A DNA stretch of 64,000 nt, taken from assembly GCF_003574625.1 (NCBI RefSeq), contig NZ_QNUJ01000003.1:62001-126000 (forward strand), in the 5' to 3' direction. Within the stretch, counting starts at the first letter, position 1. Each line of letters begins with the position of its first letter. This DNA comes from Shinella zoogloeoides. GTDB taxonomy: Bacteria > Pseudomonadota > Alphaproteobacteria > Rhizobiales > Rhizobiaceae. Positions 1 through 64,000 of the stretch are shown piece by piece. A model generated the notes under the pieces. That model saw only the letters and a program-made list of their open reading frames with translations. It ran no database searches and had not been told where the DNA came from. A program made the position numbers and the translations under genes.

Positions 1-945
1 GGCCGACCCCTCGAAGAAGTTCATCTTGAACCACAGGCCGCGCTCGCCGAGCATGTCGCCATGGTCGGAGCAGAAGAGGATCAGCGTCTCGTCCAGCATG
101 CGCGTGCGCGTCAGAGTGTCGATGAGTTCGCCGACCTTCTCGTCGAGATAGGAGATATTGGCGAAGTAGGCCTGCCGCGAGCGGCGCACGTCCTCGCCGC
201 TGATGGCGAACTTGGCGTAGTCGCAGGAATGCAGGATGCGGGCGGAATGCGGGTCCGGTTCCTCCAGCATGTCGACAGCGGGCATCAGGTGCGCGCAATC
301 CTCGTAGAGGTCCCAGAACTTCCGCCGGGCCACATAGGGGTCGTGCGGGTGGGTGAAGGAGACGGTGAGGCACCAGGGACGGCGGTACTGGTCGTCGTTC
401 TCGCGGGAGAGCTGGTAGAGCTTCTGGTTCGCGAGGAAGGCGACTTCGTCGTCATACTCCATCTGGTTGGTGATCTCGGCGACGCCCGCGCCCGTCACCG
501 AACCCATATTGTGATACCACCAGTCGATGCGCTCGCCCGGCTTGCGGTAATCAGGCGTCCAGCCGAAATCGGCGGGGTAGATGTCCGTCGTCAGTCGCTC
601 CTCGAAGCCGTGCAGCTGGTCCGGCCCGACGAAATGCATTTTCCCCGACAGCGCCGTGTAATAGCCGGCGCGGCGCAGGTGATGCGCGAAGGTGGGGATG
701 GAGGAGATATACTCCGCCGCATTGTCGTAGACCTGCGTGCGGCTCGGCAGCTGGCCGGCCATGAAAGAGGCGCGGGCAGGGGCGCAGAGTGGCGAGGAGG
801 TATAGTTGTTGCGGAACCGCGCCGAGCGCGCGGCGAGCGCCTTCATGTGCGGCGCATGCAGCCACTCCGCCGGCCCGTCCGGGAAGAAGGTCCCGTTAAG
901 CTGGTCGACCATGACGATCAGGATGTTCGGCTTGCTGGCGGTCAC
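1..945 (-). CDS. betC: Choline-sulfatase, C-terminus cut by window edge
   Basis: This cytoplasmic enzyme hydrolyses choline-O-sulfate to choline and sulfate, feeding glycine betaine synthesis and sulfur supply. The first 315 residues are present and the rest runs off position 1; the family is about 500 residues long. The type I sulfatase signature C-x-P-x-R is visible (SPLCAPARASFMAG), with Cys54 as the residue matured to formylglycine. The N-terminal metal-binding aspartate lies in ILIVMVDQ. The sequence reads very close to my memory of rhizobial BetC. The start is GTG at 945 because the conserved N-terminus begins there and no ATG lies just upstream. It follows betI by 38 bp on the same strand, as in rhizobial betICBA operons; betB and betA would be expected beyond the left edge. 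Confidence 0.95.
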   Translation of the reverse strand, partial: MTASKPNILIVMVDQLNGTFFPDGPAEWLHAPHMKALAARSARFRNNYTSSPLCAPARASFMAGQLPSRTQVYDNAAEYISSIPTFAHHLRRAGYYTALSGKMHFVGPDQLHGFEERLTTDIYPADFGWTPDYRKPGERIDWWYHNMGSVTGAGVAEITNQMEYDDEVAFLANQKLYQLSRENDDQYRRPWCLTVSFTHPHDPYVARRKFWDLYEDCAHLMPAVDMLEEPDPHSARILHSCDYAKFAISGEDVRRSRQAYFANISYLDEKVGELIDTLTRTRMLDETLILFCSDHGDMLGERGLWFKMNFFEGSA

Positions 946-983
946 GGGCTGGTCCTTAAATGAATGAGCAATATCCGGAATCT

Positions 984-1619
984 CTAGCGCGCCTGTGTGA
1001 CGGATGGTCGTCGGCCAGCGGCGGTGGAAGCGGCGCCTGCGACAGCGGCAAGCTGGGCATTGAGATAGCCCTCCGTCAGCGCGATGGAGGACTCGATGCT
1101 GACGGGCGCCGATTTCAGCCCTTGCCGCAGGTAGAGTCCGTCGATCATCGCCGCCGCCCCGTCCGCGATCTCGCCGGCGCGCCCGTCGGGGCAAAGCTGC
1201 CGGAGGCTGGCAAGCAGGTTGGAATTCAGCCGCCGCGCATAAACGACGAGCAGCCGCCGGACCGCTTCCGAACGCTGCGCCTCCGAATAGAAGGCAAGCC
1301 AAGCCGCCACCGTCTCCGGCGCGAACTGGTGCGCCTGGAAATTGACGCGTATAACCGCCGAAAGCCGCTCGCGCGGCGTCGTGGCCTCCCGCAAGGCCGA
1401 AACCGTATCCGCCCGCAACGTGCGCAGGAGGCTGCGGATCGTCTCGATGACGAGCTGTTCCTTGGAGCCGAAATAGTGATGTGCAAGGGCAGGGGAAACG
1501 CCGGCATGGCGGGCGATTTCCGACATGGTCACGGTCAGCGAGCCATGGTCCCCGACCGCCCGCAGCGTCGCGTCCACCAGCGCCTTGCGCCGCACCGGCT
1601 CCATCCCAACCTTCGGCAT
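984..1619 (-). CDS. betI: TetR-family choline-responsive repressor BetI
   Basis: BetI is a 211-residue TetR-type repressor of the choline-to-glycine-betaine genes, released by choline. The N-terminus MPKVGMEPVRRKALVDA is the standard BetI start. The helix-turn-helix follows at about residues 28-50 (MSEIARHAGVSPALAHHYFG), and the remainder is the ligand-binding helical domain. I chose ATG 1619 rather than the longer reading to 1724 because the extra residues are unlike the family and would run over the operator. It is the first gene of the betI-betC unit and sits behind a BetI-type palindrome at 1651-1670, so it probably represses itself. Confidence 0.95.
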   Translation of the reverse strand: MPKVGMEPVRRKALVDATLRAVGDHGSLTVTMSEIARHAGVSPALAHHYFGSKEQLVIETIRSLLRTLRADTVSALREATTPRERLSAVIRVNFQAHQFAPETVAAWLAFYSEAQRSEAVRRLLVVYARRLNSNLLASLRQLCPDGRAGEIADGAAAMIDGLYLRQGLKSAPVSIESSIALTEGYLNAQLAAVAGAASTAAGRRPSVTQAR

Positions 1620-1650
1620 GTCGTTCCCCTGATTTATATCAAGGATATTT

Positions 1651-1670
1651 TTAATTGAGTGATCAATCAA
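1651..1670. promoter_or_regulatory. Probable BetI operator
   Basis: The sequence TTAATTGAGTGATCAATCAA is a dyad with ATTGA and TCAAT half-sites around a short centre. It resembles the published BetI operator of other bacteria, which I recall as TTGATTGAAC-type dyads. It lies 31 bp upstream of the betI start and 100 bp upstream of the divergent HdeD-like gene, so it could also affect that gene. Confidence 0.75.
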
Positions 1671-1770
1671 TAAAAATCTGACGCCGCCAAGGCATCGCAA
1701 TCGCCTGTCGCTTAGTCGCGCCATTCTGTGCTAGGCTGACTTTGTTTTCATTCATTTTTCGAGGTGCATC

Positions 1771-2319
1771 ATGGTCCTCTCCCCCGGAATGAACCCTCTC
1801 TCCGAAGTGCGTGCGAAATGGGGCTGGTTCGTCGCCCTCGGCGTCGTCCTGCTCGTCTTCGGCGGCATCGCCGCCGCCAATCTGTTCATGGCGACGGTCG
1901 CCTCGGTCTATTATGTCGGCATGCTGATGATCGTCGGCGGTGCCGTGCATCTCGCCCATGCCTTCCAGGTCAAGGCCTGGCGGGAGACGATCTCCTGGGC
2001 GCTGAGCGCGCTGCTCTACCTTGCCGCCGGCGTGCTGGCCTTCGTCAACCCGGTGCTGACCTCGGCCGTGCTGACCCTCCTGATGGCGGCCGCGCTCCTT
2101 GTTGCCGGCGTTTTCCGCATCTTCGCGGCCTGGCGCGTGCGGCCGGAAAGCGGCTGGGGCTGGCTGATGGCGGGCGGCGTGGTCACCACGCTCGCCGGCA
2201 TCGTCTTCATCCTCGGCTGGCCGGTCAACAGCCTCTGGCTGCTCGGCCTCTTCCTCGCCTTCGACCTTGCCATGCAAGGCTGGGCGCTCATCGCCTTCGG
2301 CTTGGCGCTGCGCAAGTAG
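1771..2319 (+). CDS. HdeD-family (DUF308) integral membrane protein
   Basis: This is a 182-residue inner-membrane protein with six predicted membrane segments after a short charged N-terminus. The segments are roughly residues 18-40, 45-65, 72-92, 95-116, 127-147 and 152-175. The paired-helix pattern with glycine-rich turns fits the HdeD/DUF308 family, named for an acid-resistance protein of E. coli. Its biochemical role is unknown. GAGGTG stands four bases before the ATG. It is divergent from betI, and a strong stem-loop at 2335-2368 follows it. I see no catalytic motif. Confidence 0.8.
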   Translation: MVLSPGMNPLSEVRAKWGWFVALGVVLLVFGGIAAANLFMATVASVYYVGMLMIVGGAVHLAHAFQVKAWRETISWALSALLYLAAGVLAFVNPVLTSAVLTLLMAAALLVAGVFRIFAAWRVRPESGWGWLMAGGVVTTLAGIVFILGWPVNSLWLLGLFLAFDLAMQGWALIAFGLALRK

Positions 2320-2334
2320 GCATCCCGCCCTTAA

Positions 2335-2368
2335 GCTGGCGGAGCGGTTTGACAGCCGCTCCGCCAGC
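2335..2368 (+). terminator. Strong stem-loop after the HdeD-like gene
   Basis: GCTGGCGGAGCGG (2335-2347) pairs perfectly with CCGCTCCGCCAGC (2356-2368) around an 8-base loop, making a 13-bp stem. It begins 16 bp after the HdeD stop codon. No run of T follows, so it may end transcription only weakly or may protect the 3' end of the message. It also separates this gene from the fluoride riboswitch. Confidence 0.6.
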
Positions 2369-2390
2369 GCCTAGAAATTTCGTGTGGGAT

Positions 2391-2440
2391 GGGGATGGAG
2401 CTCCCCGACAACTGCCGTTCATCGGCTGATAGCTCCTGCC
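2391..2440 (+). ncRNA. Fluoride riboswitch aptamer (crcB motif)
   Basis: The conserved parts of the fluoride-sensing crcB motif are readable in order. GGGGATGGAGCTCCCC (2391-2406) forms the first hairpin and contains the invariant GATGG. Then AACTGCCG and CGGCTGATAGCTCCTGCC (2423-2440) form the second stem and the pseudoknot partner. It lies 105 bp upstream of crcB, the classic target, and is followed by an intrinsic terminator at 2485-2505. In this family fluoride binding switches the downstream gene on. The match is by consensus; I could not run a covariance model. Confidence 0.93.
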
Positions 2441-2484
2441 AGACCGGCCAGCGATGGCCGTCGACGGCGGGAGCGTTTCTGGCG

Positions 2485-2505
2485 ACCGCCCGAGGGCGGT
2501 TTTTT
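2485..2505 (+). terminator. Intrinsic terminator of the fluoride riboswitch
   Basis: ACCGCC (2485-2490), loop CGAG and GGCGGT (2495-2500) are followed directly by a run of six T (2500-2505). It is a canonical rho-independent terminator lying between the aptamer and crcB, so it is the likely expression platform: read through with fluoride bound and terminating without it. Confidence 0.85.
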
Positions 2506-2544
2506 GTTGTCCGCAAACCGAACGCAGACTTTGAGGCAACGGGC

Positions 2545-2934
2545 ATGAACTATCTGATCGTCTTTCTCGGCGCGGGCATCGGCGGGGCCGGGCGGCATGG
2601 GGTGAACGTGTTGGCGGCGCGGCTGGTCGGTACGGCCTTTCCCGCGGGCACGCTGGTCATCAATGTGCTGGGCTGCCTGCTGATGGGGCTGATCGCCGGC
2701 TTCTTCGCCTTTCGCGGCCACCTGCCGCAGGAGGCGCGGCTGTTCCTGACGACGGGTGTCCTCGGCGGCTTCACCACTTTTTCCGCCTTTTCGCTGGATG
2801 CGGCGCTGCTCTGGGAGCGCGGCGAGGCGGGGCTGGCGGCGCTTTATGTCGGGGCTTCCGTAATTTTTTCGCTCATCGCCGTGGCGGCCGGACTTGCACT
2901 GGCGCGCGCGATGCTCGCAGGAGGTGCAGTGTGA
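2545..2934 (+). CDS. crcB: Fluoride ion channel CrcB (Fluc)
   Basis: This 129-residue protein with four membrane segments exports fluoride across the inner membrane as a dual-topology dimer. Family signatures are visible: GGAGRHG near the N-terminus, the conserved asparagine in VINVLGC, and GVLGGFTTFSAFS carrying the phenylalanine and TTFS residues that line the pore. The ATG at 2545 gives the normal N-terminus; an upstream in-frame ATG at 2389 would translate through the riboswitch and is rejected. Expression should respond to fluoride through the upstream aptamer. Its stop overlaps the next gene's start by four bases (GTGA), so the two are co-translated. Confidence 0.96.
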   Translation: MNYLIVFLGAGIGGAGRHGVNVLAARLVGTAFPAGTLVINVLGCLLMGLIAGFFAFRGHLPQEARLFLTTGVLGGFTTFSAFSLDAALLWERGEAGLAALYVGASVIFSLIAVAAGLALARAMLAGGAV

Positions 2935-3368
2935 GAGGGCTTCTGACATCCTGGCAGGTCTGGGCGCTCGGCTCCGCCGTCTTCGCGGCGCTCACCGCCA
3001 TCTTCGCCAAGATCGGCATCACCGAAGTCAATTCCGACTTCGCGACCTTCATCCGCACGGTCGTCATCCTTCTCGCCATCGCCCTGATGCTGACGCTTGC
3101 CGGCAACTGGCAGGCGCCCGGCTCGGTGCCGATGAAGAGCTGGATCTTCCTCATTCTCTCGGGTTTGGCGACCGGCGCATCGTGGCTCTGCTATTTCCGG
3201 GCGCTGCAGATCGGCAAGGCTGCGCAGGTCGCGCCGGTCGACAAGCTGAGCGTCGTGCTCGTCGCCGTCTTCGCCGTTCTCTTCCTCGGCGAGCAGCTTT
3301 CGACCGCCCACTGGATCGCGGTCGTGATGATCGGCGGCGGGGCCTTGCTGCTGGCGCTTCCAATATGA
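2931..3368 (+). CDS. Single-domain EamA/DMT membrane transporter
   Basis: The 145-residue protein has five likely membrane segments and contains one EamA unit, where usual drug/metabolite transporters carry two. The conserved DMT ending is present (PVDKLSVVLVAVFAVLFLGE followed by a last helix with GGGALLLAL). Such half-size proteins probably pair as dimers. The GTG start at 2931 overlaps the crcB stop, so it shares the fluoride-controlled transcript. Its substrate is unknown; the coupling suggests, without proof, a part in fluoride or acid stress. Confidence 0.8.
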   Translation: MRGLLTSWQVWALGSAVFAALTAIFAKIGITEVNSDFATFIRTVVILLAIALMLTLAGNWQAPGSVPMKSWIFLILSGLATGASWLCYFRALQIGKAAQVAPVDKLSVVLVAVFAVLFLGEQLSTAHWIAVVMIGGGALLLALPI

Positions 3369-3490
3369 GCGGGTTCTTTATCAACTCCTTGTAGTTATTG
3401 AACTTTCATGAAATTGTCATACTGAGGAAACGGATTCTTCAGGGATACGGGCGGAGACTTCGCGGCATCGTTCACGCCCCGGAGCCACGC

Positions 3491-5281
3491 ATGTCCGCCG
3501 CCGAATTGCTAGCCCTTCGACGCTTCGGCGATGGCGAGATCGTCACGCTCGCCAAGCTGGTGATCGAGACTGCATTCCAGCCCATCGTGGAAACGGCCAC
3601 CGGAGCGGTCTTCGGCTACGAGTCGCTGATGCGCGGCTTCGACCGCCTCGGCTTCCGCTCGCCGCTCGACCTGATCGACCGGGCGTATGAGGCGGGCCAG
3701 CTCATGGCGCTCGAGCACATGGTCAACAGCCGCGCCATTGCCGCCTTCGCCGCCCTGCCGGATTTCCGCTCGCGCACGCTCTTCATCAATCTCGATTCCC
3801 GCCTCGTTCCTGAGGGCGCCGATCTCGTCGAGCGCCTCGTCGGACACCTCAACCGCGCCGGCATTCCGGCCTCCTCGATCTGCTTCGAGATTTCCGAGCG
3901 CTTCGACAACGATACGCTGCCCGATTTCGCCATCCTCGTGCGCAAGCTGCGCCTTGCCGGCTTCAAGCTTGCCATCGATGATTTCGGCGTCGGCCATAAC
4001 GGCCTGAAACTGCTCTGCGATCATCCGGTCGACTATCTCAAGATCGACCGCCATTTCATCTCCGGCATGGAGGCCGATGCGCGCAAGCGCCATCTGGTGC
4101 GCAACACTGTCAACGCCGCCCATGTTCTCGGCATCCGCGTCATCGCGGAGGGCGTGGAGACCGAGGCGGAGTTCGTCGCCTGCCGCGAGGCGGGCTGCGA
4201 CCTCGTGCAGGGCTGGTTCGTCTCGCGCCCGGTCACGGATTTCTCGGCGCTGAGCCCCGTCTATGCCCAGGCCGCCCGCGCCGGCGGCACGCGCCGCAAT
4301 TCCCGCACGCTGGACAGCATTCTCATCCGCCGCGAGATCGAGCATGTCGCTGTGCTGCGCGAGAACGAAAGCCTGGAGTCGGTCTTCGAATTCTTCCGCC
4401 GAGATCCCAAGCGCACCTTCTTCCCGGTGCTGAACGCCAATGACGAGCCGCGCGGCATCCTGCACGAATATCACGTCAAGGAACTGAGCTATCACCCGTT
4501 CGGCCGCGACCTCCTGAAGAACAGGCTCTACCAGAAGAGCCTGTCGCACTTCGTCACCGCCGCGCCCATCGCCGATCTCGATACGCCCGCCGAGCAGCTT
4601 CTCGACGTCTTCACCGGCATGGGCGGCAACGAATGCGTGATCCTGACGGAGAACATGCGCTATGCCGGCATCCTCTCGGCCTCCTCGCTCCTGAAGATCA
4701 TCAACGAGAAGCGGCTGAAGACGGCGGAGGACCAGAACCCGCTGACCGGCCTTCCGGGCAACCGCTCGATCCGCGACTACCTGCAGGACAAGGCGCTCGA
4801 CGGCGACCAGCTCCGGTGCCTGTGCTATTTCGACTTCGACAATTTCAAGCCGTTCAACGATCACTACGGCTTCCACAAGGGCGACCTCGCCCTCTCGCTC
4901 TTCGCCTCGCTGCTGCGCCGCGAATTTGTCGGCGAGGATGTCTTCGTCGGCCATGTCGGCGGCGACGATTTCTTCGCCGGCATCTGCGGCCGGCCGGTCG
5001 AGGCTGTGCGGGAAACGCTGGAGCGGTTGCTTGCCGATTTCGCCCGCGAGGTGCGCTCGCTCTATTCGCTGGAGGATCGGCTCATCGGTGAGATCCGCGG
5101 CCACGACCGGGCGGGCAATGCCACAAGCTTTCCATTGATGCGTTGCTCGGCCGTGGTGCTCGTCGTGCCGCTCGGCGACATGATCGGCGAGGCGGCGCAG
5201 ATCAGCAGCCGCATCGCCGCGCTCAAGGCCGCCGCCAAGGGCAGCGATGCCGGCCTCATCCTCTCCTCCACGCTGGAGTGA
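3491..5281 (+). CDS. EAL-CBS-GGDEF cyclic-di-GMP signalling protein
   Basis: This 596-residue soluble protein has domains in the order EAL (about 25-260), a CBS pair (about 285-415) and GGDEF (about 425-580). The EAL part keeps the metal and catalytic set: E44-S-L-x-R48, FEISER, IDDFG, KIDRHF and AEGVE, so it may be an active c-di-GMP phosphodiesterase. The GGDEF part has GGDDF at 490-494, with E changed to D at a catalytic position, so it may only bind GTP. CBS pairs usually sense adenosine nucleotides. ATG 3491 has GGAG six bases before it, whereas the longer reading needs TTG 3398 with no ribosome site. It stands alone before a quinone oxidoreductase gene. Confidence 0.88.
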   Translation: MSAAELLALRRFGDGEIVTLAKLVIETAFQPIVETATGAVFGYESLMRGFDRLGFRSPLDLIDRAYEAGQLMALEHMVNSRAIAAFAALPDFRSRTLFINLDSRLVPEGADLVERLVGHLNRAGIPASSICFEISERFDNDTLPDFAILVRKLRLAGFKLAIDDFGVGHNGLKLLCDHPVDYLKIDRHFISGMEADARKRHLVRNTVNAAHVLGIRVIAEGVETEAEFVACREAGCDLVQGWFVSRPVTDFSALSPVYAQAARAGGTRRNSRTLDSILIRREIEHVAVLRENESLESVFEFFRRDPKRTFFPVLNANDEPRGILHEYHVKELSYHPFGRDLLKNRLYQKSLSHFVTAAPIADLDTPAEQLLDVFTGMGGNECVILTENMRYAGILSASSLLKIINEKRLKTAEDQNPLTGLPGNRSIRDYLQDKALDGDQLRCLCYFDFDNFKPFNDHYGFHKGDLALSLFASLLRREFVGEDVFVGHVGGDDFFAGICGRPVEAVRETLERLLADFAREVRSLYSLEDRLIGEIRGHDRAGNATSFPLMRCSAVVLVVPLGDMIGEAAQISSRIAALKAAAKGSDAGLILSSTLE

Positions 5282-5376
5282 CGATTCAACTTTCCTCCGG
5301 AACCGATTCAAAAGACACGCGCTTTGGGCTAGAACCGTCGAATTGAAGTTCTACGTGAAGCGCAGGAGGGAAAGCC

Positions 5377-6378
5377 ATGTCAGTTCCATCGACCATGTCC
5401 TATGTCGGGCTCGGCGAGCATGGCGGCCCGGACAATCTGGCGGTGACGGAGGGCAGGACCCCTGAGCCGCGCGCCGGTGAAATCCTTGTGCGCGTCGAGG
5501 CGGCAGGCATCAACCGGCCGGACGTTCTCCAGCGCAAGGGCGAGTATCCGCCGCCGCCGGACGCCAGCCCCATCCTCGGCCTCGAGATCACCGGCGAGGT
5601 GGTCGCGCTCGGCGAGGGCGTCACCGGCCATTCGCTCGGCGACAGGGTCTGCGCGCTCGCCAACGGCGGCGGCTATGCGCAATATTGCGCGGTGCCGGCT
5701 TCACAGGCGCTGCCCTTCCCGAAGGGGTTCGACGCCGTGAAGGCGGCGGCGCTGCCCGAGACTTTCTTCACCGTCTGGGCCAATCTCTTCATGATGGCGG
5801 AGTTGAAGGCCGGCGAAAGCGTGCTGATCCATGGCGGCTCCAGCGGCATCGGCACGACGGCGATCCAGCTTGCTGCCGCCCTCGGCGCGCGCGTCTTCGC
5901 GACGGCGGGTTCGCAGGAGAAGTGCAAGGCCTGCCTCGATCTCGGCGCGAGCCGCGCCATCAATTACCGCAGCGAGGACTTCGCCGCCGTCATCGCTGAG
6001 GAGACGGGCAAGGCCGGCGTCGATGTCGTCCTCGATATGATCGGCGCGGCCTATTTCGAGCGGAACCTGAAGTCGCTCGCCCGCGACGGGCGCCTGTCGA
6101 TCATCGCCTTCCTAGGCGGGGCGGTGGCGGAGCGGGTGAACCTCGCCCCCATCATGCTCAAGCGCCTGCGGGTGATGGGCTCGGCCATGCGCCCGCGCAC
6201 GGCGGCGGAAAAGCAGGCGGTCCGCGACGAACTGCTGGAAAAGGTCTGGCCGCTGCTGGAGGAGGGGCGCGTCGCCCCGGTCATCCACGCCGTCATGCCC
6301 TATGGCGAGGCCGCCGCCGCCCATCGCATGATGGAAGAGGGCGACCATATCGGCAAGATCGTGCTGACCTTCGGCTGA
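5377..6378 (+). CDS. NAD(P)H:quinone oxidoreductase, PIG3-like MDR family
   Basis: A 333-residue medium-chain dehydrogenase/reductase without structural or catalytic zinc ligands, typical of the quinone oxidoreductase (Qor/PIG3) branch that reduces quinones with NADPH. The N-terminal GroES-like fold contains [17 protein letters not shown], the PIG3-type signature. The Rossmann site follows in [18 protein letters not shown] at about residue 150. AGGAGG precedes the ATG by a few bases. It is convergent with the MFS gene, with only six bases between them. The true substrate cannot be told from sequence. Confidence 0.9.
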
Positions 6379-6384
6379 GCGGGG

Positions 6385-7809
6385 TCAGCCGCCCTCACTC
6401 GGCAGGCGGAGGGCGAAGAGGATCGCGACGGCTGCGGGAAGCGCCAGCAGCCCGTAGAGCCAGTGCGCCGCCGTCAGCGCGCCCGCAACGCCGCCCGGAT
6501 GAAGCAGACCCGTCGAATTGACGATGATGCCGGCAAGGGCCGCGCCGAAGGCGGCGCCTAGTGCCTGCATGGTGGTGATCGCCGCCGAGGCCTTGTCCGT
6601 CTCGCCGGCCGGCGCGAGATGCAGGACGTGGGTCACGAGATGCGCCCAGCCCATGCCGATGCCGAAGCCCATGAGGAAGATGAAGAGGGTGGCGGTCGCC
6701 AGCACCAGAAACTCGCTTTCGGGATTGTGCCGGGCGAGCGCGAAGATCAGCATGGCCGTCGCCAACGCCTCCACCGCCGCGCCCGCGACGATGACCCGGT
6801 TGGCGCTCCGGCCCTTGAGCCGCGCGGTGGTGAAGGCCGCCGTCGTCCAGCCGAGCGCCAGGAGCGCCACGAGATAGCCCGAGACGATGGGCGTGACGCC
6901 GTGCAGCACCTGCAGGAAATAGGGGATGTAGATATCCGAGCAGATCGTCACCAGCAGCATCAGCATGATGAGGTAGACGCGGGCGAGCGGTGAGGCGAGG
7001 CGGATCGTGCCGGCGGGCAGCAGCCGCGCTTCCGCCCGCCGCTCGATGGCGACGGTGGCGACGACACCGGCAATTGCGGCGACGGCGAGGAGGGCGCGCA
7101 GCGCTTCGCCCGTCACCGAGCTTGCGAGCGACAGCACGAGCACGGCCGCCACCAGCAGGAGGATCTGCGCGAAGGGCGTCTTCGTTGTCACCCGCTCGCC
7201 TTCGCCGGACGGCAGCAGCTTCGGCGCGGCGAGCGCCATCACGATCGACAGCGGCACGAGCAGCGCGAAGGCCTCGCGCCAGGCGCTGCCGGCGGCAAAG
7301 ATGCCGCCGATGGTGGGCCCGAGGAAGGTCGCGATGCCCCAGACGGCGGCATAGAGCGTCGAGGCGCTGCTCCACAGCGGCTCGGGATAGACGAAGCGTA
7401 TGAAGGCATAGCCGAGCGCGACGAGGAAGCCCGCGCCGAGCCCCTGCACGGCGCGGCCGACAAGCACCGTCTCCATGGTCGGGGCGATGGCGCAGACGAG
7501 GCTGCCGATGCCGAACAGCACTGCGCCTGCGACATAGCAGCGGTTCAGCGTAACGCTTTCCGGCCGGACGGCGACGAAGGTGGAACCGAGCACCGAGGCC
7601 GCGACATAGATCGTCGTCGCCCAGGCGAAGAGCGAAAGGCCGCCGATGTCGCGCACGATGGAGGGCATCAGCGTCGCGGTGATATAGGTCTCCACCGCAT
7701 GCAGCATGATGCCGCCGCCGAGCATCAATGTCCCGAACAGGCTGGCGCGGCGGAAGAGGCTGGAAAGCCGCGGCGTGGCTTCCTTCGGGGTGACGACGCT
7801 ATCGGACAT
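6385..7809 (-). CDS. MFS transporter, DHA2-like exporter
   Basis: A 474-residue major facilitator with about fourteen hydrophobic segments, as in the drug:H+ antiporter DHA2 group. Motif C-like text is present in TFLGPTIGGIFAAGSAWREAF, and the VGRAVQGLGAGFLVALGYAF segment is typical of these exporters. The start at 7809 (MSDSVVTPKEATPRL) is preferred, because the longer reading to 8022 runs back into the neighbouring gene. It lies 106 bp downstream of the AhpD-like gene on the same strand and may be read from that gene's sigma-controlled promoter. The substrate is unknown. Confidence 0.85.
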   Translation of the reverse strand: MSDSVVTPKEATPRLSSLFRRASLFGTLMLGGGIMLHAVETYITATLMPSIVRDIGGLSLFAWATTIYVAASVLGSTFVAVRPESVTLNRCYVAGAVLFGIGSLVCAIAPTMETVLVGRAVQGLGAGFLVALGYAFIRFVYPEPLWSSASTLYAAVWGIATFLGPTIGGIFAAGSAWREAFALLVPLSIVMALAAPKLLPSGEGERVTTKTPFAQILLLVAAVLVLSLASSVTGEALRALLAVAAIAGVVATVAIERRAEARLLPAGTIRLASPLARVYLIMLMLLVTICSDIYIPYFLQVLHGVTPIVSGYLVALLALGWTTAAFTTARLKGRSANRVIVAGAAVEALATAMLIFALARHNPESEFLVLATATLFIFLMGFGIGMGWAHLVTHVLHLAPAGETDKASAAITTMQALGAAFGAALAGIIVNSTGLLHPGGVAGALTAAHWLYGLLALPAAVAILFALRLPSEGG

Positions 7810-7915
7810 GGAATGCGGCCTTGCGATGCAAAAAGAGGTTGCGGCAGAGGTGGCACGGCCCAAACTGTAGTTCAAGCCGTGACTTTTCACTGAAACGGGG
7901 TGGCGAAGGGCGCTC

Positions 7916-8374
7916 TTACGGGTTCCATTCCCCTGCGACCTGCCGCGTCGCGACGTTGAAGCGGTTCCACACATTGATCGCGGCGATCTCCACGACGAGG
8001 GCGGCGAGGGTCTTTTCGTCATAGTGGCGGGCGGCCTCGTTCCAGATCGCGTCCGGAACCGGCTCCTCGCGGTCGGCGATGCGCGTCAGCGCTTCGGTCA
8101 GCGCCAGCGCGGCGCGTTCCGCATCCGTATAGAACGGTGCCTCCCGCCAGGCGGCGACGGAAAGGATGCGCCGGTCCGTCTCGCCGGCCTTCTTCATCAT
8201 GCGCGGGTGGAGATCGACGCAGAAGCCGCAGCCGTTGATCTGGCTGGCGCGCAGATGGACGAGATGGGCGGTCTTTTCCGGCAGGCCGGATGTCTGTGCG
8301 GCACCCTGCAGCGCCTGCATGGCGGTCATGACATCGGGGAGAACGGTAACGATGTTGTTCATACGGGATTGCAT
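7916..8374 (-). CDS. AhpD-like carboxymuconolactone decarboxylase-family protein
   Basis: The 152-residue protein carries the AhpD-type redox centre C-x2-C-x3-H in NGCGFCVDLHPRM, so it is probably a peroxide- or thiol-linked oxidoreductase and not a true decarboxylase. AGGAG stands six bases before ATG 8374. Genes of this family are the standard partners of ECF41 sigma factors, and here one lies head to head with such a sigma gene. A matching promoter (GGTCACA and CGTC, 16 bases apart) on the minus strand at 8455-8481 points at this gene. The MFS gene follows on the same strand. Confidence 0.9.
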   Translation of the reverse strand: MQSRMNNIVTVLPDVMTAMQALQGAAQTSGLPEKTAHLVHLRASQINGCGFCVDLHPRMMKKAGETDRRILSVAAWREAPFYTDAERAALALTEALTRIADREEPVPDAIWNEAARHYDEKTLAALVVEIAAINVWNRFNVATRQVAGEWNP

Positions 8375-8419
8375 TTTGTTGCTCCTTGCAATGATTTTCG
8401 CGTCGACGGTTGCGAGCCC

Positions 8420-8446
8420 TGTCACACCGGTGCGGCTTCGTTCGTC
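8420..8446 (+). promoter_or_regulatory. ECF41-type promoter directed at the sigma gene
   Basis: TGTCACA (8420-8426), exactly 16 bases, then CGTC (8443-8446). This is the consensus I recall for ECF41 sigma factors. The CGTC box lies 36 bases before the sigma gene start, which suggests autoregulation. Confidence 0.75.
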
Positions 8447-8454
8447 ATGGCCAT

Positions 8455-8481
8455 GACGCCGCTGGACGAAGGAGTGTGACC
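8455..8481 (-). promoter_or_regulatory. ECF41-type promoter directed at the AhpD-like gene
   Basis: On the minus strand, GGTCACA (8481-8475), 16 bases, then CGTC (8458-8455), about 80 bases before the AhpD-like start. Only the first base differs from TGTCACA. Its -35 box overlaps the ribosome-binding region of the sigma gene, so polymerase binding here could interfere with sigma expression. Confidence 0.72.
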
Positions 8482-8482
8482 G

Positions 8483-9346
8483 ATGAGCGCGAAAAAATTC
8501 TGGGCCGAGCGTTTCGAGGCCGAACGGGGGCGTCTCGGCGCCGTCGCCTACCGCATGCTGGGCTCGCGCGCGGAGGCCGAGGATGCGGTGCAGGAGGCCT
8601 GGCTGCGCCTGCAGCGCGCGGGCGAGGGCATCGACAATCCCTCCGGCTGGCTGACCACAGTCGTCGGCCGCATCTGCCTCGACATGCTGCGTGCCCGCGG
8701 CAGGCGCCGCGAAGATCCGATCGATGGCGAGGAGGGGGAGATGCAGCATGCCGATCCGGCGGCGAGCGCCGACGAGCAGGCGGCGCTGGCCGATAGCGTC
8801 GGCCTTGCCCTTCTCGTCGTGCTGGAGCGCCTGACGCCGGCCGAGCGCCTCGCCTTCGTGCTGCACGACATGTTCGATGTGCCCTTCGAAGAGATCGGCC
8901 GCATCGTGGATCGTTCGCCCGTCGCCACCCGCCAGCTCGCAAGCCGCGCCCGCCGCCGCGTGCAGGGCCTGCCGGAAGCGCCGTCGGCCGATTACGAGCG
9001 TCGCAAGGGCGTCGTCGCCGCCTTCCTCGCCGCTTCGCGCGACGGCGATTTCTCGGGCCTGCTCGCAGTGCTCGACCCGGAAGTCGTCTTCCATGCGGAT
9101 GCCGATGCGGTGCGCCTCGGTTCGCTGGCCGAAATCACCGGCGCGCAGGCCGTCGCCACCAACTTCAAGGGCAAGGCGACCGCCGCGAGACTCGCGCTCA
9201 TCGACGGCGCTCTCGGCCTTGCCGTCATTCTCGGCGGTCAGCTCAAGGTGGTCGTGCTCATGGAAGTGGAGGGCGACCGGATCGTCGAGATCGAATCGAT
9301 CGCCGGCCCGGCGCGGATCGCCGCCATGGAGGTGGCGTATCTTTGA
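8483..9346 (+). CDS. ECF41-family RNA polymerase sigma factor with SnoaL-like tail
   Basis: A 287-residue extracytoplasmic-function sigma factor. Region 2 (about residues 10-75) contains YRMLGSRAEAEDAVQEAWLR, and region 4 (about 105-160) contains LTPAERLAFVLHDMFDVPFEEIG. The extra 120 residues form a SnoaL/NTF2-like domain. That tail, and the divergent AhpD-like partner, define the ECF41 group, in which the tail replaces an anti-sigma factor as the control element. The expected start context is present (AAGGAG, ATG 8483). The signal sensed is unknown. Confidence 0.93.
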   Translation: MSAKKFWAERFEAERGRLGAVAYRMLGSRAEAEDAVQEAWLRLQRAGEGIDNPSGWLTTVVGRICLDMLRARGRRREDPIDGEEGEMQHADPAASADEQAALADSVGLALLVVLERLTPAERLAFVLHDMFDVPFEEIGRIVDRSPVATRQLASRARRRVQGLPEAPSADYERRKGVVAAFLAASRDGDFSGLLAVLDPEVVFHADADAVRLGSLAEITGAQAVATNFKGKATAARLALIDGALGLAVILGGQLKVVVLMEVEGDRIVEIESIAGPARIAAMEVAYL

Positions 9347-9364
9347 TGCCGCAAGCCGGCGGCG

Positions 9365-9790
9365 TCAGGCCGCCGGTTCGAACCGGAGGATCCCGGCGAC
9401 CCGCGGGCCGGCGCCGGAATCCGAAGGATGGGAAACGCCGTCCATCACCTCCACCGCCGCGAAGTCGAAGGGGCTGATGCCTTCGATGCAGGCGACGTTG
9501 ATGCCGAACTGGTTCGGGTTGGAGCGGCGCTGGTGGTGGGTATAGATGCCGCAGGTCCTGCAGAAGTAGTGTTTCGCCGTGCCGGTGTTGAACTGGTAGA
9601 GCGTCAGGTTGTCTTCGCCCTGCTTGAATTCGATATCCGCGAGCGCTGCGGAGACGGCGATCGCGCCGCGCATGCGGCAGTAGGAACAGGAGCAGCGGCG
9701 GATCGTGTTGAATTCGTCCGTCAGCCGCACGCGGAAGCGGACGGTGCCGCAGTGACAGGCCGCTGCGTGCTGTTTTCTCTCGTCGCTCAT
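9365..9790 (-). CDS. GFA/CENP-V-family zinc protein
   Basis: A 141-residue protein of the glutathione-dependent formaldehyde-activating (GFA) fold. The zinc cysteines are visible as CHCG near residue 13, CSCSYC near residue 35, and CRTCG near residue 80. Most members have no proven activity, so a role in formaldehyde handling is only possible. ATG 9790 is preferred over the longer start at 9814 since GGGAGA lies at proper distance. It is convergent with the ECF41 sigma gene, 18 bp apart. Confidence 0.85.
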   Translation of the reverse strand: MSDERKQHAAACHCGTVRFRVRLTDEFNTIRRCSCSYCRMRGAIAVSAALADIEFKQGEDNLTLYQFNTGTAKHYFCRTCGIYTHHQRRSNPNQFGINVACIEGISPFDFAAVEVMDGVSHPSDSGAGPRVAGILRFEPAA

Positions 9791-9864
9791 GGCCGTCTCC
9801 CGCTCCTGCCTCAACCGTGCTGCGGCTTACAATCGGTTGATGACGCCGGCATGTCCAGCGCCCG

Positions 9865-10602
9865 CTAGATCCCGATCCGCCCGATCGCCGGTATCTTGAT
9901 CGCCGGCCGCGCCAGGTCGACACCGGCGACGAGACCCATGATATGCAGCTCCAGCCCCGAGCGAACGCCCGCCGAGATGCCGAGGAGGCCGTAGAGCGTC
10001 GCATGCATGTCCCGGCCGTCGGCATCGATGGCGAAAAGCCGGCCCTCCGGCAGGTAGTCGCGCCCCACGGCATCCGGCGGCAGGACGACGCCGAGTTCCG
10101 GCACGGAACGCAGCACATGGGCGACGAAGGTGTTGGAGTTCGGCCCCGGCCAGATGCGGTAGGCGCCGGGCTTCGAATAGGGATAGGCGGCGATCGCCTT
10201 TTCGATCTTCGGGATCAGCCGGGCCGCTTCCTCGCCGCTGACGCTGACCACCACGCGCGGCGTGTTGGAGTACCAGTAGGCATCCGGCACATAGGCGTTC
10301 TTGCGCACCGGCGTGCCCCAGCCCACCTTGTCGTAGCGATTGTAGGCCAGGGCGTTCGCTTCCTTGGTGACGATCCAGGCGTGGCTCGCCACCGCTCCCT
10401 TCATGCCGCCCGTCGCGGCGGAGAAGATGTGGATGGTCGCTTGCGGAGCATCCTTCGCCTTCGGCAGGATGCCGGCGGAGGACCAGTCCGCCTCCCGCCA
10501 GTTCGCCGGGCGGTCCTTGATGTACCAGTAGCCCGCCGCGCCGAGCGCCGGCATGAGATAGATCACGAGAAAGAGGACAAGGACGTTCCTCAGCAATTTC
10601 AT
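9865..10602 (-). CDS. DUF3750 membrane-anchored protein
   Basis: A 245-residue protein with one N-terminal membrane segment (about residues 6-26) and a large outside domain matching my recollection of DUF3750. Conserved features include the SHAWIVTK block, GTPVRKNAY, and WPGPNSNTFVAHVLR, a pattern with possibly catalytic Ser, His and Asn. The function is unknown. ATG 10602 follows GGAG by six bases; the open frame continues far upstream over the asparaginase gene, but that part is an antisense shadow. It is divergent from the asparaginase gene with 81 bp between them. Confidence 0.8.
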   Translation of the reverse strand: MKLLRNVLVLFLVIYLMPALGAAGYWYIKDRPANWREADWSSAGILPKAKDAPQATIHIFSAATGGMKGAVASHAWIVTKEANALAYNRYDKVGWGTPVRKNAYVPDAYWYSNTPRVVVSVSGEEAARLIPKIEKAIAAYPYSKPGAYRIWPGPNSNTFVAHVLRSVPELGVVLPPDAVGRDYLPEGRLFAIDADGRDMHATLYGLLGISAGVRSGLELHIMGLVAGVDLARPAIKIPAIGRIGI

Positions 10603-10683
10603 GGGGTGCTCCGAAACCGAGTGGGCAGGATCGTGAATTTCGGATAATACCGCAGCGGAAATCGGAAATTTGAGGGCACGATC

Positions 10684-11691
10684 ATGGCAAACCCCGTCCT
10701 TGTCGAAGTCACGCGCGGCAATCTCGTCGAAAGTCGCCATCGCGGCATGGTCGTCGTGGTGGACGGCGATGGCAAGGTGGTGTTCTCGCAGGGCGATATC
10801 GATGCGGGCGTCTTCCCGCGCTCGGCCTGCAAGGCCATGCAGGCGCTGCCGTTGATCGAGAGCGGCGCGGCGGACGCCCATGTCTTCGGCGACCGGGAAC
10901 TGGCGCTGGCCTGTTCCTCGCATAGCGGCGAGCCGGCGCATGTGCGCCTTGCCGGTACCATGCTCGCCGCTGCGGGCGTGGATGAAAGCGTGCTGGAATG
11001 CGGTTCGCACTGGTCCTTCGAGCAGCCGGTTCTCATCAATCAGGCGCGCCTTCTCGACCACCCGACGGCGCTGCACAACAATTGCTCCGGTAAGCATGCC
11101 GGTTTCGTCTGCGCCGCCTGCCACACCGGCAAGGACCTCGAAGGCTATGTCCGCTGCGAGCATCCCGTGCAGGCCGAGATCCGCGGCGTCATGGAGAGCC
11201 TGACGGGCGCGGCGCTTGCGGTGGACAATTGCGGCACCGACGGCTGCTCGATCCCGACCTATGCCGTGCCACTGAAGAGCCTCGCCCACGGCTTTGCGAA
11301 GATGGCGACCGGCGTTGGCCTCGACCCGGTGCGCGCGAAGGCCTCGCGCCGCCTGATCGATGCCTGCATGGCCGAACCCTTCTACGTCGCCGGCACGCGC
11401 AGGGCCTGCACCCGCCTGATGGAGGCCGCGCCCGGGCGCATCTTCGCCAAGACCGGTGCCGAGGGCGTCTTCTGCGCCGCCATCCCGGAAAAGGGCATCG
11501 CCGTCGCCCTCAAATGCGAGGACGGCACGACGCGCGCCGCCGAGAGCATGGTTGCGGCCACGCTCGCCCGCTTCTTCACCGAAGAGCTGGCCATTCATGC
11601 GACGCTGATGGCCATGGCCAACCGCTCCATGTCCAACTGGAACGGCATCCATGTCGGCGATATCCGCGTGACGGACGCCTTCGCCGCCTGA
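10684..11691 (+). CDS. ansA: L-asparaginase, Rhizobium etli type (asparaginase II family)
   Basis: The 335-residue cytoplasmic enzyme hydrolyses asparagine to aspartate and ammonia. It belongs to the Rhizobium-type class that is unrelated to the E. coli enzymes. The residues known from the R. etli enzyme fall in register one position earlier: Ser47 and Lys50 in FPRSACKAM, Ser79 in ACSSHSGE, and Cys134 with Lys137 in NNCSGKHAGF, which hold the active site and zinc. Length and motifs are complete. It stands alone here, without the permease or aspartase genes that accompany it in R. etli. Confidence 0.93.
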   Translation: MANPVLVEVTRGNLVESRHRGMVVVVDGDGKVVFSQGDIDAGVFPRSACKAMQALPLIESGAADAHVFGDRELALACSSHSGEPAHVRLAGTMLAAAGVDESVLECGSHWSFEQPVLINQARLLDHPTALHNNCSGKHAGFVCAACHTGKDLEGYVRCEHPVQAEIRGVMESLTGAALAVDNCGTDGCSIPTYAVPLKSLAHGFAKMATGVGLDPVRAKASRRLIDACMAEPFYVAGTRRACTRLMEAAPGRIFAKTGAEGVFCAAIPEKGIAVALKCEDGTTRAAESMVAATLARFFTEELAIHATLMAMANRSMSNWNGIHVGDIRVTDAFAA

Positions 11692-11800
11692 TGTGAGTCG
11701 CCAAAAAAATGCGGCCGCCCTGTCGGGAATGCGTGTAGCGTGACGTCCTTGTGGCATGACGGGCCTTTGCCCGCATGATGAAACACACAGGAGGACTTCC

Positions 11801-12196
11801 ATGCGCATGATCTTCGTCAACCTGCCGGTCAAGGACCTGCCGGCAACCCGCCGCTTCTTCAACGCGCTGGGCTTCACCTTCAACGAGCAGTTCAGCGACG
11901 ACACGGCGGCCTGCATGGTGGTGGACGAGAATGTCTTCGTCATGCACCTGACGGAGGAGAAGTTCGCGCAGTTCGTGACCGGCAAGGTCGGCGATCCGGA
12001 GCAGCAGACCCAGGTGCTCACCTGCCTTTCCGCCGTCAGCCGCCAGGAAGTCGATGACTTCAAGGCCAGGGCGCTCGCCGCCGGTGGGCGCGAATGGAAG
12101 CCGAATATCGAATTCGGCCCGATGTACGGCTGCTCCTTCCAGGACATCAACGGTAATGTCTGGGAGTTCATGCACATGGACCAGTCGGGCGGCTGA
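11801..12196 (+). CDS. VOC-family protein (glyoxalase/bleomycin-resistance fold)
   Basis: A 131-residue single-copy vicinal-oxygen-chelate protein. The start MRMIFVNLPVKDLPATRRFFNALGF is the family's first beta-alpha-beta unit, and the end DINGNVWEFMHMD holds the usual metal-site glutamate. GGAGGA stands well before ATG 11801. Substrate and activity cannot be read from the sequence; such proteins include dioxygenases, lyases and antibiotic-binding proteins. It is convergent with the YjbR gene, 12 bp apart. Confidence 0.82.
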   Translation: MRMIFVNLPVKDLPATRRFFNALGFTFNEQFSDDTAACMVVDENVFVMHLTEEKFAQFVTGKVGDPEQQTQVLTCLSAVSRQEVDDFKARALAAGGREWKPNIEFGPMYGCSFQDINGNVWEFMHMDQSGG

Positions 12197-12208
12197 TCCG
12201 CGGCGCCT

Positions 12209-12553
12209 TCAGTCGCGCATCTTGCGCAGTTTCGCCGGGGCCTTGAAATGCCAGGCCTCGGCAAGCCGGCGGCTCAGGTCCTCATTGTCGATCGCCGCGG
12301 CGCGAATGAGAAGGGCCGGCCAGCCTCTATAGTGATCGGTTTCGTAATAGGTGCCGGGTGCCATCTCGATCAGGCGCTCCTTCTCGTCCATCGGCGCCAT
12401 CAGCACCAGCGTTCCGGCGTCCTTGACGCGCACGAAGAGCTTGCCGCCCGCCTTGAGCGCGGGCGTGCCGTAGGATGTGCCGGCCTCGACGCCCGGCAGG
12501 CCTTCGCAGAGCCGTTGAAGGCGGGCGAACAGCAGATCCTTTTCATCCGGCAT
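12209..12553 (-). CDS. MmcQ/YjbR-family protein
   Basis: A 114-residue protein of the YjbR (double-wing DNA-binding fold) family. Recognisable parts are LPGVEAGTSYGTPALKAGGKLFVR in the centre and GWPALLIRAAAIDNEDLSRRLAEAW at the end. No experimental function is established for most members. The gene is complete, and a stem-loop that ends the upstream small gene lies directly before it, so it probably has its own promoter or depends on read-through. Confidence 0.82.
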   Translation of the reverse strand: MPDEKDLLFARLQRLCEGLPGVEAGTSYGTPALKAGGKLFVRVKDAGTLVLMAPMDEKERLIEMAPGTYYETDHYRGWPALLIRAAAIDNEDLSRRLAEAWHFKAPAKLRKMRD

Positions 12554-12560
12554 GAAAATC

Positions 12561-12586
12561 CTCCCCGGCCAGCATAGACCGGGGAG
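12561..12586 (-). terminator. Stem-loop terminator after the small gene at 12607
   Basis: CTCCCCGG (12561-12568) pairs perfectly with CCGGGGAG (12579-12586) around ten bases. Read on the minus strand it is followed by GATTTTC, as expected of a terminator for the 65-residue gene, just before the YjbR start. Confidence 0.6.
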
Positions 12587-12606
12587 GGCGGATATTCGAG
12601 GGAGGA

Positions 12607-12804
12607 TCAGGCGGCGCGACCGCGGCGGCAGGGGCCGGCCTCGGCCGGCATGCGGAACAGGCCGAACGGCAGGTCGCCGAGCCGGCGCGAATCCATGGCC
12701 TCGATCTCGGGATGGGCGAGCGGATCGCGCATCCAGACCGGCGCTTCCGTCGCGTCGATCTTCGCCAGAAGTGCGCCGGTCAGCCTGGAGAAAATCTTGA
12801 ACAT
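12607..12804 (-). CDS. Small conserved-looking protein, 65 residues
   Basis: A 65-residue protein beginning MFKIFSRLTGALLAKIDATEA and containing DPLAHPEIEAMDSRRLGDLPF, a pattern I associate with small rhizobial proteins related to DUF1127. The end is arginine- and cysteine-rich. ATG 12804 has AGGAGA six bases before it, so the longer start at 12885 is rejected. It is divergent from the LysR gene, which might control it. No function is known; DUF1127 relatives act in RNA turnover and stress adaptation, but the match here is loose. Confidence 0.65.
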   Translation of the reverse strand: MFKIFSRLTGALLAKIDATEAPVWMRDPLAHPEIEAMDSRRLGDLPFGLFRMPAEAGPCRRGRAA

Positions 12805-12907
12805 TGCCTTCTCCTTGCGGTTCGTTACGATTGAGTATCGTTGATAATCGCGCTTTCGTGCCGCTTCCGCAATCGAGTAGTTCAAGAGAAGGCTATAGGA
12901 AATCTAT

Positions 12908-13849
12908 ATGAAGAACCTCAACCGCGTGCACCTCAACGGCCTGCGAGCGCTGGAGGCGGTCGGCCGGCTTGGCTCGCTGCAGGCGGCGGCGGAAGAGCTG
13001 GGCGTCACCGTCGGGGCGGTCAGCCAGCAGGTCATCAAAGCCGAGGAGCAGCTTGGCCGCACGATCTTCGAGCGCACCGCCCGGGGCATGCGCGAGACGG
13101 ACTTCGGCGGGCCATTCCTCGCGCGGCTTTCGGCCGGCTTCCGCCAGCTCTCCGAGGCCGTCACCACCACGCGGCGGCGCGACGACGACATCCTGACGAT
13201 CTCGGTGGCGCCGATCTTCGCCTCGCGCTGGCTCATCCACCGCATCGACCGTTTCAGCGCCGTCCATCCGGATATCGGCCTGCGCATCGAGGCGACGACG
13301 AACCTCGTCGACCTGGCGCGTTCGGATGTCGATCTCGGCATCCGCGTCGGGCCGGGCAATTGGCCGGGCGTGACGGCCGAGTTCCTGATGCCGCAGGTGA
13401 TGTTCCCGGTCTGCGCGCCGGCGCTGGCGGAGAGCCTGCGCAAGCCGCAGGACCTTGCCGAGCAGCCGGCCGTCATCGACGGGCACGACCCTTTCACCTG
13501 GGAGCGATGGCTGGAGGCGGCGGGGCTCGACGTGCCGCCGCCGCGGGCGCGGCACGTCTTTTCCGATGCCTCGCTCTGCCTCGATGCGGCCCTTTCGGGG
13601 CAGGGCGTGCTGCTCGCCTATCCGGTGCTCGCCTCCTGGGCGCTGAAGGAGGGGCGGCTCGTCGCGCCGTTCCCGATCCGGGTGGAAACCGGCATGGGCT
13701 ATTACTTCGTCGCGGCCCCGAGCGTGCCGGAACCGCGCAAGGTCTCGGCCTTCAAGCGCTGGCTGCGCGCGGCGATGGCGGAGGATGCGGACGGCTTTGC
13801 CGGCGCGGTCATTCCGGCTCGGCGAGCCGCGCGGCCATCATCGCCTTGA
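12908..13849 (+). CDS. LysR-family regulator, GcvA-like
   Basis: A 313-residue LysR-type regulator. The winged helix-turn-helix covers about residues 8-66 ([22 protein letters not shown] and GAVSQQV), followed by the periplasmic-binding-like effector domain ending near residue 300. The sequence resembles the GcvA/AmpR branch. Its last 41 bp overlap the convergent GST gene, and the final arginine- and proline-rich residues look like non-family extension. The divergent 65-residue gene is the nearest possible target; the ligand is unknown. Confidence 0.88.
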
Positions 13850-14468
13850 AGGCCGGGCGCGCCTGGCAGGCCGCTAGCCACGCCTTGACATGCGGCGCCT
13901 CCTCGAAGAGCTGCGGCTGGCTCATCGCGTAGCGGAACACCTCGGCAAGGTTGAGGTCGGCCACGGTGAAGCGGCCGCCGACGACATGGCCGCTGGCGGC
14001 AAGATGCTGGTCGAGCCGCCGGAAGCTCTTCTTCAGCGCCTTGACGGCGCCGCGGATCGCAAGGCGGCCCTGCTCGCTCTCGGCCGCCCTGGCATCCATC
14101 GTCAGTACGATCTTCACCGCATGGGGCTCGACCTCGGTCGCCGCCCACATCGTCCATTGCAGCATTTCAGCCTCTTCCGTCAGCGTCTGGCCGGAAAGCG
14201 GGCCGCCGTGCTTGCGGGCGAGGTAGAGGTTGATCGCCAGCGACTCGGTCATCACGAAGCCGCCGTCGTCCACGCAGGGAATGAGGCCGGTCGGGTTCAC
14301 CGAGAGGAAATCCGGCGATTGCGTGTTGAGCGGCGCATCCGCCGCCGTGGGGTCGTCGACGCGCCGGGCCTGGATCACCGGCACGGAGGCGAAGGAAAGG
14401 CCGAGCTCGCCCGCCATCCAGTAGTTGCGCGAGGCGCGGGAGCGGTAGACGCCATAGATCGTCAGCAT
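13809..14468 (-). CDS. Glutathione S-transferase family protein
   Basis: A 219-residue cytosolic GST. The N-terminal thioredoxin-like half contains [33 protein letters not shown] and the glutathione-binding [10 protein letters not shown]. The C-terminal helical half contains [14 protein letters not shown], the N-capping box of the fold. The first helix carries SRASR where catalytic Ser, Tyr or Cys would be sought. Substrate is unknown. It overlaps the end of the convergent LysR gene by 41 bp. Confidence 0.88.
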
Positions 14469-14672
14469 GAAATCCTCCTGAGCGGCCGTCCGGCTTTGCT
14501 AGAACGAGACGGGCCATGTCGTCACCTTAGGCGGCGGCCGGACCGAAAGGTAGGGCACGCGCCTGATCGATCCATGAATTGTGGTGATGGCGGGGGCCTC
14601 TTGCCGCATTGACCTTCCGGGGGCAGGGGGCTAATGGCGAAATATCCGCATTGACGCGGTTGGGGGTGCACG

Positions 14673-15056
14673 ATGGCACGAGGCATGACAGGCCGGGCTC
14701 TTTGCCTGCGCATTCTGTGCGCGGTCGCCCTGCTGTTCGTCGGCTTTGCGCACCAGCCGGTCTCTGCCGCGGGACCGAACGTCTTCGAGCTTTCCCGATA
14801 CGTCCTGCCGGACGGCACGATCGGCGACATCTGCCTCAACGACCATGTCGACGGCAAGGTCAGGCATCATCTGTCGACCAAATGTGAGGCCTGCCGCATC
14901 GGCGGCAGCCTCCTGATGCCCACGCCGTCCGATGCCGTCGGTGCCGCGCTCGCCTTCCGCCGCGTCTCAGCCCTTCCGCTCGGGGAGGAGGCGCTTCATC
15001 CCCGCCGTGAGCGCCCCGGCGCTCCGCCCCGCGCTCCGCCCTTCCTGTCCGCCTGA
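14673..15056 (+). CDS. Secreted DUF2946-like small protein
   Basis: A 127-residue protein with a cleavable or anchoring signal (about residues 8-32, ending VSAAG). The rest holds a cysteine pair in CEACRIGGSLLMPTP and a histidine-containing stretch (VRHHLSTKCEAC), a layout like DUF2946 proteins found next to copper genes. The C-terminus is rich in proline and arginine. It is followed 107 bp later by a copper chaperone gene, so a role in periplasmic metal handling is possible. The family call is from memory and is moderate. Confidence 0.6.
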   Translation: MARGMTGRALCLRILCAVALLFVGFAHQPVSAAGPNVFELSRYVLPDGTIGDICLNDHVDGKVRHHLSTKCEACRIGGSLLMPTPSDAVGAALAFRRVSALPLGEEALHPRRERPGAPPRAPPFLSA

Positions 15057-15163
15057 TCGACCGCCCGCGCGACGGCTTGCCGCCTTGCGCTGGAAATCCG
15101 GCCCGGCGGACCTCGTGTGTCCGTCGCGCCTTTCTCGATACAGACGTCACAAAGGACATGTCC

Positions 15164-15664
15164 ATGAAACGCATTCTCGCAACCCTCGCCGCGCTCGCGC
15201 TTTCCGCTTCCGCCGTCTTCGCCCATGAGTTCATGGTCGGAAACCTGCTGGTCGATCATCCGGCCTCCAGGGCGACCCTTCCCGGCCAGCCCGTCGGCGG
15301 CGGTTTCCTGACCATCACCAACAAGGGCACTAAAGCCGACCGCCTCGTTTCCATCACCGCGCCAGACGTTTCCGACGACGTGCAGCTCCATGAAATGGCC
15401 ATGGAGAACGACGTGATGAAGATGCGCCATCTGCCTGACGGCATCGAAATCCCCGCCGGCGCCACCGTCGAGCTGAAGGCCGGCGGCCTCCACGTCATGT
15501 TCATGAAGATCAAGCATCCCTTCAAGGAGGGCGAGACCTTCAAGGCGACGCTGAACTTCGAAAAGGCCGGCAAGCTCGACGTGGACTTCAAGATCGAGGC
15601 CGCAAAGCCGGCTGCCAAGCAGGGCGGGGACGCTTCAGGCGGCCACGAAGCCCACGGCGGCTGA
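15164..15664 (+). CDS. Periplasmic copper chaperone PCu(A)C
   Basis: A 166-residue exported protein with a signal peptide ending at about residue 19 (SASAVFAHE). It carries the Cu(I)-binding pattern of the family: H-x-M in LHEMAMENDVMKMRHL and, about twenty residues on, H-x-M in GGLHVMFMKI. PCu(A)C proteins deliver copper to cytochrome oxidase in the periplasm. The tail adds HEAHGG, possibly more metal ligands. ATG 15164 has AAGGA seven bases before it; the ATG at 15158 is too near that site. A 12-bp stem-loop follows the gene. Confidence 0.93.
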   Translation: MKRILATLAALALSASAVFAHEFMVGNLLVDHPASRATLPGQPVGGGFLTITNKGTKADRLVSITAPDVSDDVQLHEMAMENDVMKMRHLPDGIEIPAGATVELKAGGLHVMFMKIKHPFKEGETFKATLNFEKAGKLDVDFKIEAAKPAAKQGGDASGGHEAHGG

Positions 15665-15670
15665 TAAAGC

Positions 15671-15706
15671 GGATGAGGGGGCGTGCGGAAGGATGCCCCC
15701 TCATCC
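15671..15706 (+). terminator. Stem-loop after the copper chaperone gene
   Basis: GGATGAGGGGGC (15671-15682) and GCCCCCTCATCC (15695-15706) pair perfectly over 12 bp with a 12-base loop, beginning seven bases after the stop codon. There is no T run. It separates this gene from the convergent beta-helix gene. Confidence 0.6.
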
Positions 15707-15759
15707 ACCATGGCGCCTCTCCGTTCGGGCAAGAAGGAGGGGCGCATTGCGGGACGGGT

Positions 15760-17130
15760 TTAGCCCGTCCGGTTCCGTTCGATCGTCAGATGCCCTTGCG
15801 GTGACCCGTCCTTTGCAAGGTCGCCGGTGACGCGTTCGTTCCAGCGGAAGCCGGCGATGGCCGCCTCCGGCGTTTCCTCGAAGACATTGCCGGAGATCAG
15901 CGCCGAGCCGGCCTGTTCCACCATCGTCACGCCGCAGCCGACGGGGCTCTTGCGCACGAGATTGCCGCTGACGACGAGGCCGCGCATATAGGGACCCCAG
16001 CCGAGCATCAGCCCCCATTTCGCCGCGTTCTCGATGGTGTTTCCCGAGACGGCGGTGTCGGCCTCCACGGCGATGCCGAAACCGAAGCCGGCCCCGTCAT
16101 GCACATAGGGCCCTTCGAGCCTGAGATTGCGCACGACATTGCCGGTGATGCTGGCAAGGCGCCCGCCCTCGTTGAAGTTGACGACGGCGATGCCGTTGGC
16201 CGCGCCGTCGACGAGGTTGCCGGTGACGACGGCGCCTTCGAAGCCGAATTCCGAATAGATGGCCGTTTCGCCGCTGTCGAGGCAGGTATTGCCGCCGATC
16301 TGCACGTTGGAGCCGGCATTGGAGCGGATGGCCGAGAAGGCGCAGCCGGAGATGTGGTTGCCCGAGACCATTACGTCGTCTGCACGGAAGACGTTGATGC
16401 CGTTGCCGTACTGGCCGGTGCCGCCGCGCGTCGCGGAAATGCGCGCGATCCGGTTGCCGGAGACGATGGTGCCGTCGCGACCCTTCTGCCAGCGATGGAT
16501 CAGGATGCCGCCATTGCCGCAGTCGAAGACCTGGTTGCCCGTGATGGAGAGGTCATGGCTCTCCACGGCAAGGAGCGCATGGTCGGCCGCGCCCGAAAGG
16601 CGGTTGCGCTCGATGCGCCCGCCCGAGCGCTCGAGATAGACCGCCGTCTTCGACGATCCCCTGATCTCGCAGTTCTCGATGGTGACGGTCGCCGCGTTGC
16701 TCAGATGCACGAGGCCCTGCACCGTGTCGTCCAGCCAGCGGTTGGCCCCGTCGATAACGAGGTTGGCAAGCTCGATCCGCCCGACGCCGTCGGCGGCGAA
16801 GAGGTGGCCGTCGCCGCCGTAGACGATGCGAGTTGCGCCCGGCACGCCGGTGATTCGCGTGTTGTCCGGCAGCGTGATGTTCGAGATCACGTAGTCGCCG
16901 GGCGGCAGGAAGACCGGCATGTTCTTCGCGGCGGCCTCGCGCAGCAACTTGGCGAAGGCCTTGCTTTTGCGGTCGCCGGCTCCGGGGCGGATGCCGTGCG
17001 TCGCCGCGTCGATGCTGCCGCGCAGGTCGACGTCGATCACCGGCAGCCGCTGCGCCTGGCCCGCGGCCGTCGTGGCGACGCCCGCCGCGCCGAGACCGAG
17101 ACTCGAAAGAAATAACCGTCTGGTAACCAT
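15760..17130 (-). CDS. Tat-exported right-handed beta-helix repeat protein
   Basis: A 456-residue protein with a twin-arginine signal (MVTRRLFLSSLGLGAAG). It then has a pectate-lyase-like start (GDYVISNITLPDNTRITG) and many beta-helix turns of the form GN-x-I or GN-x-V, such as ITGNQVFDCGNGG and VSGNLVRKSPVG. It resembles TIGR03808, an uncharacterised Tat-linked repeat family. ATG 17130 follows AGGAG by six bases. The exported protein probably binds or cleaves a polysaccharide, but no catalytic set is evident. It is divergent from a c-di-GMP signalling gene. Confidence 0.85.
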   Translation of the reverse strand: MVTRRLFLSSLGLGAAGVATTAAGQAQRLPVIDVDLRGSIDAATHGIRPGAGDRKSKAFAKLLREAAAKNMPVFLPPGDYVISNITLPDNTRITGVPGATRIVYGGDGHLFAADGVGRIELANLVIDGANRWLDDTVQGLVHLSNAATVTIENCEIRGSSKTAVYLERSGGRIERNRLSGAADHALLAVESHDLSITGNQVFDCGNGGILIHRWQKGRDGTIVSGNRIARISATRGGTGQYGNGINVFRADDVMVSGNHISGCAFSAIRSNAGSNVQIGGNTCLDSGETAIYSEFGFEGAVVTGNLVDGAANGIAVVNFNEGGRLASITGNVVRNLRLEGPYVHDGAGFGFGIAVEADTAVSGNTIENAAKWGLMLGWGPYMRGLVVSGNLVRKSPVGCGVTMVEQAGSALISGNVFEETPEAAIAGFRWNERVTGDLAKDGSPQGHLTIERNRTG

Positions 17131-17362
17131 GCAAGCTCCTTGCTGCCGGAGGAGCAGGAACCGTGCCAGCCGGATCTGTGCAGGAATGGCACGCTTTTCG
17201 GCTTGCCCGCCTGGGTTGTTTTTGTCCCGCAAGAATGCCGGATCACTCGCATTTCGCCGGTTTCCTTTAAGGTTGGATAACGACTTCGGGTGTAGCTTCA
17301 GGTGTCCGGAGAGAGATTGCGACCCGCCGTGTCGATCCTTGCGTTGGGGAATTGCAGCATCC

Positions 17363-19663
17363 ATGTCGATGAAACTGTCCCACCTTGGCAATGAGGACGC
17401 CGACGAGACGGCGCGCCTGATGTCCGCGAGCCAGCGCCTCATCGACGAGGCAGCGCGTCTCTTCCCCTTGGCGGTGGCGCAGAACGACCGGACCCTCTGG
17501 CTCGAGGCCATGATCGACGAGGTTCCGGACTATCTCTATTTCAAGGACCGCAACAGCCGGTTCGTCGTGGCCAACCGCGCCATCGTCAGCGACAACCTCA
17601 GGGAAGGGATCGACAGCCTGGAGGGGCTTTCCGATTTCGACATCCATCCCGAGCATGTCGCCCGCGGCTTCTTCAACACCGAGCAGGAGATCATCCGCAC
17701 CGGCAAGGCCATGCTCGACATGGAGGAGCTGATCCGCGATTCCTCCGGCACGCTCAAATGGCTGCTCACCTCCAAGCTACCGGTGCACAATGCCGGCGGC
17801 GACGTGATCGGCATCGTCGGCATCGCCCGCGACATCACCGAGCGCAAGCGCTCGGAAAGCCTGCATCTCGGTCAGGCGCACCTTTTGAAGATGATTGCGC
17901 TCGGGGCGCCGCTGGTCGAGGTCTTCTCCTCTCTTATCCTGCTCATCGAAGCCCATGTGCCCGATGTCACCGGCTCGATCCTCATGCTGGCGCCCGATGG
18001 CAGGCATATCGTCAATGGCGCAGCGCCGAACCTCGACCCGGCCTTCTGCCAGCTGATCGAGGGCGCGGAGATCGGCCCGGCCACGGGTTCCTGCGGCACG
18101 GCCATGTGGCGGGGAGAGCCCGTCATCGTCAGCGATATTGCGACCGATCCGCTCTGGGCGAATTTCAAGGCGCTGGTCCTGCCCTACGGCTTCCGTGCCT
18201 GCTGGTCTTCGCCGATCCGCTCCTATCAGGGTAAGGTGCTGGGCAGCTTCGCGCTTTATTCCCGAACGCCGGGCGAACCTTCCGCCGAGTGCACCAAGCT
18301 CGTCGGCATGGCGACGCATATCGCCGGCATCGCCATCGAGCGCAAGGAGGCGGAAGACAGCATCCAGTTCATGGCCCACCACGACACGCTGACGGGCCTG
18401 CCGAACCGCAGCATGCTCGACGAGCGCGTCGCCTCCGCCATCGAGGCGGCGGACGAGTGCGGTGGCACGATGACGCTCGCCTTCCTCGACCTCGACAATT
18501 TCAAGCTGGTCAATGACAGCCTCGGCCACCATGCCGGCGACGAGCTTTTGAAGATCGTCGCGACGCGCATGATGAATTGCGTGCGGGCGAGCGACAGCAT
18601 CGTGCGCCTCGGCGGTGACGAGTTCGTGGTGCTGATCAGCGGTGCGATGCGCCGGGGCGAGACGGTGGAAGATCGCCTGCATGCCGTGCGCAATGCCGTA
18701 GCCGAGCCGGTGGAGATCGAGGGCCGCGCCTTCCAGGTCACCTGCAGCATGGGTGTCGCCGCCTATCCCGAGCACGGCCGCAACGCCACCGAGCTCCTGG
18801 CAAGGGCAGATGCCGCCATGTACCGCGCCAAGGAGATTGGCCGCGATGCCGTGCAGGTCTTCACCGCCGAGCTCGCCAACCGCGCTCATGAGAAGCTGGT
18901 GCAGCAGGAGGAGTTGCGCCGCGCGCTCGCCCGATCCGAACTCTTCCTGCAATACCAGCCGCAGATGGACCTTGCCACTGGCCGCATCTTCGCCGTCGAG
19001 GCGCTGATCCGCTGGCGCCATCCCGAGCGCGGTCTCGTCGCGCCCGGCGATTTCATTCCGCTTGCCGAGGAGACCGGGCTCATCGGCCCGATCGGCGACT
19101 GGACGTTGCGCGAGGCCTGCCGGCAGAACAAGGCATGGCAGGATGCCGGCCTGCCGTCCATCGTCGTCAGCGTCAACGTCTCGGCCCGGCAGTTCCAGGA
19201 GAAGGACTGGGTGGAGCGCGTTGCCGCCGCTCTTTCGGAAAGCGGGCTGGAGGCGCGCTATCTCGAGCTGGAACTGACCGAGAGCATGATCATGGAGGAC
19301 GTGCAGCAGGCGGTAGGGACCATGCACCGGCTGGAGCAGCTCGGCGTGCATCTCGCCATCGACGATTTCGGTACGGGCTATTCCAGCCTCGCCTCGCTGA
19401 AGCGCTTTCCCGTCGGCCGCCTGAAGATCGATCGGTCCTTCGTGCAGGATCTGCCGGATGACGGCGACGACGCCGCCATCGCCCGCGCCGTCATCTCGCT
19501 CGCCCATTCGCTGCAGCTGCGCGTCATCGCCGAAGGGGTGGAGACGCGCGAGCAGATCGACTTTCTGCGCGAGGCGGGCTGCGACGAGATACAGGGCTTC
19601 TACCTCAGCCGTCCCGTCGATCCCCGCGCGCTCCAGGCGCTCCTCTGCATTCCCAGTCTCTGA
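17363..19663 (+). CDS. PAS-GAF-GGDEF-EAL cyclic-di-GMP protein
   Basis: A 766-residue soluble signalling protein. Order: PAS (about 45-165, with PDYLYFKDRNSRFVVAN and a PAC end IVGIARDITERK), GAF (about 180-325), GGDEF (about 330-500) and EAL (about 510-755). GGDEF at 417-421 and EAL at 546-548 are intact, as are DDFGTGYSS and IAEGVE, so both synthesis and breakdown of c-di-GMP are possible. The track upstream of 17363 is antisense to the beta-helix gene. No membrane segment is seen, so the sensed signal is probably cytoplasmic. Confidence 0.93.
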   Translation: MSMKLSHLGNEDADETARLMSASQRLIDEAARLFPLAVAQNDRTLWLEAMIDEVPDYLYFKDRNSRFVVANRAIVSDNLREGIDSLEGLSDFDIHPEHVARGFFNTEQEIIRTGKAMLDMEELIRDSSGTLKWLLTSKLPVHNAGGDVIGIVGIARDITERKRSESLHLGQAHLLKMIALGAPLVEVFSSLILLIEAHVPDVTGSILMLAPDGRHIVNGAAPNLDPAFCQLIEGAEIGPATGSCGTAMWRGEPVIVSDIATDPLWANFKALVLPYGFRACWSSPIRSYQGKVLGSFALYSRTPGEPSAECTKLVGMATHIAGIAIERKEAEDSIQFMAHHDTLTGLPNRSMLDERVASAIEAADECGGTMTLAFLDLDNFKLVNDSLGHHAGDELLKIVATRMMNCVRASDSIVRLGGDEFVVLISGAMRRGETVEDRLHAVRNAVAEPVEIEGRAFQVTCSMGVAAYPEHGRNATELLARADAAMYRAKEIGRDAVQVFTAELANRAHEKLVQQEELRRALARSELFLQYQPQMDLATGRIFAVEALIRWRHPERGLVAPGDFIPLAEETGLIGPIGDWTLREACRQNKAWQDAGLPSIVVSVNVSARQFQEKDWVERVAAALSESGLEARYLELELTESMIMEDVQQAVGTMHRLEQLGVHLAIDDFGTGYSSLASLKRFPVGRLKIDRSFVQDLPDDGDDAAIARAVISLAHSLQLRVIAEGVETREQIDFLREAGCDEIQGFYLSRPVDPRALQALLCIPSL

Positions 19664-19703
19664 TATTCTTCGCGCTTTCCGCGCGTGCCTCTTGACTTTG
19701 TTA

Positions 19704-19717
19704 TGTTGATATCAACA
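19704..19717. promoter_or_regulatory. Perfect palindrome before the MarR gene
   Basis: TGTTGATATCAACA is a 14-bp perfect palindrome ten bases before ATG 19727 and just after a TTGACT that could be a -35 box (19692-19697). MarR regulators bind such dyads, so this is a likely self-operator. Confidence 0.65.
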
Positions 19718-19726
19718 GTAAGAATC

Positions 19727-20173
19727 ATGTCCGATGATGTCATGATTCCCTTCGAGACCACGCTTTTCGTCCGTGATCATTGCCTGTGCCTGCATGCCCA
19801 GCGCGCGGCGCGGGCGCTTGCCCGCCGTTTCGACGATGCGCTTCGCCCGCTCGGCCTGACCAACGGCCAGTTTTCCCTGCTGATGGCGCTGAACCGTCCC
19901 GAGCCGCCGCCCATGGGCCCGGTCGCCGCCGTGCTCGCCATGGACCGCACCACCCTGACGGCCGCCCTCAAGCCCCTCGAACGCCGCGGCCTCGTCACCG
20001 TCGAACCCGACCCGCGCGACCGCCGCGGCCGTCTGCTGCGCCTGACGAAGGATGGTCGCGGTCTGCTTACACAGGCCTTTCCCATCTGGAAGGAAACGCA
20101 TGAGAAAGTCGACGCCCAGCTTTCCGCCGTCGACATGAAGGCGCTGCGGGCGGGCATGCTGGCGATCGCATAG
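19727..20173 (+). CDS. MarR-family transcriptional regulator
   Basis: A 148-residue winged-helix regulator. The DNA-binding part is clear in LTNGQFSLLMALNRPE, MDRTTLTAALKPLERRGLV and the wing DPRDRRGRLLRLTKDG. The N-terminal helix has two cysteines close together (RDHCLCLHAQ), which might sense oxidants or metals. The start at 19727 is chosen over 19685, which would place the operator inside the gene. It precedes the exonuclease gene by 50 bp on the same strand and may share a transcript. Confidence 0.88.
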   Translation: MSDDVMIPFETTLFVRDHCLCLHAQRAARALARRFDDALRPLGLTNGQFSLLMALNRPEPPPMGPVAAVLAMDRTTLTAALKPLERRGLVTVEPDPRDRRGRLLRLTKDGRGLLTQAFPIWKETHEKVDAQLSAVDMKALRAGMLAIA

Positions 20174-20223
20174 AAGCCGGCCTCCCACTGGCAGACGGCG
20201 CGAAAACGCCTATCTTTCCCGTC

Positions 20224-21234
20224 ATGAAGCCCGACCAGCTCCTTCGTCCGGCGCCCGCCGGCCTCTATTGCCCCGCAGGCGATTTCTATATCGATCCGAT
20301 CCGCCCCGTCGGACGGGCGCTGATCACCCATGGCCATTCCGACCATGCCCGCGCCGGCCACGGCGCGGTGCTGGCAACGCGGGAAACGCTGGACATCATG
20401 GCGATCCGCTACGGCGAGGATTTCTGCGGTTCCATGCAGGCCGCCAGCTTCGGCGAGCGCATCGACCTTGCCGGCGTCACCGTCTCCTTCCATCCGGCGG
20501 GCCATGTGCTGGGCTCCGCGCAGATCGCCGTCGAGAAGGACGGAGTGCGGATCGTCGCCTCGGGCGACTACAAGCGTGGCGCCGACCCGACCTGCACGCC
20601 CTACGAGCCGGTGCCCTGCGATATCTTCATCACCGAGGCGACCTTCGGCCTGCCGGTCTTCCACCACCCCGAGCCGAAGGCCGAGATGGGCAAGCTCCTG
20701 ACCTCGCTCCGGCAGTTTCCCGAGCGCAGCCATCTTCTCGGCGCCTATTCGCTCGGCAAGGCGCAGCGCGTCATCCGCCTGCTGCGCGATTGCGGCTACG
20801 ATGCGCCGATTTATATCCACGGCTCGCTTGCCCATCTGTGCGACTACTATGTCAGCCGCGGCATCGATCTCGGCGACCTGCGCCCCGCGACGATCGAGAA
20901 GAGCAGCCCCGCCGACTTCCGCGGCGCCGTCATCGTCGGCCCGCCCTCGGCCTTCGCCGACCGCTGGGCGCGGCGCTTCAACGAACCGCTCGTCGCCTTC
21001 GCCTCCGGCTGGATGATGGTGCGCCAGCGCGCCAAACAGGGCGGCGTCGAGCTGCCGCTCGTCATCTCCGACCATTGCGACTGGCCGGAACTGACCGAGA
21101 CGATCCGCGAACTCGCGCCGCAGGAGGTCTGGGTGACGCATGGCCGCGAGGAGGCGCTGGTGCGCTGGTGCGAACTCGCCGGCGTTCCGGCGCGCCCGCT
21201 GCATCTGGTGGGCTATGAGGATGAGGGGGATTGA
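20224..21234 (+). CDS. Ligase-associated DNA exonuclease (metallo-beta-lactamase fold)
   Basis: A 336-residue nuclease of the MBL/beta-CASP group (TIGR04122 type). The metal motif H-x-H-x-D-H is at residues 36-41 (THGHSDHA), with further ligands in AGHVLGSAQI and SGDYKRG, and a late histidine in VTHGREE. In many bacteria it is encoded with an ATP-dependent ligase, a helicase and a phosphoesterase, a set thought to process DNA ends. Here only the ligase follows, 187 bp downstream, with a palindromic repeat between. The helicase and phosphoesterase are not in this window. Confidence 0.92.
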   Translation: MKPDQLLRPAPAGLYCPAGDFYIDPIRPVGRALITHGHSDHARAGHGAVLATRETLDIMAIRYGEDFCGSMQAASFGERIDLAGVTVSFHPAGHVLGSAQIAVEKDGVRIVASGDYKRGADPTCTPYEPVPCDIFITEATFGLPVFHHPEPKAEMGKLLTSLRQFPERSHLLGAYSLGKAQRVIRLLRDCGYDAPIYIHGSLAHLCDYYVSRGIDLGDLRPATIEKSSPADFRGAVIVGPPSAFADRWARRFNEPLVAFASGWMMVRQRAKQGGVELPLVISDHCDWPELTETIRELAPQEVWVTHGREEALVRWCELAGVPARPLHLVGYEDEGD

Positions 21235-21270
21235 TGGTGTTTGGCATTCGGCGTCAACCTTGCGGCACCT

Positions 21271-21387
21271 CCCCCTCTGCCCTGCCGGGCATCTCCCCCA
21301 CAAGGGGGGAGATCGGTTGGGGGCAAGGCGCTACCACATCTCAATCTCCCCCCTTGTGGGGGAGATGCCCGGCAGGGCAGAGGGGGG
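21271..21387. repeat. Long palindromic repeat, family A copy 1 (RIME-like)
   Basis: Two 43-bp arms (21271-21313 and 21344-21386) are exact inverted copies, separated by 30 bp. Each arm contains a smaller hairpin (ATCTCCCCC/GGGGGAGAT). The same arms occur at 26875-27025 and 29466-29618. Shape and intergenic position resemble the RIME elements of rhizobia. It sits between the exonuclease and ligase genes. Confidence 0.9.
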
Positions 21388-21421
21388 TATACCCGCGCCG
21401 GCCTCCCGAAAGCTCCCGCCC

Positions 21422-23047
21422 ATGAGAGCCTTCGCCACCCTCCTCGACCGCCTCGTCCTCACCCCCTCGCGCAACGGCAAGCTGAAGCTGCTGGCCGACT
21501 ATTTCCGTGACACGCCCGATCCCGACCGGGGCTACGGTCTTGCCGCCATCGCCGGCACGCTGGACCTGAAGAGCGTCAAGCCGGCGCTGCTGCGCGAACT
21601 GGTGCTGGAGCGCATGGACGAGGAGCTGTTCCGCTATTCCTATGATTATGTCGGGGACCTTGCCGAGACCATCGCGCTCGTCTGGGACCAGGAGCGCAAG
21701 GAGCGCGTGGCCGACGGCGACCAGCCGCGGCTCGGTGCGGTCGTCGCCCGCATGAACGCGCTCGGCCGTACCGAGGTGCGCGGCGCGGTGCGGGACCTGC
21801 TCGACCGGCTCGATCCCTCCGCCCGCTTCGCCTTCCTGAAACTGGCGACCGGCGGCCTGCGCATCGGTGTTTCCGCCCGGCTCGCCAAGCAGGCGCTCGC
21901 CGATTTCTCCGGCCGGGACGTCACCGAGATCGAAACCCTCTGGCACGGCCTCCAGCCGCCCTACGAGCCGCTCTTCGCCTGGCTGGAGGGCAGGGCGGAA
22001 CGCCCGGTGCTGGCGACGCCCGCGATCTTCCATTCCGTCATGCTCGCCAATCCGGTGGGCGAGGGCGACCTCGACGCGCTCGACCCCGGCGATTTCGCCG
22101 CGGAATGGAAATGGGACGGCATCCGCGTGCAGCTCTCGTCATCGGGTGCGACGCGCCGGCTCTATTCCCGCTCCGGCGATGACATTTCCGCCGCCTTCCC
22201 GGACGTGCTGGAGGCGATCGATTTCGAGGGCGTGGTGGACGGCGAGCTTCTGGTCGGCGGTACGGCGCGCATGAACAGCCCGACGCGCACCTTCTCCGAC
22301 CTCCAGCAGCGCCTAAACCGCAAGACCGTCAATGCGCGGATGCTGGAGGAATACCCCGCCTTCGTGCGCGCCTACGACATGCTCTTCGACGGTGAGGCCG
22401 ACATCCGCCCGGCGCCCTTCCTCGAACGCCGCGCCCGCCTTGCGGATGTCATCGGCAAGGCTCCGCACGACCGTTTCGACCTTTCCCCGCTCGTTCCCTT
22501 CGAAAGCTGGGAGGCGCTGGACAGCCTGCGCCGCGCGCCGCCCGACCCCGTCATCGAGGGCGTGATGATCAAGCGCCGCGACAGCGCCTACCAGGCCGGC
22601 CGCATGAAGGGGCCATGGTTCAAGTGGAAGCGCGATCCCTACAATATCGACGCGGTGATGATGTACGCCCAGCGCGGCCACGGCAAGCGCTCCAGCTACT
22701 ATTCCGACTTCACCTTCGGCGTCTGGACGGAAGGGCCGGACGGCGACGTGCTGGTGCCGGTCGGGAAGGCCTATTTCGGCTTCACCGATGCCGAGCTCGA
22801 AGTGCTCGACCGCTATGTGCGCAACAACACGACAGAGCGCTTCGGTCCGGTGCGGGCCGTCCGCGCCGAGCCCGGCTATGGCTTCGTGCTGGAAGTCGCC
22901 TTCGAGGGCATCAACCGCTCCACCCGCCACAAGTCCGGCGTCGCCATGCGCTTCCCCCGCATCGCCCGCCTCCGGCAGGACAAGCTGCCGGCCGATGCCG
23001 ACCGGCTGGAAACGCTGATGGCGATGGTGGAGGCGAAGGAAAGCTAG
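21422..23047 (+). CDS. ATP-dependent DNA ligase, exonuclease-associated type
   Basis: A 541-residue ligase. The catalytic lysine is Lys230 in motif I (K-W-D-G, within EWKWDGIRVQ). Other nucleotidyltransferase motifs follow: VVDGELLV, EGVMIKRRDS and PWFKWKRDP. The N-terminal helical domain (MRAFATLLDRLVLTPSRNGK) and a C-terminal OB-fold complete the family pattern (TIGR04120 type). It is not the replicative NAD-dependent LigA. The start ATG 21422 lies after the repeat element; the longer frame runs through that repeat and is rejected. Its last bases overlap a convergent membrane-protein gene. Confidence 0.93.
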   Translation: MRAFATLLDRLVLTPSRNGKLKLLADYFRDTPDPDRGYGLAAIAGTLDLKSVKPALLRELVLERMDEELFRYSYDYVGDLAETIALVWDQERKERVADGDQPRLGAVVARMNALGRTEVRGAVRDLLDRLDPSARFAFLKLATGGLRIGVSARLAKQALADFSGRDVTEIETLWHGLQPPYEPLFAWLEGRAERPVLATPAIFHSVMLANPVGEGDLDALDPGDFAAEWKWDGIRVQLSSSGATRRLYSRSGDDISAAFPDVLEAIDFEGVVDGELLVGGTARMNSPTRTFSDLQQRLNRKTVNARMLEEYPAFVRAYDMLFDGEADIRPAPFLERRARLADVIGKAPHDRFDLSPLVPFESWEALDSLRRAPPDPVIEGVMIKRRDSAYQAGRMKGPWFKWKRDPYNIDAVMMYAQRGHGKRSSYYSDFTFGVWTEGPDGDVLVPVGKAYFGFTDAELEVLDRYVRNNTTERFGPVRAVRAEPGYGFVLEVAFEGINRSTRHKSGVAMRFPRIARLRQDKLPADADRLETLMAMVEAKES

Positions 23048-23418
23048 CCGTAGGCCGCCGCGCTGGTGCCGTAGGCGAAAAGCATGGAAATCCAGAGGAC
23101 GGAAGTGCAAGCCAGAACCACCCCACCTGTGAAAATTCCGGCCGAAGCGTTAAATTTCCGTCCCAGCATGACCGCTAACGCTACGGGTGCCACGACGATC
23201 AGCAGGAAATGATAGACGTGGAAAAAGACGGGAAGGCGCGGGCTGCCGAAATTGTAGTTGTTCACCGTTACGCAGAAGAGCCAGGTCGCGATGGTCCCTG
23301 CAAGAAGCAACCAGACCACGGAGGCCAGCAGCAGCCCGTATTTACGATGGATCCGCCGGGCCTCGGTAAAGGTTGCGACAAGACCAAGGGCTAGCCCCGC
23401 CCACGCCACCACCGGCAT
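23044..23418 (-). CDS. Four-helix membrane protein of unknown function
   Basis: A 124-residue protein with four likely membrane segments (about residues 3-20, 28-50, 63-84 and 95-118) and no family I recognise. It directly follows the glutathionyl-hydroquinone reductase gene on the same strand, one base away, so the two are probably co-transcribed. Its stop overlaps the end of the ligase gene by four bases. The single cysteines lie in membrane segments. Confidence 0.65.
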   Translation of the reverse strand: MPVVAWAGLALGLVATFTEARRIHRKYGLLLASVVWLLLAGTIATWLFCVTVNNYNFGSPRLPVFFHVYHFLLIVVAPVALAVMLGRKFNASAGIFTGGVVLACTSVLWISMLFAYGTSAAAYG

Positions 23419-23419
23419 G

Positions 23420-24379
23420 TCAGAGACCCAGCGCCGAAAGATCCGGCCCGAGCGGTACGATGCGGTTCGGGTTCAGCGACTTTATCGAGTAGTAGCCGTG
23501 CTTGATGTGGTCGATGTTGACCGTGTCTCGCACGCCGGGGAGGTCGAGCACGCGCTTCGTATAGGCCGAGAGCGCCGCATAGTCGGCAAGGCGCTGGCGG
23601 TTGCACTTGAAGAGGCCGTAATAGGCGGCGTCGAAGCGGATGAGCGTGACGAAGAGGCGGATATCGGCCTCGGTGAAGGTTTTGCCCGTCAGGAACGGCC
23701 GGCCGTCGGCAAGGCGCGCTTCCAGCTCATCCAGCGTGGCGAAGACGCCCTGATAGGCTTCCTCATAGGCCACCTGTGTGGTGGCGAAGCCGGCGCGGTA
23801 GACGCCGTTGTTGAGCGCGGGATAGATGCGCTCGTTGAGGGCGTCGATCTCGTTGCGCAGGTCCTCGGGATAGAGGTCGACACTCTCGTCCGCCAGCGCC
23901 CCGAAGCCGGTGTTGAGCATCCGCACGATATCGGCGGACTCGTTGTTGACGATGGTCTTCTTCTGCTTGTCCCACAGGACGGGAACGGTGGCGCGGCCGG
24001 TGAAGGTCGGCTCGGCGCGGGAATAGAGCTCGTGGAGATAGGTCGCGCCGTTGAGGTCGTCGCGGTTCGAGCCCGGAAAGTCGCCGAAGCGCCAGCCCTG
24101 GTCGGAAAGCGAGGGCTCGACGACGGAAACGGATATGACGTCATCGAGCTTTTTCAGCTTGCGGGCGATCAGCGTGCGCGAGGCCCAGGGGCAGATGAGC
24201 GCGACATAGAGGTGGTAGCGGCCGCGTTCGGCGGCAAAGCCGCCTTCGCCCGTCGGGCCGGCGCTGCCGTCCGGCGTCACCCAGTTGCGGAAGCTCGATA
24301 CCTGCCGCACGAAGCCGCCCTTGGCGTCCGTCGCCTGAACAGGCTGCCAGTCTTCCGTCCATTTGCCGTTGACGAGCAT
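23420..24379 (-). CDS. Glutathionyl-hydroquinone reductase (omega-like GST)
   Basis: A 319-residue enzyme of the YqjG/PcpF/ECM4 group, which removes glutathione from glutathionyl-hydroquinones. The active-site pattern C-P-W-A is in ALICPWASRTLIARKL at about residue 61. Other conserved parts are PVLWDKQKKTIVNNESADIVRML and NNGVYRAGFATTQ. The length is typical. ATG 24379 follows GAGGTG at good distance; the longer start at 24466 is not needed. It heads a two-gene unit with the small membrane protein. Confidence 0.92.
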   Translation of the reverse strand: MLVNGKWTEDWQPVQATDAKGGFVRQVSSFRNWVTPDGSAGPTGEGGFAAERGRYHLYVALICPWASRTLIARKLKKLDDVISVSVVEPSLSDQGWRFGDFPGSNRDDLNGATYLHELYSRAEPTFTGRATVPVLWDKQKKTIVNNESADIVRMLNTGFGALADESVDLYPEDLRNEIDALNERIYPALNNGVYRAGFATTQVAYEEAYQGVFATLDELEARLADGRPFLTGKTFTEADIRLFVTLIRFDAAYYGLFKCNRQRLADYAALSAYTKRVLDLPGVRDTVNIDHIKHGYYSIKSLNPNRIVPLGPDLSALGL

Positions 24380-24525
24380 CGCGTCACCTCTTTTCGGTTG
24401 TGTAGGACTGGCGTACCCCTCGCACGCGCAAACCGCAATTGCCCGATGGATTGACACAGCGTTCACAAAGGCCGGATGGTCGCCTTCTGCTTGGAAGAAA
24501 CCGGAGGCTTGGCATGTTGGGAATG

Positions 24526-24664
24526 CCCCTCATCCGGCCTGCCGGCCACCTTCTCCCCGCAGGCGGGGAGAAGGAGATATGCCGCGCCGTTCTCCTCAAC
24601 CTCTAACGATGCGTGGGGCAAGTTCCCTCTCCCCGCTTGCGGGGAGAGGGTTAGGGTGAGGGGC
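24526..24664. repeat. Mosaic palindromic repeat, family B copy 1
   Basis: The 325 bp between 24380 and 24704 hold this element and no gene I can support. Two hairpin modules are seen: 24526-24592 around CCTTCTCCCCGCAGGCGGGG, and 24625-24664 around CCCTCTCCCCGCTTGCGGGG. The copy at 36045-36180 has the same modules and spacer in the opposite direction. Confidence 0.8.
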
Positions 24665-24704
24665 AAACTCCGAATGCGCCGGCCAGCCGCAAGGCGGCGA
24701 CCGC

Positions 24705-26834
24705 TCAAGCCATCAGCCGGTCGATCAGCGCCGAGGCGGCGTCCGCGATGACGGTTCCCGGCGGGAAGATCGCATCGGCCCCGGCCTTTTCCAGCGCCGG
24801 GAAATCCTGCGGCGGGATGACGCCGCCGACGGCGATCAGCATGTCGCGCGCGCCGCGCTTGACGAGGGCGGCTTTCAGTTCGGGCACCAGCGTCAGGTGC
24901 CCGGCGGCGAGCGAGGAGGCGCCGACGATATGCGCGCCCTCGCGGATCGCCAGCTCCGCCACTTCTTCCGGCGTCTGGAACATCGCCCCGACGACCACAT
25001 GGAAGCCGAGGTCGGCGAAGGCGCTGGCGATGACCTTCTGGCCGCGGTCGTGCCCGTCCTGCCCCATCTTGGCGACGAGGATGGTCGGCTTCTCCTGCCT
25101 GAGCTTCTCGAAGGCGGCGATCTTGTCGGCGGCGGTGTTGAAGGCCCGGTCGTCCGCGCCCATCTCCTTGCGGTAGACGCCGGAGATCGTGCGGATCTCC
25201 GCGACATGCCGGCCGAAGGCCCTTTCCAGCGCGAAGGCGATCTCGCCGACGGTCGCCCGCGCCCGCGCCGCCTTCACCGCGAATTCCAGGAGGTTGCCGT
25301 CGCCGCTGCGGGCGACCTCCGTCAGCCTGTCGAGCGCGCTTTCGGCCGCCGCGGTGTCGCGCGTGCCCTTGAGCTGCTGGAGCTTTGCGAGCTGGCGGGC
25401 GCGCACCTCGGAATTGTCGACCTTCAGCACGTCCACCTCGATGTCGCGCTCGGGCCGCGAGAAATTGACGCCGACGACGGTCTGGTGGCCCGAATCGATG
25501 CGCGCCTGCGTGCGGGCGGCGGCCTCCTCGATGCGCAGCTTGGGAATGCCCTTCTCGATGGCCTTCGCCATGCCGCCGAGCGCCTCCACCTCCTCGATAT
25601 GGGAAAGCGCGCGGGCGGCAAGGTCGTGCGTCAGCCGCTCGACATAGGCCGAGCCCCCCCAGGGATCGATGATGCGCGTCGTGCCGCTCTCCTTCTGGAG
25701 AAGGATCTGCGTGTTGCGGGCGATGCGGGCGGAATGGTCGGTGGGCAGCGCCAGCGCCTCGTCGAAGGAGTTGGTGTGCAGCGACTGTGTATGGCCCTGC
25801 GTCGCTGCCATCGCCTCCACCATGGTGCGCATGACGTTGTTCATCGGGTCCTGCGCCGTCAGTGACCAGCCGGAGGTCTGGCAATGGGTGCGCAGCGCCA
25901 GCGATCGGGCATCCTTCGGCGAAAAATTCCGCTTCATCAGCGCAGCCCAGATGAGGCGCGCCGCGCGCATCTTGGCGACTTCCATGAAGAAGTTCATGCC
26001 GATCGCCCAGAAGAAGGAAAGGCGCGGCGCGAAGGTATCGATATCGAGCCCGGCGGCGACCCCGGCGCGGGCATATTCGATGCCGTCTGCGATGGTATAG
26101 GCGAGCTCAAGGTCCGCCGTCGCCCCGGCCTCCTGCATGTGGTAGCCGGAGATCGAGATGGAGTTGAACTTCGGCATGCGCCGGCTGGTATAGCTGAAGA
26201 TGTCGGAGATGATCCGCATCGAGGGCTGCGGCGGGTAGATATAGGTGTTGCGGACCATGAACTCCTTGAGGATGTCGTTCTGGATGGTCCCGGACAGCTT
26301 GTCCTCGGAAACGCCCTGTTCCTCCGCCGCCACGATGAAGAGCGCCATGATCGGCAGCACCGCGCCGTTCATGGTCATGGACACGCTCATCTGGTCGAGC
26401 GGGATGCCGTCGAAGAGCTGCCGCATGTCGAGGATCGAATCGATCGCGACGCCCGCCATGCCGACGTCGCCCGCCACGCGCGGATGGTCGCTGTCATAGC
26501 CGCGGTGGGTGGCAAGGTCGAAGGCGACGGACAGGCCCTTTTGCCCGGCCGCCAGATTGCGCCGGTAGAAGGCGTTCGATTCCTCTGCCGTCGAGAAGCC
26601 GGCATATTGCCGGATCGTCCAGGGTTGCTGGACATACATGGTCGGGTAGGGGCCGCGCAGATAGGGCGCCGCGCCCGGCCAGGTGTCGAGATAGGAAAGG
26701 CCGGAAAGGTCCGCCTCGCCATAGGCGCCGGCGACGGCGATGTCTTCGGGCGTCGCCCACACGGCCTCGCTGGCAGCAGTGGGCGCCGCCGGCTTCGACC
26801 ATGCGATGGAGGAGAAGTCGGGAATCCGGCTCAT
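24705..26834 (-). CDS. scpA: Methylmalonyl-CoA mutase, large (catalytic) subunit
   Basis: A 709-residue adenosylcobalamin enzyme that interconverts methylmalonyl-CoA and succinyl-CoA. It closes the propionyl-CoA route into the citric-acid cycle. The catalytic barrel has [25 protein letters not shown] and [23 protein letters not shown]. The C-terminal cobalamin-binding domain carries the D-x-H-x-x-G ligand motif in [11 protein letters not shown]. Length is full. The small subunit gene lies upstream on the same strand, with a 205-bp gap holding a palindromic repeat. Called bhbA or mcm in some rhizobia. Confidence 0.96.
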
Positions 26835-26874
26835 GCGGCGGCTCCTTTGATACGGTACTGCGCAGCGGCTTCAC

Positions 26875-27025
26875 CCCCCTCTGCCCTGCCGGGTATCTCC
26901 CCCACAAGGGGGGAGATTGGATGAAGCGCCGTCTCGCCCACCTCCAGCGTCGCTGATTGAGCAAGGCTTTCGCGTCTTGCCGATCTCCCCCCTTGTGGGG
27001 GAGATGCCCGGCAGGGCAGAGGGGG
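26875..27025. repeat. Long palindromic repeat, family A copy 2 (RIME-like)
   Basis: Arms at 26875-26917 and 26983-27025 match the other two copies, with one base change in the left arm and a different 65-bp centre. It lies between the two mutase subunit genes, starting 15 bp before the end of the small subunit. Confidence 0.9.
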
Positions 27026-27039
27026 ATAGGCTGTGCCCA

Positions 27040-28434
27040 TCATGCTGTCTCCACGCAATCAACCAGCAGCACCGGCCGAAGCCCCGCCGGTGTTGTCTCG
27101 TCGAGCGGCCCGAGCACCGTCACCGGCCGCTCGTCCTTCAGCGGAAACAGCGTCGTGCCCACGATAGCTCTTGCCTTCCGTGCGCCGCGCGCTGCCTCGA
27201 CCATGGCCTGTACCGTGCCCGAGGCGATGGCGGCGGAAAGCCCGCCCGTCTTCTCGATCCCGGTGAAGATCTCCCACGCCTTTTCCGCCAGCCCCTCCGT
27301 CAGCGCCTCGATGCCGCCCGCGCCGGCGGCGGGGTCGGCGACATGGGCGAGGTTGCTTTCGGTGATCAGCACGACCTGCGTGTTGCGGGCGATGCGGCGG
27401 GCGAGGATATCGGGCAGGCCGAGCGCCAGCGTGTGCGGCAGTACGGTGATCTCGTCCGCTCCGCCGGTGCCGGCGGAAAAGACGGCGATGGTGTTGCGCA
27501 GGATGTTGGTTTCCGGGTCGCGCCGCGTCAGCATGCGCCAGCTCGTCTCGGCGTGGATATGCGCCGGCTTCGGCTCGGAAATGCCGCAGGCCGCCTGCAT
27601 GCGGGCATGGATCAGCCGCGCGGCGCGCATCTTCGCCGTCGTGAGGAACTGGTCCTGGTCGGCGGCAAGCGACAGCGAGGTCGCCGCGAAGATGTCTTCA
27701 GGCGCGACGCCCGCCGCATCGAGCAGGCGCAGGCTTTCCGCCAGCGCCGCCGCGATAATGGCAAGCTCCAGCGCCTCGCTCGCCCCTGCATTGTGCGCCA
27801 GCCGCCCGTCGGCATTCAGCAGGGAGCCGGAAAAGCCGAAGCCGATCAGCTCCGTGGCGAGGTTGGCTAGTGCGCTGCTTTCGCCGTGGCCGCCGGCAAG
27901 CGCCGTGGTGAAGGGATCGAGGCCGAAATGCACCGGCGCCGTCTGCGCGCCGGCCTCCGCGAGCGAGCGGGCAAGCGTCGTCGCGAGCGCCCGGTCGGCA
28001 AAGCCGGCTTCGAGGCGAAGCGAGAAGGGGGCTGCGGCGCGCGCGGCGACGGCCTTGCGGAAGGTGGTCTCGCTGCCGGCTGCGATGCCCGTGCCGTGCG
28101 CTGCGGCGCTGCCACGGAAGACGAGGGAAACGCCGGTCGCTCCGTTTTCGAGGTCATCGGCCATCTGCGCGCGGGCGCGGGCAAGGTCTGCATCGTCGCG
28201 GCGCTGGTTGACGGTCCATGCGCCGCCCGCGTGCGGCGTATCGGCATGGCTGTGGGCGAGGGGCGCCGCGCCTTCGCGGCGGCTGTAGATCGGCTGGATG
28301 GCAAGGCCGTCGTCGCTATGCGAGACGAGCGTCGCCTCGAAATCCGCGCCTTTCAGCGCCTTTTCGGCCAGTTTGCGCCAATCCGCCTCGTCGAGCGGCG
28401 CAAAGCCCGCATCCGTCAATATGCTCGCGTCCAT
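27040..28434 (-). CDS. Methylmalonyl-CoA mutase, small subunit
   Basis: A 464-residue protein homologous to the barrel part of the mutase but without the C-terminal cobalamin domain, as in the non-catalytic beta subunit of two-subunit mutases. The diagnostic barrel text includes AETSWRMLTRRDPETNILRNT and MEAARGARKARAIVG-like ends. ATG 28434 gives MDASILTDAGFAPL; ATG 28470 is possible but no better. It is upstream of the large subunit gene in the same direction, so both should come from one promoter near 28,450-28,600. Confidence 0.92.
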   Translation of the reverse strand: MDASILTDAGFAPLDEADWRKLAEKALKGADFEATLVSHSDDGLAIQPIYSRREGAAPLAHSHADTPHAGGAWTVNQRRDDADLARARAQMADDLENGATGVSLVFRGSAAAHGTGIAAGSETTFRKAVAARAAAPFSLRLEAGFADRALATTLARSLAEAGAQTAPVHFGLDPFTTALAGGHGESSALANLATELIGFGFSGSLLNADGRLAHNAGASEALELAIIAAALAESLRLLDAAGVAPEDIFAATSLSLAADQDQFLTTAKMRAARLIHARMQAACGISEPKPAHIHAETSWRMLTRRDPETNILRNTIAVFSAGTGGADEITVLPHTLALGLPDILARRIARNTQVVLITESNLAHVADPAAGAGGIEALTEGLAEKAWEIFTGIEKTGGLSAAIASGTVQAMVEAARGARKARAIVGTTLFPLKDERPVTVLGPLDETTPAGLRPVLLVDCVETA

Positions 28435-28668
28435 CCCGTCGCGTTCTCCGTTTCCCGGAATTTCTTCCATCCGGGATACAGCGTAAAGGGCCACTTTGGT
28501 AGAGTGACCTTCAGGCGACAGCGGGTGAAAATTCCGGCGCGCAAGCCTCGGGCCAGTCGCGGCTGCCACAATTAGGGCAGGATTGCGGACCCAATTCGCC
28601 TTTTGTTAGTTGGTGATTCAGCCTCTTCGTTCATCCTGTCTTTCCGATAAACGGGTGCCCACGCTTTC

Positions 28669-29445
28669 ATGACCGATACCGCGCTTTCCCGCCGCCGCTT
28701 CCTCCAGTTTTCCGGCCTCGCCATGGCAAGCGGCCTTGCCGGCTGCACCTCGTCCATGAACACGGACCAGTTCCGCTACGAGACGCGGCCCTATTTCCGC
28801 AATCCCGCGCTGGAAGGTCGGCCGGAATATATCGACAACCGGCAGCCCATCGGCCTCTACGGCCAGACGCCGCCCTCGGGCCTGCTGCCCGAATCCTCGC
28901 GCTATGCCTCGATCTATGGCCCTTTGAACGACGGCGGCTTCCAGGTGCCGGCCGTGCCCTACCAGCAGATCGACGCGCGCTTCTACCGGCAGGAGGTCGA
29001 AAGCCCCTTCGCCGAAAAGCCGGGCACGATCATCGTCGATACGGGCAATCGCTTCCTCTATCTCATCCTGCCGTCGGGCCGCGCCATGCGCTACGGCGTC
29101 GGCATCGGCCGGCAGGGTTTTGCCTGGTCGGGCCGCGGTGTCATCCAGTGGAAGCAGGCGTGGCCGAAATGGACGCCGCCGGACGAGATGGTCAAGCGCC
29201 AGCCGGAACTCGTCAAATATTCCGGCGCAAACGGCGGCATGGCCGGTGGGCTCAACAACCCGCTCGGCGCCCGCGCGCTCTATATCTTCCAGAACGGGCA
29301 GGATACGCTCTACCGCCTGCACGGCTCGCCGGAATGGAAGTCCATCGGCAAGGCCGTCTCGTCGGGCTGCGTGCGCATGCTCAACCAGGATGTGATCGAC
29401 CTCTATGATCGCGTGAAGGGCAAGGCGCCGATCCTGGTGATCTGA
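28669..29445 (+). CDS. L,D-transpeptidase (YkuD), Tat-type lipoprotein signal
   Basis: A 258-residue peptidoglycan L,D-transpeptidase. The YkuD active site is clear: H-G-S at about residue 222 and SSGCVRM around residue 236, with catalytic Cys and supporting His. The N-terminus has both a twin-arginine motif (SRRRFLQF) and a lipobox-like LAGC at residue 25, so it may be a Tat-exported lipoprotein. Such enzymes make 3-3 crosslinks or anchor outer-membrane proteins in alphaproteobacteria. It is divergent from the mutase genes. Confidence 0.92.
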   Translation: MTDTALSRRRFLQFSGLAMASGLAGCTSSMNTDQFRYETRPYFRNPALEGRPEYIDNRQPIGLYGQTPPSGLLPESSRYASIYGPLNDGGFQVPAVPYQQIDARFYRQEVESPFAEKPGTIIVDTGNRFLYLILPSGRAMRYGVGIGRQGFAWSGRGVIQWKQAWPKWTPPDEMVKRQPELVKYSGANGGMAGGLNNPLGARALYIFQNGQDTLYRLHGSPEWKSIGKAVSSGCVRMLNQDVIDLYDRVKGKAPILVI

Positions 29446-29465
29446 GGGGCGTGCCTGTGGCATAC

Positions 29466-29618
29466 CCCCCTCTGCCCTGCCGGGCATCTCCCCCACAAGG
29501 GGGGAGATCGGCAAGAGGCGGGAACCGTGCTTCAGCAGCAATGTCAGAGATGGGCGAAACAGTCCCCCAATCCAATCTCCCCCCCTTGTGGGGGAGATGC
29601 CCGGCAGGGCAGAGGGGG
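29466..29618. repeat. Long palindromic repeat, family A copy 3 (RIME-like)
   Basis: Arms at 29466-29508 and 29575-29618 match the other copies; the right arm has one extra C in its C run. The centre is 66 bp. It fills the gap between the convergent L,D-transpeptidase and purN genes, where it could end transcription from both sides. Confidence 0.9.
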
Positions 29619-29627
29619 GGCGCCGCC

Positions 29628-30293
29628 CTAAAGCACCGCCGGCGAAATCAAATACGCGCCGTCCGCCTGCGGCAGGTCGCCGGAAGCAACGGCCTTGCCG
29701 CCCTCCATCCGCACCTTGCCTTCCGCGACGAGCCGCAGTGCCAGCGGATAGCTGCGATGCTCCACGGTGAGCACCCGCGCGGCCAGCGTCTCCGCCGTAT
29801 CGGCCGGCAGCACCGGCACGGCGGCCTGCATGATCACCGGACCTTCATCCATGCCTTCCGTCACGAAATGCACCGTACAGCCGGCAAGGCGCATGCCGGT
29901 GTCGATGGCGCGCTGGTGCGTGTGGAGGCCGGGGAAGAGCGGCAGCAGGGAGGGGTGGATGTTGAGGATGCGGCCTTCATGGCGGTTGATGAAGGTGCCG
30001 GAGAGCAGGCGCATGTAGCCGGCGAGGCAGATGATGTCGGGCGAGAGCGCGTCCAGTGCATCGAGGATCGCCGCCTCGTGCGCTTCCTTGCTGGCGAAGT
30101 CCTTGCGCAGGAAGGTGCGGGTCGGAATGCCGAGCGCCTCGGCCTTCGCAATCCCGCCCGCCTCCACCTTGTCGGAGAAGACCGCGACGATCTCGGCCGG
30201 GAAGTCCGGCGCCTCGGCCGCCTTCGCCAGCGCCAGCATGTTGGAGCCGCCGCCGGAGATGAAGGCGACGACGCGCTTGCGGGGCGACGTCAT
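29628..30293 (-). CDS. purN: Phosphoribosylglycinamide formyltransferase (GART)
   Basis: A 221-residue cytoplasmic enzyme that transfers a formyl group from 10-formyl-tetrahydrofolate to glycinamide ribonucleotide, the third step of purine synthesis. The phosphate-binding [10 protein letters not shown] is near the N-terminus. The active-site block runs through [15 protein letters not shown] and [14 protein letters not shown], with catalytic Asn, His and Asp. It overlaps purM by four bases (ATGA), the usual purMN arrangement. Confidence 0.96.
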
Positions 30294-31363
30294 AGGGCGA
30301 GCGTGCCCTTGTAGATCGTTCCGGGTGCGCCCTCTTCACGGGCGACCATGCGGCCGAGGCGGAAGACGTTTTCACCTTCGGCGACAAGCGCGGCCGAGAC
30401 CGCATCGGCCTTGTCAGCGGGTACGACGGCGATCATGCCGACGCCGCAGTTGAAGGTGCGCAGCATTTCCTTCGCTTCCACGCCGCCGGTCCTGGCGAGC
30501 CAGGAGAAGACGGCAGGGGCCTTGACGGCATCGAGGTCGATCTCGGCGGCAAGGTGTTTCGGCAGCACGCGCGGAATGTTCTCCGGGAAGCCGCCGCCGG
30601 TAATATGCGCCAGCGCCTTGATCGCGCCCGTCTCGCGGATCGCCTTGAGGAGCGGTTTCACATAGATTTTCGTCGGCGCCAGCAGCGCTTCGCCAAGGCT
30701 CTTCGCGCTGTCGAACGGGGCAGGCGCATCCCAGGCAAGGCCCGAGAGCGTGACGATCTTGCGCACCAGCGAATAGCCGTTGGAATGGACGCCCGAGGAG
30801 GCGAGGCCGAGGATGACGTCGCCTTCGCCGATGTCGCCCGCCGGCAGGAGCTGGCCGCGCTCGGCCGCACCCACGGCGAAGCCTGCAAGGTCATAGTCGC
30901 CATGCGAATACATGCCGGGCATTTCGGCGGTCTCGCCGCCGATCAGCGCGCAGCCTGCCTGCCGGCAGCCCTCGGCGATACCCTCGACGATGGCCGCGCC
31001 CTGTTCGGGATCGAGCTTGCCGGTGGCAAAATAGTCGAGGAAGAAGAGGGGTTCCGCGCCCTGCACCACGAGGTCGTTGACGCACATGGCGACGAGGTCG
31101 ATGCCGACCGTGTCGTGGCGGTCCGCGTCGATGGCGATCTTCAGCTTGGTGCCGACGCCGTCGTTTGCCGCGACGAGCACCGGATCCTTGAAGCCGGCCG
31201 CCTTGAGGTCGAAGAGGCCGCCGAAGCCGCCGATCTCGCCGTCCGCGCCCGGGCGGCGCGTAGAGCGCACCGCCGGCTTGATCTTCTCGACCATCAGGTT
31301 GCCTGCGTCGATATCGACGCCCGCATCGCTATAGGTCAGACCGTTCTTTTCCGACTGGCTCAT
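30290..31363 (-). CDS. purM: Phosphoribosylformylglycinamidine cyclo-ligase (AIRS)
   Basis: A 357-residue ATP-dependent enzyme forming aminoimidazole ribotide, the fifth purine step. Conserved text includes [12 protein letters not shown], the nucleotide-binding [14 protein letters not shown] region, and [12 protein letters not shown]. The start ATG 31363 ([15 protein letters not shown]) fits the family; the longer frame to 31432 is rejected. It is the first gene of purM-purN; the promoter should lie in the 31,364-31,500 region. Confidence 0.96.
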
Positions 31364-31754
31364 GCTCTCGTCTCCGGCGCTGGAGCATTCTGCAGGCAGG
31401 CACTTCCGCCTGCCGTCGCACAAATGCGGCAAAACAAATGGACAGAGCAGGTGAGCGGATGAAGGCGGGCCCGGCTGCTCTGAGCTGTTCGCGCCCGATT
31501 GGCATGACGGGGCCGCAAGTGCAAGAAGAATGCCGGGAAAGCGGGGATTTTTTCACCGAATTGCTGGCCGGGCGTGACGATTGTTCCTCACCCACAAGAG
31601 GCGAGGGATGCATCCGTGTGCGATGCGGGAAAGGGAAACCAGCGCGGCATATCCCCTTCTCCCGCTCGCGGGGGAGAAGGGGGCCGGCAGGCCGGATGAG
31701 GGGCATCATGACCACGGGAAGGAGTGTCGCGGCGAAACCCGCCGCGACTATCTG
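31364..31754. other. Intergenic stretch, purM promoter side and repeat half
   Basis: This 391-bp gap should hold the purM promoter at its left. Its right part is a family B repeat module (31644-31704). Short open frames here have no recognisable family features, and I call no gene in it. Confidence 0.5.
31644..31704. repeat. Partial mosaic palindromic repeat, family B copy 2
   Basis: GCGGCATATCCCCTTCTCCC begins the block, followed by a hairpin with GGGGGAGAAGG and then GGCCGGCAGGCCGGATGAGG. This is the reverse complement of the left module of the copy at 24526. The second module is absent or decayed. Confidence 0.75.
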
Positions 31755-34700
31755 TCAGCCGATCGCCATCAGGCTGGCATTGCCGCCTGCGGCAGCGGTG
31801 TTGATGGAGGTGGAGACCTCCTCCAGCAGCCAGTTGAGGCAGTAGGCTTCCGGATCGCTCGAAAGTTCCGCCGCCGTCGCTGCCTGCACCAGCACCAGCG
31901 GGCCGGGAAGGCCGGCGATCTTGCGGTTGACGCGTTCGACGTCTCCCGCCTCGCCCTCGACGAGCGCGCCGGCGAACGGGCTATCCTTTGCCCAGTCGGC
32001 CGTCCATGTCAGGCGGGCGGCGACGGAGGCGGGGAGATCGGCGAGGGCGAGCTTCAGGGCTTCGACGCTGTCGATGGCGATCTGGTTGCCCGTCGCCAGC
32101 GCCGCCGCGACCTGACGCAGGAGGCCGGCTTCCGTCTTCGGCACGAGGAGGATGCGGCCACGCGGATGGAGCGCGTAGATGTTGCGCTCGCCGACCGGAC
32201 CTGGCAGTTCCCGCTCGAGACCGAGCGCGGAGCGGTTGGCGAAGCCGCGCGCCGTCTCGCCTTCAGCGGTCTTGCCCTTGCGGTCGAGCCAGGTGATGAA
32301 GTCGCGCAGCGCCGGGTCGGTATGCACTGAATCCTGCTGCGGCGGGACCGGGGCCTTCTGCACGAGGCGGCCGATATAGAGTGGGCCGCCGGCCTTGGGA
32401 CCCGTGCCGGAAAGGCCGCGTCCGCCGAAGGGCTGCACGCCGACGACCGCGCCGATGATGTTGCGGTTGACGTAGATGTTGCCGACCTTGATGCGGCTCG
32501 TGACATGCGCGATCGTTTCGTCGAGGCGCGTATGCAGGCCGAAGGTGAGGCCGTAGCCCGAGGCGTTGATGTCGTCGATCAGCCGGTCGAGATCGGCGCG
32601 GCGGAAGCGGATGACGTGCAGTACGGGGCCGAAGACCTCGCGCTTGAGGTCGGAAAGCGTCTTCAGCTCGATGATCGTCGGCGGAACGAAGGTGCCGTTC
32701 TCCGTGCCTGCCGACAGCGGAAGCTGCTCGACCTTGTTGCCGAGGTCGCGCATGTGCTCGATGTGCTTGACGATGCCGTTGCGGGCCTCGGCCGTGATGA
32801 CCGGGCCGATATCGACATTGAGGCTGTCCGTGCGGCCGAGCGTCAGTTCCTTGAGCGCGCCCTTCAGCATGGTGAGCGTCCGGTCTGCGACATCGTCCTG
32901 CAGGCAGAGCACGCGCAGCGCCGAGCAGCGCTGGCCGGCGCTGTCGAAGGCCGAGGCGATGACGTCGCCGACGACCTGTTCGGCGAGTGCCGAGGAATCG
33001 ACGATCATGCCGTTCTGGCCGCCGGTCTCGGCGATCAGCGGGATCGGCTTGCCGGTTTCCGAAAGGCGCTCGGCAAGCTGGGCCTGGATGAGGCGGGCGA
33101 CTTCCGTCGAGCCGGTGAACATGACGCCGGCCGTCTTGGAGGCGCCGACAAGCGCCGCGCCGACGCGGCCCGCGCCGGGCACGAATTGCAGAGCCCCGGC
33201 CGGAACGCCGGCCTCGTGCAGGATCTTCACGCTCTCATGCGCGATGATCGGCGTCTCCTCGGCGGGCTTCGCCAGCACGGCATTGCCGGCGACGAGGGCG
33301 GCGGCGACCTGTCCGGTGAAGATGGCGAGCGGGAAGTTCCACGGGCTGATGCAGACGATCGGGCCGAGCGGCAGGTGAGACGGGCCGAGCGTGCGGCGCG
33401 CCTGTTCGGCATAGTAGCGCAGGAAATCGACGGCCTCGCGCACCTCGCCGATGGCGTTGGCCGCCGACTTGCCGGCCTCGCGCATGATGATGCCCATCAG
33501 CGGTTCGATGCGGGCTTCCATGAGGTCTGCCGCGCGGTCGAGGCAGGCGGCGCGCTCGGCGGGGGCGGTCGCGGCCCAGGCAGCGACGCTGTCCGCCGCC
33601 ATGCCGACGATGCGCTCGGCGTCTTCCGCCCTGATCTCGGTGACGCGGCCGACGACGTCGCGATGGTCGGCGGGGTTCAGCACGTCGCTCGTCTCGCCGG
33701 CCGTGGAGCCGTCCGCCAGAAGCGGCGCGGCGTGCCACTGCTTCGCGGCGCTGCCGGCAAGCTCGCCGGCGAGTTCCGCAAGCGTCGTCTCGTTGGAGAG
33801 GTCGAGGCCCCTGGAGTTCTCACGGCTCTTGCCGAAGAGATTGTCCGGCAGGGCGATCTGGTCGTGCTGCGCGCCGACGACGGGCATGGCGGCGACGATA
33901 TCGACCGGATCGGCGATCAGCGATTCCACCGAGACCTTCGGGTCGGAGATGCGGTTGACGAAGGAGGAGTTCGCGCCGTTTTCGAGGAGGCGGCGAACGA
34001 GATAGGCCAGCAGCGTCTCATGTGTGCCGACGGGAGCGTAGATGCGGCAGGGCCGATCCAGCTTGTCCTTGCCGACGACCTCGTCGTAAAGCGGCTCGCC
34101 CATGCCGTGCAGGCACTGGAACTCGTATTTGCCGACGGCGAAATCGGGGCCTGCGAGCTGGTAGATCGTCGCGAGGCTCTGCGCATTGTGCGTGGCGAAT
34201 TGCGGGAAGACGGCATCCGGCGCGGCGAGCAGCTTGCGGGCGCAGGCGACATAGGCGACGTCGGTGTAGATCTTGCGTGTATAGACCGGGAAGCCTTCGA
34301 GGCCGTCGAGCTGCGCGCGCTTGATCTCGGCGTCCCAATAGGCGCCCTTGACGAGGCGCACCATGACGCGCCGGCCGGAGCGGCGGGCGAGGTCGATGAT
34401 GAAGTCGAGCACGAAGGGGCAGCGCTTGCCATAGGCCTGCACCACGAAGCCGAGGCCGTTCCAGCCCTTGAGGTTCTCGTCGAAGCAGAGGCCTTCGAGC
34501 AGGTCGAGCGAAAGCTCCAGCCGGTCGGCTTCCTCGGCGTCGATGTTGAGGCCGATGTCGTAGCTCTTGGCGATGGCGGCGAGCGCCTTCACCTTCGGCA
34601 GCAGTTCGCCCATGACGCGTTCGGCCTGCGCGCGGACATAACGCGGATGCAGCGCCGAAAGCTTGATGGAGATGCCGGGGCCGTCATAGATGCCGCGGCC

Positions 34701-35417
34701 GTCCGAGGCCTTGCCGATGGCGTGGATCGCCTTCTCGTAGTCCCGGTAATAGCGCTCGGCGTCCGCGGCGGTGGTCGCGGCCTCGCCCAGCATGTCGTAG
34801 GAATAACGGAAACCGCGGGCTTCGAGCGGCTTGGAGCGCTTCAGCGCTTCCTCGATGGTCTCGCCGGTGACGAACTGCTCGCCCATCATGCGCATCGCCA
34901 TGTCGACGCCGCGGCGGATGACCGGCTCGCCGGCCCGCGCGATGAGGCGCGTCAGCGCGGCGGAAAGGCCGCGGTCGTTGACGGTCGAAGTGAGCTTGCC
35001 GGTGACGACGAGGCCCCAGGTGGCGGCGTTGACGAACATCGACTTACCGCCGCCGATATGGGAGGTCCAGTCGCCCTCGGCGATCTTGTCGCGGATCAGC
35101 GCGTCACGCGTGTCGGTGTCGGGAATGCGCAGCAGCGCCTCGGCAAGGCACATCAGCGCCACGCCTTCCTGGCTCGACAGCGAATATTCCTGCACGAGGC
35201 CCTCGACGCCCGTGCCCTTGTGCTTGGCGCGCAGCGCCTCGATCAGCATGCGGGCGGTGCTGCGGATGTCGTAGCGCTGCGTTTCGGTCACGCGCGCGGC
35301 CGCGACGAGGGGCGGCAGGCACTCGGTTTCGGGGCGGCGATAGGCGGCGGTGATCGCCTGGCGCAGCGCGCTCTGGGGACGGATCGGCGGGGCGAAATCG
35401 GCGAAGGGTTTCTGCAT
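31755..35417 (-). CDS. putA: Bifunctional proline dehydrogenase / glutamate-semialdehyde dehydrogenase
   Basis: A 1220-residue enzyme that converts proline to glutamate in two steps at the membrane surface. The FAD-dependent proline dehydrogenase barrel (about 130-450) has GISIKLSALHPRY, NIDAEEADRLELSLD and RLVKGAYWD. The aldehyde dehydrogenase (about 530-1000) has the catalytic Cys in SAGQRCSALRVL. It lacks the N-terminal ribbon-helix-helix of the E. coli protein, so it is not its own repressor. Control fits the divergent Lrp-type gene 138 bp away. ATG 35417 gives MQKPFADFAPP, as in relatives; the longer frame runs over putR. Confidence 0.96.
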   Translation of the reverse strand: MQKPFADFAPPIRPQSALRQAITAAYRRPETECLPPLVAAARVTETQRYDIRSTARMLIEALRAKHKGTGVEGLVQEYSLSSQEGVALMCLAEALLRIPDTDTRDALIRDKIAEGDWTSHIGGGKSMFVNAATWGLVVTGKLTSTVNDRGLSAALTRLIARAGEPVIRRGVDMAMRMMGEQFVTGETIEEALKRSKPLEARGFRYSYDMLGEAATTAADAERYYRDYEKAIHAIGKASDGRGIYDGPGISIKLSALHPRYVRAQAERVMGELLPKVKALAAIAKSYDIGLNIDAEEADRLELSLDLLEGLCFDENLKGWNGLGFVVQAYGKRCPFVLDFIIDLARRSGRRVMVRLVKGAYWDAEIKRAQLDGLEGFPVYTRKIYTDVAYVACARKLLAAPDAVFPQFATHNAQSLATIYQLAGPDFAVGKYEFQCLHGMGEPLYDEVVGKDKLDRPCRIYAPVGTHETLLAYLVRRLLENGANSSFVNRISDPKVSVESLIADPVDIVAAMPVVGAQHDQIALPDNLFGKSRENSRGLDLSNETTLAELAGELAGSAAKQWHAAPLLADGSTAGETSDVLNPADHRDVVGRVTEIRAEDAERIVGMAADSVAAWAATAPAERAACLDRAADLMEARIEPLMGIIMREAGKSAANAIGEVREAVDFLRYYAEQARRTLGPSHLPLGPIVCISPWNFPLAIFTGQVAAALVAGNAVLAKPAEETPIIAHESVKILHEAGVPAGALQFVPGAGRVGAALVGASKTAGVMFTGSTEVARLIQAQLAERLSETGKPIPLIAETGGQNGMIVDSSALAEQVVGDVIASAFDSAGQRCSALRVLCLQDDVADRTLTMLKGALKELTLGRTDSLNVDIGPVITAEARNGIVKHIEHMRDLGNKVEQLPLSAGTENGTFVPPTIIELKTLSDLKREVFGPVLHVIRFRRADLDRLIDDINASGYGLTFGLHTRLDETIAHVTSRIKVGNIYVNRNIIGAVVGVQPFGGRGLSGTGPKAGGPLYIGRLVQKAPVPPQQDSVHTDPALRDFITWLDRKGKTAEGETARGFANRSALGLERELPGPVGERNIYALHPRGRILLVPKTEAGLLRQVAAALATGNQIAIDSVEALKLALADLPASVAARLTWTADWAKDSPFAGALVEGEAGDVERVNRKIAGLPGPLVLVQAATAAELSSDPEAYCLNWLLEEVSTSINTAAAGGNASLMAIG

Positions 35418-35555
35418 GGCGGGACCTATGAGAAGCGGTTTGCATGATATCCGGGAAACTGGCGCGGACAATATCACGGTGCTAAAAAACAAATGGACTT
35501 CAAATTGCCTTCGATTAGGCTGATCGCATCTATTTTCTGAAGATTGGAGGGTGAT

Positions 35556-36026
35556 TTGCCCGATATTTCCCATGCGGATGGGTCGTTGGATGCCTTCGAC
35601 CGAAAAATTCTCGAGGAACTCACGGAAAATGGCCGCATTCCCGTCGCGGAGCTGGCCGAGAAGGTGGGTCTTTCCAAGACGCCCTGCCAGAACCGCTTCA
35701 AGCGGTTGATCGCCGAAGGCTTCATCCAGGGCTTCAAGGCGATCCTCAACCCCTCGAAGATGAACCTTGATCATATCGCCTTCGCCGAGGTGAAGCTGAC
35801 CAACACGCAGGAAGAAGCGCTGACCAGCTTCAATGCGGCAGTGAAGAAGATCAAGGAGGTCGAGGAGTGCCACATGATCGCCGGCCGCTTCGACTATCTC
35901 CTGAAGATCCGCACCCGGGACATCAAGAAATACCGGCTGGTGCTCGGGGAGAGGATTTCGAACCTGCCCTATGTCGCCAACACCTCGACCAATGTGGCGA
36001 TGGAGACGGTGAAGGAACGGGGGTGA
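35556..36026 (+). CDS. putR: Lrp/AsnC-family activator of proline use
   Basis: A 156-residue Lrp-type regulator. The N-terminal helix-turn-helix is in LDAFDRKILEELTENGRIPVAELAEKVGLSKTPCQNRFKRL. The C-terminal ligand/oligomer domain contains EVEECHMIAGRFDYLLKI. Position head to head with putA matches PutR, the proline-responsive activator of alphaproteobacteria. The start appears to be TTG at 35556, since GGAGG lies five bases before it; the TTG at 35544 overlaps that site. Confidence 0.92.
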   Translation: MPDISHADGSLDAFDRKILEELTENGRIPVAELAEKVGLSKTPCQNRFKRLIAEGFIQGFKAILNPSKMNLDHIAFAEVKLTNTQEEALTSFNAAVKKIKEVEECHMIAGRFDYLLKIRTRDIKKYRLVLGERISNLPYVANTSTNVAMETVKERG

Positions 36027-36044
36027 GGTATCGCCTGTGGTCTG

Positions 36045-36180
36045 CCCCTCAGCCTAGCCCTCTCCCCGCAAGCGGGGAGAGGGGACGTGCCCCACGCGCA
36101 GTTGTTGGTTGGGGAAGCCGGTTCGGCATATCCCCTTCTCCCCTCTTGCGGGGAGAAGGTCGCGGCAGGGAGATGAGGGG
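36045..36180. repeat. Mosaic palindromic repeat, family B copy 3
   Basis: Left module 36045-36085 (CCCTCTCCCCGCAAGCGGGG) and right module 36124-36180 (GGCATATCCCCTTCTCCCCT) surround a spacer that matches, in reverse, the one at 24600-24625. It lies between putR and the DUF3008 gene. Confidence 0.8.
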
Positions 36181-36248
36181 GCCAAGCATGCCCCGGGAAC
36201 ATCGCACGGCCGCCCGCGTTTGCGCTCCTATCGACAAAGGAGGCTGTC

Positions 36249-36440
36249 ATGCCGGCAAAATCGAAAGCGCAGCAGAAGGCCGCCGGTGCGGCCCTTGCCG
36301 CAAAGCGCGGCGACATGAAGAAGAGCGAGCTCAAGGGCGCCTCGAAGGGCATGGAGAAATCCATGTCGGAAAAGGAGCTGGAGGAAATGGCTTCGACCAA
36401 GCGCAAGGGCAAGCCGGAGCACAAGTCGAAATCCGACTGA
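36249..36440 (+). CDS. Small basic DUF3008 protein
   Basis: A 63-residue, very lysine-rich protein beginning MPAKSKAQQKAAGAALAAKRG, the recognisable start of DUF3008. AAAGGAGG precedes the ATG. Nothing suggests a membrane segment or enzyme site. The composition (Lys, Ala, Ser, Glu) implies a disordered stress-type or nucleic-acid-associated protein; function is unknown. It stands alone after the repeat element. Confidence 0.82.
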   Translation: MPAKSKAQQKAAGAALAAKRGDMKKSELKGASKGMEKSMSEKELEEMASTKRKGKPEHKSKSD

Positions 36441-36536
36441 CGTTCTTCCGCCAGTCCGAGCTTCAGTCCCGGCGACGGCTGCCTAACCGCGCGTTTTGCG
36501 CAGCCGAGGCTGCGCTACTCCTCAAATATGGGCGGC

Positions 36537-36842
36537 CTAGATTCCCGATCCATCCAGCTGCTGGGCATCGTCGCCCTGCCATGGAGAGGGCGCGGCGGCG
36601 CGGCCGAAATTGGCCGAGGGCATCGGCATCCAACACTTCAGCTCCGGCTCGGCATATTCGATGATGCAGCCGGGCGCGGAATCGGAGGCGCGCCAGCCTT
36701 CGCCGCTGAAGCGGTCGCCATGCGACCAGTAGGCGACATCGACTTCCGCCGGGCCCTGCTCGGAGGAGCGCACCGTGACGAGGATCCGGCTACCGTCCTT
36801 CGGCGCGCTCGCCATCTGGCGCCAGCGTTCTGGTTCGTCCAT
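36537..36842 (-). CDS. Conserved hypothetical protein, 101 residues
   Basis: The protein begins with a W-R-x-M-A-S-A-P-K-D-G-S-x-I-L-V block and ends with CWMPMP, a layout common to many short phage and rhizobial proteins of the DUF551-like type. A GEGWRASDSAPGC segment lies in the middle. No function is known. It is on the minus strand in front of nothing obvious; the next gene on this strand begins at 37549 upstream. The call rests on the recognisable pattern and normal codon use. Confidence 0.65.
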   Translation of the reverse strand: MDEPERWRQMASAPKDGSRILVTVRSSEQGPAEVDVAYWSHGDRFSGEGWRASDSAPGCIIEYAEPELKCWMPMPSANFGRAAAPSPWQGDDAQQLDGSGI

Positions 36843-36955
36843 CGTCTGTCCTCCCGTCTTGCCGTGAAGCGAAGTGTCACCTCACCGACAACACGGGTCA
36901 ACTCAAACTTTGAGAAGCCCCACCTCTTTTGCGTGGCACGGACTTGCGCGACGGC

Positions 36956-37549
36956 TCATGCGGCCCGATAGACCTGCGCGACCGCGCCTCCCGGAAATGC
37001 CCTTGAGCTCAGGAGCTTCAGGCGCTTTGGGGCTGCAAGGCCGGAGAACAGCGGCAGCCCGTTGCCCAGCGCGACGGGAGCCACCAATAGGATGAATTGG
37101 TCTACTAGGCCTTCCGCCACGAGACTGCGAGCGAAGCCGACGCCGCCATGGGCGATGATCGGCTTGCCGTCCCGGGCCTTCAGATCGGCGATTTCCTCCG
37201 CCAGGCTGCCACTGGCAACGTAGGCCTCCGCCCAGCTTTCCGCACCGGTCTGCATTTGCCCGGTTGCCGCATTGCCGTCGTTCGTCAGGATTGCCGGTCC
37301 CTGCCGCGAAAAGACGGCCTTGGGAATCCGGTTCATCGGCGGCGCGAACATGTCGGTGGAGGTCGGCCAATAGGCGGCCATGTCCCGGAAGGTGCGGCTG
37401 CCCATGATGTGCAGGCCGGCGCTCCACAGGGTCTCGACAGACCAGGCCTTCGCCTCTTGATCGGTGCCGAACATCCACGCGTTCCGGCCATCCGGATCGC
37501 TCACGAAACCGTCGATCGATATGGACATCTTCAAGATGAGGTCTCTCAT
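36956..37549 (-). CDS. Dihydrofolate-reductase-like (RibD C-terminal) protein
   Basis: A 197-residue protein of the RibD-C/DHFR-like reductase family. It starts MRDLILKMSISIDGFVSDPDG, has the NADPH-site-like HIMGSRTFRDMAAYWP, and ends with PIIAHGGVGFARSLVAEGLVDQF. Such proteins are widespread with unknown substrates; they are not the folate-cycle enzyme. ATG 37549 follows AGGAG at suitable distance, so the longer start at 37609 is not used. Confidence 0.85.
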   Translation of the reverse strand: MRDLILKMSISIDGFVSDPDGRNAWMFGTDQEAKAWSVETLWSAGLHIMGSRTFRDMAAYWPTSTDMFAPPMNRIPKAVFSRQGPAILTNDGNAATGQMQTGAESWAEAYVASGSLAEEIADLKARDGKPIIAHGGVGFARSLVAEGLVDQFILLVAPVALGNGLPLFSGLAAPKRLKLLSSRAFPGGAVAQVYRAA

Positions 37550-37920
37550 GGCTTTCTCCTCCTTGCGGTCTTCCCACCAAGGACGGCGCAGAGCGGCGGA
37601 ATCCGACAATTCGCGCGCGCTACCGAAGTCCTGAAATGACGAAGGGCGCTCGACCCTTTCGGGGAGCGCCCTTCGAGCCCGGACAACTACGAACGCGCGA
37701 CAGGGGGCCGTCGCTGCAGGCAGTCGTCGAATACGGGCAGTGAGCGAGAGATGGGGAGAGGGCGGCGGGAATTCAAGAGCGCCGATGGCGCGTCTTCGCA
37801 GAACCGTGGCAAACGATCAGGAAGGGCGAAACAACACGAGGCGCTCGGTCGTTGGACGGATACGCCATCGGCCGATGGCCGCTGTGATAGGATACGTCCG
37901 GGTATCAGGGAGAGGATGCG
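37550..37920. other. Gene-poor gap with one perfect stem-loop
   Basis: This 371-bp stretch holds no gene I can support. GAAGGGCGCTC (37641-37651) pairs with GAGCGCCCTTC (37664-37674) as an 11-bp stem. On the minus strand it stands about ten bases after a stop codon at 37687, as a terminator would, so a lost or degraded minus-strand gene is possible. Short frames here show no family features. Confidence 0.5.
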
Positions 37921-38382
37921 ATGGCGGAGGATGACCGGTTCGAGCTTTCCCGCTTCGTCGCGGCACAGGACCATGTCTTCGACACGGTTCTCGCGGAATT
38001 GCGGGCCGGGCACAAGGAAAGCCATTGGATGTGGTTCGTTTTCCCGCAATTGCGTGCGCTCGGACGATCCCCCACCGCGAAATTCTACGGCATCGGGTCT
38101 CTGGACGAGGCGAGGGCCTATCTCGAACATCCCGTCCTTGCCGGGAGGCTGGCCGACGCGGTGGATGCGGTGCTCGCCGTGGAGGGGCGTTCCGTCCATG
38201 ACATTTTCGGATCGCCCGACGATCTGAAATTCCGCTCCTCGATGACCCTGTTCGATAAGGCGGCGGGCGGCGGGGAGAAAAGGTTCCGGCTTGCGCTTGA
38301 GCGCTTCTTTGCCGGCGAGCCCGACCGGCATACGCTTGACCTCATCCGCAACGGCGGCGCCCACGATCCTGCGAGACGATGA
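37921..38382 (+). CDS. DUF1810 family protein
   Basis: A 153-residue soluble protein matching DUF1810. The signature is AELRAGHKESHWMWFVFPQLRALGRSPTAKFYGI, followed by LDEARAYLEHPVLAGRL. A conserved histidine and tryptophans are prominent. The function is unknown. Its stop overlaps the following DUF488 start (ATGA), so the two are translated together. GGGAGAGG precedes the ATG. Confidence 0.88.
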   Translation: MAEDDRFELSRFVAAQDHVFDTVLAELRAGHKESHWMWFVFPQLRALGRSPTAKFYGIGSLDEARAYLEHPVLAGRLADAVDAVLAVEGRSVHDIFGSPDDLKFRSSMTLFDKAAGGGEKRFRLALERFFAGEPDRHTLDLIRNGGAHDPARR

Positions 38383-38942
38383 TGACGCTGCCATTCTTCA
38401 CCATCGGCCATTCCAACCGCAGCCTTGCGGAGTTCATCACCCTGCTGCGCTCCGCGCGCATCGAACGGGTCGTCGATATCCGCAAGATGCCGATGTCGCG
38501 CGCCAATCCGCAGTTCAACCACGATGAGCTGTCCGCCGCGCTGGCCGAGGTGCAGATAGGCTATGAGCATGTCGCGGCGCTCGGCGGACTTCGTGGCCGT
38601 CTGCCGGCCTTGCCATCGCAGATCAATGGCCTCTGGCAAAACAGGAGCTTCCACAACTACGCCGACTATGCGCTGTCCGATGCCTTCCGGAAGGGACTGG
38701 AGCATCTTCGCGCGGAAGGCCATCGGAAGCGCTGCGCGATGATGTGCGCGGAGGCGGTCTGGTGGCGCTGCCACCGCCGCATCGTTTCCGACTACCTGAT
38801 CGCGCAGGGCGAAACCGTCTTCCACATCATGGGCGAAGGCCGGTTCGAGGAAGCGCATCTTACGCCCGGCGCCGAGCCCCAGGCGGACGGAACGGTGATC
38901 TATCCCGCTGCAGGCGAGCCGGTTGATAATACCGGCTCATAG
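38379..38942 (+). CDS. DUF488 family protein
   Basis: A 187-residue protein of DUF488. The start FFTIGHSNRSLAEFITLLRSARIERVVDIRKMP and the later ALGGLRG and RCAMMCAEAVWWRCHRRIVSDYL blocks are family hallmarks, including the conserved C-A-E and C-H-R positions. Its role is unproven. It overlaps DUF1810 by four bases; ATG 38382 is an alternative start. Convergent with the MarR-type gene at 38987. Confidence 0.9.
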   Translation: MMTLPFFTIGHSNRSLAEFITLLRSARIERVVDIRKMPMSRANPQFNHDELSAALAEVQIGYEHVAALGGLRGRLPALPSQINGLWQNRSFHNYADYALSDAFRKGLEHLRAEGHRKRCAMMCAEAVWWRCHRRIVSDYLIAQGETVFHIMGEGRFEEAHLTPGAEPQADGTVIYPAAGEPVDNTGS

Positions 38943-38986
38943 CGATGACCCGCTCGTCTATCATGCCGGTGAAAGCCCATGACCAG

Positions 38987-39445
38987 TCATTCGCGGGACG
39001 ATCGCAAAGGCATCGTGCCCGGCAGCCTTGCCTCGATCGCCGTAAGGCCGGCCTCCAGTTGCGCAAGGGCGCCGGCGCCGAGGAGTTGCGCCATTTCCCG
39101 CTCGTAGCCATGCGCGAGTTCGATCATCTCGGTGAAGATGCGCCGGCCGGCCGGGGTCAGTTCCAGATGCTCGAAGCGGCGGTCGTCGGCGTCTTCGCTG
39201 CGCTTCAGCCAGCGCTTTTCCTCCAGCGCCCGGACGGCGCGGGAGACCTTGGTCTTGTGCATGCTGGAATTGGCGCCGATCTCCGTCGCCGTCAGGCGGC
39301 CGTAGGAGCCGAGCGCGGCGAGCGCCCGCCATTCCGGCCGGGTCATCCGGTAGCGGCTGCGGTATTGCGCGGCGAAGCGCTGGCTCACTCGCTCGGCCGC
39401 CTGGTTCAGCCGGTAGGGCAGGAAGGTTTCGAGCTTGAAGTCCAT
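38987..39445 (-). CDS. MarR-family regulator next to hmgA
   Basis: A 152-residue MarR-type repressor with the winged helix in MTRPEWRALAALGSYGRLTATEIGANSSMHKTKVSRAVRALEEK and the wing DADDRRFEHLELTPAGR. It is divergent from hmgA with 81 bp between them, the position of homogentisate regulators (HmgR type) in other bacteria. Two related palindromic sites lie in that gap (39463-39469 and 39477-39492). The ligand is probably homogentisate or a related acid; this is an inference from position. Confidence 0.88.
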   Translation of the reverse strand: MDFKLETFLPYRLNQAAERVSQRFAAQYRSRYRMTRPEWRALAALGSYGRLTATEIGANSSMHKTKVSRAVRALEEKRWLKRSEDADDRRFEHLELTPAGRRIFTEMIELAHGYEREMAQLLGAGALAQLEAGLTAIEARLPGTMPLRSSRE

Positions 39446-39462
39446 GGCCGGTCGCCTTGATG

Positions 39463-39492
39463 GTTACAAAATGGACAGTTACGCTTGTAACT
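39463..39492. promoter_or_regulatory. Palindromic operator between MarR gene and hmgA
   Basis: AGTTACGCTTGTAACT (39477-39492) is a 6-bp perfect dyad with a four-base centre. A third half-site GTTACAA lies at 39463-39469. The sites fall between the divergent starts, as expected for a MarR-type repressor controlling both genes. Confidence 0.7.
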
Positions 39493-39526
39493 ATCTGATA
39501 AGGAGCCTTGCGGAGGAGGGCAAGCC

Positions 39527-40855
39527 ATGCCTGACAGCACCAACAGCCTGAAATACATGCCGGGCTTCGGCAACGATTTCGAGACGGAATCCCTGCCCGG
39601 CGCCCTGCCGCAGGGCCAGAACAGCCCGCAGAAGTGCAATTACGGCCTCTATGCCGAGCAGCTTTCCGGTTCGCCCTTCACCGCTCCGCGCGGCACCAAC
39701 GAGCGCTCCTGGCTCTACCGCATCCGCCCGAGCGTGCGCCACACCCGCCGCTTCTCCAATGCGAGCTACCCGCACTGGAAGACCGCGCCCTGCCTCGACG
39801 ACCATTCCCTGCCGCTCGGCCAGCTTCGCTGGAACCCGCTGCCCGCGCCGAAGGAAACGCTGAACTTCCTCGAAGGCATCCGCACCATGACGACGGCCGG
39901 CGACGTGCTGACCCAGGTGGGCATGGCGGCGCACGCCTATACGTTCAACGCCGACATGGTGGACGACTACTTCTTCAATGCCGACGGCGAGCTGCTGGTC
40001 GTGCCGCAGCTGGGCGCGATCCGCGTCTTTACTGAAATGGGCATCATGGATGTCGAGCCGCTGGAGATCTGCCTCATCCCGCGCGGCATGATGTTCAAGG
40101 TCTCGCGTATCGGCGAGGGCGATGTGTGGCGCGGCTATGTCTGCGAGAACTACGGCGCGAAATTCACCCTGCCGGATCGCGGGCCGATCGGCGCGAACTG
40201 CCTCGCCAATCCGCGCGACTTCAAGACCCCTGTCGCCGCCTATGAGGACAAGGAGACGCCCTGCCGCGTCCATGTCAAATGGTGCGGCAAGTTCTACGTC
40301 ACCGAGATCGGCCATTCGCCGCTCGACGTCGTCGCCTGGCACGGCAACTACGCGCCGTTCAAATACGATCTCAGAACCTATTCCCCCGTCGGCGCGATCC
40401 TCTTCGACCATCCCGACCCGTCGATCTTCACGGTGCTGACGGCCCCGACCGAGGAGGCGGGTACGGCGAATATCGACTTCGTCATCTTCCCGCCGCGCTG
40501 GCTGGTCGCCGAGCACACCTTCCGCCCGCCCTGGTATCACCGCAACATCATGAGCGAGTTCATGGGCCTCATCCATGGCCAGTACGATGCCAAGGAGGAG
40601 GGCTTCGTGCCCGGCGGCATGAGCCTGCACAACATGATGCTGCCGCACGGCCCCGACGCCACCGGCTTCGAGAAGGCCTCCAACAGCGAGCTGAAGCCCG
40701 TCAAGCTCGACCAAACCATGGCCTTCATGTTCGAGACGCGCTTTCCGCAGCAACTCACGAAATTCGCGGCCGAGCTGGAAACGCTGCAGGACAACTATCT
40801 CGACTGCTGGGACGGGCTGGAGCGCCGGTTCGACGGTACGCCGGGCGTGAAATGA
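39527..40855 (+). CDS. hmgA: Homogentisate 1,2-dioxygenase
   Basis: A 442-residue Fe(II) enzyme opening the ring of homogentisate to maleylacetoacetate, in tyrosine and phenylalanine breakdown. Metal-site histidines and glutamate are in [19 protein letters not shown]. The N-terminus [26 protein letters not shown] is highly typical. GGAGGAGGG precedes the ATG. It is divergent from a MarR regulator and followed, after one opposite-strand gene, by the next two pathway genes. Confidence 0.97.
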
Positions 40856-40857
40856 AT

Positions 40858-41418
40858 TCAGCCGCCCTGCCAGGCTTTCACCGCTTCGATGGGCCAGACG
40901 AGCATCAGGATGTTCAGCGCCAGCCCGTCGCGGATGAGGTAGGTGGTCGTCGCCTCGAAGATCACGATGAGCGCGATGCTCGCCCAGACGGGCAGGCGCG
41001 AGGCGAGGAAGAAGCCGACGACCATGGCGAGGATATCCGCGCTGGAATTGATCACGCTGTCGCCGAAATAATCGAGCGAGACCGTCGATTCGCGATAGCG
41101 GTTGATCACCATGTCGGTGTTTTCGAGGATTTCCCAGGCGCATTCCACGACGAGCGCGAGGGCGAGACGCACATTTATGCCCGCCTTTTTCAGGACCAGC
41201 GTGAAGAAACCGAAGAACAGGATGCCGTGAATGATGTGGCTCGGCGTGTACCAGTCGGAAAGGTGCTGCGAATTTTCGGAGGAAACCACCACGCCATGCC
41301 ACAGTTTCACATATCCGCACTTGCAGATGAGCGGCTGACCCATCGTATAAAGGATAGCGGCCGTCACGGCGATAAAGCCGGCGGCGATCAGCAGGGAATT
41401 TCGGACCGTGCGGTTCAA
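40858..41418 (-). CDS. DUF2585 membrane protein
   Basis: A 186-residue membrane protein of DUF2585, with about four or five segments. Text such as QPLICKCGYVKLWHGVV, HIIHGILFFGF and CAWEILENTDMVINRYRE is characteristic of the family. The start appears to be TTG 41418, since AAGGAA lies seven bases before it; longer frames run over the fah gene. It is inserted, on the opposite strand, between hmgA and fumarylacetoacetase, two bases from the hmgA stop. Its function is unknown. Confidence 0.85.
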   Translation of the reverse strand: MNRTVRNSLLIAAGFIAVTAAILYTMGQPLICKCGYVKLWHGVVVSSENSQHLSDWYTPSHIIHGILFFGFFTLVLKKAGINVRLALALVVECAWEILENTDMVINRYRESTVSLDYFGDSVINSSADILAMVVGFFLASRLPVWASIALIVIFEATTTYLIRDGLALNILMLVWPIEAVKAWQGG

Positions 41419-41531
41419 GCGGGATTTCCTTGGAGAGGCGATGCGGCGCGGATGCGGCGCATGCGGGTGGAGACAGGTGGCCGGAAGATGACACGATCCG
41501 CCGGCCGGAAACAAGATCGGGAGCGACACGC

Positions 41532-42548
41532 ATGAAACTTGCGACACTGAAGGATTCCACCCGCGACGGCCGTCTGGTCGTCGTCTCGCGCGACCTGACG
41601 CGCTGCTCGGAAGTGGGCCATATCGCCCGCAGCCTGCAGGCGGCGCTCGACGACTGGGCGCATGTCGCGCCGCGGCTGGAACGGGTTGCCGAAGGGCTGG
41701 AGACCGGCTCGCAGCCGACCACCCGCTTCCACGAGCACGACGCGACCTCTCCCTTGCCGCGCGCCTACCAGTGGGCGGATGGCTCGGCCTATGTCAACCA
41801 CGTCGAACTCGTCCGCAAGGCCCGCAATGCCGAGATGCCGGAAAGCTTCTGGACCGATCCGCTGATGTACCAGGGCGGCTCCGACAGCTTCCTCGGCCCG
41901 CGCGACCCGATCCTCGCATCCGACGAGGCTTGGGGCATCGACATGGAGGGCGAGATCGCCGTCGTGGTCGACGACGTGCCGATGGGCGCGAGCGTGGAAG
42001 AGGCGCGCGATGCGATCCGCCTCGTCATGCTCGTCAACGACGTCTCGCTGCGCGGCCTCATCCCCGGTGAACTCGCCAAGGGCTTCGGCTTCTTCCAGTC
42101 CAAACCCTCCTCCGCCTTCTCCCCCGTCGCCGTCACGCCGGATGAACTGGGCGATGCCTGGGACGGCGGCAAGCTGCACCTGCCGCTCCTCGTCTCGCTT
42201 AACGGCAAACCCTTCGGCAAAGCCGATGCCGGCGTCGACATGACCTTCGATTTCGGCCAGCTCGTCGCCCATGCGGCAAAGACCCGACCGCTTGTCGCCG
42301 GCTCGATCATCGGTTCCGGCACGGTCTCCAACAAGCTCGACGGCGGCCCCGGCAAGCCGGTTTCCGAAGGCGGTGCGGGTTATTCCTGCATCGCCGAAGT
42401 CCGCATCATCGAGACGATCGCCACAGGCGCCCCGAAGACCCCCTTCATGAAGTTCGGCGATATCGTGCGCATCGAAATGAAGGACAAGGCCGGCCATTCC
42501 ATCTTCGGCGCCATCGAGCAGACGGTGACGCGCTACGAGAAGGAGTGA
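41532..42548 (+). CDS. Fumarylacetoacetase (FAH family)
   Basis: A 338-residue enzyme splitting fumarylacetoacetate to fumarate and acetoacetate, the last step of homogentisate breakdown. Metal and active-site residues are in GIDMEGEIAVVVDDVP, NDVSLRGLIPGE and FQSKPSSAFSPVAVTPDEL, the SKP and S-A-F being typical of this branch. Context (hmgA before, maiA five bases after) makes the specific role likely. Normally called fahA or hmgB. Start ATG 41532 is chosen because the longer frame is antisense to DUF2585. Confidence 0.92.
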   Translation: MKLATLKDSTRDGRLVVVSRDLTRCSEVGHIARSLQAALDDWAHVAPRLERVAEGLETGSQPTTRFHEHDATSPLPRAYQWADGSAYVNHVELVRKARNAEMPESFWTDPLMYQGGSDSFLGPRDPILASDEAWGIDMEGEIAVVVDDVPMGASVEEARDAIRLVMLVNDVSLRGLIPGELAKGFGFFQSKPSSAFSPVAVTPDELGDAWDGGKLHLPLLVSLNGKPFGKADAGVDMTFDFGQLVAHAAKTRPLVAGSIIGSGTVSNKLDGGPGKPVSEGGAGYSCIAEVRIIETIATGAPKTPFMKFGDIVRIEMKDKAGHSIFGAIEQTVTRYEKE

Positions 42549-42552
42549 CCCG

Positions 42553-43197
42553 ATGAGCGAGGAGATCGTCCTCTACGATTACTGGCGGTCCTCCGCCAGC
42601 TACCGCGTGCGCATCGCGCTCGAAAGTCTCGGCCTTGCCTATCGTCGGGTCTCCGTCGATCTCCTTGCCGGCGAGCAGCGCGCGCCGGAACATCGCGCCC
42701 GCAACCCGCAGGGTCTCGTGCCGGCACTGGTGATCGACGGTGAGATGCTGACGCAGTCCCTCGCGATCATCGAATATCTCTGCGAAACGCGCCGGCAGGC
42801 GCGTTTCCTCTCCGCCGACCCGCTCGGCCGGCAGCGCGTGCGCACGCTGTCCTACGCCATCGCCATGGAGATCCACGCCGTCTGCAATACGGGCGTTGTG
42901 GGCCATGTCATGGAGATCACCGGCGGTGGAGACGAGGTCCGCGCCGAATGGATGAAGAAATTCATCGGCGAAGGCCTCGCCGCCGTCGAGGCCTTGCTCG
43001 GCAATCCCGCCACCGGCATCTTCTGCCACGGCGACACCCCCACCATGGCCGACTTCTGCCTCGTCCCACAGGTCTATAACGCTGACCGGTGGGGCGCTGA
43101 CATATCCGGCCTGAAGCAGGTGCGCCGCATCACCGAAACCTGCCTCGCATTGCCGGCCTTCAAGGCGGCGCACCCGGAAACAGTGAAGGTGGCTTAG
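42553..43197 (+). CDS. maiA: Maleylacetoacetate isomerase (zeta-class GST)
   Basis: A 214-residue glutathione-dependent isomerase that turns maleylacetoacetate into fumarylacetoacetate. The zeta-class active site is in YWRSSASYRVRIALESL, and NPQGLVPALVIDGEMLTQSLAIIEYL is the glutathione-binding part. It starts four bases after the fumarylacetoacetase stop, so the pair is an operon even though the pathway order is hmgA, maiA, fah. Confidence 0.95.
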   Translation: MSEEIVLYDYWRSSASYRVRIALESLGLAYRRVSVDLLAGEQRAPEHRARNPQGLVPALVIDGEMLTQSLAIIEYLCETRRQARFLSADPLGRQRVRTLSYAIAMEIHAVCNTGVVGHVMEITGGGDEVRAEWMKKFIGEGLAAVEALLGNPATGIFCHGDTPTMADFCLVPQVYNADRWGADISGLKQVRRITETCLALPAFKAAHPETVKVA

Positions 43198-43254
43198 GCT
43201 TTGAAAGCCGCGTGCTGCATGCTATATATACTTCCTCGCAGAGAAGGATATACC

Positions 43255-43494
43255 ATGCCGCTTTACGTCAAGGATCAGGAAGTCGACAGGCTTGCCGATC
43301 GACTGTCCACGTTGCGCAAGGTCAGCAAGACCGAGGCAGTGCGGCAGGCGCTGGCGCATGAGTTGGAGCGGGCGGAAAGCGAGCCGACTTTGGTGGACAG
43401 GGCGAAGGCCTTCATCCGCGATATCGACGCGAAATATCCGAAGGTCGGGCCGGCCGCCGACAAGGCCTTCATCGATAGCCTCTATGAGGAATGA
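43255..43494 (+). CDS. VapB-type antitoxin
   Basis: A 79-residue antitoxin of the PSK/Rv0623-like VapB type. The N-terminal DNA-binding part is MPLYVKDQEVDRLADRLSTLRKVSKTEAVRQAL. The rest should wrap the PIN toxin. ATG 43255 follows AAGGAT; a TATATATA-like run upstream (43222-43231) may hold the promoter. The toxin gene follows four bases later. The pair normally represses its own promoter. Confidence 0.88.
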   Translation: MPLYVKDQEVDRLADRLSTLRKVSKTEAVRQALAHELERAESEPTLVDRAKAFIRDIDAKYPKVGPAADKAFIDSLYEE

Positions 43495-43497
43495 TTG

Positions 43498-43893
43498 ATG
43501 TTTGTCGATGCATCGGCATTCGTCGCGATTCTGGCTTCCGAAGATGACGCGGATGCCCTTCTGACAAAACTTCAGCAGACTGAAATACGCTATACGTCGC
43601 CTATGGCCATCTGGGAAACATCGCTTGCCCTGGGGCGCCAGCGGCGGATAGCGCCGATGGACGCGCTTGCTCTTGTCACTGACTTTTTGAAGCTGCTCCC
43701 AGTCAAGGTCGACCCCATCGAAAACGCCACCACTGAGCTGGCCGTCGATGCCTATCAACGCTTCGGCAAGGGGCGTCATCCCGCAGGCCTCAACTTCGGC
43801 GATTGCTTCGCCTATGCCTGCGCCCGACATCTCAACATGCCGCTACTCTACAAAGGCGACGACTTCTCCAAAACGGATATCGAAGCTGCATAG
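43498..43893 (+). CDS. VapC-type PIN ribonuclease toxin
   Basis: A 131-residue PIN-domain toxin. Acidic metal residues are readable as D4 in FVDASAFVAIL, E in AIWETSLAL, and the late D in NFGDCFAYACA. It cleaves RNA, usually tRNA or rRNA in this family, and is held in check by the upstream VapB. ATG 43498 is chosen; the TTG at 43495 adds one residue. A terminator-like stem follows at 43898. Confidence 0.9.
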   Translation: MFVDASAFVAILASEDDADALLTKLQQTEIRYTSPMAIWETSLALGRQRRIAPMDALALVTDFLKLLPVKVDPIENATTELAVDAYQRFGKGRHPAGLNFGDCFAYACARHLNMPLLYKGDDFSKTDIEAA

Positions 43894-43897
43894 AAAC

Positions 43898-43917
43898 CGC
43901 CCCGCCGAAGCGGGGCG
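43898..43917 (-). terminator. Terminator between vapC and gabD
   Basis: CGCCCCGC (43898-43905), four-base loop, GCGGGGCG (43910-43917). On the minus strand the loop is TTCG and the stem is followed by GTTTC, suiting a terminator for gabD. It also lies directly after vapC and may act for both. Confidence 0.7.
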
Positions 43918-43928
43918 ATCCGGGATCG

Positions 43929-45410
43929 TCAGGCCACATCCCCCATGCAGACATATTTCAGCTCCAGATAATCCTCCGCGCCGTGGGCCGAGCCCTCGCG
44001 GCCGAGGCCGGACTGCTTGATGCCGCCGAAGGGGGCGGCTTCGGAGGAGATGAGGCCGGTATTGACGCCGACCATGCCGTATTCCAGCGCTTCGGCCACC
44101 TTCCAGACCTTCTTGAGATCGCCGGCGAAGAAGTAGGCGGCGAGGCCGAATTCGGTATCGTTGGCCTGTTCGATCACGTCCTCGACCGTGTCGAAGCGGA
44201 AGAGCGGGGCGACGGGGCCGAAGGTCTCTTCCTTCGCCACCGTCATGCCGCGCACGACGCCCTTCAGCACCGTCGGCTCGAAGAAGGTGCCCTTGCCCTC
44301 GATGCGCTTGCCGCCGGCGATCACCGTGGCACCCTTGGAAACAGCGTCGGCGATATGGGCCTCGACCTTGTCGATAGCGGCTTCCTCGATCAGCGGGCCG
44401 ATGGTCGTGCCCTTGTCGAAGCCGTTGCCGACGGAGAGCTCGGCGACCTTCTTCGCCAGCTTTTCCGCAAAGGCGTCATAGACGTTCGACTGGACGTAGA
44501 GCCGGTTTGCGCAAACGCAGGTCTGGCCGGCATTGCGGTATTTCGAGGCCATCGCACCCTCGACGGCGGCGTCGAGATTGGCGTCGTCGAAGACGATGAA
44601 GGGCGCGTTGCCGCCGAGTTCCAGGCTCACCTTCTTGATCTGGTCGGAGCATTGGCGCATGAGGATGCGGCCGACCTCCGTGGAGCCGGTGAAGGAGATC
44701 TTCCGCACCTTCGGATTGAAGCAGAGCTCCTTGCCGATGGCGGGGCCATCGGCGCCGAGGATGACGTTGAAAACGCCGGCCGGAATGCCGGCCTTTTCCG
44801 CCAGCACCGCAAGGGCGATGGCCGAAAGCGGCGTCTGCTCGGCCGGCTTGGAGACCACCGTGCAGCCGACGGCGAGCGCCGGGGCGACCTTGCGCGCGAT
44901 CATCGCGGCCGGGAAGTTCCACGGCGTGATCGCGCCGACGACGCCGACCGGCTGCTTGATGACGAGCATGCGCCTGTCCGGCGAGGGGGCCGGGATCGTC
45001 TCGCCGTTGATGCGCTTGGCCTCTTCCGCGTACCACTCGACATAGGAGGCGGCATAGAGGATTTCGCCGCGCGCTTCCGGCAGGGGCTTGCCCATTTCGG
45101 CGGTGAGGATGGCGGCCAGTTCGTCGGCATTGGCGACGATCAGGTCGTTCCACTTGCGCAGCAGGGTGCTGCGGTCCTTGGCGGGGCGAGCGGCCCATGG
45201 ACCTTGCGCCTTGTAGGCGGCGTCGATGGCGGCGGCGGTTTCGCTCGCGCCCATTTCCGGCAGCGTCGCCAGTTTTTCGCCCGTCGCGGGATTGAGGACA
45301 TCGAAGGTCGCGGCGCCGTTGCCGCCGATCCAGTTGCCGTTGACATAGCCGGCGTCGCGCAGGAATTCGGTCGATTTCAGGTGCCTGGTCAGAGCGTCGT
45401 AAAAGGCCAT
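43929..45410 (-). CDS. gabD: Succinate-semialdehyde dehydrogenase [NAD(P)+]
   Basis: A 493-residue aldehyde dehydrogenase that oxidises succinate semialdehyde to succinate, the second step of GABA use. The catalytic cysteine is in NAGQTCVCANRLYVQ and the nearby glutamate in SLELGGNAPFIVF. The NADP-site text ITPWNFPAAMIARKVAPAL and the length match GabD. It follows gabT by 96 bp on the same strand. Confidence 0.94.
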   Translation of the reverse strand: MAFYDALTRHLKSTEFLRDAGYVNGNWIGGNGAATFDVLNPATGEKLATLPEMGASETAAAIDAAYKAQGPWAARPAKDRSTLLRKWNDLIVANADELAAILTAEMGKPLPEARGEILYAASYVEWYAEEAKRINGETIPAPSPDRRMLVIKQPVGVVGAITPWNFPAAMIARKVAPALAVGCTVVSKPAEQTPLSAIALAVLAEKAGIPAGVFNVILGADGPAIGKELCFNPKVRKISFTGSTEVGRILMRQCSDQIKKVSLELGGNAPFIVFDDANLDAAVEGAMASKYRNAGQTCVCANRLYVQSNVYDAFAEKLAKKVAELSVGNGFDKGTTIGPLIEEAAIDKVEAHIADAVSKGATVIAGGKRIEGKGTFFEPTVLKGVVRGMTVAKEETFGPVAPLFRFDTVEDVIEQANDTEFGLAAYFFAGDLKKVWKVAEALEYGMVGVNTGLISSEAAPFGGIKQSGLGREGSAHGAEDYLELKYVCMGDVA

Positions 45411-45506
45411 GATTGCATTCCTTTCGGGCAGAAAAGGCCGTTCACCCGGAGCCTATGCCCCGGGTGTTGCCTTGAAATAAAGTCGTTCGGTCTCTTGCGC
45501 CGCCGG

Positions 45507-46784
45507 TCAGGCGGCGCGGGCCTCGACCATCGCCGCTTCGAGGATGTCGAGCGCTTCGGCGAAGACCTCGTCCTGGATGGTGATCGGCGCGAGGAAACGG
45601 ATGACGTTGCCATGCACGCCGCAGGTGAGCAGGATCAGGCCCTTTTCGAGGGCTTTCAGGCGGACCTTGTTGGCGAAGTCGGCGCTCGGTTGCTTCGTGG
45701 TGACGTCGTTGAACTCGACGGCGTTCATGAAGCCCGGGCCGCGGATGTCGACGATTTCCGGCACCTTGTCCTGCAGCGAGGCCAGGCGCTGCTTGAGGCG
45801 TGCACCGAGATTTTCGGCGCGGTTGCACAGGTCCTCGTCCTTGATGACGTCGAGCACGGCATGGGCCGCCGCAACGCCGAGCGGGTTGCCGGCATAGGTG
45901 CCGCCGAGGCCGCCCGGGCCGGGGGCGTCCATGATTTCCGCGCGGCCGGTGACGGCCGCGATCGGGAAGCCGCCGCCGAGGCCCTTGGCCATGGTCATCA
46001 GGTCAGCCGCGATGCCGTAGTGCTCCATGGCGAAGAGCTTGCCAGTACGGGCAAAGCCGGTCTGCACCTCGTCGGCGATGAGCAGGATGCCGTGCTGGTC
46101 GCAGATCTCGCGAAGCGCCTTCATGAAATTGACCGGGACGGGATAGAAGCCGCCTTCGCCCTGCACGGGCTCGACGATGATCGCAGCGACGCGGTTCGGA
46201 TCGACGTCGGCGGCAAAGAGCTTCTTCAGGACGCCCAGCGACTGCTCGACGCTCGTGCCGTGCATCTCGACGGGGAAGGGCGCGTGGAAGACGTCGCCCG
46301 GCATGGCGCCGAAGCCGACCTTGTAGGGCACGACCTTGCCGGTCAGCGCCATGCCCATGAAGGTGCGGCCGTGGAAGCCGCCCGAAAAGGCGATGACGGC
46401 CTGGCGGCCGGTGGCGGCGCGGGCGATCTTCACGGCGTTCTCGACGGCTTCCGCGCCGGTCGTGACAAAGATCGTCTTCTTGGCGAAGTTGCCGGGGGTG
46501 ATGGCGTTCAGGCGCTCGGCGAGCTCGACATAGTTCTCGTAAGGAACGACCTGGTGGCAGGTGTGCGTGAAGCGGTCGAGCTGCTTCTTGACGGCCTCGA
46601 TGACGCGCGGATGGCGGTGGCCGGTATTGACCACGGCGATGCCGGCGGCGAAATCGATGTAGCGGTTGCCTTCCTTGTCCCAGATCTCGGCGTTTTCCGC
46701 GCGGTCGGCGTAGATCTGCGTGGTCATGCCGACGCCGCGGGAAATGGCGGCGTTCTTGCGGTCTGTCAGAGGCGTGGCGGTCAT
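45507..46784 (-). CDS. gabT: 4-Aminobutyrate aminotransferase
   Basis: A 425-residue PLP enzyme converting GABA and 2-oxoglutarate to succinate semialdehyde and glutamate. The PLP lysine is in LMTMAKGLGGGFPIAAVTG, with the aspartate pair in LIADEVQTGFARTG. The start ATG 46784 (MTATPLTDRKNAAISRG) fits the family. It is the first gene of gabT-gabD and lies opposite a MerR-XRE-cupin regulator, with repeated sites in the 202 bp between. Confidence 0.95.
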   Translation of the reverse strand: MTATPLTDRKNAAISRGVGMTTQIYADRAENAEIWDKEGNRYIDFAAGIAVVNTGHRHPRVIEAVKKQLDRFTHTCHQVVPYENYVELAERLNAITPGNFAKKTIFVTTGAEAVENAVKIARAATGRQAVIAFSGGFHGRTFMGMALTGKVVPYKVGFGAMPGDVFHAPFPVEMHGTSVEQSLGVLKKLFAADVDPNRVAAIIVEPVQGEGGFYPVPVNFMKALREICDQHGILLIADEVQTGFARTGKLFAMEHYGIAADLMTMAKGLGGGFPIAAVTGRAEIMDAPGPGGLGGTYAGNPLGVAAAHAVLDVIKDEDLCNRAENLGARLKQRLASLQDKVPEIVDIRGPGFMNAVEFNDVTTKQPSADFANKVRLKALEKGLILLTCGVHGNVIRFLAPITIQDEVFAEALDILEAAMVEARAA

Positions 46785-46822
46785 GGCGCTGTTCCTGGAT
46801 CTGGAGGCTTCGTTTCGCTGGG

Positions 46823-46900
46823 CTTGCATTAACTTACATTTTTTCTGCAAGTCTCATGTGGAATTCCTACATTTTTTCTGCAAGAATGCAACGGCATTCT
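46823..46900. promoter_or_regulatory. Tandem 17-bp repeats and dyads in the gabT control region
   Basis: TACATTTTTTCTGCAAG occurs twice, at 46835-46851 and 46868-46884, start to start 33 bp, about three helical turns. The first copy also pairs with an upstream CTTGCA (46823-46828), making a dyad with its own TGCAAG. A separate dyad AGAATGC-AACG-GCATTCT lies at 46883-46900. All fall between the divergent gabT and regulator genes. Confidence 0.7.
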
Positions 46901-46986
46901 ACGCGCGCAATGCGACGGATTTTCCAACCGGCCGGCGCGCCCGGAATGTTATACGAAGGATAATAAAGAATCAGGGATTTGGCGCG

Positions 46987-47802
46987 ATGGGTTCCGGCGA
47001 ACCGGTGCATTACAAGGTGGCGGAAGCCGCGCGGCTTGCCGGCGTTTCGGCCTCCACGCTGCGCCTGTGGGAAACGCAGGGGCTCGTCGTGCCCGGCCGC
47101 TCGGAAACGGGGCACCGGCAATATAGCGCCGAAGACGTGACCCGGCTGAAGCGCATCGCCTGGTACCGCACGGAACGTGGCCTCAACCCCGCCGCCATCC
47201 GCGAGGCATTGGAGGCCGAGGAGCCGACCGCCGATACGGGAGCCTCGGAGGGCGATGCGCCTCAGGGCGTCGGGCGCAAGCTGCGGAGCCTGCGCCATGC
47301 CGCTGGCAAGACGCTCGAACAGGTCGCAGGCGATATCGGCATCGCGACCTCGATGCTCTCCACCTTCGAGCGCACCTCGTTAGGCGTGACCTTCCGCGTG
47401 CTGCATGACCTTGCCGATTACTATGGCACGACCGTCTCGAAGCTCTCCGGCGAGGAGGAAGAGGACAACCGCTCCGTCGTCCGGGCGGGGGAGTGGAAAT
47501 TCTGGCCCGAGACGTCTCCGGGCGTCACCGTGCAGGTGCTGGCGGACGGGCGCAACATGATGGACTGCCACCGCTTCGTGCTGGCGCCCGGCGCGTCGAG
47601 CGACGGCGCCTACACGCATGATGGCGAGGAATTCGTGCACGTGCTTTCCGGGCAGGTCGAAATCGTGCTCGACGGCCATGAATTTCACGACCTCGGCCCC
47701 GGCGACAGCCTCTATTTCTCAAGCTGCCGCCGCCACGCCTGGCGCAATCGCCACGATGGCGAGACCGTGCTGATCTGGATCAACACGCCCCCGACATTCT
47801 AG
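46987..47802 (+). CDS. Three-domain regulator: MerR + XRE + cupin
   Basis: A 271-residue protein with a MerR-type winged helix (about 6-72, KVAEAARLAGVSASTLRLWETQGLV), an XRE-type helix-turn-helix (about 94-150, LRSLRHAAGKTLEQVAGDIGIATSMLSTFERT) and a C-terminal cupin (about 185-268, THDGEEFVHVLSGQVEIVLDG). Two DNA-binding units plus a ligand-binding barrel in one chain is uncommon. Position opposite gabT-gabD suggests it senses GABA or a related compound and controls that operon. ATG 46987 begins the MerR part; upstream frame covers the operator region. Confidence 0.88.
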   Translation: MGSGEPVHYKVAEAARLAGVSASTLRLWETQGLVVPGRSETGHRQYSAEDVTRLKRIAWYRTERGLNPAAIREALEAEEPTADTGASEGDAPQGVGRKLRSLRHAAGKTLEQVAGDIGIATSMLSTFERTSLGVTFRVLHDLADYYGTTVSKLSGEEEEDNRSVVRAGEWKFWPETSPGVTVQVLADGRNMMDCHRFVLAPGASSDGAYTHDGEEFVHVLSGQVEIVLDGHEFHDLGPGDSLYFSSCRRHAWRNRHDGETVLIWINTPPTF

Positions 47803-47805
47803 GCT

Positions 47806-48114
47806 TCATTCCGCCGCGACGATATGGAACTCCCGCGGCTGGTCGCCCTTGGCCGCCCCGCCAATAATGTAGATGAGACAGCTCGTCCGCAGCAGCGAGG
47901 CGAAGTTCGGCACCGAACCGTTGATCTCCAGCGCCTCGTCATAGAGCGTCGAGAGGAAACGGGAGGTCGACATTCCCTGGCTTGCCGACATCTCGTCGAT
48001 CAGGTCCCAGAAGGCTGCCTCGATCTGAATGCTCGTCGAATGCCCCCCGATTCGCACCGAACGGTTGACGGGCCGGTAGCGTTGCGGATCCTGGCCCGCA
48101 AAGACCTCACACAT
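47806..48114 (-). CDS. Ribbon-helix-helix domain protein, 102 residues
   Basis: A 102-residue protein with a ribbon-helix-helix fold typical of PF13467, reading NRSVRIGGHSTSIQIEAAFWDLIDEMSASQGMSTSRFLSTLYDEAL. Members are frequent in alphaproteobacteria and may bind DNA; targets are unknown. A cysteine lies near each end. It is convergent with the MerR-XRE-cupin gene, three bases apart. Confidence 0.85.
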   Translation of the reverse strand: MCEVFAGQDPQRYRPVNRSVRIGGHSTSIQIEAAFWDLIDEMSASQGMSTSRFLSTLYDEALEINGSVPNFASLLRTSCLIYIIGGAAKGDQPREFHIVAAE

Positions 48115-48326
48115 GGCATATCCTCCAGTCGTGTTTTTATGATGCGATTATGCGGTGGGGGCCGGCTTTGGTCAAATCATCCCGTAGCGGCGAAAAGCAC
48201 GCAAAATCCTTCGTTTAAAACTCCGGAAATGAAAATCAGCGTGCGGTAGCGGGCTGCTACCCGCCCCCGCCGATCCGGGCGCAAACTTCCTCCTACAAGT
48301 CGAACTGCAAGCAGGGGAAGGCCAGC

Positions 48327-48722
48327 GTGGCAAAGACCATTCATTCCATGATCCGTGTCCTCGACGAGGGGCGTTCCGTGGATTTTTACGGCAAGGCATT
48401 CGGCCTCGCCATCGCCGACCGGCTCGATTTCGAGACCTTCACGCTCGTCTACATGAGCAATGCGGAAAGCGAATTCGAGCTCGAGCTGACGATCAACAAG
48501 GGCAGGACCGAACCCTACGACCTCGGGGACGGCTATGGCCATCTCGCCGTCTCGGTGGCCGATCTCGACGGCGAGCACGCGCGCCTTGCGGCTCTCGGCT
48601 ACACGCTGGGCAAGATCGTCGAGTTCAATCGCGACGGCGGCCTTCTCGCCCGCTTCTTCTTCGTCACCGATCCGGATGGCTACAAGATCGAGGTCCTGCA
48701 ACGGCACGGCCGCTTCAAATGA
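48327..48722 (+). CDS. Glyoxalase I-like VOC protein
   Basis: A 131-residue VOC protein close to lactoylglutathione lyase. It starts with HSMIRVLDEGRSVDFYGKAFGL, has ELELTINKGRTEPYDLGDGYGHLAVSV in the middle and ends DPDGYKIEVLQR. Candidate metal ligands are the first histidine, the middle glutamate and histidine, and the last glutamate. The start is GTG 48327 with a GGGGAAGG run before it. It lies 56 bp before the Tat-exported subunit gene and may be in the same transcript. Confidence 0.85.
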   Translation: MAKTIHSMIRVLDEGRSVDFYGKAFGLAIADRLDFETFTLVYMSNAESEFELELTINKGRTEPYDLGDGYGHLAVSVADLDGEHARLAALGYTLGKIVEFNRDGGLLARFFFVTDPDGYKIEVLQRHGRFK

Positions 48723-48778
48723 ACGGAGCCGCGGCCGGAGGAGGCCGCCGCTCTCAGATGCAATGGGAGGAACGTGAC

Positions 48779-49309
48779 ATGACGACCATCTACGAGCAGC
48801 GCCCCGGGCTTTCCCGGCGCGAGCTTCTCAAGCGCGGCACGCTCGGCGCGGCGCTCATCATCACCGGCAATGCGGTGATCAGCCCCGACCGGGCCTGGGG
48901 CATGGAGACGACGGCCCTCAAGCCCGAGGCCATGGCGACCCTCATCAAGCTTGCCCGCGACATCTACCCGCACGACGCGGTCCCCGACCGCTTCTACGCC
49001 ATCGCGGTCAAGGGGCACGAGACCAAGGCCGGCACGGACGCCAAGCACAAGGAACTGATCGAGGCGGGCATCGCCGATCTCGACAAGCGGGCGGGCGAGG
49101 GCGGCTATCGTGGCCTCGGCTGGGAAGACGACCGCGTGAAAATCTTGCGCGACATCGAGACGACGCCCTTCTTCCAGGCGGTGCGCGGCGATCTCGTCGT
49201 CTCCTTCTATAACCAGAAGGAGCTCTGGCCGCATTTCGGCTACGAGGGCGAATCCTATTCCAAGGGCGGCTATATCGCCCGCGGCTTCAACGACATCGAA
49301 TGGCTTTGA
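48779..49309 (+). CDS. Tat-exported subunit 3-like partner of GMC dehydrogenase
   Basis: A 176-residue protein with a twin-arginine signal (SRRELLKRGTLGAALIITG). The mature part resembles the gluconate 2-dehydrogenase subunit 3 family (ALKPEAMATLIKLARDIYPHDAVPD), which carries the GMC flavoprotein through the Tat system as a hitchhiker. It is 83 bp before the GMC gene. AGGAACG precedes the ATG. No haem motif is present. Confidence 0.85.
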   Translation: MTTIYEQRPGLSRRELLKRGTLGAALIITGNAVISPDRAWGMETTALKPEAMATLIKLARDIYPHDAVPDRFYAIAVKGHETKAGTDAKHKELIEAGIADLDKRAGEGGYRGLGWEDDRVKILRDIETTPFFQAVRGDLVVSFYNQKELWPHFGYEGESYSKGGYIARGFNDIEWL

Positions 49310-49392
49310 CGGCGGTCTGACGGCCCCGCGCCGGAGGAGGCGCGGCCGCAGGGCGTCCACGACGCCGACCGCACATGTTTCGGGAGGAAACC

Positions 49393-50964
49393 ATGGCAGC
49401 TCCTTATGATCTCAACGACGACGGCGTGGTCGTCATCATCGGCTCGGGTGCCGGCGGCGGCACGCTGGGCAACGAACTGGCGCAGAAGGGGATCGACGTC
49501 GTCATCCTGGAAGCCGGTTCACGGATCGAGCACGAGGACTTCATCAACGACGAATGGGACAGCTTCGCCCAGCTCGCCTGGCTAGACCATCGCACGACCG
49601 GCGGCGGCTGGCGGGTCGCGAAGGACTTTCCCAACCTGCCGGCCTGGATCGTCAAGGCCGTCGGCGGCACCACGACGCATTGGGCCGGCGCGTCCCTGCG
49701 CTTCCAGGAGCACGAGTTCAAGACGCTGACCCATTATGGCAAGGTCGAGGGCGCCAACCTGCTCGACTGGCCGCTGACGCTCGCCGAACTGGAGCCGTAT
49801 TACGCCAAGGCCGAGGACAAGATGGGCGTGACGCGCACCAACGGCATTGAGGGCCTGCCCGGCAACAACAACTTCAAGATCCTGAAGGCCGGCGCGGACA
49901 AGCTCGGCTACAAGGAATGTCACACCGGCAACATGGCGATCAACTCGGCCGATCGCGATGACCGGATGAGCTGTCAGCAGACCGGCTTCTGCTTCCAGGG
50001 GTGCAAGTGGGGCGCCAAGTGGTCGACGCTCTACACGGAAATCCCGAAGGGCGAGGCGACCGGCAAGCTGGAGATCCGCCCCAACTCGCATGTCGTGAAG
50101 ATCGAGCACGACGACAGCGGCAAGGTGACGAACGTCGTCTATGCCGACAAGGACGGCAAGCTGCACAGCCAGAAGGCCCGCATCGTCTGCGTCGCCGGCA
50201 ATTCCATCGAGAGCCCGCGGCTGCTGCTCAATTCCGCATCCGGCAAATATCCGGACGGGCTTGCCAATTCCTCGGGCCAGGTCGGCAAGAACTACATGCG
50301 CCACACGACCGGCTCGGTCTATGCCGTCTTCGAGAAGCCGGTGCACATGTATCGCGGCACCACCATGGCCGGCATCATTCGCGACGAGGCGCGGCACGAT
50401 CCCTCGCGCGGCTTCGTCGGCGGCTACGAGCTGGAGACGCTCTCGCTCGGCGTGCCCTTCATGGCCGCGTTCCTCGATCCGGGCGGCTGGGGCCGTTCTT
50501 TCGCCTCCGCCATGGACAGCTATGCCAACATGGCCGGCCTCTGGATCGTCGGCGAGGATCTGGCGCAGGAGCAGAACGCGGTGAAGCTGCATGGCGAGCT
50601 GAAGGACCAGTACGGCATGCCGATCCCGGACGTGTGGTTCACCGACCATCCGAACGACGTTGCCATGCGCGACCATGCCTACAAGCAGGGGCAGGCGCTC
50701 TATGAGGCCGTCGGCGCGACCCGCAGCTTCCCGACGCCGCCCTATCCCTCCACGCACAATCTCGGCACCAACCGGATGAGCGAGAAGGCCGAGGACGGCG
50801 TCGTCAACAAATGGGGCCAGACCCACGACATCAAGAACCTCTTCGTCTCGGACGGCAGCCAGTTTACCAGCGGCGCGGCGGAAAACCCGACGCTGACCAT
50901 CGTTACGCTCGCCATCCGCCAGGCCGACCATATCGCCAAGGAAATGGCCGCCGGGACGATCTGA
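49393..50964 (+). CDS. GMC-family FAD-dependent sugar/alcohol dehydrogenase
   Basis: A 523-residue GMC oxidoreductase without its own signal peptide, relying on the preceding subunit for export. The FAD site is VVIIGSGAGGGTLGNELAQKG and the C-terminal conserved block is THNLGTNRMSEKAEDGVV...LFVSDGSQFTSGAAENPTLTIVTLA. Substrate may be a sugar or sugar acid, as in gluconate or glucoside 3-dehydrogenases. A cytochrome c subunit usually follows, but the next gene is on the other strand, so the electron acceptor is not encoded here. ATG 49393 follows GGGAGGA. Confidence 0.9.
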   Translation: MAAPYDLNDDGVVVIIGSGAGGGTLGNELAQKGIDVVILEAGSRIEHEDFINDEWDSFAQLAWLDHRTTGGGWRVAKDFPNLPAWIVKAVGGTTTHWAGASLRFQEHEFKTLTHYGKVEGANLLDWPLTLAELEPYYAKAEDKMGVTRTNGIEGLPGNNNFKILKAGADKLGYKECHTGNMAINSADRDDRMSCQQTGFCFQGCKWGAKWSTLYTEIPKGEATGKLEIRPNSHVVKIEHDDSGKVTNVVYADKDGKLHSQKARIVCVAGNSIESPRLLLNSASGKYPDGLANSSGQVGKNYMRHTTGSVYAVFEKPVHMYRGTTMAGIIRDEARHDPSRGFVGGYELETLSLGVPFMAAFLDPGGWGRSFASAMDSYANMAGLWIVGEDLAQEQNAVKLHGELKDQYGMPIPDVWFTDHPNDVAMRDHAYKQGQALYEAVGATRSFPTPPYPSTHNLGTNRMSEKAEDGVVNKWGQTHDIKNLFVSDGSQFTSGAAENPTLTIVTLAIRQADHIAKEMAAGTI

Positions 50965-50982
50965 GGTCCATCGCAATCCTCC

Positions 50983-51002
50983 CCGGCCGCTCCGGCGGCC
51001 GG
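50983..51002 (+). terminator. Stem-loop after the GMC dehydrogenase gene
   Basis: CCGGCCGC (50983-50990), loop TCCG, GCGGCCGG (50995-51002): an 8-bp perfect stem 19 bases after the stop codon. No T run follows. It separates the GMC gene from the convergent transporter gene. Confidence 0.55.
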
Positions 51003-51076
51003 TGACCGCGCGCGGCCGATCGAGCCGCGCCAACTGGGGCCGGCCCTGGCCGGCCACCTTTTCGCGCAGACGCGTT

Positions 51077-51979
51077 TCAGCCGGCGCGGCGCTTCAACTG
51101 CTGTTCGCGGAAGAAGATGAAGAGGCCGGACGCCACGATGAAGCCGGCGCCGACCAGCATGGCGGTCCGGGGCGCATCGCCGAAGAAGATCCAGCCGAAG
51201 ACCACCGCCCAGAGCAGCATCGTATATTGCAGCGGCACCACGGTCGCCGCGTCGGCGAGCTTCAGCGAGCGGTTCACCAGCATGTGCGCGCTCATCGCCA
51301 CGATGCCGAGAAGGCTGAGCAGGCCGAAATCGAGCGGCTTGACGGGCGTCCAGCCGGCCGGATCGGCAAGGCACCAGATGCCGGCGAGGATGGCCGCGCC
51401 GGCGACCTGCCAGAACACCAGCGTCGTATCGGGCGTCGTCCGCAACGAGCGGCCGAGCACCATGGCGAGGCCGAAGGCCATGCTGCCGGCAAGCGCGATC
51501 AGCGCGGGCAGGGTGAACGTGTCCTTCGACGGCGACAGCGCGATGAGGACCCCGACGAAGCCGACGATAATGGCGGTCCAGCGCCGCCAGCCGACTTTCT
51601 CGCCCAGCATGAGCGGCGAGAGCGCGGCGACGTAGATCGGCGCGGCGAGCCAGTAGGTCATGGTATCGGCGAGCGGCATATAGGCGACGGCGAAGTAAAA
51701 GCCGGACGCCTCTATGGCGAAGAGGGTGGTACGCAGGATATGCAGCTTCGGCCGATCGACGTCGATCAGCCGCCGCCAGCCCATGCGCCAGAAGAAGGGC
51801 ATCAGCACGACGAGCGCGGCAAGGCTGCGGATCAGCATGAGCTGGCCGACGGAATAGGTGGAGACCAGCCATTTGCCGAGCACGTCGTTCAGCGAGAACA
51901 TGACCATGCCGAGCAGCATCAGCATGACGCCGAGACGGGCGGAGCCGGAATGAGGGGAGGAAGCGGCGATGTCGGTCAT
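51077..51979 (-). CDS. EamA/DMT-family transporter
   Basis: A 300-residue inner-membrane protein with ten predicted helices in two EamA repeats. The repeats show VLGKWLVSTYSVGQLMLIRSLAALVVL and VVPLQYTMLLWAVVFGWIFFGDAP. Substrate is unknown; relatives export amino acids, metabolites or drugs. It is divergent from the dehydratase gene with 153 bp between them. The C-terminal tail is basic (FREQQLKRRAG), consistent with a cytoplasmic end. Confidence 0.87.
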   Translation of the reverse strand: MTDIAASSPHSGSARLGVMLMLLGMVMFSLNDVLGKWLVSTYSVGQLMLIRSLAALVVLMPFFWRMGWRRLIDVDRPKLHILRTTLFAIEASGFYFAVAYMPLADTMTYWLAAPIYVAALSPLMLGEKVGWRRWTAIIVGFVGVLIALSPSKDTFTLPALIALAGSMAFGLAMVLGRSLRTTPDTTLVFWQVAGAAILAGIWCLADPAGWTPVKPLDFGLLSLLGIVAMSAHMLVNRSLKLADAATVVPLQYTMLLWAVVFGWIFFGDAPRTAMLVGAGFIVASGLFIFFREQQLKRRAG

Positions 51980-52132
51980 GGCGGGCGCTCGATGTCTTGG
52001 GACCCGAGGGCTGTGACATATTCCGGCAGGCCGATCCAGTCAGCAATTTTGATAGCTGCATAAACCGCGCGCCGGTTGATCCGGGCGGAGAGGGGTGGAA
52101 GACTGTGCCCGATATCTGCAAGGGTTCTTTCG

Positions 52133-53914
52133 ATGACGAATGAGAAGACAGGACGCCGGCTGCGCTCGCAGGACTGGTTCGACAACCGCGACCATATCGA
52201 CATGGCGGCGATCTACCTGGAGCGCTTCATGAACTACGGCATCACGCCGGAGGAACTGCGCTCCGGCAAGCCGGTGATCGGCATTGCGCAGAGCGGCAGC
52301 GACCTGACGCCCTGCAACCGCCATCACATGGAGCTCGCAAAGCGCGTGCGCGACGGCATCCGCGATGCGGGCGGCATTCCCATCGAGTTCCCGACCCATC
52401 CGATCTTCGAGAACTGCAAGCGTCCGACCGCCGCGCTCGACCGGAACCTTGCCTATCTCGGCCTCGTCGAGATTCTCTACGGCTATCCGCTCGACGGCGT
52501 CGTGCTGACGACGGGCTGCGACAAGACCACGCCTTCCGCGCTGATGGCGGCCTCGACGGTCGACATCCCGGCCATCGTGCTGTCCGGCGGGCCGATGCTC
52601 GACGGCTGGCACGATGGCGACCTCGTCGGCTCGGGCACGGTCATCTGGCGCTCGCGCCGCAAGCTGGCGGCGGGCACCATCGACGAGGACGACTTCCTCG
52701 CCGCCGCGATGGATTCGGCGCCCTCCATCGGCCATTGCAACACGATGGGCACGGCCTCGACCATGAATGCGCTGGCCGAAGCGCTCGGCATGTCGCTGAC
52801 GGGCTGCGCCGCCATTCCCGCCGCCTATCGCGAGCGCGGGCAGATGGCTTACCGCACCGGCAGGCGGGCGGTGGAGCTGGTGCTGGAGGATGTGCGCCCC
52901 TCGCATATCCTGACGCGCGCCGCATTCCTCAATGCCATCCGCGTCAACTCGGCCATCGGCGGGTCGACCAATGCGCAGCCGCACCTGATGGCGATGGCCA
53001 GGCACGCCGGCGTGGCGCTGGAGCCGGAGGACTGGCAGGCTTACGGCTACGATATCCCGCTGCTCGCCGACGTGCAGCCCGCCGGCCGCTTCCTCGGCGA
53101 GCGGTTCCACCGGGCCGGCGGGGTGCCGGCGATCATGCGCGAGCTGCTCGACGCCGGAAAGCTCGACGGGACCTGTCCCACCGTCACGGGCCGTACCGTC
53201 GCGCAGAACCTCCAGGGCCGTGCGGCGACGGACCGCGAGGTCATCCGCCCCTATGGCGCGCCGCTCAAGGAGCGGGCCGGCTTCCTCGTGCTCAAGGGCA
53301 ACCTCTTCGACTTCGCGATCATGAAGACCTCGGTAATCTCCGACGAGTTCCGCAAGCGCTATCTCAGCGAGCCGGGGCGCGAAGGCGTCTTCGAGGGACG
53401 GGCCGTCGTCTTCGACGGTTCGGAGGATTATCACCGGCGCATCAACGATCCGGCGCTCGGCATCGACGAGCGGACGATCCTTGTCATAAGGGGCGCGGGG
53501 CCGCTCGGCTGGCCGGGCTCGGCGGAGGTCGTCAACATGCAGCCGCCGGATCATCTTCTCAAACGCGGCATCACCAGCCTGCCGACCATCGGCGACGGGC
53601 GCCAGTCGGGCACGGCGGACAGCCCGTCGATCCTCAACGCCTCGCCGGAAAGCGCCGCGGGCGGCGGGCTCGCCTGGCTGCGCACCGGCGATGTGATCCG
53701 CATCGATCTTGCAGAGGGCCGCTGCGACATGCTGGTGGAGGAAGCGGAGATCGAGCGGCGCAGGGCGGACGGCATTCCGCCGGTGCCGGCGGATGCGACG
53801 CCGTGGCAACGTATCTACCGCAAGACCGTCACCCAGCTTTCGGACGGTGCCGTCATCGACGGCGCGGCGGATTTCCGCAAGATCGCGGAGACGCCGCCCC
53901 GGCACAACCATTGA
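52133..53914 (+). CDS. IlvD/Edd-family sugar-acid dehydratase (pentonate type)
   Basis: A 593-residue iron-sulfur dehydratase. Cysteines Cys61 (LTPCNRH), Cys129 (TGCDKTTPS) and Cys202 (GHCNTMGT) match the [2Fe-2S] ligands of pentonate dehydratases. Length and spacing are closest to D-xylonate and L-arabinonate dehydratases rather than to IlvD or Edd proper. The C-terminal KGNLFDFAIMKTSVIS block is typical of the branch. An arabinose-type transporter and an aldose epimerase lie 6-10 kb away, so an oxidative sugar path is plausible. ATG 52133 gives MTNEKTGRRLRSQ. Confidence 0.92.
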   Translation: MTNEKTGRRLRSQDWFDNRDHIDMAAIYLERFMNYGITPEELRSGKPVIGIAQSGSDLTPCNRHHMELAKRVRDGIRDAGGIPIEFPTHPIFENCKRPTAALDRNLAYLGLVEILYGYPLDGVVLTTGCDKTTPSALMAASTVDIPAIVLSGGPMLDGWHDGDLVGSGTVIWRSRRKLAAGTIDEDDFLAAAMDSAPSIGHCNTMGTASTMNALAEALGMSLTGCAAIPAAYRERGQMAYRTGRRAVELVLEDVRPSHILTRAAFLNAIRVNSAIGGSTNAQPHLMAMARHAGVALEPEDWQAYGYDIPLLADVQPAGRFLGERFHRAGGVPAIMRELLDAGKLDGTCPTVTGRTVAQNLQGRAATDREVIRPYGAPLKERAGFLVLKGNLFDFAIMKTSVISDEFRKRYLSEPGREGVFEGRAVVFDGSEDYHRRINDPALGIDERTILVIRGAGPLGWPGSAEVVNMQPPDHLLKRGITSLPTIGDGRQSGTADSPSILNASPESAAGGGLAWLRTGDVIRIDLAEGRCDMLVEEAEIERRRADGIPPVPADATPWQRIYRKTVTQLSDGAVIDGAADFRKIAETPPRHNH

Positions 53915-53920
53915 CGAGCG

Positions 53921-54799
53921 TCATCCCCGGCGGGCGACGAGGATGCCGGCCAGTACGATCGCCCCGCCGACCGCCTGCAGGATGCCGACCGGCTCGGCCA
54001 GCAGGATCCAGGCGAGGATGGCGGCCACCACCGGCTGGAGGAGCAGTGTCAGAGAGGAAAAGGCCGTCGGCAGGTAGGCGAGGGCATAGGTGACGAGGCC
54101 CTGCCCGCCGACATGGCTGATGAAGGCAAGGCCGATCAGCATCGCCCAGCCGAAGGCCGCCGTCGGCAGCATGGCGCTTTCGAAGACAAGCGCGACCGGC
54201 AGCATGCAGATGGCGGCCGAAAGCGTCGTCCATACCATGATGCGCAGTGTGGAGAAGCGCGAGCGCACGTGGCCGAGCGCCAGCATGTAGCAGGCATAGA
54301 AGAAGGCGGCGACGATGGCCGTCGCATCGCCCGCAAGCTGACCGCCGCCGATGGCCGCCGGCCCGCCCTTCAAAACGATGACGCCGACCAGCGCGATCGC
54401 CAGCCCGGTGAGGAAGACGGGCGTGATGCGCGTGCGGAAGAACAGCCAGGAGCCGAGTGTGACGAAGACGGGGGCGAGGTTGGTCAGCAGCGTCGCATTG
54501 GCGACGGAGGTCATGTGCAGCGAGAGATGCCAGGCGGCAAGGTCCGCCGCGAGGAAGAGGCCCGGCAGCAAGAGGATAAGATAATCGCGCAGGCCGGCCG
54601 GCGTTTCGCCGCCTTCCTTCGCCACCTTCGACATGACGTAGAACGGCAGGAGCGCCAGCGACACGCGCCAGAACGCGGTGGCCATTGGCCCCACTTCGGA
54701 AAGCCGCACGAAGATCGGCGATCCGCCGATGGCGACACCTCCGGCGATGAGGGCGATGAGGGCGAGGCGGGCATGACGGGAGGCGGAAATGGGGGACAC
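53921..54799 (-). CDS. EamA/DMT-family transporter
   Basis: A 292-residue membrane protein with ten helices in two EamA repeats. Recognisable parts are GGSPIFVRLSEVGPMATAFWRVSLALLPFYV and the second-repeat TYALAYLPTAFSSLTLLLQPVVAAILAWILLAEPVG. The start seems to be GTG 54799, though no clear ribosome site precedes it. Convergent with the dehydratase gene, six bases apart. Substrate unknown. Confidence 0.86.
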   Translation of the reverse strand: MSPISASRHARLALIALIAGGVAIGGSPIFVRLSEVGPMATAFWRVSLALLPFYVMSKVAKEGGETPAGLRDYLILLLPGLFLAADLAAWHLSLHMTSVANATLLTNLAPVFVTLGSWLFFRTRITPVFLTGLAIALVGVIVLKGGPAAIGGGQLAGDATAIVAAFFYACYMLALGHVRSRFSTLRIMVWTTLSAAICMLPVALVFESAMLPTAAFGWAMLIGLAFISHVGGQGLVTYALAYLPTAFSSLTLLLQPVVAAILAWILLAEPVGILQAVGGAIVLAGILVARRG

Positions 54800-55047
54800 G
54801 GCAACAGTCCGGCTATCGGGATCGCCGGCTGAGCTATCAGACCGCGACCGCCAGAGCCAGATGGGCGCACGGGTTTCGATAAAAAACTTTCCGCGGCGGT
54901 TTCTTTGTCCGTCGGAAAGGCAAGGCATGGCTCCTCGCGATCCGCGCTTGAAGGGGTGGCGGGGATGGAGGATATTTCTAATGTCCCCGCTTGTCGGCCC
55001 GGCTCCAAACCCCTAAACCGGCGGCGGGCTTTGCGACGGAGGGCGCC

Positions 55048-55209
55048 TTGGACGACAACAATGTTCTGAAGTTCGAACGCCGGAAGCCGAAGCCGGAGAA
55101 CAAGCCCGCATCGCCCGGACCGAAGAAGGGGCTGATCTGGCTCGCCGTCGTCGTGGTGATCGTCCTCGTCTGGGCCTATTACCAGTTTCTTGCGCCGCAG
55201 AGCCTCTGA
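55048..55209 (+). CDS. Small single-pass membrane protein, 53 residues
   Basis: The start is TTG 55048, with GGAGG five bases before it. The first half is strongly basic and proline-rich (FERRKPKPENKPASPGPKKG) and cytoplasmic. It is followed by one membrane helix (LIWLAVVVVIVLVWAYYQFL). It ends six bases before the convergent Inh-type gene's stop. No function is known; such proteins are common in rhizobia. Confidence 0.7.
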   Translation: MDDNNVLKFERRKPKPENKPASPGPKKGLIWLAVVVVIVLVWAYYQFLAPQSL

Positions 55210-55215
55210 CGGCAT

Positions 55216-55908
55216 CTATTCGCCCTGAATGGCTCCCGGGCCGAAATAGATCGGCCCTGCGTCTTCCTCCGCGGTGAAGGTAAAGCCGTCCGCCGGGACC
55301 ATGGTCAGGATGACCTTGTCCTTCTTCGTCAGAAGGTCGAGCTTGCCGGCGGCGAACCGCCATTTCGCCCATCCCTTGCCCTTCCAGCGATCCGGGCATG
55401 CGCCGGCCTGTTCGAGCGTCCCGCCGGTCGACGAGCGGGCGCTGACGGCAAAGCCGCAGGCTTCGGCATCGTTCGCGCCGCTGAGGGTGAAGGTCCCGTC
55501 CAGCAGTTCTTTCAGCGATTGCGGTTCCTGCGGCGCGCCGCGGTCGAGCGAGACCTGACGGCCGTCGTCGAGCGTTGCGCCATAGGACCCATCCCCGCTT
55601 TTGGACAGCGCGATGACCGTCTTGCGCAACGGGTCGATGAAGGCGATCCCGTCGTCGCGGAGGGTCCAGGCGGCGACGTCACCGAACGGGAAGTTGCGCA
55701 GGCAGGTCGCGGAGATGTCGACGCCCGCGCCGCCGATCGCCCCTTCGGTCCCGAGCGTCACGCGGCAATAGGGGTCGCCCTCGGAAACGCCGGAAAAGGT
55801 CCAGTCGCCGGCGAGCGGCGTTGCCCAGTCGACCGCATCGTCCGCCAGCGCCGGCCCGCAAAGGCCGACGGCGAGCACGACGGGCAGCATTCTCCTGCGA
55901 AACTTCAT
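55216..55908 (-). CDS. Exported tandem Inh/AprI-type protease inhibitor
   Basis: A 230-residue exported protein with a signal peptide ending near residue 22 (GLCGPALAD). Two similar units follow. The first (about 30-125) reads LAGDWTFSGVSEGDPYCRV...TCLRNF...WTLRDDGIAFID. The second (about 135-225) reads LDGTFTLSGANDAEACGFAV...ACPDRWKGKGWAKWRFAAGKLDLLTKKD. Each has a cysteine pair and a W-x-x-x-x-G-x-I/L segment like the Inh (AprI) inhibitors of serralysin proteases, which normally have one unit. No protease gene is in the window. ATG 55908 is preferred; ATG 55920 is possible. Confidence 0.78.
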   Translation of the reverse strand: MKFRRRMLPVVLAVGLCGPALADDAVDWATPLAGDWTFSGVSEGDPYCRVTLGTEGAIGGAGVDISATCLRNFPFGDVAAWTLRDDGIAFIDPLRKTVIALSKSGDGSYGATLDDGRQVSLDRGAPQEPQSLKELLDGTFTLSGANDAEACGFAVSARSSTGGTLEQAGACPDRWKGKGWAKWRFAAGKLDLLTKKDKVILTMVPADGFTFTAEEDAGPIYFGPGAIQGE

Positions 55909-56048
55909 GGAACGTGCCATTCGACCGAACCCCGCGTGATCGCTCTTCGCGCATAAGGTGCAGGCGATTTCCGGCATTGGCAAGCGGGACATGGGAACCG
56001 GCCTTCGGCCGGCACGTTAAGCCCGCGACCTTGAAAGGAGGCAGGCAG

Positions 56049-56228
56049 ATGGAAAGACAGGCTGAAGCAGCGAAGGGCAAGGAAAAGGGCGGCCGGGACG
56101 AGACGAAACCCGGCACCATCGTCGCGGGGCCGGAGGCCCATGCACGGGAAAAGGGCGGTCAGGACCCTTCGGCTCCCAAGCCGGGATCAGCGAAGGATAC
56201 GGCGAAGAAGCAGGCGGGTCGGTCCTAG
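56049..56228 (+). CDS. Small hydrophilic protein, 59 residues
   Basis: A 59-residue protein rich in Lys, Gly, Glu and Ala without hydrophobic segments (MERQAEAAKGKEKGGRDETK...). The strong site AAAGGAGG (56034-56041) before ATG 56049 and the stem-loop after the stop support it as a real gene. It is probably disordered. No family is recognised. It is convergent with katG. Confidence 0.6.
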   Translation: MERQAEAAKGKEKGGRDETKPGTIVAGPEAHAREKGGQDPSAPKPGSAKDTAKKQAGRS

Positions 56229-56243
56229 CAGGATGGTGAACTG

Positions 56244-56267
56244 CCTTCCCCCGCGGGCGGGGGAAGG
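56244..56267 (+). terminator. Terminator after the 59-residue gene
   Basis: CCTTCCCCC (56244-56252), six-base loop, GGGGGAAGG (56259-56267), then CGTTTTC. The 9-bp perfect stem with a short T tract is read on the plus strand and faces katG. Confidence 0.65.
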
Positions 56268-56285
56268 CGTTTTCGGATGGGTTGG

Positions 56286-58487
<2,202 letters not shown>

Positions 58488-58626
58488 CTATGGACACTGG
58501 AAGGGCTTTTGCGGGCACGCCTCTTGGGTCGGCGGCGCCGAAAACGTCTTCCGAGTGGCCCAGAACTAGCAAACCTCTTCCATAAATTCCAATTGTAAAA
58601 CCTAAAGGCTGCGATATGCTCAGGTT

Positions 58627-59538
58627 ATGATTGGCCTCTCCATGAAACACCTGCGCTATTTCGATGCGCTCGCCCGGCTCGGCCATTTCGGCCGGGCCGC
58701 GGAAAGCTGCGCCATTTCCCAGCCCGCGCTGTCCGTGCAGATCCGAGAGCTGGAGGATCTGGTCGGCGCGCCGCTGGTGGAAAGGGGCGGGCGCCGCATC
58801 CGCCTGACGGGGCTCGGCGAGGAATTCGCCGGCCGGACGCGGGCGATCCTGCGCGCCGTCGACGAGCTCGGGGATCTCGGCCGCGCCTCGCACGGGCCGT
58901 TCTCCGGCCGTCTTCGGCTCGGCGTCATCCCCACCATCGCGCCCTATCTCCTGCCGGGGGTCATCAAGGCGCTGACGCGGCAATATCCCGAGCTCGATCC
59001 GCGGCCGCGCGAGGCGATCACGCACCGGCTGATCGAGGACCTTGCCGAAGCCAAGCTCGACGCGGCCATCGTGGCCCTGCCGGTGTCCGAGCCGGCGCTC
59101 GAGGAGGTGCCGCTCTTCGAGGAGGAATTCGTGCTGGTGCGGCCGCCGGAGGACGCGGGCAAGCCCGTGCCCAGTTCCGACAGGCTGCACGAGATGCGGT
59201 TGCTGCTGCTGGAGGAGGGGCACTGCTTCCGCGAGCAGGCGCTGTCGCTCTGCAACATCACGCCGTCCTCGACGCGGGAACTGATGGAGGGAAGCTCGCT
59301 CTCGACGCTTGTCCAGATGGTCGGCGCGGGCATCGGGGTGACGCTCATCCCGCAGATGGCCGTCGAGACGGAAACGCGCTCCGCCTCGGTCTGCATCTCG
59401 CGCCTTGCCGAGCCGCGCCCGACGCGACGGATCGGCATGGTCTGGCGCAAGACGAACCCGCTTTCCGCCCAGTTCACCCGCATCGCCGAAATCGTCCGGC
59501 AAACCGGGCTGGAGAAACAGGTTTGCGCCCAGTTATGA
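58627..59538 (+). CDS. oxyR: Peroxide-sensing LysR regulator OxyR
   Basis: A 303-residue LysR regulator. Cys200 and Cys209 in EEGHCFREQALSLC are the redox pair of OxyR that forms a disulfide under peroxide. The DNA-binding part is LRYFDALARLGHFGRAAESCAISQPALSVQIREL. It is divergent from katG, as in rhizobia. ATG 58627 is used; ATG 58642 (MKHLRYFD) is the alternative. Confidence 0.96.
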   Translation: MIGLSMKHLRYFDALARLGHFGRAAESCAISQPALSVQIRELEDLVGAPLVERGGRRIRLTGLGEEFAGRTRAILRAVDELGDLGRASHGPFSGRLRLGVIPTIAPYLLPGVIKALTRQYPELDPRPREAITHRLIEDLAEAKLDAAIVALPVSEPALEEVPLFEEEFVLVRPPEDAGKPVPSSDRLHEMRLLLLEEGHCFREQALSLCNITPSSTRELMEGSSLSTLVQMVGAGIGVTLIPQMAVETETRSASVCISRLAEPRPTRRIGMVWRKTNPLSAQFTRIAEIVRQTGLEKQVCAQL

Positions 59539-59604
59539 AGGGCAGAGGCGAGGCGCGATGCCAAGTCGGCCCCCTGTTCATTCAACGACGAATGGTCACA
59601 TAAA

Positions 59605-60531
59605 ATGACGCAGCACTCAGAAAGGACCGTCACCGGCGCGTCGGATACGGCGGTCTCGCTTTCCAACGGCAGGGCGCGCATCACCGTGCGGCCCGATCTC
59701 GGCGCCGGGCTGACGGCGTTCGACGTGCGGCATGACGACGGTTGGCAGCCGATCTTCCGGACAGTCGATCCCGGGACGATGCATCCCTTCGCCCTGTCCA
59801 ATATTCTGCTCGTGCCCTTTTCCGGGCGCGTTTCCGGTGGCGGTTTCTCGTTCGACGGAGAATTTCATGCTTTGCCTTGCAACATGGAGAGCGAAGCCTA
59901 TCCGCTCCACGGCAGCGGCTTTTCGGCCGCGTGGCATGTTGCGTCGGAGGGGGCGGATTTCACGAGCCTCGCGCTCTCGGCGGAAGGGCCAGGGCCATTC
60001 CGTTTCGATGCGACGGTGACCTACCGTCTCATCGATGCCGGGCTCCTCATGACGCTCGACGTCACCAACCGCGCCGCCATCCGGCTGCCTTATGGCCTTG
60101 GTTTCCATCCCTGGTTCGTGCGCGATGCGGATACGACGCTCGCCGCCCCGGCCACGGACGTCTGGCTGGAGCAGGCCGATCATCTCCCGAAGGGCCGCGA
60201 GCCCGTCGCCATGCATCCGGACATGGATTTCAACCACCCCCGGCTTCTTCCTGCCCGATGGATCAACAACTGGTTCGACGGCTGGGACGGCAAGGCGCGG
60301 ATCGTCTGGCCGGGAAGGGGGCTGGCGGCGGATATCGAAGCGAGCGGGGCGCTGAACCGCTATGTCGTGTTCTCGCCCGCCGCGGATGCGGACTTCGTCT
60401 GTTTCGAGCCGGTGACGCATCCCGTCGACGCCTTCAACCTGCCCGGCGAGCCGTGGGATCATGGGCTCAAGGTGCTGGAACCGGGCGAATGCCTCGGCGT
60501 CTTCATGCGCATCACGATCCATCTCGTATGA
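59605..60531 (+). CDS. Aldose 1-epimerase family protein
   Basis: A 308-residue mutarotase-like protein. The likely catalytic histidine is in LPYGLGFHPWFVR, with another conserved histidine in AYPLHGSGFSAAW and the glutamate in VCFEPVTHPVDAFN. It interconverts the alpha and beta forms of sugars. The neighbouring convergent genes encode an arabinose-type transporter, which suggests a pentose substrate. A stem-loop follows the gene. The start could also be ATG-equivalent later codons; 59605 gives the full N-terminal strand. Confidence 0.9.
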   Translation: MTQHSERTVTGASDTAVSLSNGRARITVRPDLGAGLTAFDVRHDDGWQPIFRTVDPGTMHPFALSNILLVPFSGRVSGGGFSFDGEFHALPCNMESEAYPLHGSGFSAAWHVASEGADFTSLALSAEGPGPFRFDATVTYRLIDAGLLMTLDVTNRAAIRLPYGLGFHPWFVRDADTTLAAPATDVWLEQADHLPKGREPVAMHPDMDFNHPRLLPARWINNWFDGWDGKARIVWPGRGLAADIEASGALNRYVVFSPAADADFVCFEPVTHPVDAFNLPGEPWDHGLKVLEPGECLGVFMRITIHLV

Positions 60532-60537
60532 TGAGAA

Positions 60538-60559
60538 TGCAAGGGCGGAAGCCCTTGCA
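60538..60559. terminator. Stem-loop between epimerase and araH-type genes
   Basis: TGCAAGGGC (60538-60546), loop GGAA, GCCCTTGCA (60551-60559): a 9-bp perfect stem with a tetraloop of the GNRA class, lying between two convergent genes. No T run on either side, so termination is only likely. Confidence 0.6.
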
Positions 60560-60575
60560 AGATGGGTGAGGCCTG

Positions 60576-61526
60576 TCAGGTCCGCCGGCCGGCGGCTGCC
60601 GAGCGGAGGTTGTCGAGCAGCACGGCGAGCAGCAGGATGAGGCCGCGCACGACATATTGGTAGAATGCCTGGATGTTGAGGAGATTCATGACGTTCTCCG
60701 CAATGCCCATGATGAGCACGCCGACGATGACGCCCGTCATGGCCGCCCGGCCGCCGGCAAGCGAGACGCCGCCGAGCACGCAGGCCGAGATGACCGAAAG
60801 TTCGAGGCCCGTGGCGGCATTCGGCTGGCCCGAGGTGATGCGCGAGGCGAGCAACACGCCGGCCACTGCGCAGACGAAGCCCTGCAGCGCGAAGATCCAG
60901 ATGCGCATGTTGGAGACATTGACGCCGGCAAGCCGCGAGGCCTCGGGATTGCCGCCGATCGCCAGCGTGTTCTTGCCGAAGACCGTGCGGTTCAGCACGA
61001 AGCCGAAGATGACGAAGAAGACGGCCATGACCCAGATCGGTGTCGGGATGCCGAGGAATTTCGACAGGGCAAGCTGGTAGAAGCCGGGATCGTTGATGCC
61101 GACGGCACGGCCGTCCGAGGCGATCAGCGCGAAGCCGCGCACGATCTGCATGGTGGCGAGCGTCGTGATGAGGGCGTTGATGCGGAAGCGGGCGATGACC
61201 ACGCCGTTGATGAGGCCGACCGCCCCGCCGCACAGAAGCGCGGCGACGAGGCCGACGACGATCGAGCCCGAGGCGTTGGAGGCCATGACGGCGATCATGC
61301 CGGAAAAGGCGACGGTCGAACCGACCGACAGATCGAAGTCGCGCGAGGCGAGGCAGAACATCATCGTGCAGGCGACGATGCCGATGGTGACCACCGATTG
61401 CAGCAGGCCCAGCATGTTGCGCTCGGTCAGGAAGTTCGGAACCGTGAGCGCCACGATGGCGAAGGCGATGGCGAAGATGACGACGAGGCCCTGCTCGCCG
61501 AGGAGGAGTTTTTTCAAGGACGTCAT
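60576..61526 (-). CDS. araH: Sugar ABC transporter permease (AraH-like)
   Basis: A 316-residue inner-membrane permease with about eight to ten helices. Conserved text of the ribose/arabinose class includes DFDLSVGSTVAFSGMIAVM, INGVVIARFRINALITTLATM and ISACVLGGVSLAGGRAAMTG. Its start overlaps the araG-type stop by four bases (ATGA). The name follows the adjoining AraF-like binding protein; the permease sequence alone would not separate arabinose from ribose transporters. Confidence 0.9.
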   Translation of the reverse strand: MTSLKKLLLGEQGLVVIFAIAFAIVALTVPNFLTERNMLGLLQSVVTIGIVACTMMFCLASRDFDLSVGSTVAFSGMIAVMASNASGSIVVGLVAALLCGGAVGLINGVVIARFRINALITTLATMQIVRGFALIASDGRAVGINDPGFYQLALSKFLGIPTPIWVMAVFFVIFGFVLNRTVFGKNTLAIGGNPEASRLAGVNVSNMRIWIFALQGFVCAVAGVLLASRITSGQPNAATGLELSVISACVLGGVSLAGGRAAMTGVIVGVLIMGIAENVMNLLNIQAFYQYVVRGLILLLAVLLDNLRSAAAGRRT

Positions 61527-63055
61527 CGCGACTGGACCTGCTGTGTTGGAAGTTCGCTGGCATTGGCCACATCGGGAAGAGCGGCGGCAAGGATACGGCG
61601 CTCGTCGAAATCGGCACGCTCGATATCGGCAGCCACCCGGCCCTGACACATGACGATGATGCGGTCGGTTATGCCCATCACCTCGGGCAGTTCGCTCGAT
61701 ATGACGACGATCGCCATGCCCTGGCCGGCAAGCTCGTAGAGGATTTCGTAGATTTCCGACTTGGCGCCGACATCGATGCCGCGCGTCGGCTCGTCGATGA
61801 TGAGGACTTTCACGCCCTGTTCGGAAAGCCAGCGGCCGAGGATGACCTTCTGCTGGTTGCCGCCCGACAGATTGACGATGTCCTGCTTGCGCGAGGGCGT
61901 GCGCACGCGCAGCTTGGCGATGAAGCGCTCGGCCAGTTCCGCCTCCTTCTTCGGCTGGAGGATGCCGAAGGGGGAGAAATGGCGGCGCGAGGAGATCGCC
62001 ATGTTCTCCTCGATATTGCGGCCCTGCACGATGCCGTCGAACTTGCGGTCTTCCGGGCAGAGCACGATGCCGGCGCGGATGGCGTGCGGCGGACTGTCGG
62101 GCACGACTGCCCGGCCATCGACGCTGACGGTGCCCTGCAGGCGGCTGTCGGCACCGTAGACGAGGCGCGCCATCTCGCTGCGGCCCGCGCCGATAAGGCC
62201 GAAGAAGCCGAGAATCTCGCCCTGGCGCACGGAGAAGCCAATCGGGTTGCGCAGCTTGCGGCCGGCAAGGTCCTTGACCTCCAGCCGCACGGCACCCCGC
62301 TGGCGCGGGCGAAAACCCCAGATGTTGGAAATCTCGCGGCCGACCATTTCGGCGATGATCTGCTCGCGCGTGATCTCGGCAATCGCGGGGTGATGGGCGG
62401 CAAGCTTGCCGTCGCGCAGCACCGTGAGGCTGTCGCACAGGCGGAAGATCTCGTCGAGGCGGTGCGAGACGTAGAGGATGACCTTGCCCTGCGCGCGCAG
62501 GCGGTCGATCAGCGCAAAGAGGATTTCGCTTTCGCGCGAGGAAAGCGAGGAGGTGGGCTCGTCCAGCGCGATGACGCGCGCATCGGCCATCACGGCCTTG
62601 GCGATCTCCACCATCTGGCGTTCGCCGATCGAAAGCGAAGCGACCTTGGCGGTGGGGTCGATGTCGATGCCTATCTCCGCCAGCTTCTCCTTGACCGCAC
62701 CGACGAGGCGCGTGCGGTCGATGACGCCGACCCTGCCGGGAAAGCGGCCGAGCCAGAGGTTTTCGGCGACCGTCAACTCGGGCACGAGCTGGAGTTCCTG
62801 ATGGATGACGATGACACCGGCCTCGAAGGCATCCCGCACGGAGCGGTAATGCTGCGCCTTGCCGTCGATGAGGATCTCGCCGGCATCGGCGGACTGATCG
62901 CCGGAGAGCACGCGGATGAGGGTGGATTTACCCGCGCCGTTTTCGCCCATCAGGCCATGCACGGCGCCCTTCTTCACGCAGAAGGAAACGTCGGCGAGCG
63001 CCTGCACGCCGGGATATCCCTTGGATATCGCCCTGAATTCGAGAAAGTCCGTCAT
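61523..63055 (-). CDS. araG: Sugar ABC transporter ATP-binding protein (AraG-like)
   Basis: A 510-residue protein with two ABC domains. The first has Walker A GENGAGKST (37-45), signature LSIGERQMVEIAKA and Walker B VIALDEP. The second has a degenerate Walker A (GLIGAGRSE) but a clear signature LSGGNQQKVILGRW and VLIIDEPTRGIDVG, the usual pattern of monosaccharide importers. It is between araF-type and araH-type genes and overlaps the latter. Confidence 0.92.
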   Translation of the reverse strand: MTDFLEFRAISKGYPGVQALADVSFCVKKGAVHGLMGENGAGKSTLIRVLSGDQSADAGEILIDGKAQHYRSVRDAFEAGVIVIHQELQLVPELTVAENLWLGRFPGRVGVIDRTRLVGAVKEKLAEIGIDIDPTAKVASLSIGERQMVEIAKAVMADARVIALDEPTSSLSSRESEILFALIDRLRAQGKVILYVSHRLDEIFRLCDSLTVLRDGKLAAHHPAIAEITREQIIAEMVGREISNIWGFRPRQRGAVRLEVKDLAGRKLRNPIGFSVRQGEILGFFGLIGAGRSEMARLVYGADSRLQGTVSVDGRAVVPDSPPHAIRAGIVLCPEDRKFDGIVQGRNIEENMAISSRRHFSPFGILQPKKEAELAERFIAKLRVRTPSRKQDIVNLSGGNQQKVILGRWLSEQGVKVLIIDEPTRGIDVGAKSEIYEILYELAGQGMAIVVISSELPEVMGITDRIIVMCQGRVAADIERADFDERRILAAALPDVANASELPTQQVQSR

Positions 63056-63073
63056 GTCAGCACCCCGAAAGAG

Positions 63074-63121
63074 GCCCGGCGACTGTGCCGCCGCCGGGCT
63101 GAGGTCATCCTCAGAGGATGA
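63074..63121 (-). terminator. Two stem-loops between araF and araG genes
   Basis: GCCCGGCG (63074-63081) pairs with CGCCGGGC (63092-63099). TCATCCTC (63105-63112) pairs with GAGGATGA (63114-63121) around one base, directly after the araF stop. Such structures often lower downstream expression and protect the binding-protein message. Confidence 0.6.
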
Positions 63122-64000
63122 TTATTCGATGCCGAGGTCCTTGCGAACCGTTTCGTAATTGTCGCGCAGCGCGATCTGGCCGGCGGTCAGGATCAGCTTT
63201 TCCGGTTCCTTGCCGTTGGCGACCCAGTCATACATGTTGAGCGCGGTCTCGTAGCCGTGGCGCTTCGGCGAAATGATCACGGTGCCGAAGAAGCCCGTGG
63301 CCGCGGGCTTCTTGAACTCGTTGATCGCCGAGTCCGCCCCGCCGATGCCGACGCCGATCATGCTGTCGGCGGCAATGCCGACGCTTTCGGTGGCGCGCAC
63401 CGCGCCGAGGACGGCTTCGTCATTGAGGCCCACGGCGACCCAGTGCTTGATGCCGGCATTCTTGTTGAGAACGACGGTCGCGGCATTGAGGGCGGCTTCC
63501 GTATCGGTCTTGGCCTGGGGCGCGTCGAAGATGTTGGCTTCCGGGAAGCCGGCGGCCTTCAGCACGGAGAGTGCGCCCTCGACACGGTCGACGGCCGTCG
63601 GGAGCTGGTCGTAGGAGACGCGGATCGCGCCGACGTCCTTCATGTCCCAACCGCGCTTCTTGATCTCGTCGACGATCGTCTGGCCGACGGCCTCGCCGAT
63701 CTTGGTGGCGGAAATGCCCATATGCGGCACGTCCTCGATCGGGCTGCCATCGGCGTTCACGAGGCGGTCGTCGACGGTCATCAGCTTGAGATCGTTGGCG
63801 GCGGCCTTGGCGACGATGCCGGGGCCGAGCTTGACGTCCGGCGTGCAGATGATGAAGCCCTGGGCGCCCTGCGCGCCGAGATTGTCGATGGCCGACTGAA
63901 CCTTCTCGCCGTCTTCCGCGCCGATCTTGACGAGGGTGAAGCCCTTCTCCTTGGCGGCGACGTCGGCGAATTTCCATTCGTCCTGGAACCACGGCTCTTC
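63122..64000 (-). CDS. araF: L-arabinose-binding protein, N-terminus cut by window edge
   Basis: The last 292 residues of a periplasmic sugar-binding protein; the signal peptide and first residues lie beyond position 64000. The reading starts EEPWFQDEWKFADVAAKEKGF, almost the same as my memory of E. coli AraF (EEPWFQTEWKFAD). Later blocks such as GFIICTPDVKLGPGIVAKA, VDDRLVNADGSPIEDVP and HWVAVGLNDEAVLGAVRATES align well. It is the first gene of the araFGH-type operon. The conclusion that the sugar is L-arabinose rests on this similarity. Confidence 0.93.
   Translation of the reverse strand, partial: EEPWFQDEWKFADVAAKEKGFTLVKIGAEDGEKVQSAIDNLGAQGAQGFIICTPDVKLGPGIVAKAAANDLKLMTVDDRLVNADGSPIEDVPHMGISATKIGEAVGQTIVDEIKKRGWDMKDVGAIRVSYDQLPTAVDRVEGALSVLKAAGFPEANIFDAPQAKTDTEAALNAATVVLNKNAGIKHWVAVGLNDEAVLGAVRATESVGIAADSMIGVGIGGADSAINEFKKPAATGFFGTVIISPKRHGYETALNMYDWVANGKEPEKLILTAGQIALRDNYETVRKDLGIE

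Follow-up and report, generated by a model that had tools for sequence, protein, structure and literature searches.

A 62-bp element of the window (the whole 64-kb stretch of DNA that we analysed) carries two complete ECF41-type promoters that face each other between a gene for an ECF41-like sigma factor and the divergent gene for its AhpD/CMD-family partner. We think it reasonably probable that this element is a self-activated bidirectional promoter on which two polymerases exclude each other, an exclusion that we infer from the geometry of the element.

Two ECF41-type promoters face each other between the sigma gene and its partner

The sigma gene (8483..9346, + strand) and the partner gene (7919..8374, - strand) are divergent and separated by an intergenic region of 108 bp. 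The partner is of the COE type and matches Pfam CMD (2.4e-21) and TIGR00778, in agreement with the AhpD-like protein proposed in the preliminary description. In the intergenic region we found TGTCACA-N16-CGTC pointing toward the sigma gene (8420..8446, +) and GGTCACA-N16-CGTC pointing toward the CMD gene (8455..8481, -), that is, the two facing motifs with 16-base spacers that had been described before. The -10 boxes are the inner ones and each -35 box lies beyond the opposing start region. The 8-bp gap between the -10 boxes, ATGGCCAT (8447..8454), is the centre of a perfect 16-bp palindrome, CGTCATGG/CCATGACG. The -35 box of the partner promoter (8475-8481) had been thought to overlap the ribosome site of the sigma gene; it abuts this AGGAG (8470..8474, +) without overlap and makes up, save one base, the spacer between AGGAG and the ATG at 8483.

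The motif KGTCACA-N16-CGTC has two matches in the window, and two together were found in 0 of 100 shuffles. Also, shuffling the 108-bp intergenic region gave a relaxed motif on both strands in 1 of 20,000 cases. Because of these controls, a chance origin of the motif pair is very unlikely. On its other side, the sigma gene is met by a convergent GFA-domain gene (glutathione-dependent formaldehyde-activating-like, 9365-9790, -).

The facing promoters are conserved in relatives chosen by protein similarity

Relatives were gathered by protein similarity alone and are therefore free of any bias toward the motif or its spacer. First, in a set of 77 loci, both promoters with 16-bp spacers were present in 14, namely the 12 nearest (L007-L018, identity 53-89%, gap 8) and two Humibacter loci (gap 9). 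The remaining 63 relatives, the Devosia locus L074 among them, lack the element, even at gaps of up to 60. L076 is a near miss, with a gap of 8 and one changed core base in the partner -35 box (GGTCGCA). At L037 the sigma-side match is weak (TGTCACG-N17-GGTC) and leaves 37 bp between the -10 boxes; if real, it would break the spacing rule set out below. Second, a further protein search covered 269 genomes of the order and found the sigma in 11, counting the window's own. Ten of these loci are divergent from a CMD gene and all ten carry the element with a gap of 8; L152 has CGTT in the partner-side -10 box. In L154, also from the order, the CMD and sigma genes lie on the same strand as an operon, and the only motif precedes the CMD gene.

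We aligned the elements of 22 loci (the window, L007-L018 and L145-L153; L154, which has no element, was left out), corresponding to 19 distinct sequences. The boxes were 96-100% identical and the spacers 79% and 67%. Across the distinct elements, the sigma-directed promoter was invariant at 10 of its 11 box positions and at 2 of its 16 spacer positions. A -35 box lay 0-2 nt before an ATG in all 22 loci. The presence of both motifs, the way they are arranged and how well they are kept can be read directly from the DNA, and the earlier statement that both directions are covered holds for the window and also for relatives that were selected by their protein.

In 26 of the 118 rows of our labelled set, the partner-side promoter stands alone, which suggests that self-activation would be dispensable there. 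That many Actinomycetota relatives have just the partner-directed copy also fits the alternative that this promoter alone is functional and that the sigma-directed copy is a relic. We hold this to be very improbable, given the near-invariant sigma-directed boxes beside a drifting spacer and a sigma-directed -35 box in the window (TGTCACA) that is nearer to the published consensus than GGTCACA.

Several loci of Streptomyces and kin (L026, L028-L030, L043, L050, L051, L057 and L062) have the partner-directed promoter alone, with its -35 box again close upstream of the sigma start codon. An inverted repeat of the type GATCCGT...ACGGATC, judged by eye to be conserved, surrounds the -10 box in these loci and is possibly an operator.

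The distance between the -10 boxes is nearly fixed and survives exchange of the partner

We then consider searches made with the promoter pattern itself, in which the gap between the -10 boxes was left free from 0 to 30 and 16-bp spacers were demanded on both sides. Loci with other spacers escape such searches; the protein-first sets are free of that bias and agree with the gap rule, apart from L037 and the near miss L076. Among 397 genomes of the order we obtained 14 matches, window included, all with a gap of 8 and all between a window-type sigma and a CMD gene. The 10 matches from 378 Pseudomonadota were all already in the 397-genome draw. We also picked a Pseudonocardia genome because it holds a relative, and searched 396 genomes of its phylum, itself included; 9 matched at 10 places with gaps of 8, 9 and 11. 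Finally, ten genomes picked via their loci gave 4 matching genomes and 6 places, among them L107 and L111, where the gap is 8 and the neighbouring gene is of the NAD(P)-binding and Polyketide_cyc2 type, respectively. All loci together provide 36 distinct strict elements, with a gap of 8 in 28, 9 in 4 and 11 in 4. These draws overlap, the loci of the 269-genome search coming largely from the same genomes, and the counts are not independent. No non-zero reversed-pattern control was seen in the free-gap pattern searches. The other divergent layout, back to back with the -35 boxes close together, does exist: it was found in 1 of the 397 genomes of the order, at a canonical ECF41 (L120 = L122).

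The gene across the element is not always the same. It encodes a CMD protein at L007-L018, L092-L105, L108 and, by likeness, L118; a Polyketide_cyc2/SRPBCC protein at L111 and, by likeness, L115 and L116; a NAD(P)-binding/NmrA protein at L107 and, by likeness, L117 and L119; a YceI protein at L070 and, by likeness, L059; and an ABC ATPase at L114, by likeness of the translation. At L112 and L113, translation gives a conserved 78-aa ORF on the other side of the element from the divergent sigma gene, which may encode a small partner protein. These identities come from Pfam for L070, L107, L108, L111 and the window, and from translations or tblastn for the rest. In three loci the element is intact and the sigma frame is broken, by an in-frame stop (L093) or a change of frame (L094 and L119), which would reflect either a pseudogene or an assembly error.

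The perfect palindrome at the centre of the window element could also mark the operator of another regulator, its likeness to promoters being incidental. We give this hardly any credence. The palindrome centre varies in relatives while the boxes with their exact 16-bp spacers hardly do, and each strict element with enough flank adjoins a window-type sigma: at the Pseudonocardia-phylum places a sigma homolog is adjacent in 9 of 10, and at the other (L115) just 36 nt of the frame precede the contig end.

The window sigma belongs to a sister clade of ECF41

The sigma protein, of 287 aa, consists of sigma2, sigma4 and a SnoaL/NTF2-like tail according to Pfam and Foldseek. Pfam matched regions r2 and r4_2. 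With the whole protein as query, SnoaL_2 did not appear at 1e-3; the tail alone matched it with 9.1e-05 and 23.4 bits, short of the curated cut-off (27). With Foldseek, SigJ (5xe7) came first (E 1.2e-12, TM 0.33, rmsd 20.5), SigJ and SigG1 (7qh5) leading at TM 0.32-0.34, and the tail was matched by NTF2-like proteins. The AlphaFold model has a mean pLDDT of 80 and a pTM of 0.45. Because of the low TM and the high rmsd, the model suggests that the window sigma and SigJ agree in their domains and differ in how these are arranged. At the sequence level, the protein is 89% identical to the sigma of Shinella curvata and 98.3% identical to that on an S. zoogloeoides record.

The preliminary description had named this protein an ECF41 sigma with a SnoaL-like tail. 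An ECF41-like sigma with a SnoaL-type tail it is, yet two hallmarks of strict ECF41 are missing. The WLPEP motif of the sigma2-sigma4 linker, literal in 19 of the 21 canonical ECF41 loci of the order, is absent, and so is the NPDKL-type motif near the C-terminus (NPDKL or NPEKL in 21 of 21), the aligned place being occupied by GPARI. The protein scored 205.9 bits against SigX4 TIGR02957 and 232.9 bits against SigJ NF007214, below the curated cut-offs of 323.25 and 271, respectively; across 140 genomes of the order, matches above the TIGR02957 cut-off occur in just 3. Two other ECF41 traits are present, namely an adjoining COE gene (the CMD gene at 7919-8374) and, before the partner, a promoter with one mismatch to TGTCACA-N16-CGTC.

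By searching the 140 genomes with the SigX4 model at E 1e-50, we found 25 loci, 21 of them canonical and 4 of the window type. The canonical loci scored 287-332 bits, with a CMD gene upstream on the same strand in 17, and none of these 21, all from the order, has face-to-face promoters. The 4 window-type loci, including the window, scored 203-216 bits and all 4 are face to face. We also built a tree from 99 proteins, that is, 118 labelled proteins minus 19 near-duplicates removed by hand; before labelling, we had removed duplicates and loci that were unrelated, as well as sigma frames that were broken or incomplete (L078, L093, L094, L115 and L119). The tree was made by a quick method that leaves 36 of 96 inner branches open, and a branch with SH-aLRT 100 splits the 21 canonical rows from the 78 others, window included. 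The face-to-face state occurs solely on the window's side and requires at least 7 changes of state, which is compatible both with repeated gain and with repeated loss. Its confinement to this side appears to hold for the rows sampled, those of canonical ECF41 coming from the window's order alone. Because WLPEP and NPDKL are absent and the tree separates it from the canonical rows, the window sigma is, judged by its sequence, a member of an ECF41-like sister clade and not of ECF41. Other SnoaL-bearing ECF groups include ECF294, ECF295, ECF56 and ECF205 (PMC8999054, PMC7730460).

A canonical ECF41 paralog has the same promoter sequence

A search of the whole genome for KGTCACA-N16-CGTC, as had been suggested earlier, gave 6 matches against 2 for the reversed control. 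Besides the window pair, it recovered a match before a second CMD-sigma operon (L006). The three others lie inside long open frames and are probably due to chance, with the caveat that open frames are of little diagnostic value in GC-rich DNA and that the L006 motif also lies in one. A wider regulon built on these three strict matches was considered and rejected, on account of the long open frames and of a reversed control that alone gives 2.

The second operon encodes a canonical ECF41 paralog with both WLPEP and NPDKL (G000 contig C25:180471-181295, -; L084/L006) and is preceded by TGTCACA-N16-CGTC, the same promoter sequence as in the window. Moreover, the region 4.2 stretches of the window sigma and the paralog, RSPVATRQLASRAR and RSPAATRQLAARAR, are nearly identical. 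Because of this shared promoter sequence and region 4.2, the two sigmas may activate each other's promoters. On the same grounds, the element could be served mainly by the paralog, or by both sigmas, as a cross-wired pair with no closed self-loop. We find this quite unlikely. Both sigma types do occur together in 2 of the 4 face-to-face genomes of the 140-genome draw (G000 and G112), but G023 and G035 keep the element with no canonical match at E 1e-50.

The MFS gene behind the partner lacks the motif

The MFS exporter gene behind the CMD gene had been put forward as a third target. We found no ECF41-type motif before it, neither in the window nor in any of the 8 relatives that have the gene (L007-L014), and the idea was dropped. 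An MFS homolog was not found in L015, L016 and L018; L017 offers just 365 bases past the CMD gene before its contig ends, too few to judge. What the window, L007 and L012 do share ahead of the MFS gene is a conserved stretch around GTCACGGCTTGAACT, perhaps the gene's own promoter or operator. In L007 and L012, the two relatives examined for this, a small ORF of ~107 aa, membrane-like by eye, lies between the CMD and MFS genes; the corresponding gap of the window (7812-7918, 107 bp) is without it.

A model of mutually exclusive initiation

To place the transcript starts, we used the distance known from S. meliloti RpoE9, where transcription begins 9 nt after CGTC (PMC3616915), and the start base G reported by Wecke et al. 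(PMC3426412). The sigma transcript is predicted to start at G8455 (+) and the CMD transcript at the G opposite C8446 (-), each 9 nt after CGTC and give or take a base or two. The predicted starts are 9 bp apart and each falls on the nearest base of the opposing -10 box. The predicted leaders, 28 and 72 nt long, would not overlap. Wecke et al. (2012) give a leader of 22/23 nt in their text and of 31/32 in their Table 5 (PMC3426412); the S. meliloti figure was used in place of these.

Recognition by the window sigma, the start sites, mutual exclusion and the effect on expression are all predictions drawn from the DNA, and they combine as follows. When its SnoaL tail permits, the sigma would bring RNA polymerase to either of the two full facing promoters, one firing the sigma gene and the other the CMD gene. 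Since the -10 boxes are 8 bp apart and the starts lie on the opposing -10 boxes, both open complexes would have to melt the same DNA, and one polymerase at a time could be accommodated. The outcome would be positive feedback on the sigma gene with co-induction of the partner, together with a ceiling on output, as each initiation one way would block the other. Positive autoregulation with a ceiling and a coupled partner output is thus the likely behaviour of the element, and self-limiting sigma expression, also raised in the preliminary description, is plausible.

That binding is exclusive should follow by analogy with bidirectional promoters of E. coli (PMC12825309) and with HrpL (PMC5263251). 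In E. coli, two opposing polymerases cannot be engaged together and interference was seen when the promoters were strongly activated, with no competition at basal activity (PMC12825309). For this last reason, the ceiling may matter under strong induction alone. The same observation, along with the shortness of the predicted leaders, is consistent with another reading, in which both promoters are driven by the sigma and their overlap is compact packing, with occupancy too low for interference and hence plain autoregulation plus partner induction. We regard it as rather improbable, though worth weighing. Packing does not readily explain why the gap takes solely the values 8, 9 or 11 within the 0-30 allowed in the pattern searches, nor why the geometry survives exchange of the partner gene.

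If exclusion is real, it would provide a protein-free brake for ECF41-type sigmas, which have no obvious anti-sigma partner (PMC3426412) and whose restraint is not settled. It would also mean that bidirectional promoters are used by a self-controlling ECF sigma as well as by the housekeeping sigma. The exclusion we propose is a prediction that can be checked by a single promoter mutation. More tentatively, and leaning slightly toward doubt, we suggest a portable module that pairs an ECF sigma with a bidirectional promoter, 62-65 bp long, symmetric and fixed in phase. In such a module, the sigma would compete with its own target for melted DNA and the partner could be swapped for unrelated genes; steric exclusion, instead of an anti-sigma protein, would then set the sigma:target ratio and the ceiling. 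The spacing of 8, 9 or 11 bp is a sequence signature by which further loci and their partners may be found.

Comparison with known systems

Experiments in B. licheniformis and R. sphaeroides have shown TGTCACA-N16-CGTC to be an ECF41 promoter (PMC3426412). Like the window sigma, Ecf41Bli and Ecf41Rsp have a large C-terminal extension, a CMD neighbour and this promoter (PMC3426412); unlike them, the window sigma has neither WLPEP nor NPDKL, and in the tree it is placed apart from the canonical rows. Wecke et al. (2012) counted 55 divergent ECF41 loci, of which 36 have the motif ahead of the sigma gene and 41 have it ahead of the partner (PMC3426412). As in the window, it often precedes both genes; dual promoters in divergent ECF41 loci are therefore already known, and the earlier view that ECF41 factors act without general self-regulation does not fit these counts. 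In the main text of that paper the words "overlapping" and "facing" occur 0 times, and we found no description of interleaved promoters with fixed spacing there, its supplement aside (PMC3426412). Nor did we meet the interleaved geometry, the near-fixed spacing or the independence from the partner in the literature searched, supplements and most subscription papers aside; the interleaved geometry may be in print elsewhere. The S. meliloti RpoE9-SMb20029 pair, classed by its authors as ECF41, resembles the window in having the same motif before its CMD gene, and differs in that CMD and sigma genes form one operon with one promoter (PMC6180224, PMC3616915).

Outside ECF41, the bidirectional promoters of E. 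coli (Warman et al. 2026, PMC12825309) resemble the window element as modelled above: their divergent starts are close together, most commonly 18 bp apart and often 10 or 23, and opposing polymerases exclude each other. They rely on a shared symmetric -10 and the housekeeping sigma (PMC12825309), whereas the window element has, for each direction, a complete ECF-type promoter with its own -10 and -35 boxes, one of the products being the sigma itself. At hrpL-hrpJ of Pseudomonas syringae (Waite et al. 2017, PMC5263251), polymerase on the adjacent divergent target limits the gene of the ECF sigma HrpL. There, in contrast to the ECF-type promoter of the window sigma gene, hrpL is read from a sigma-54 promoter and the effect is negative (PMC5263251).
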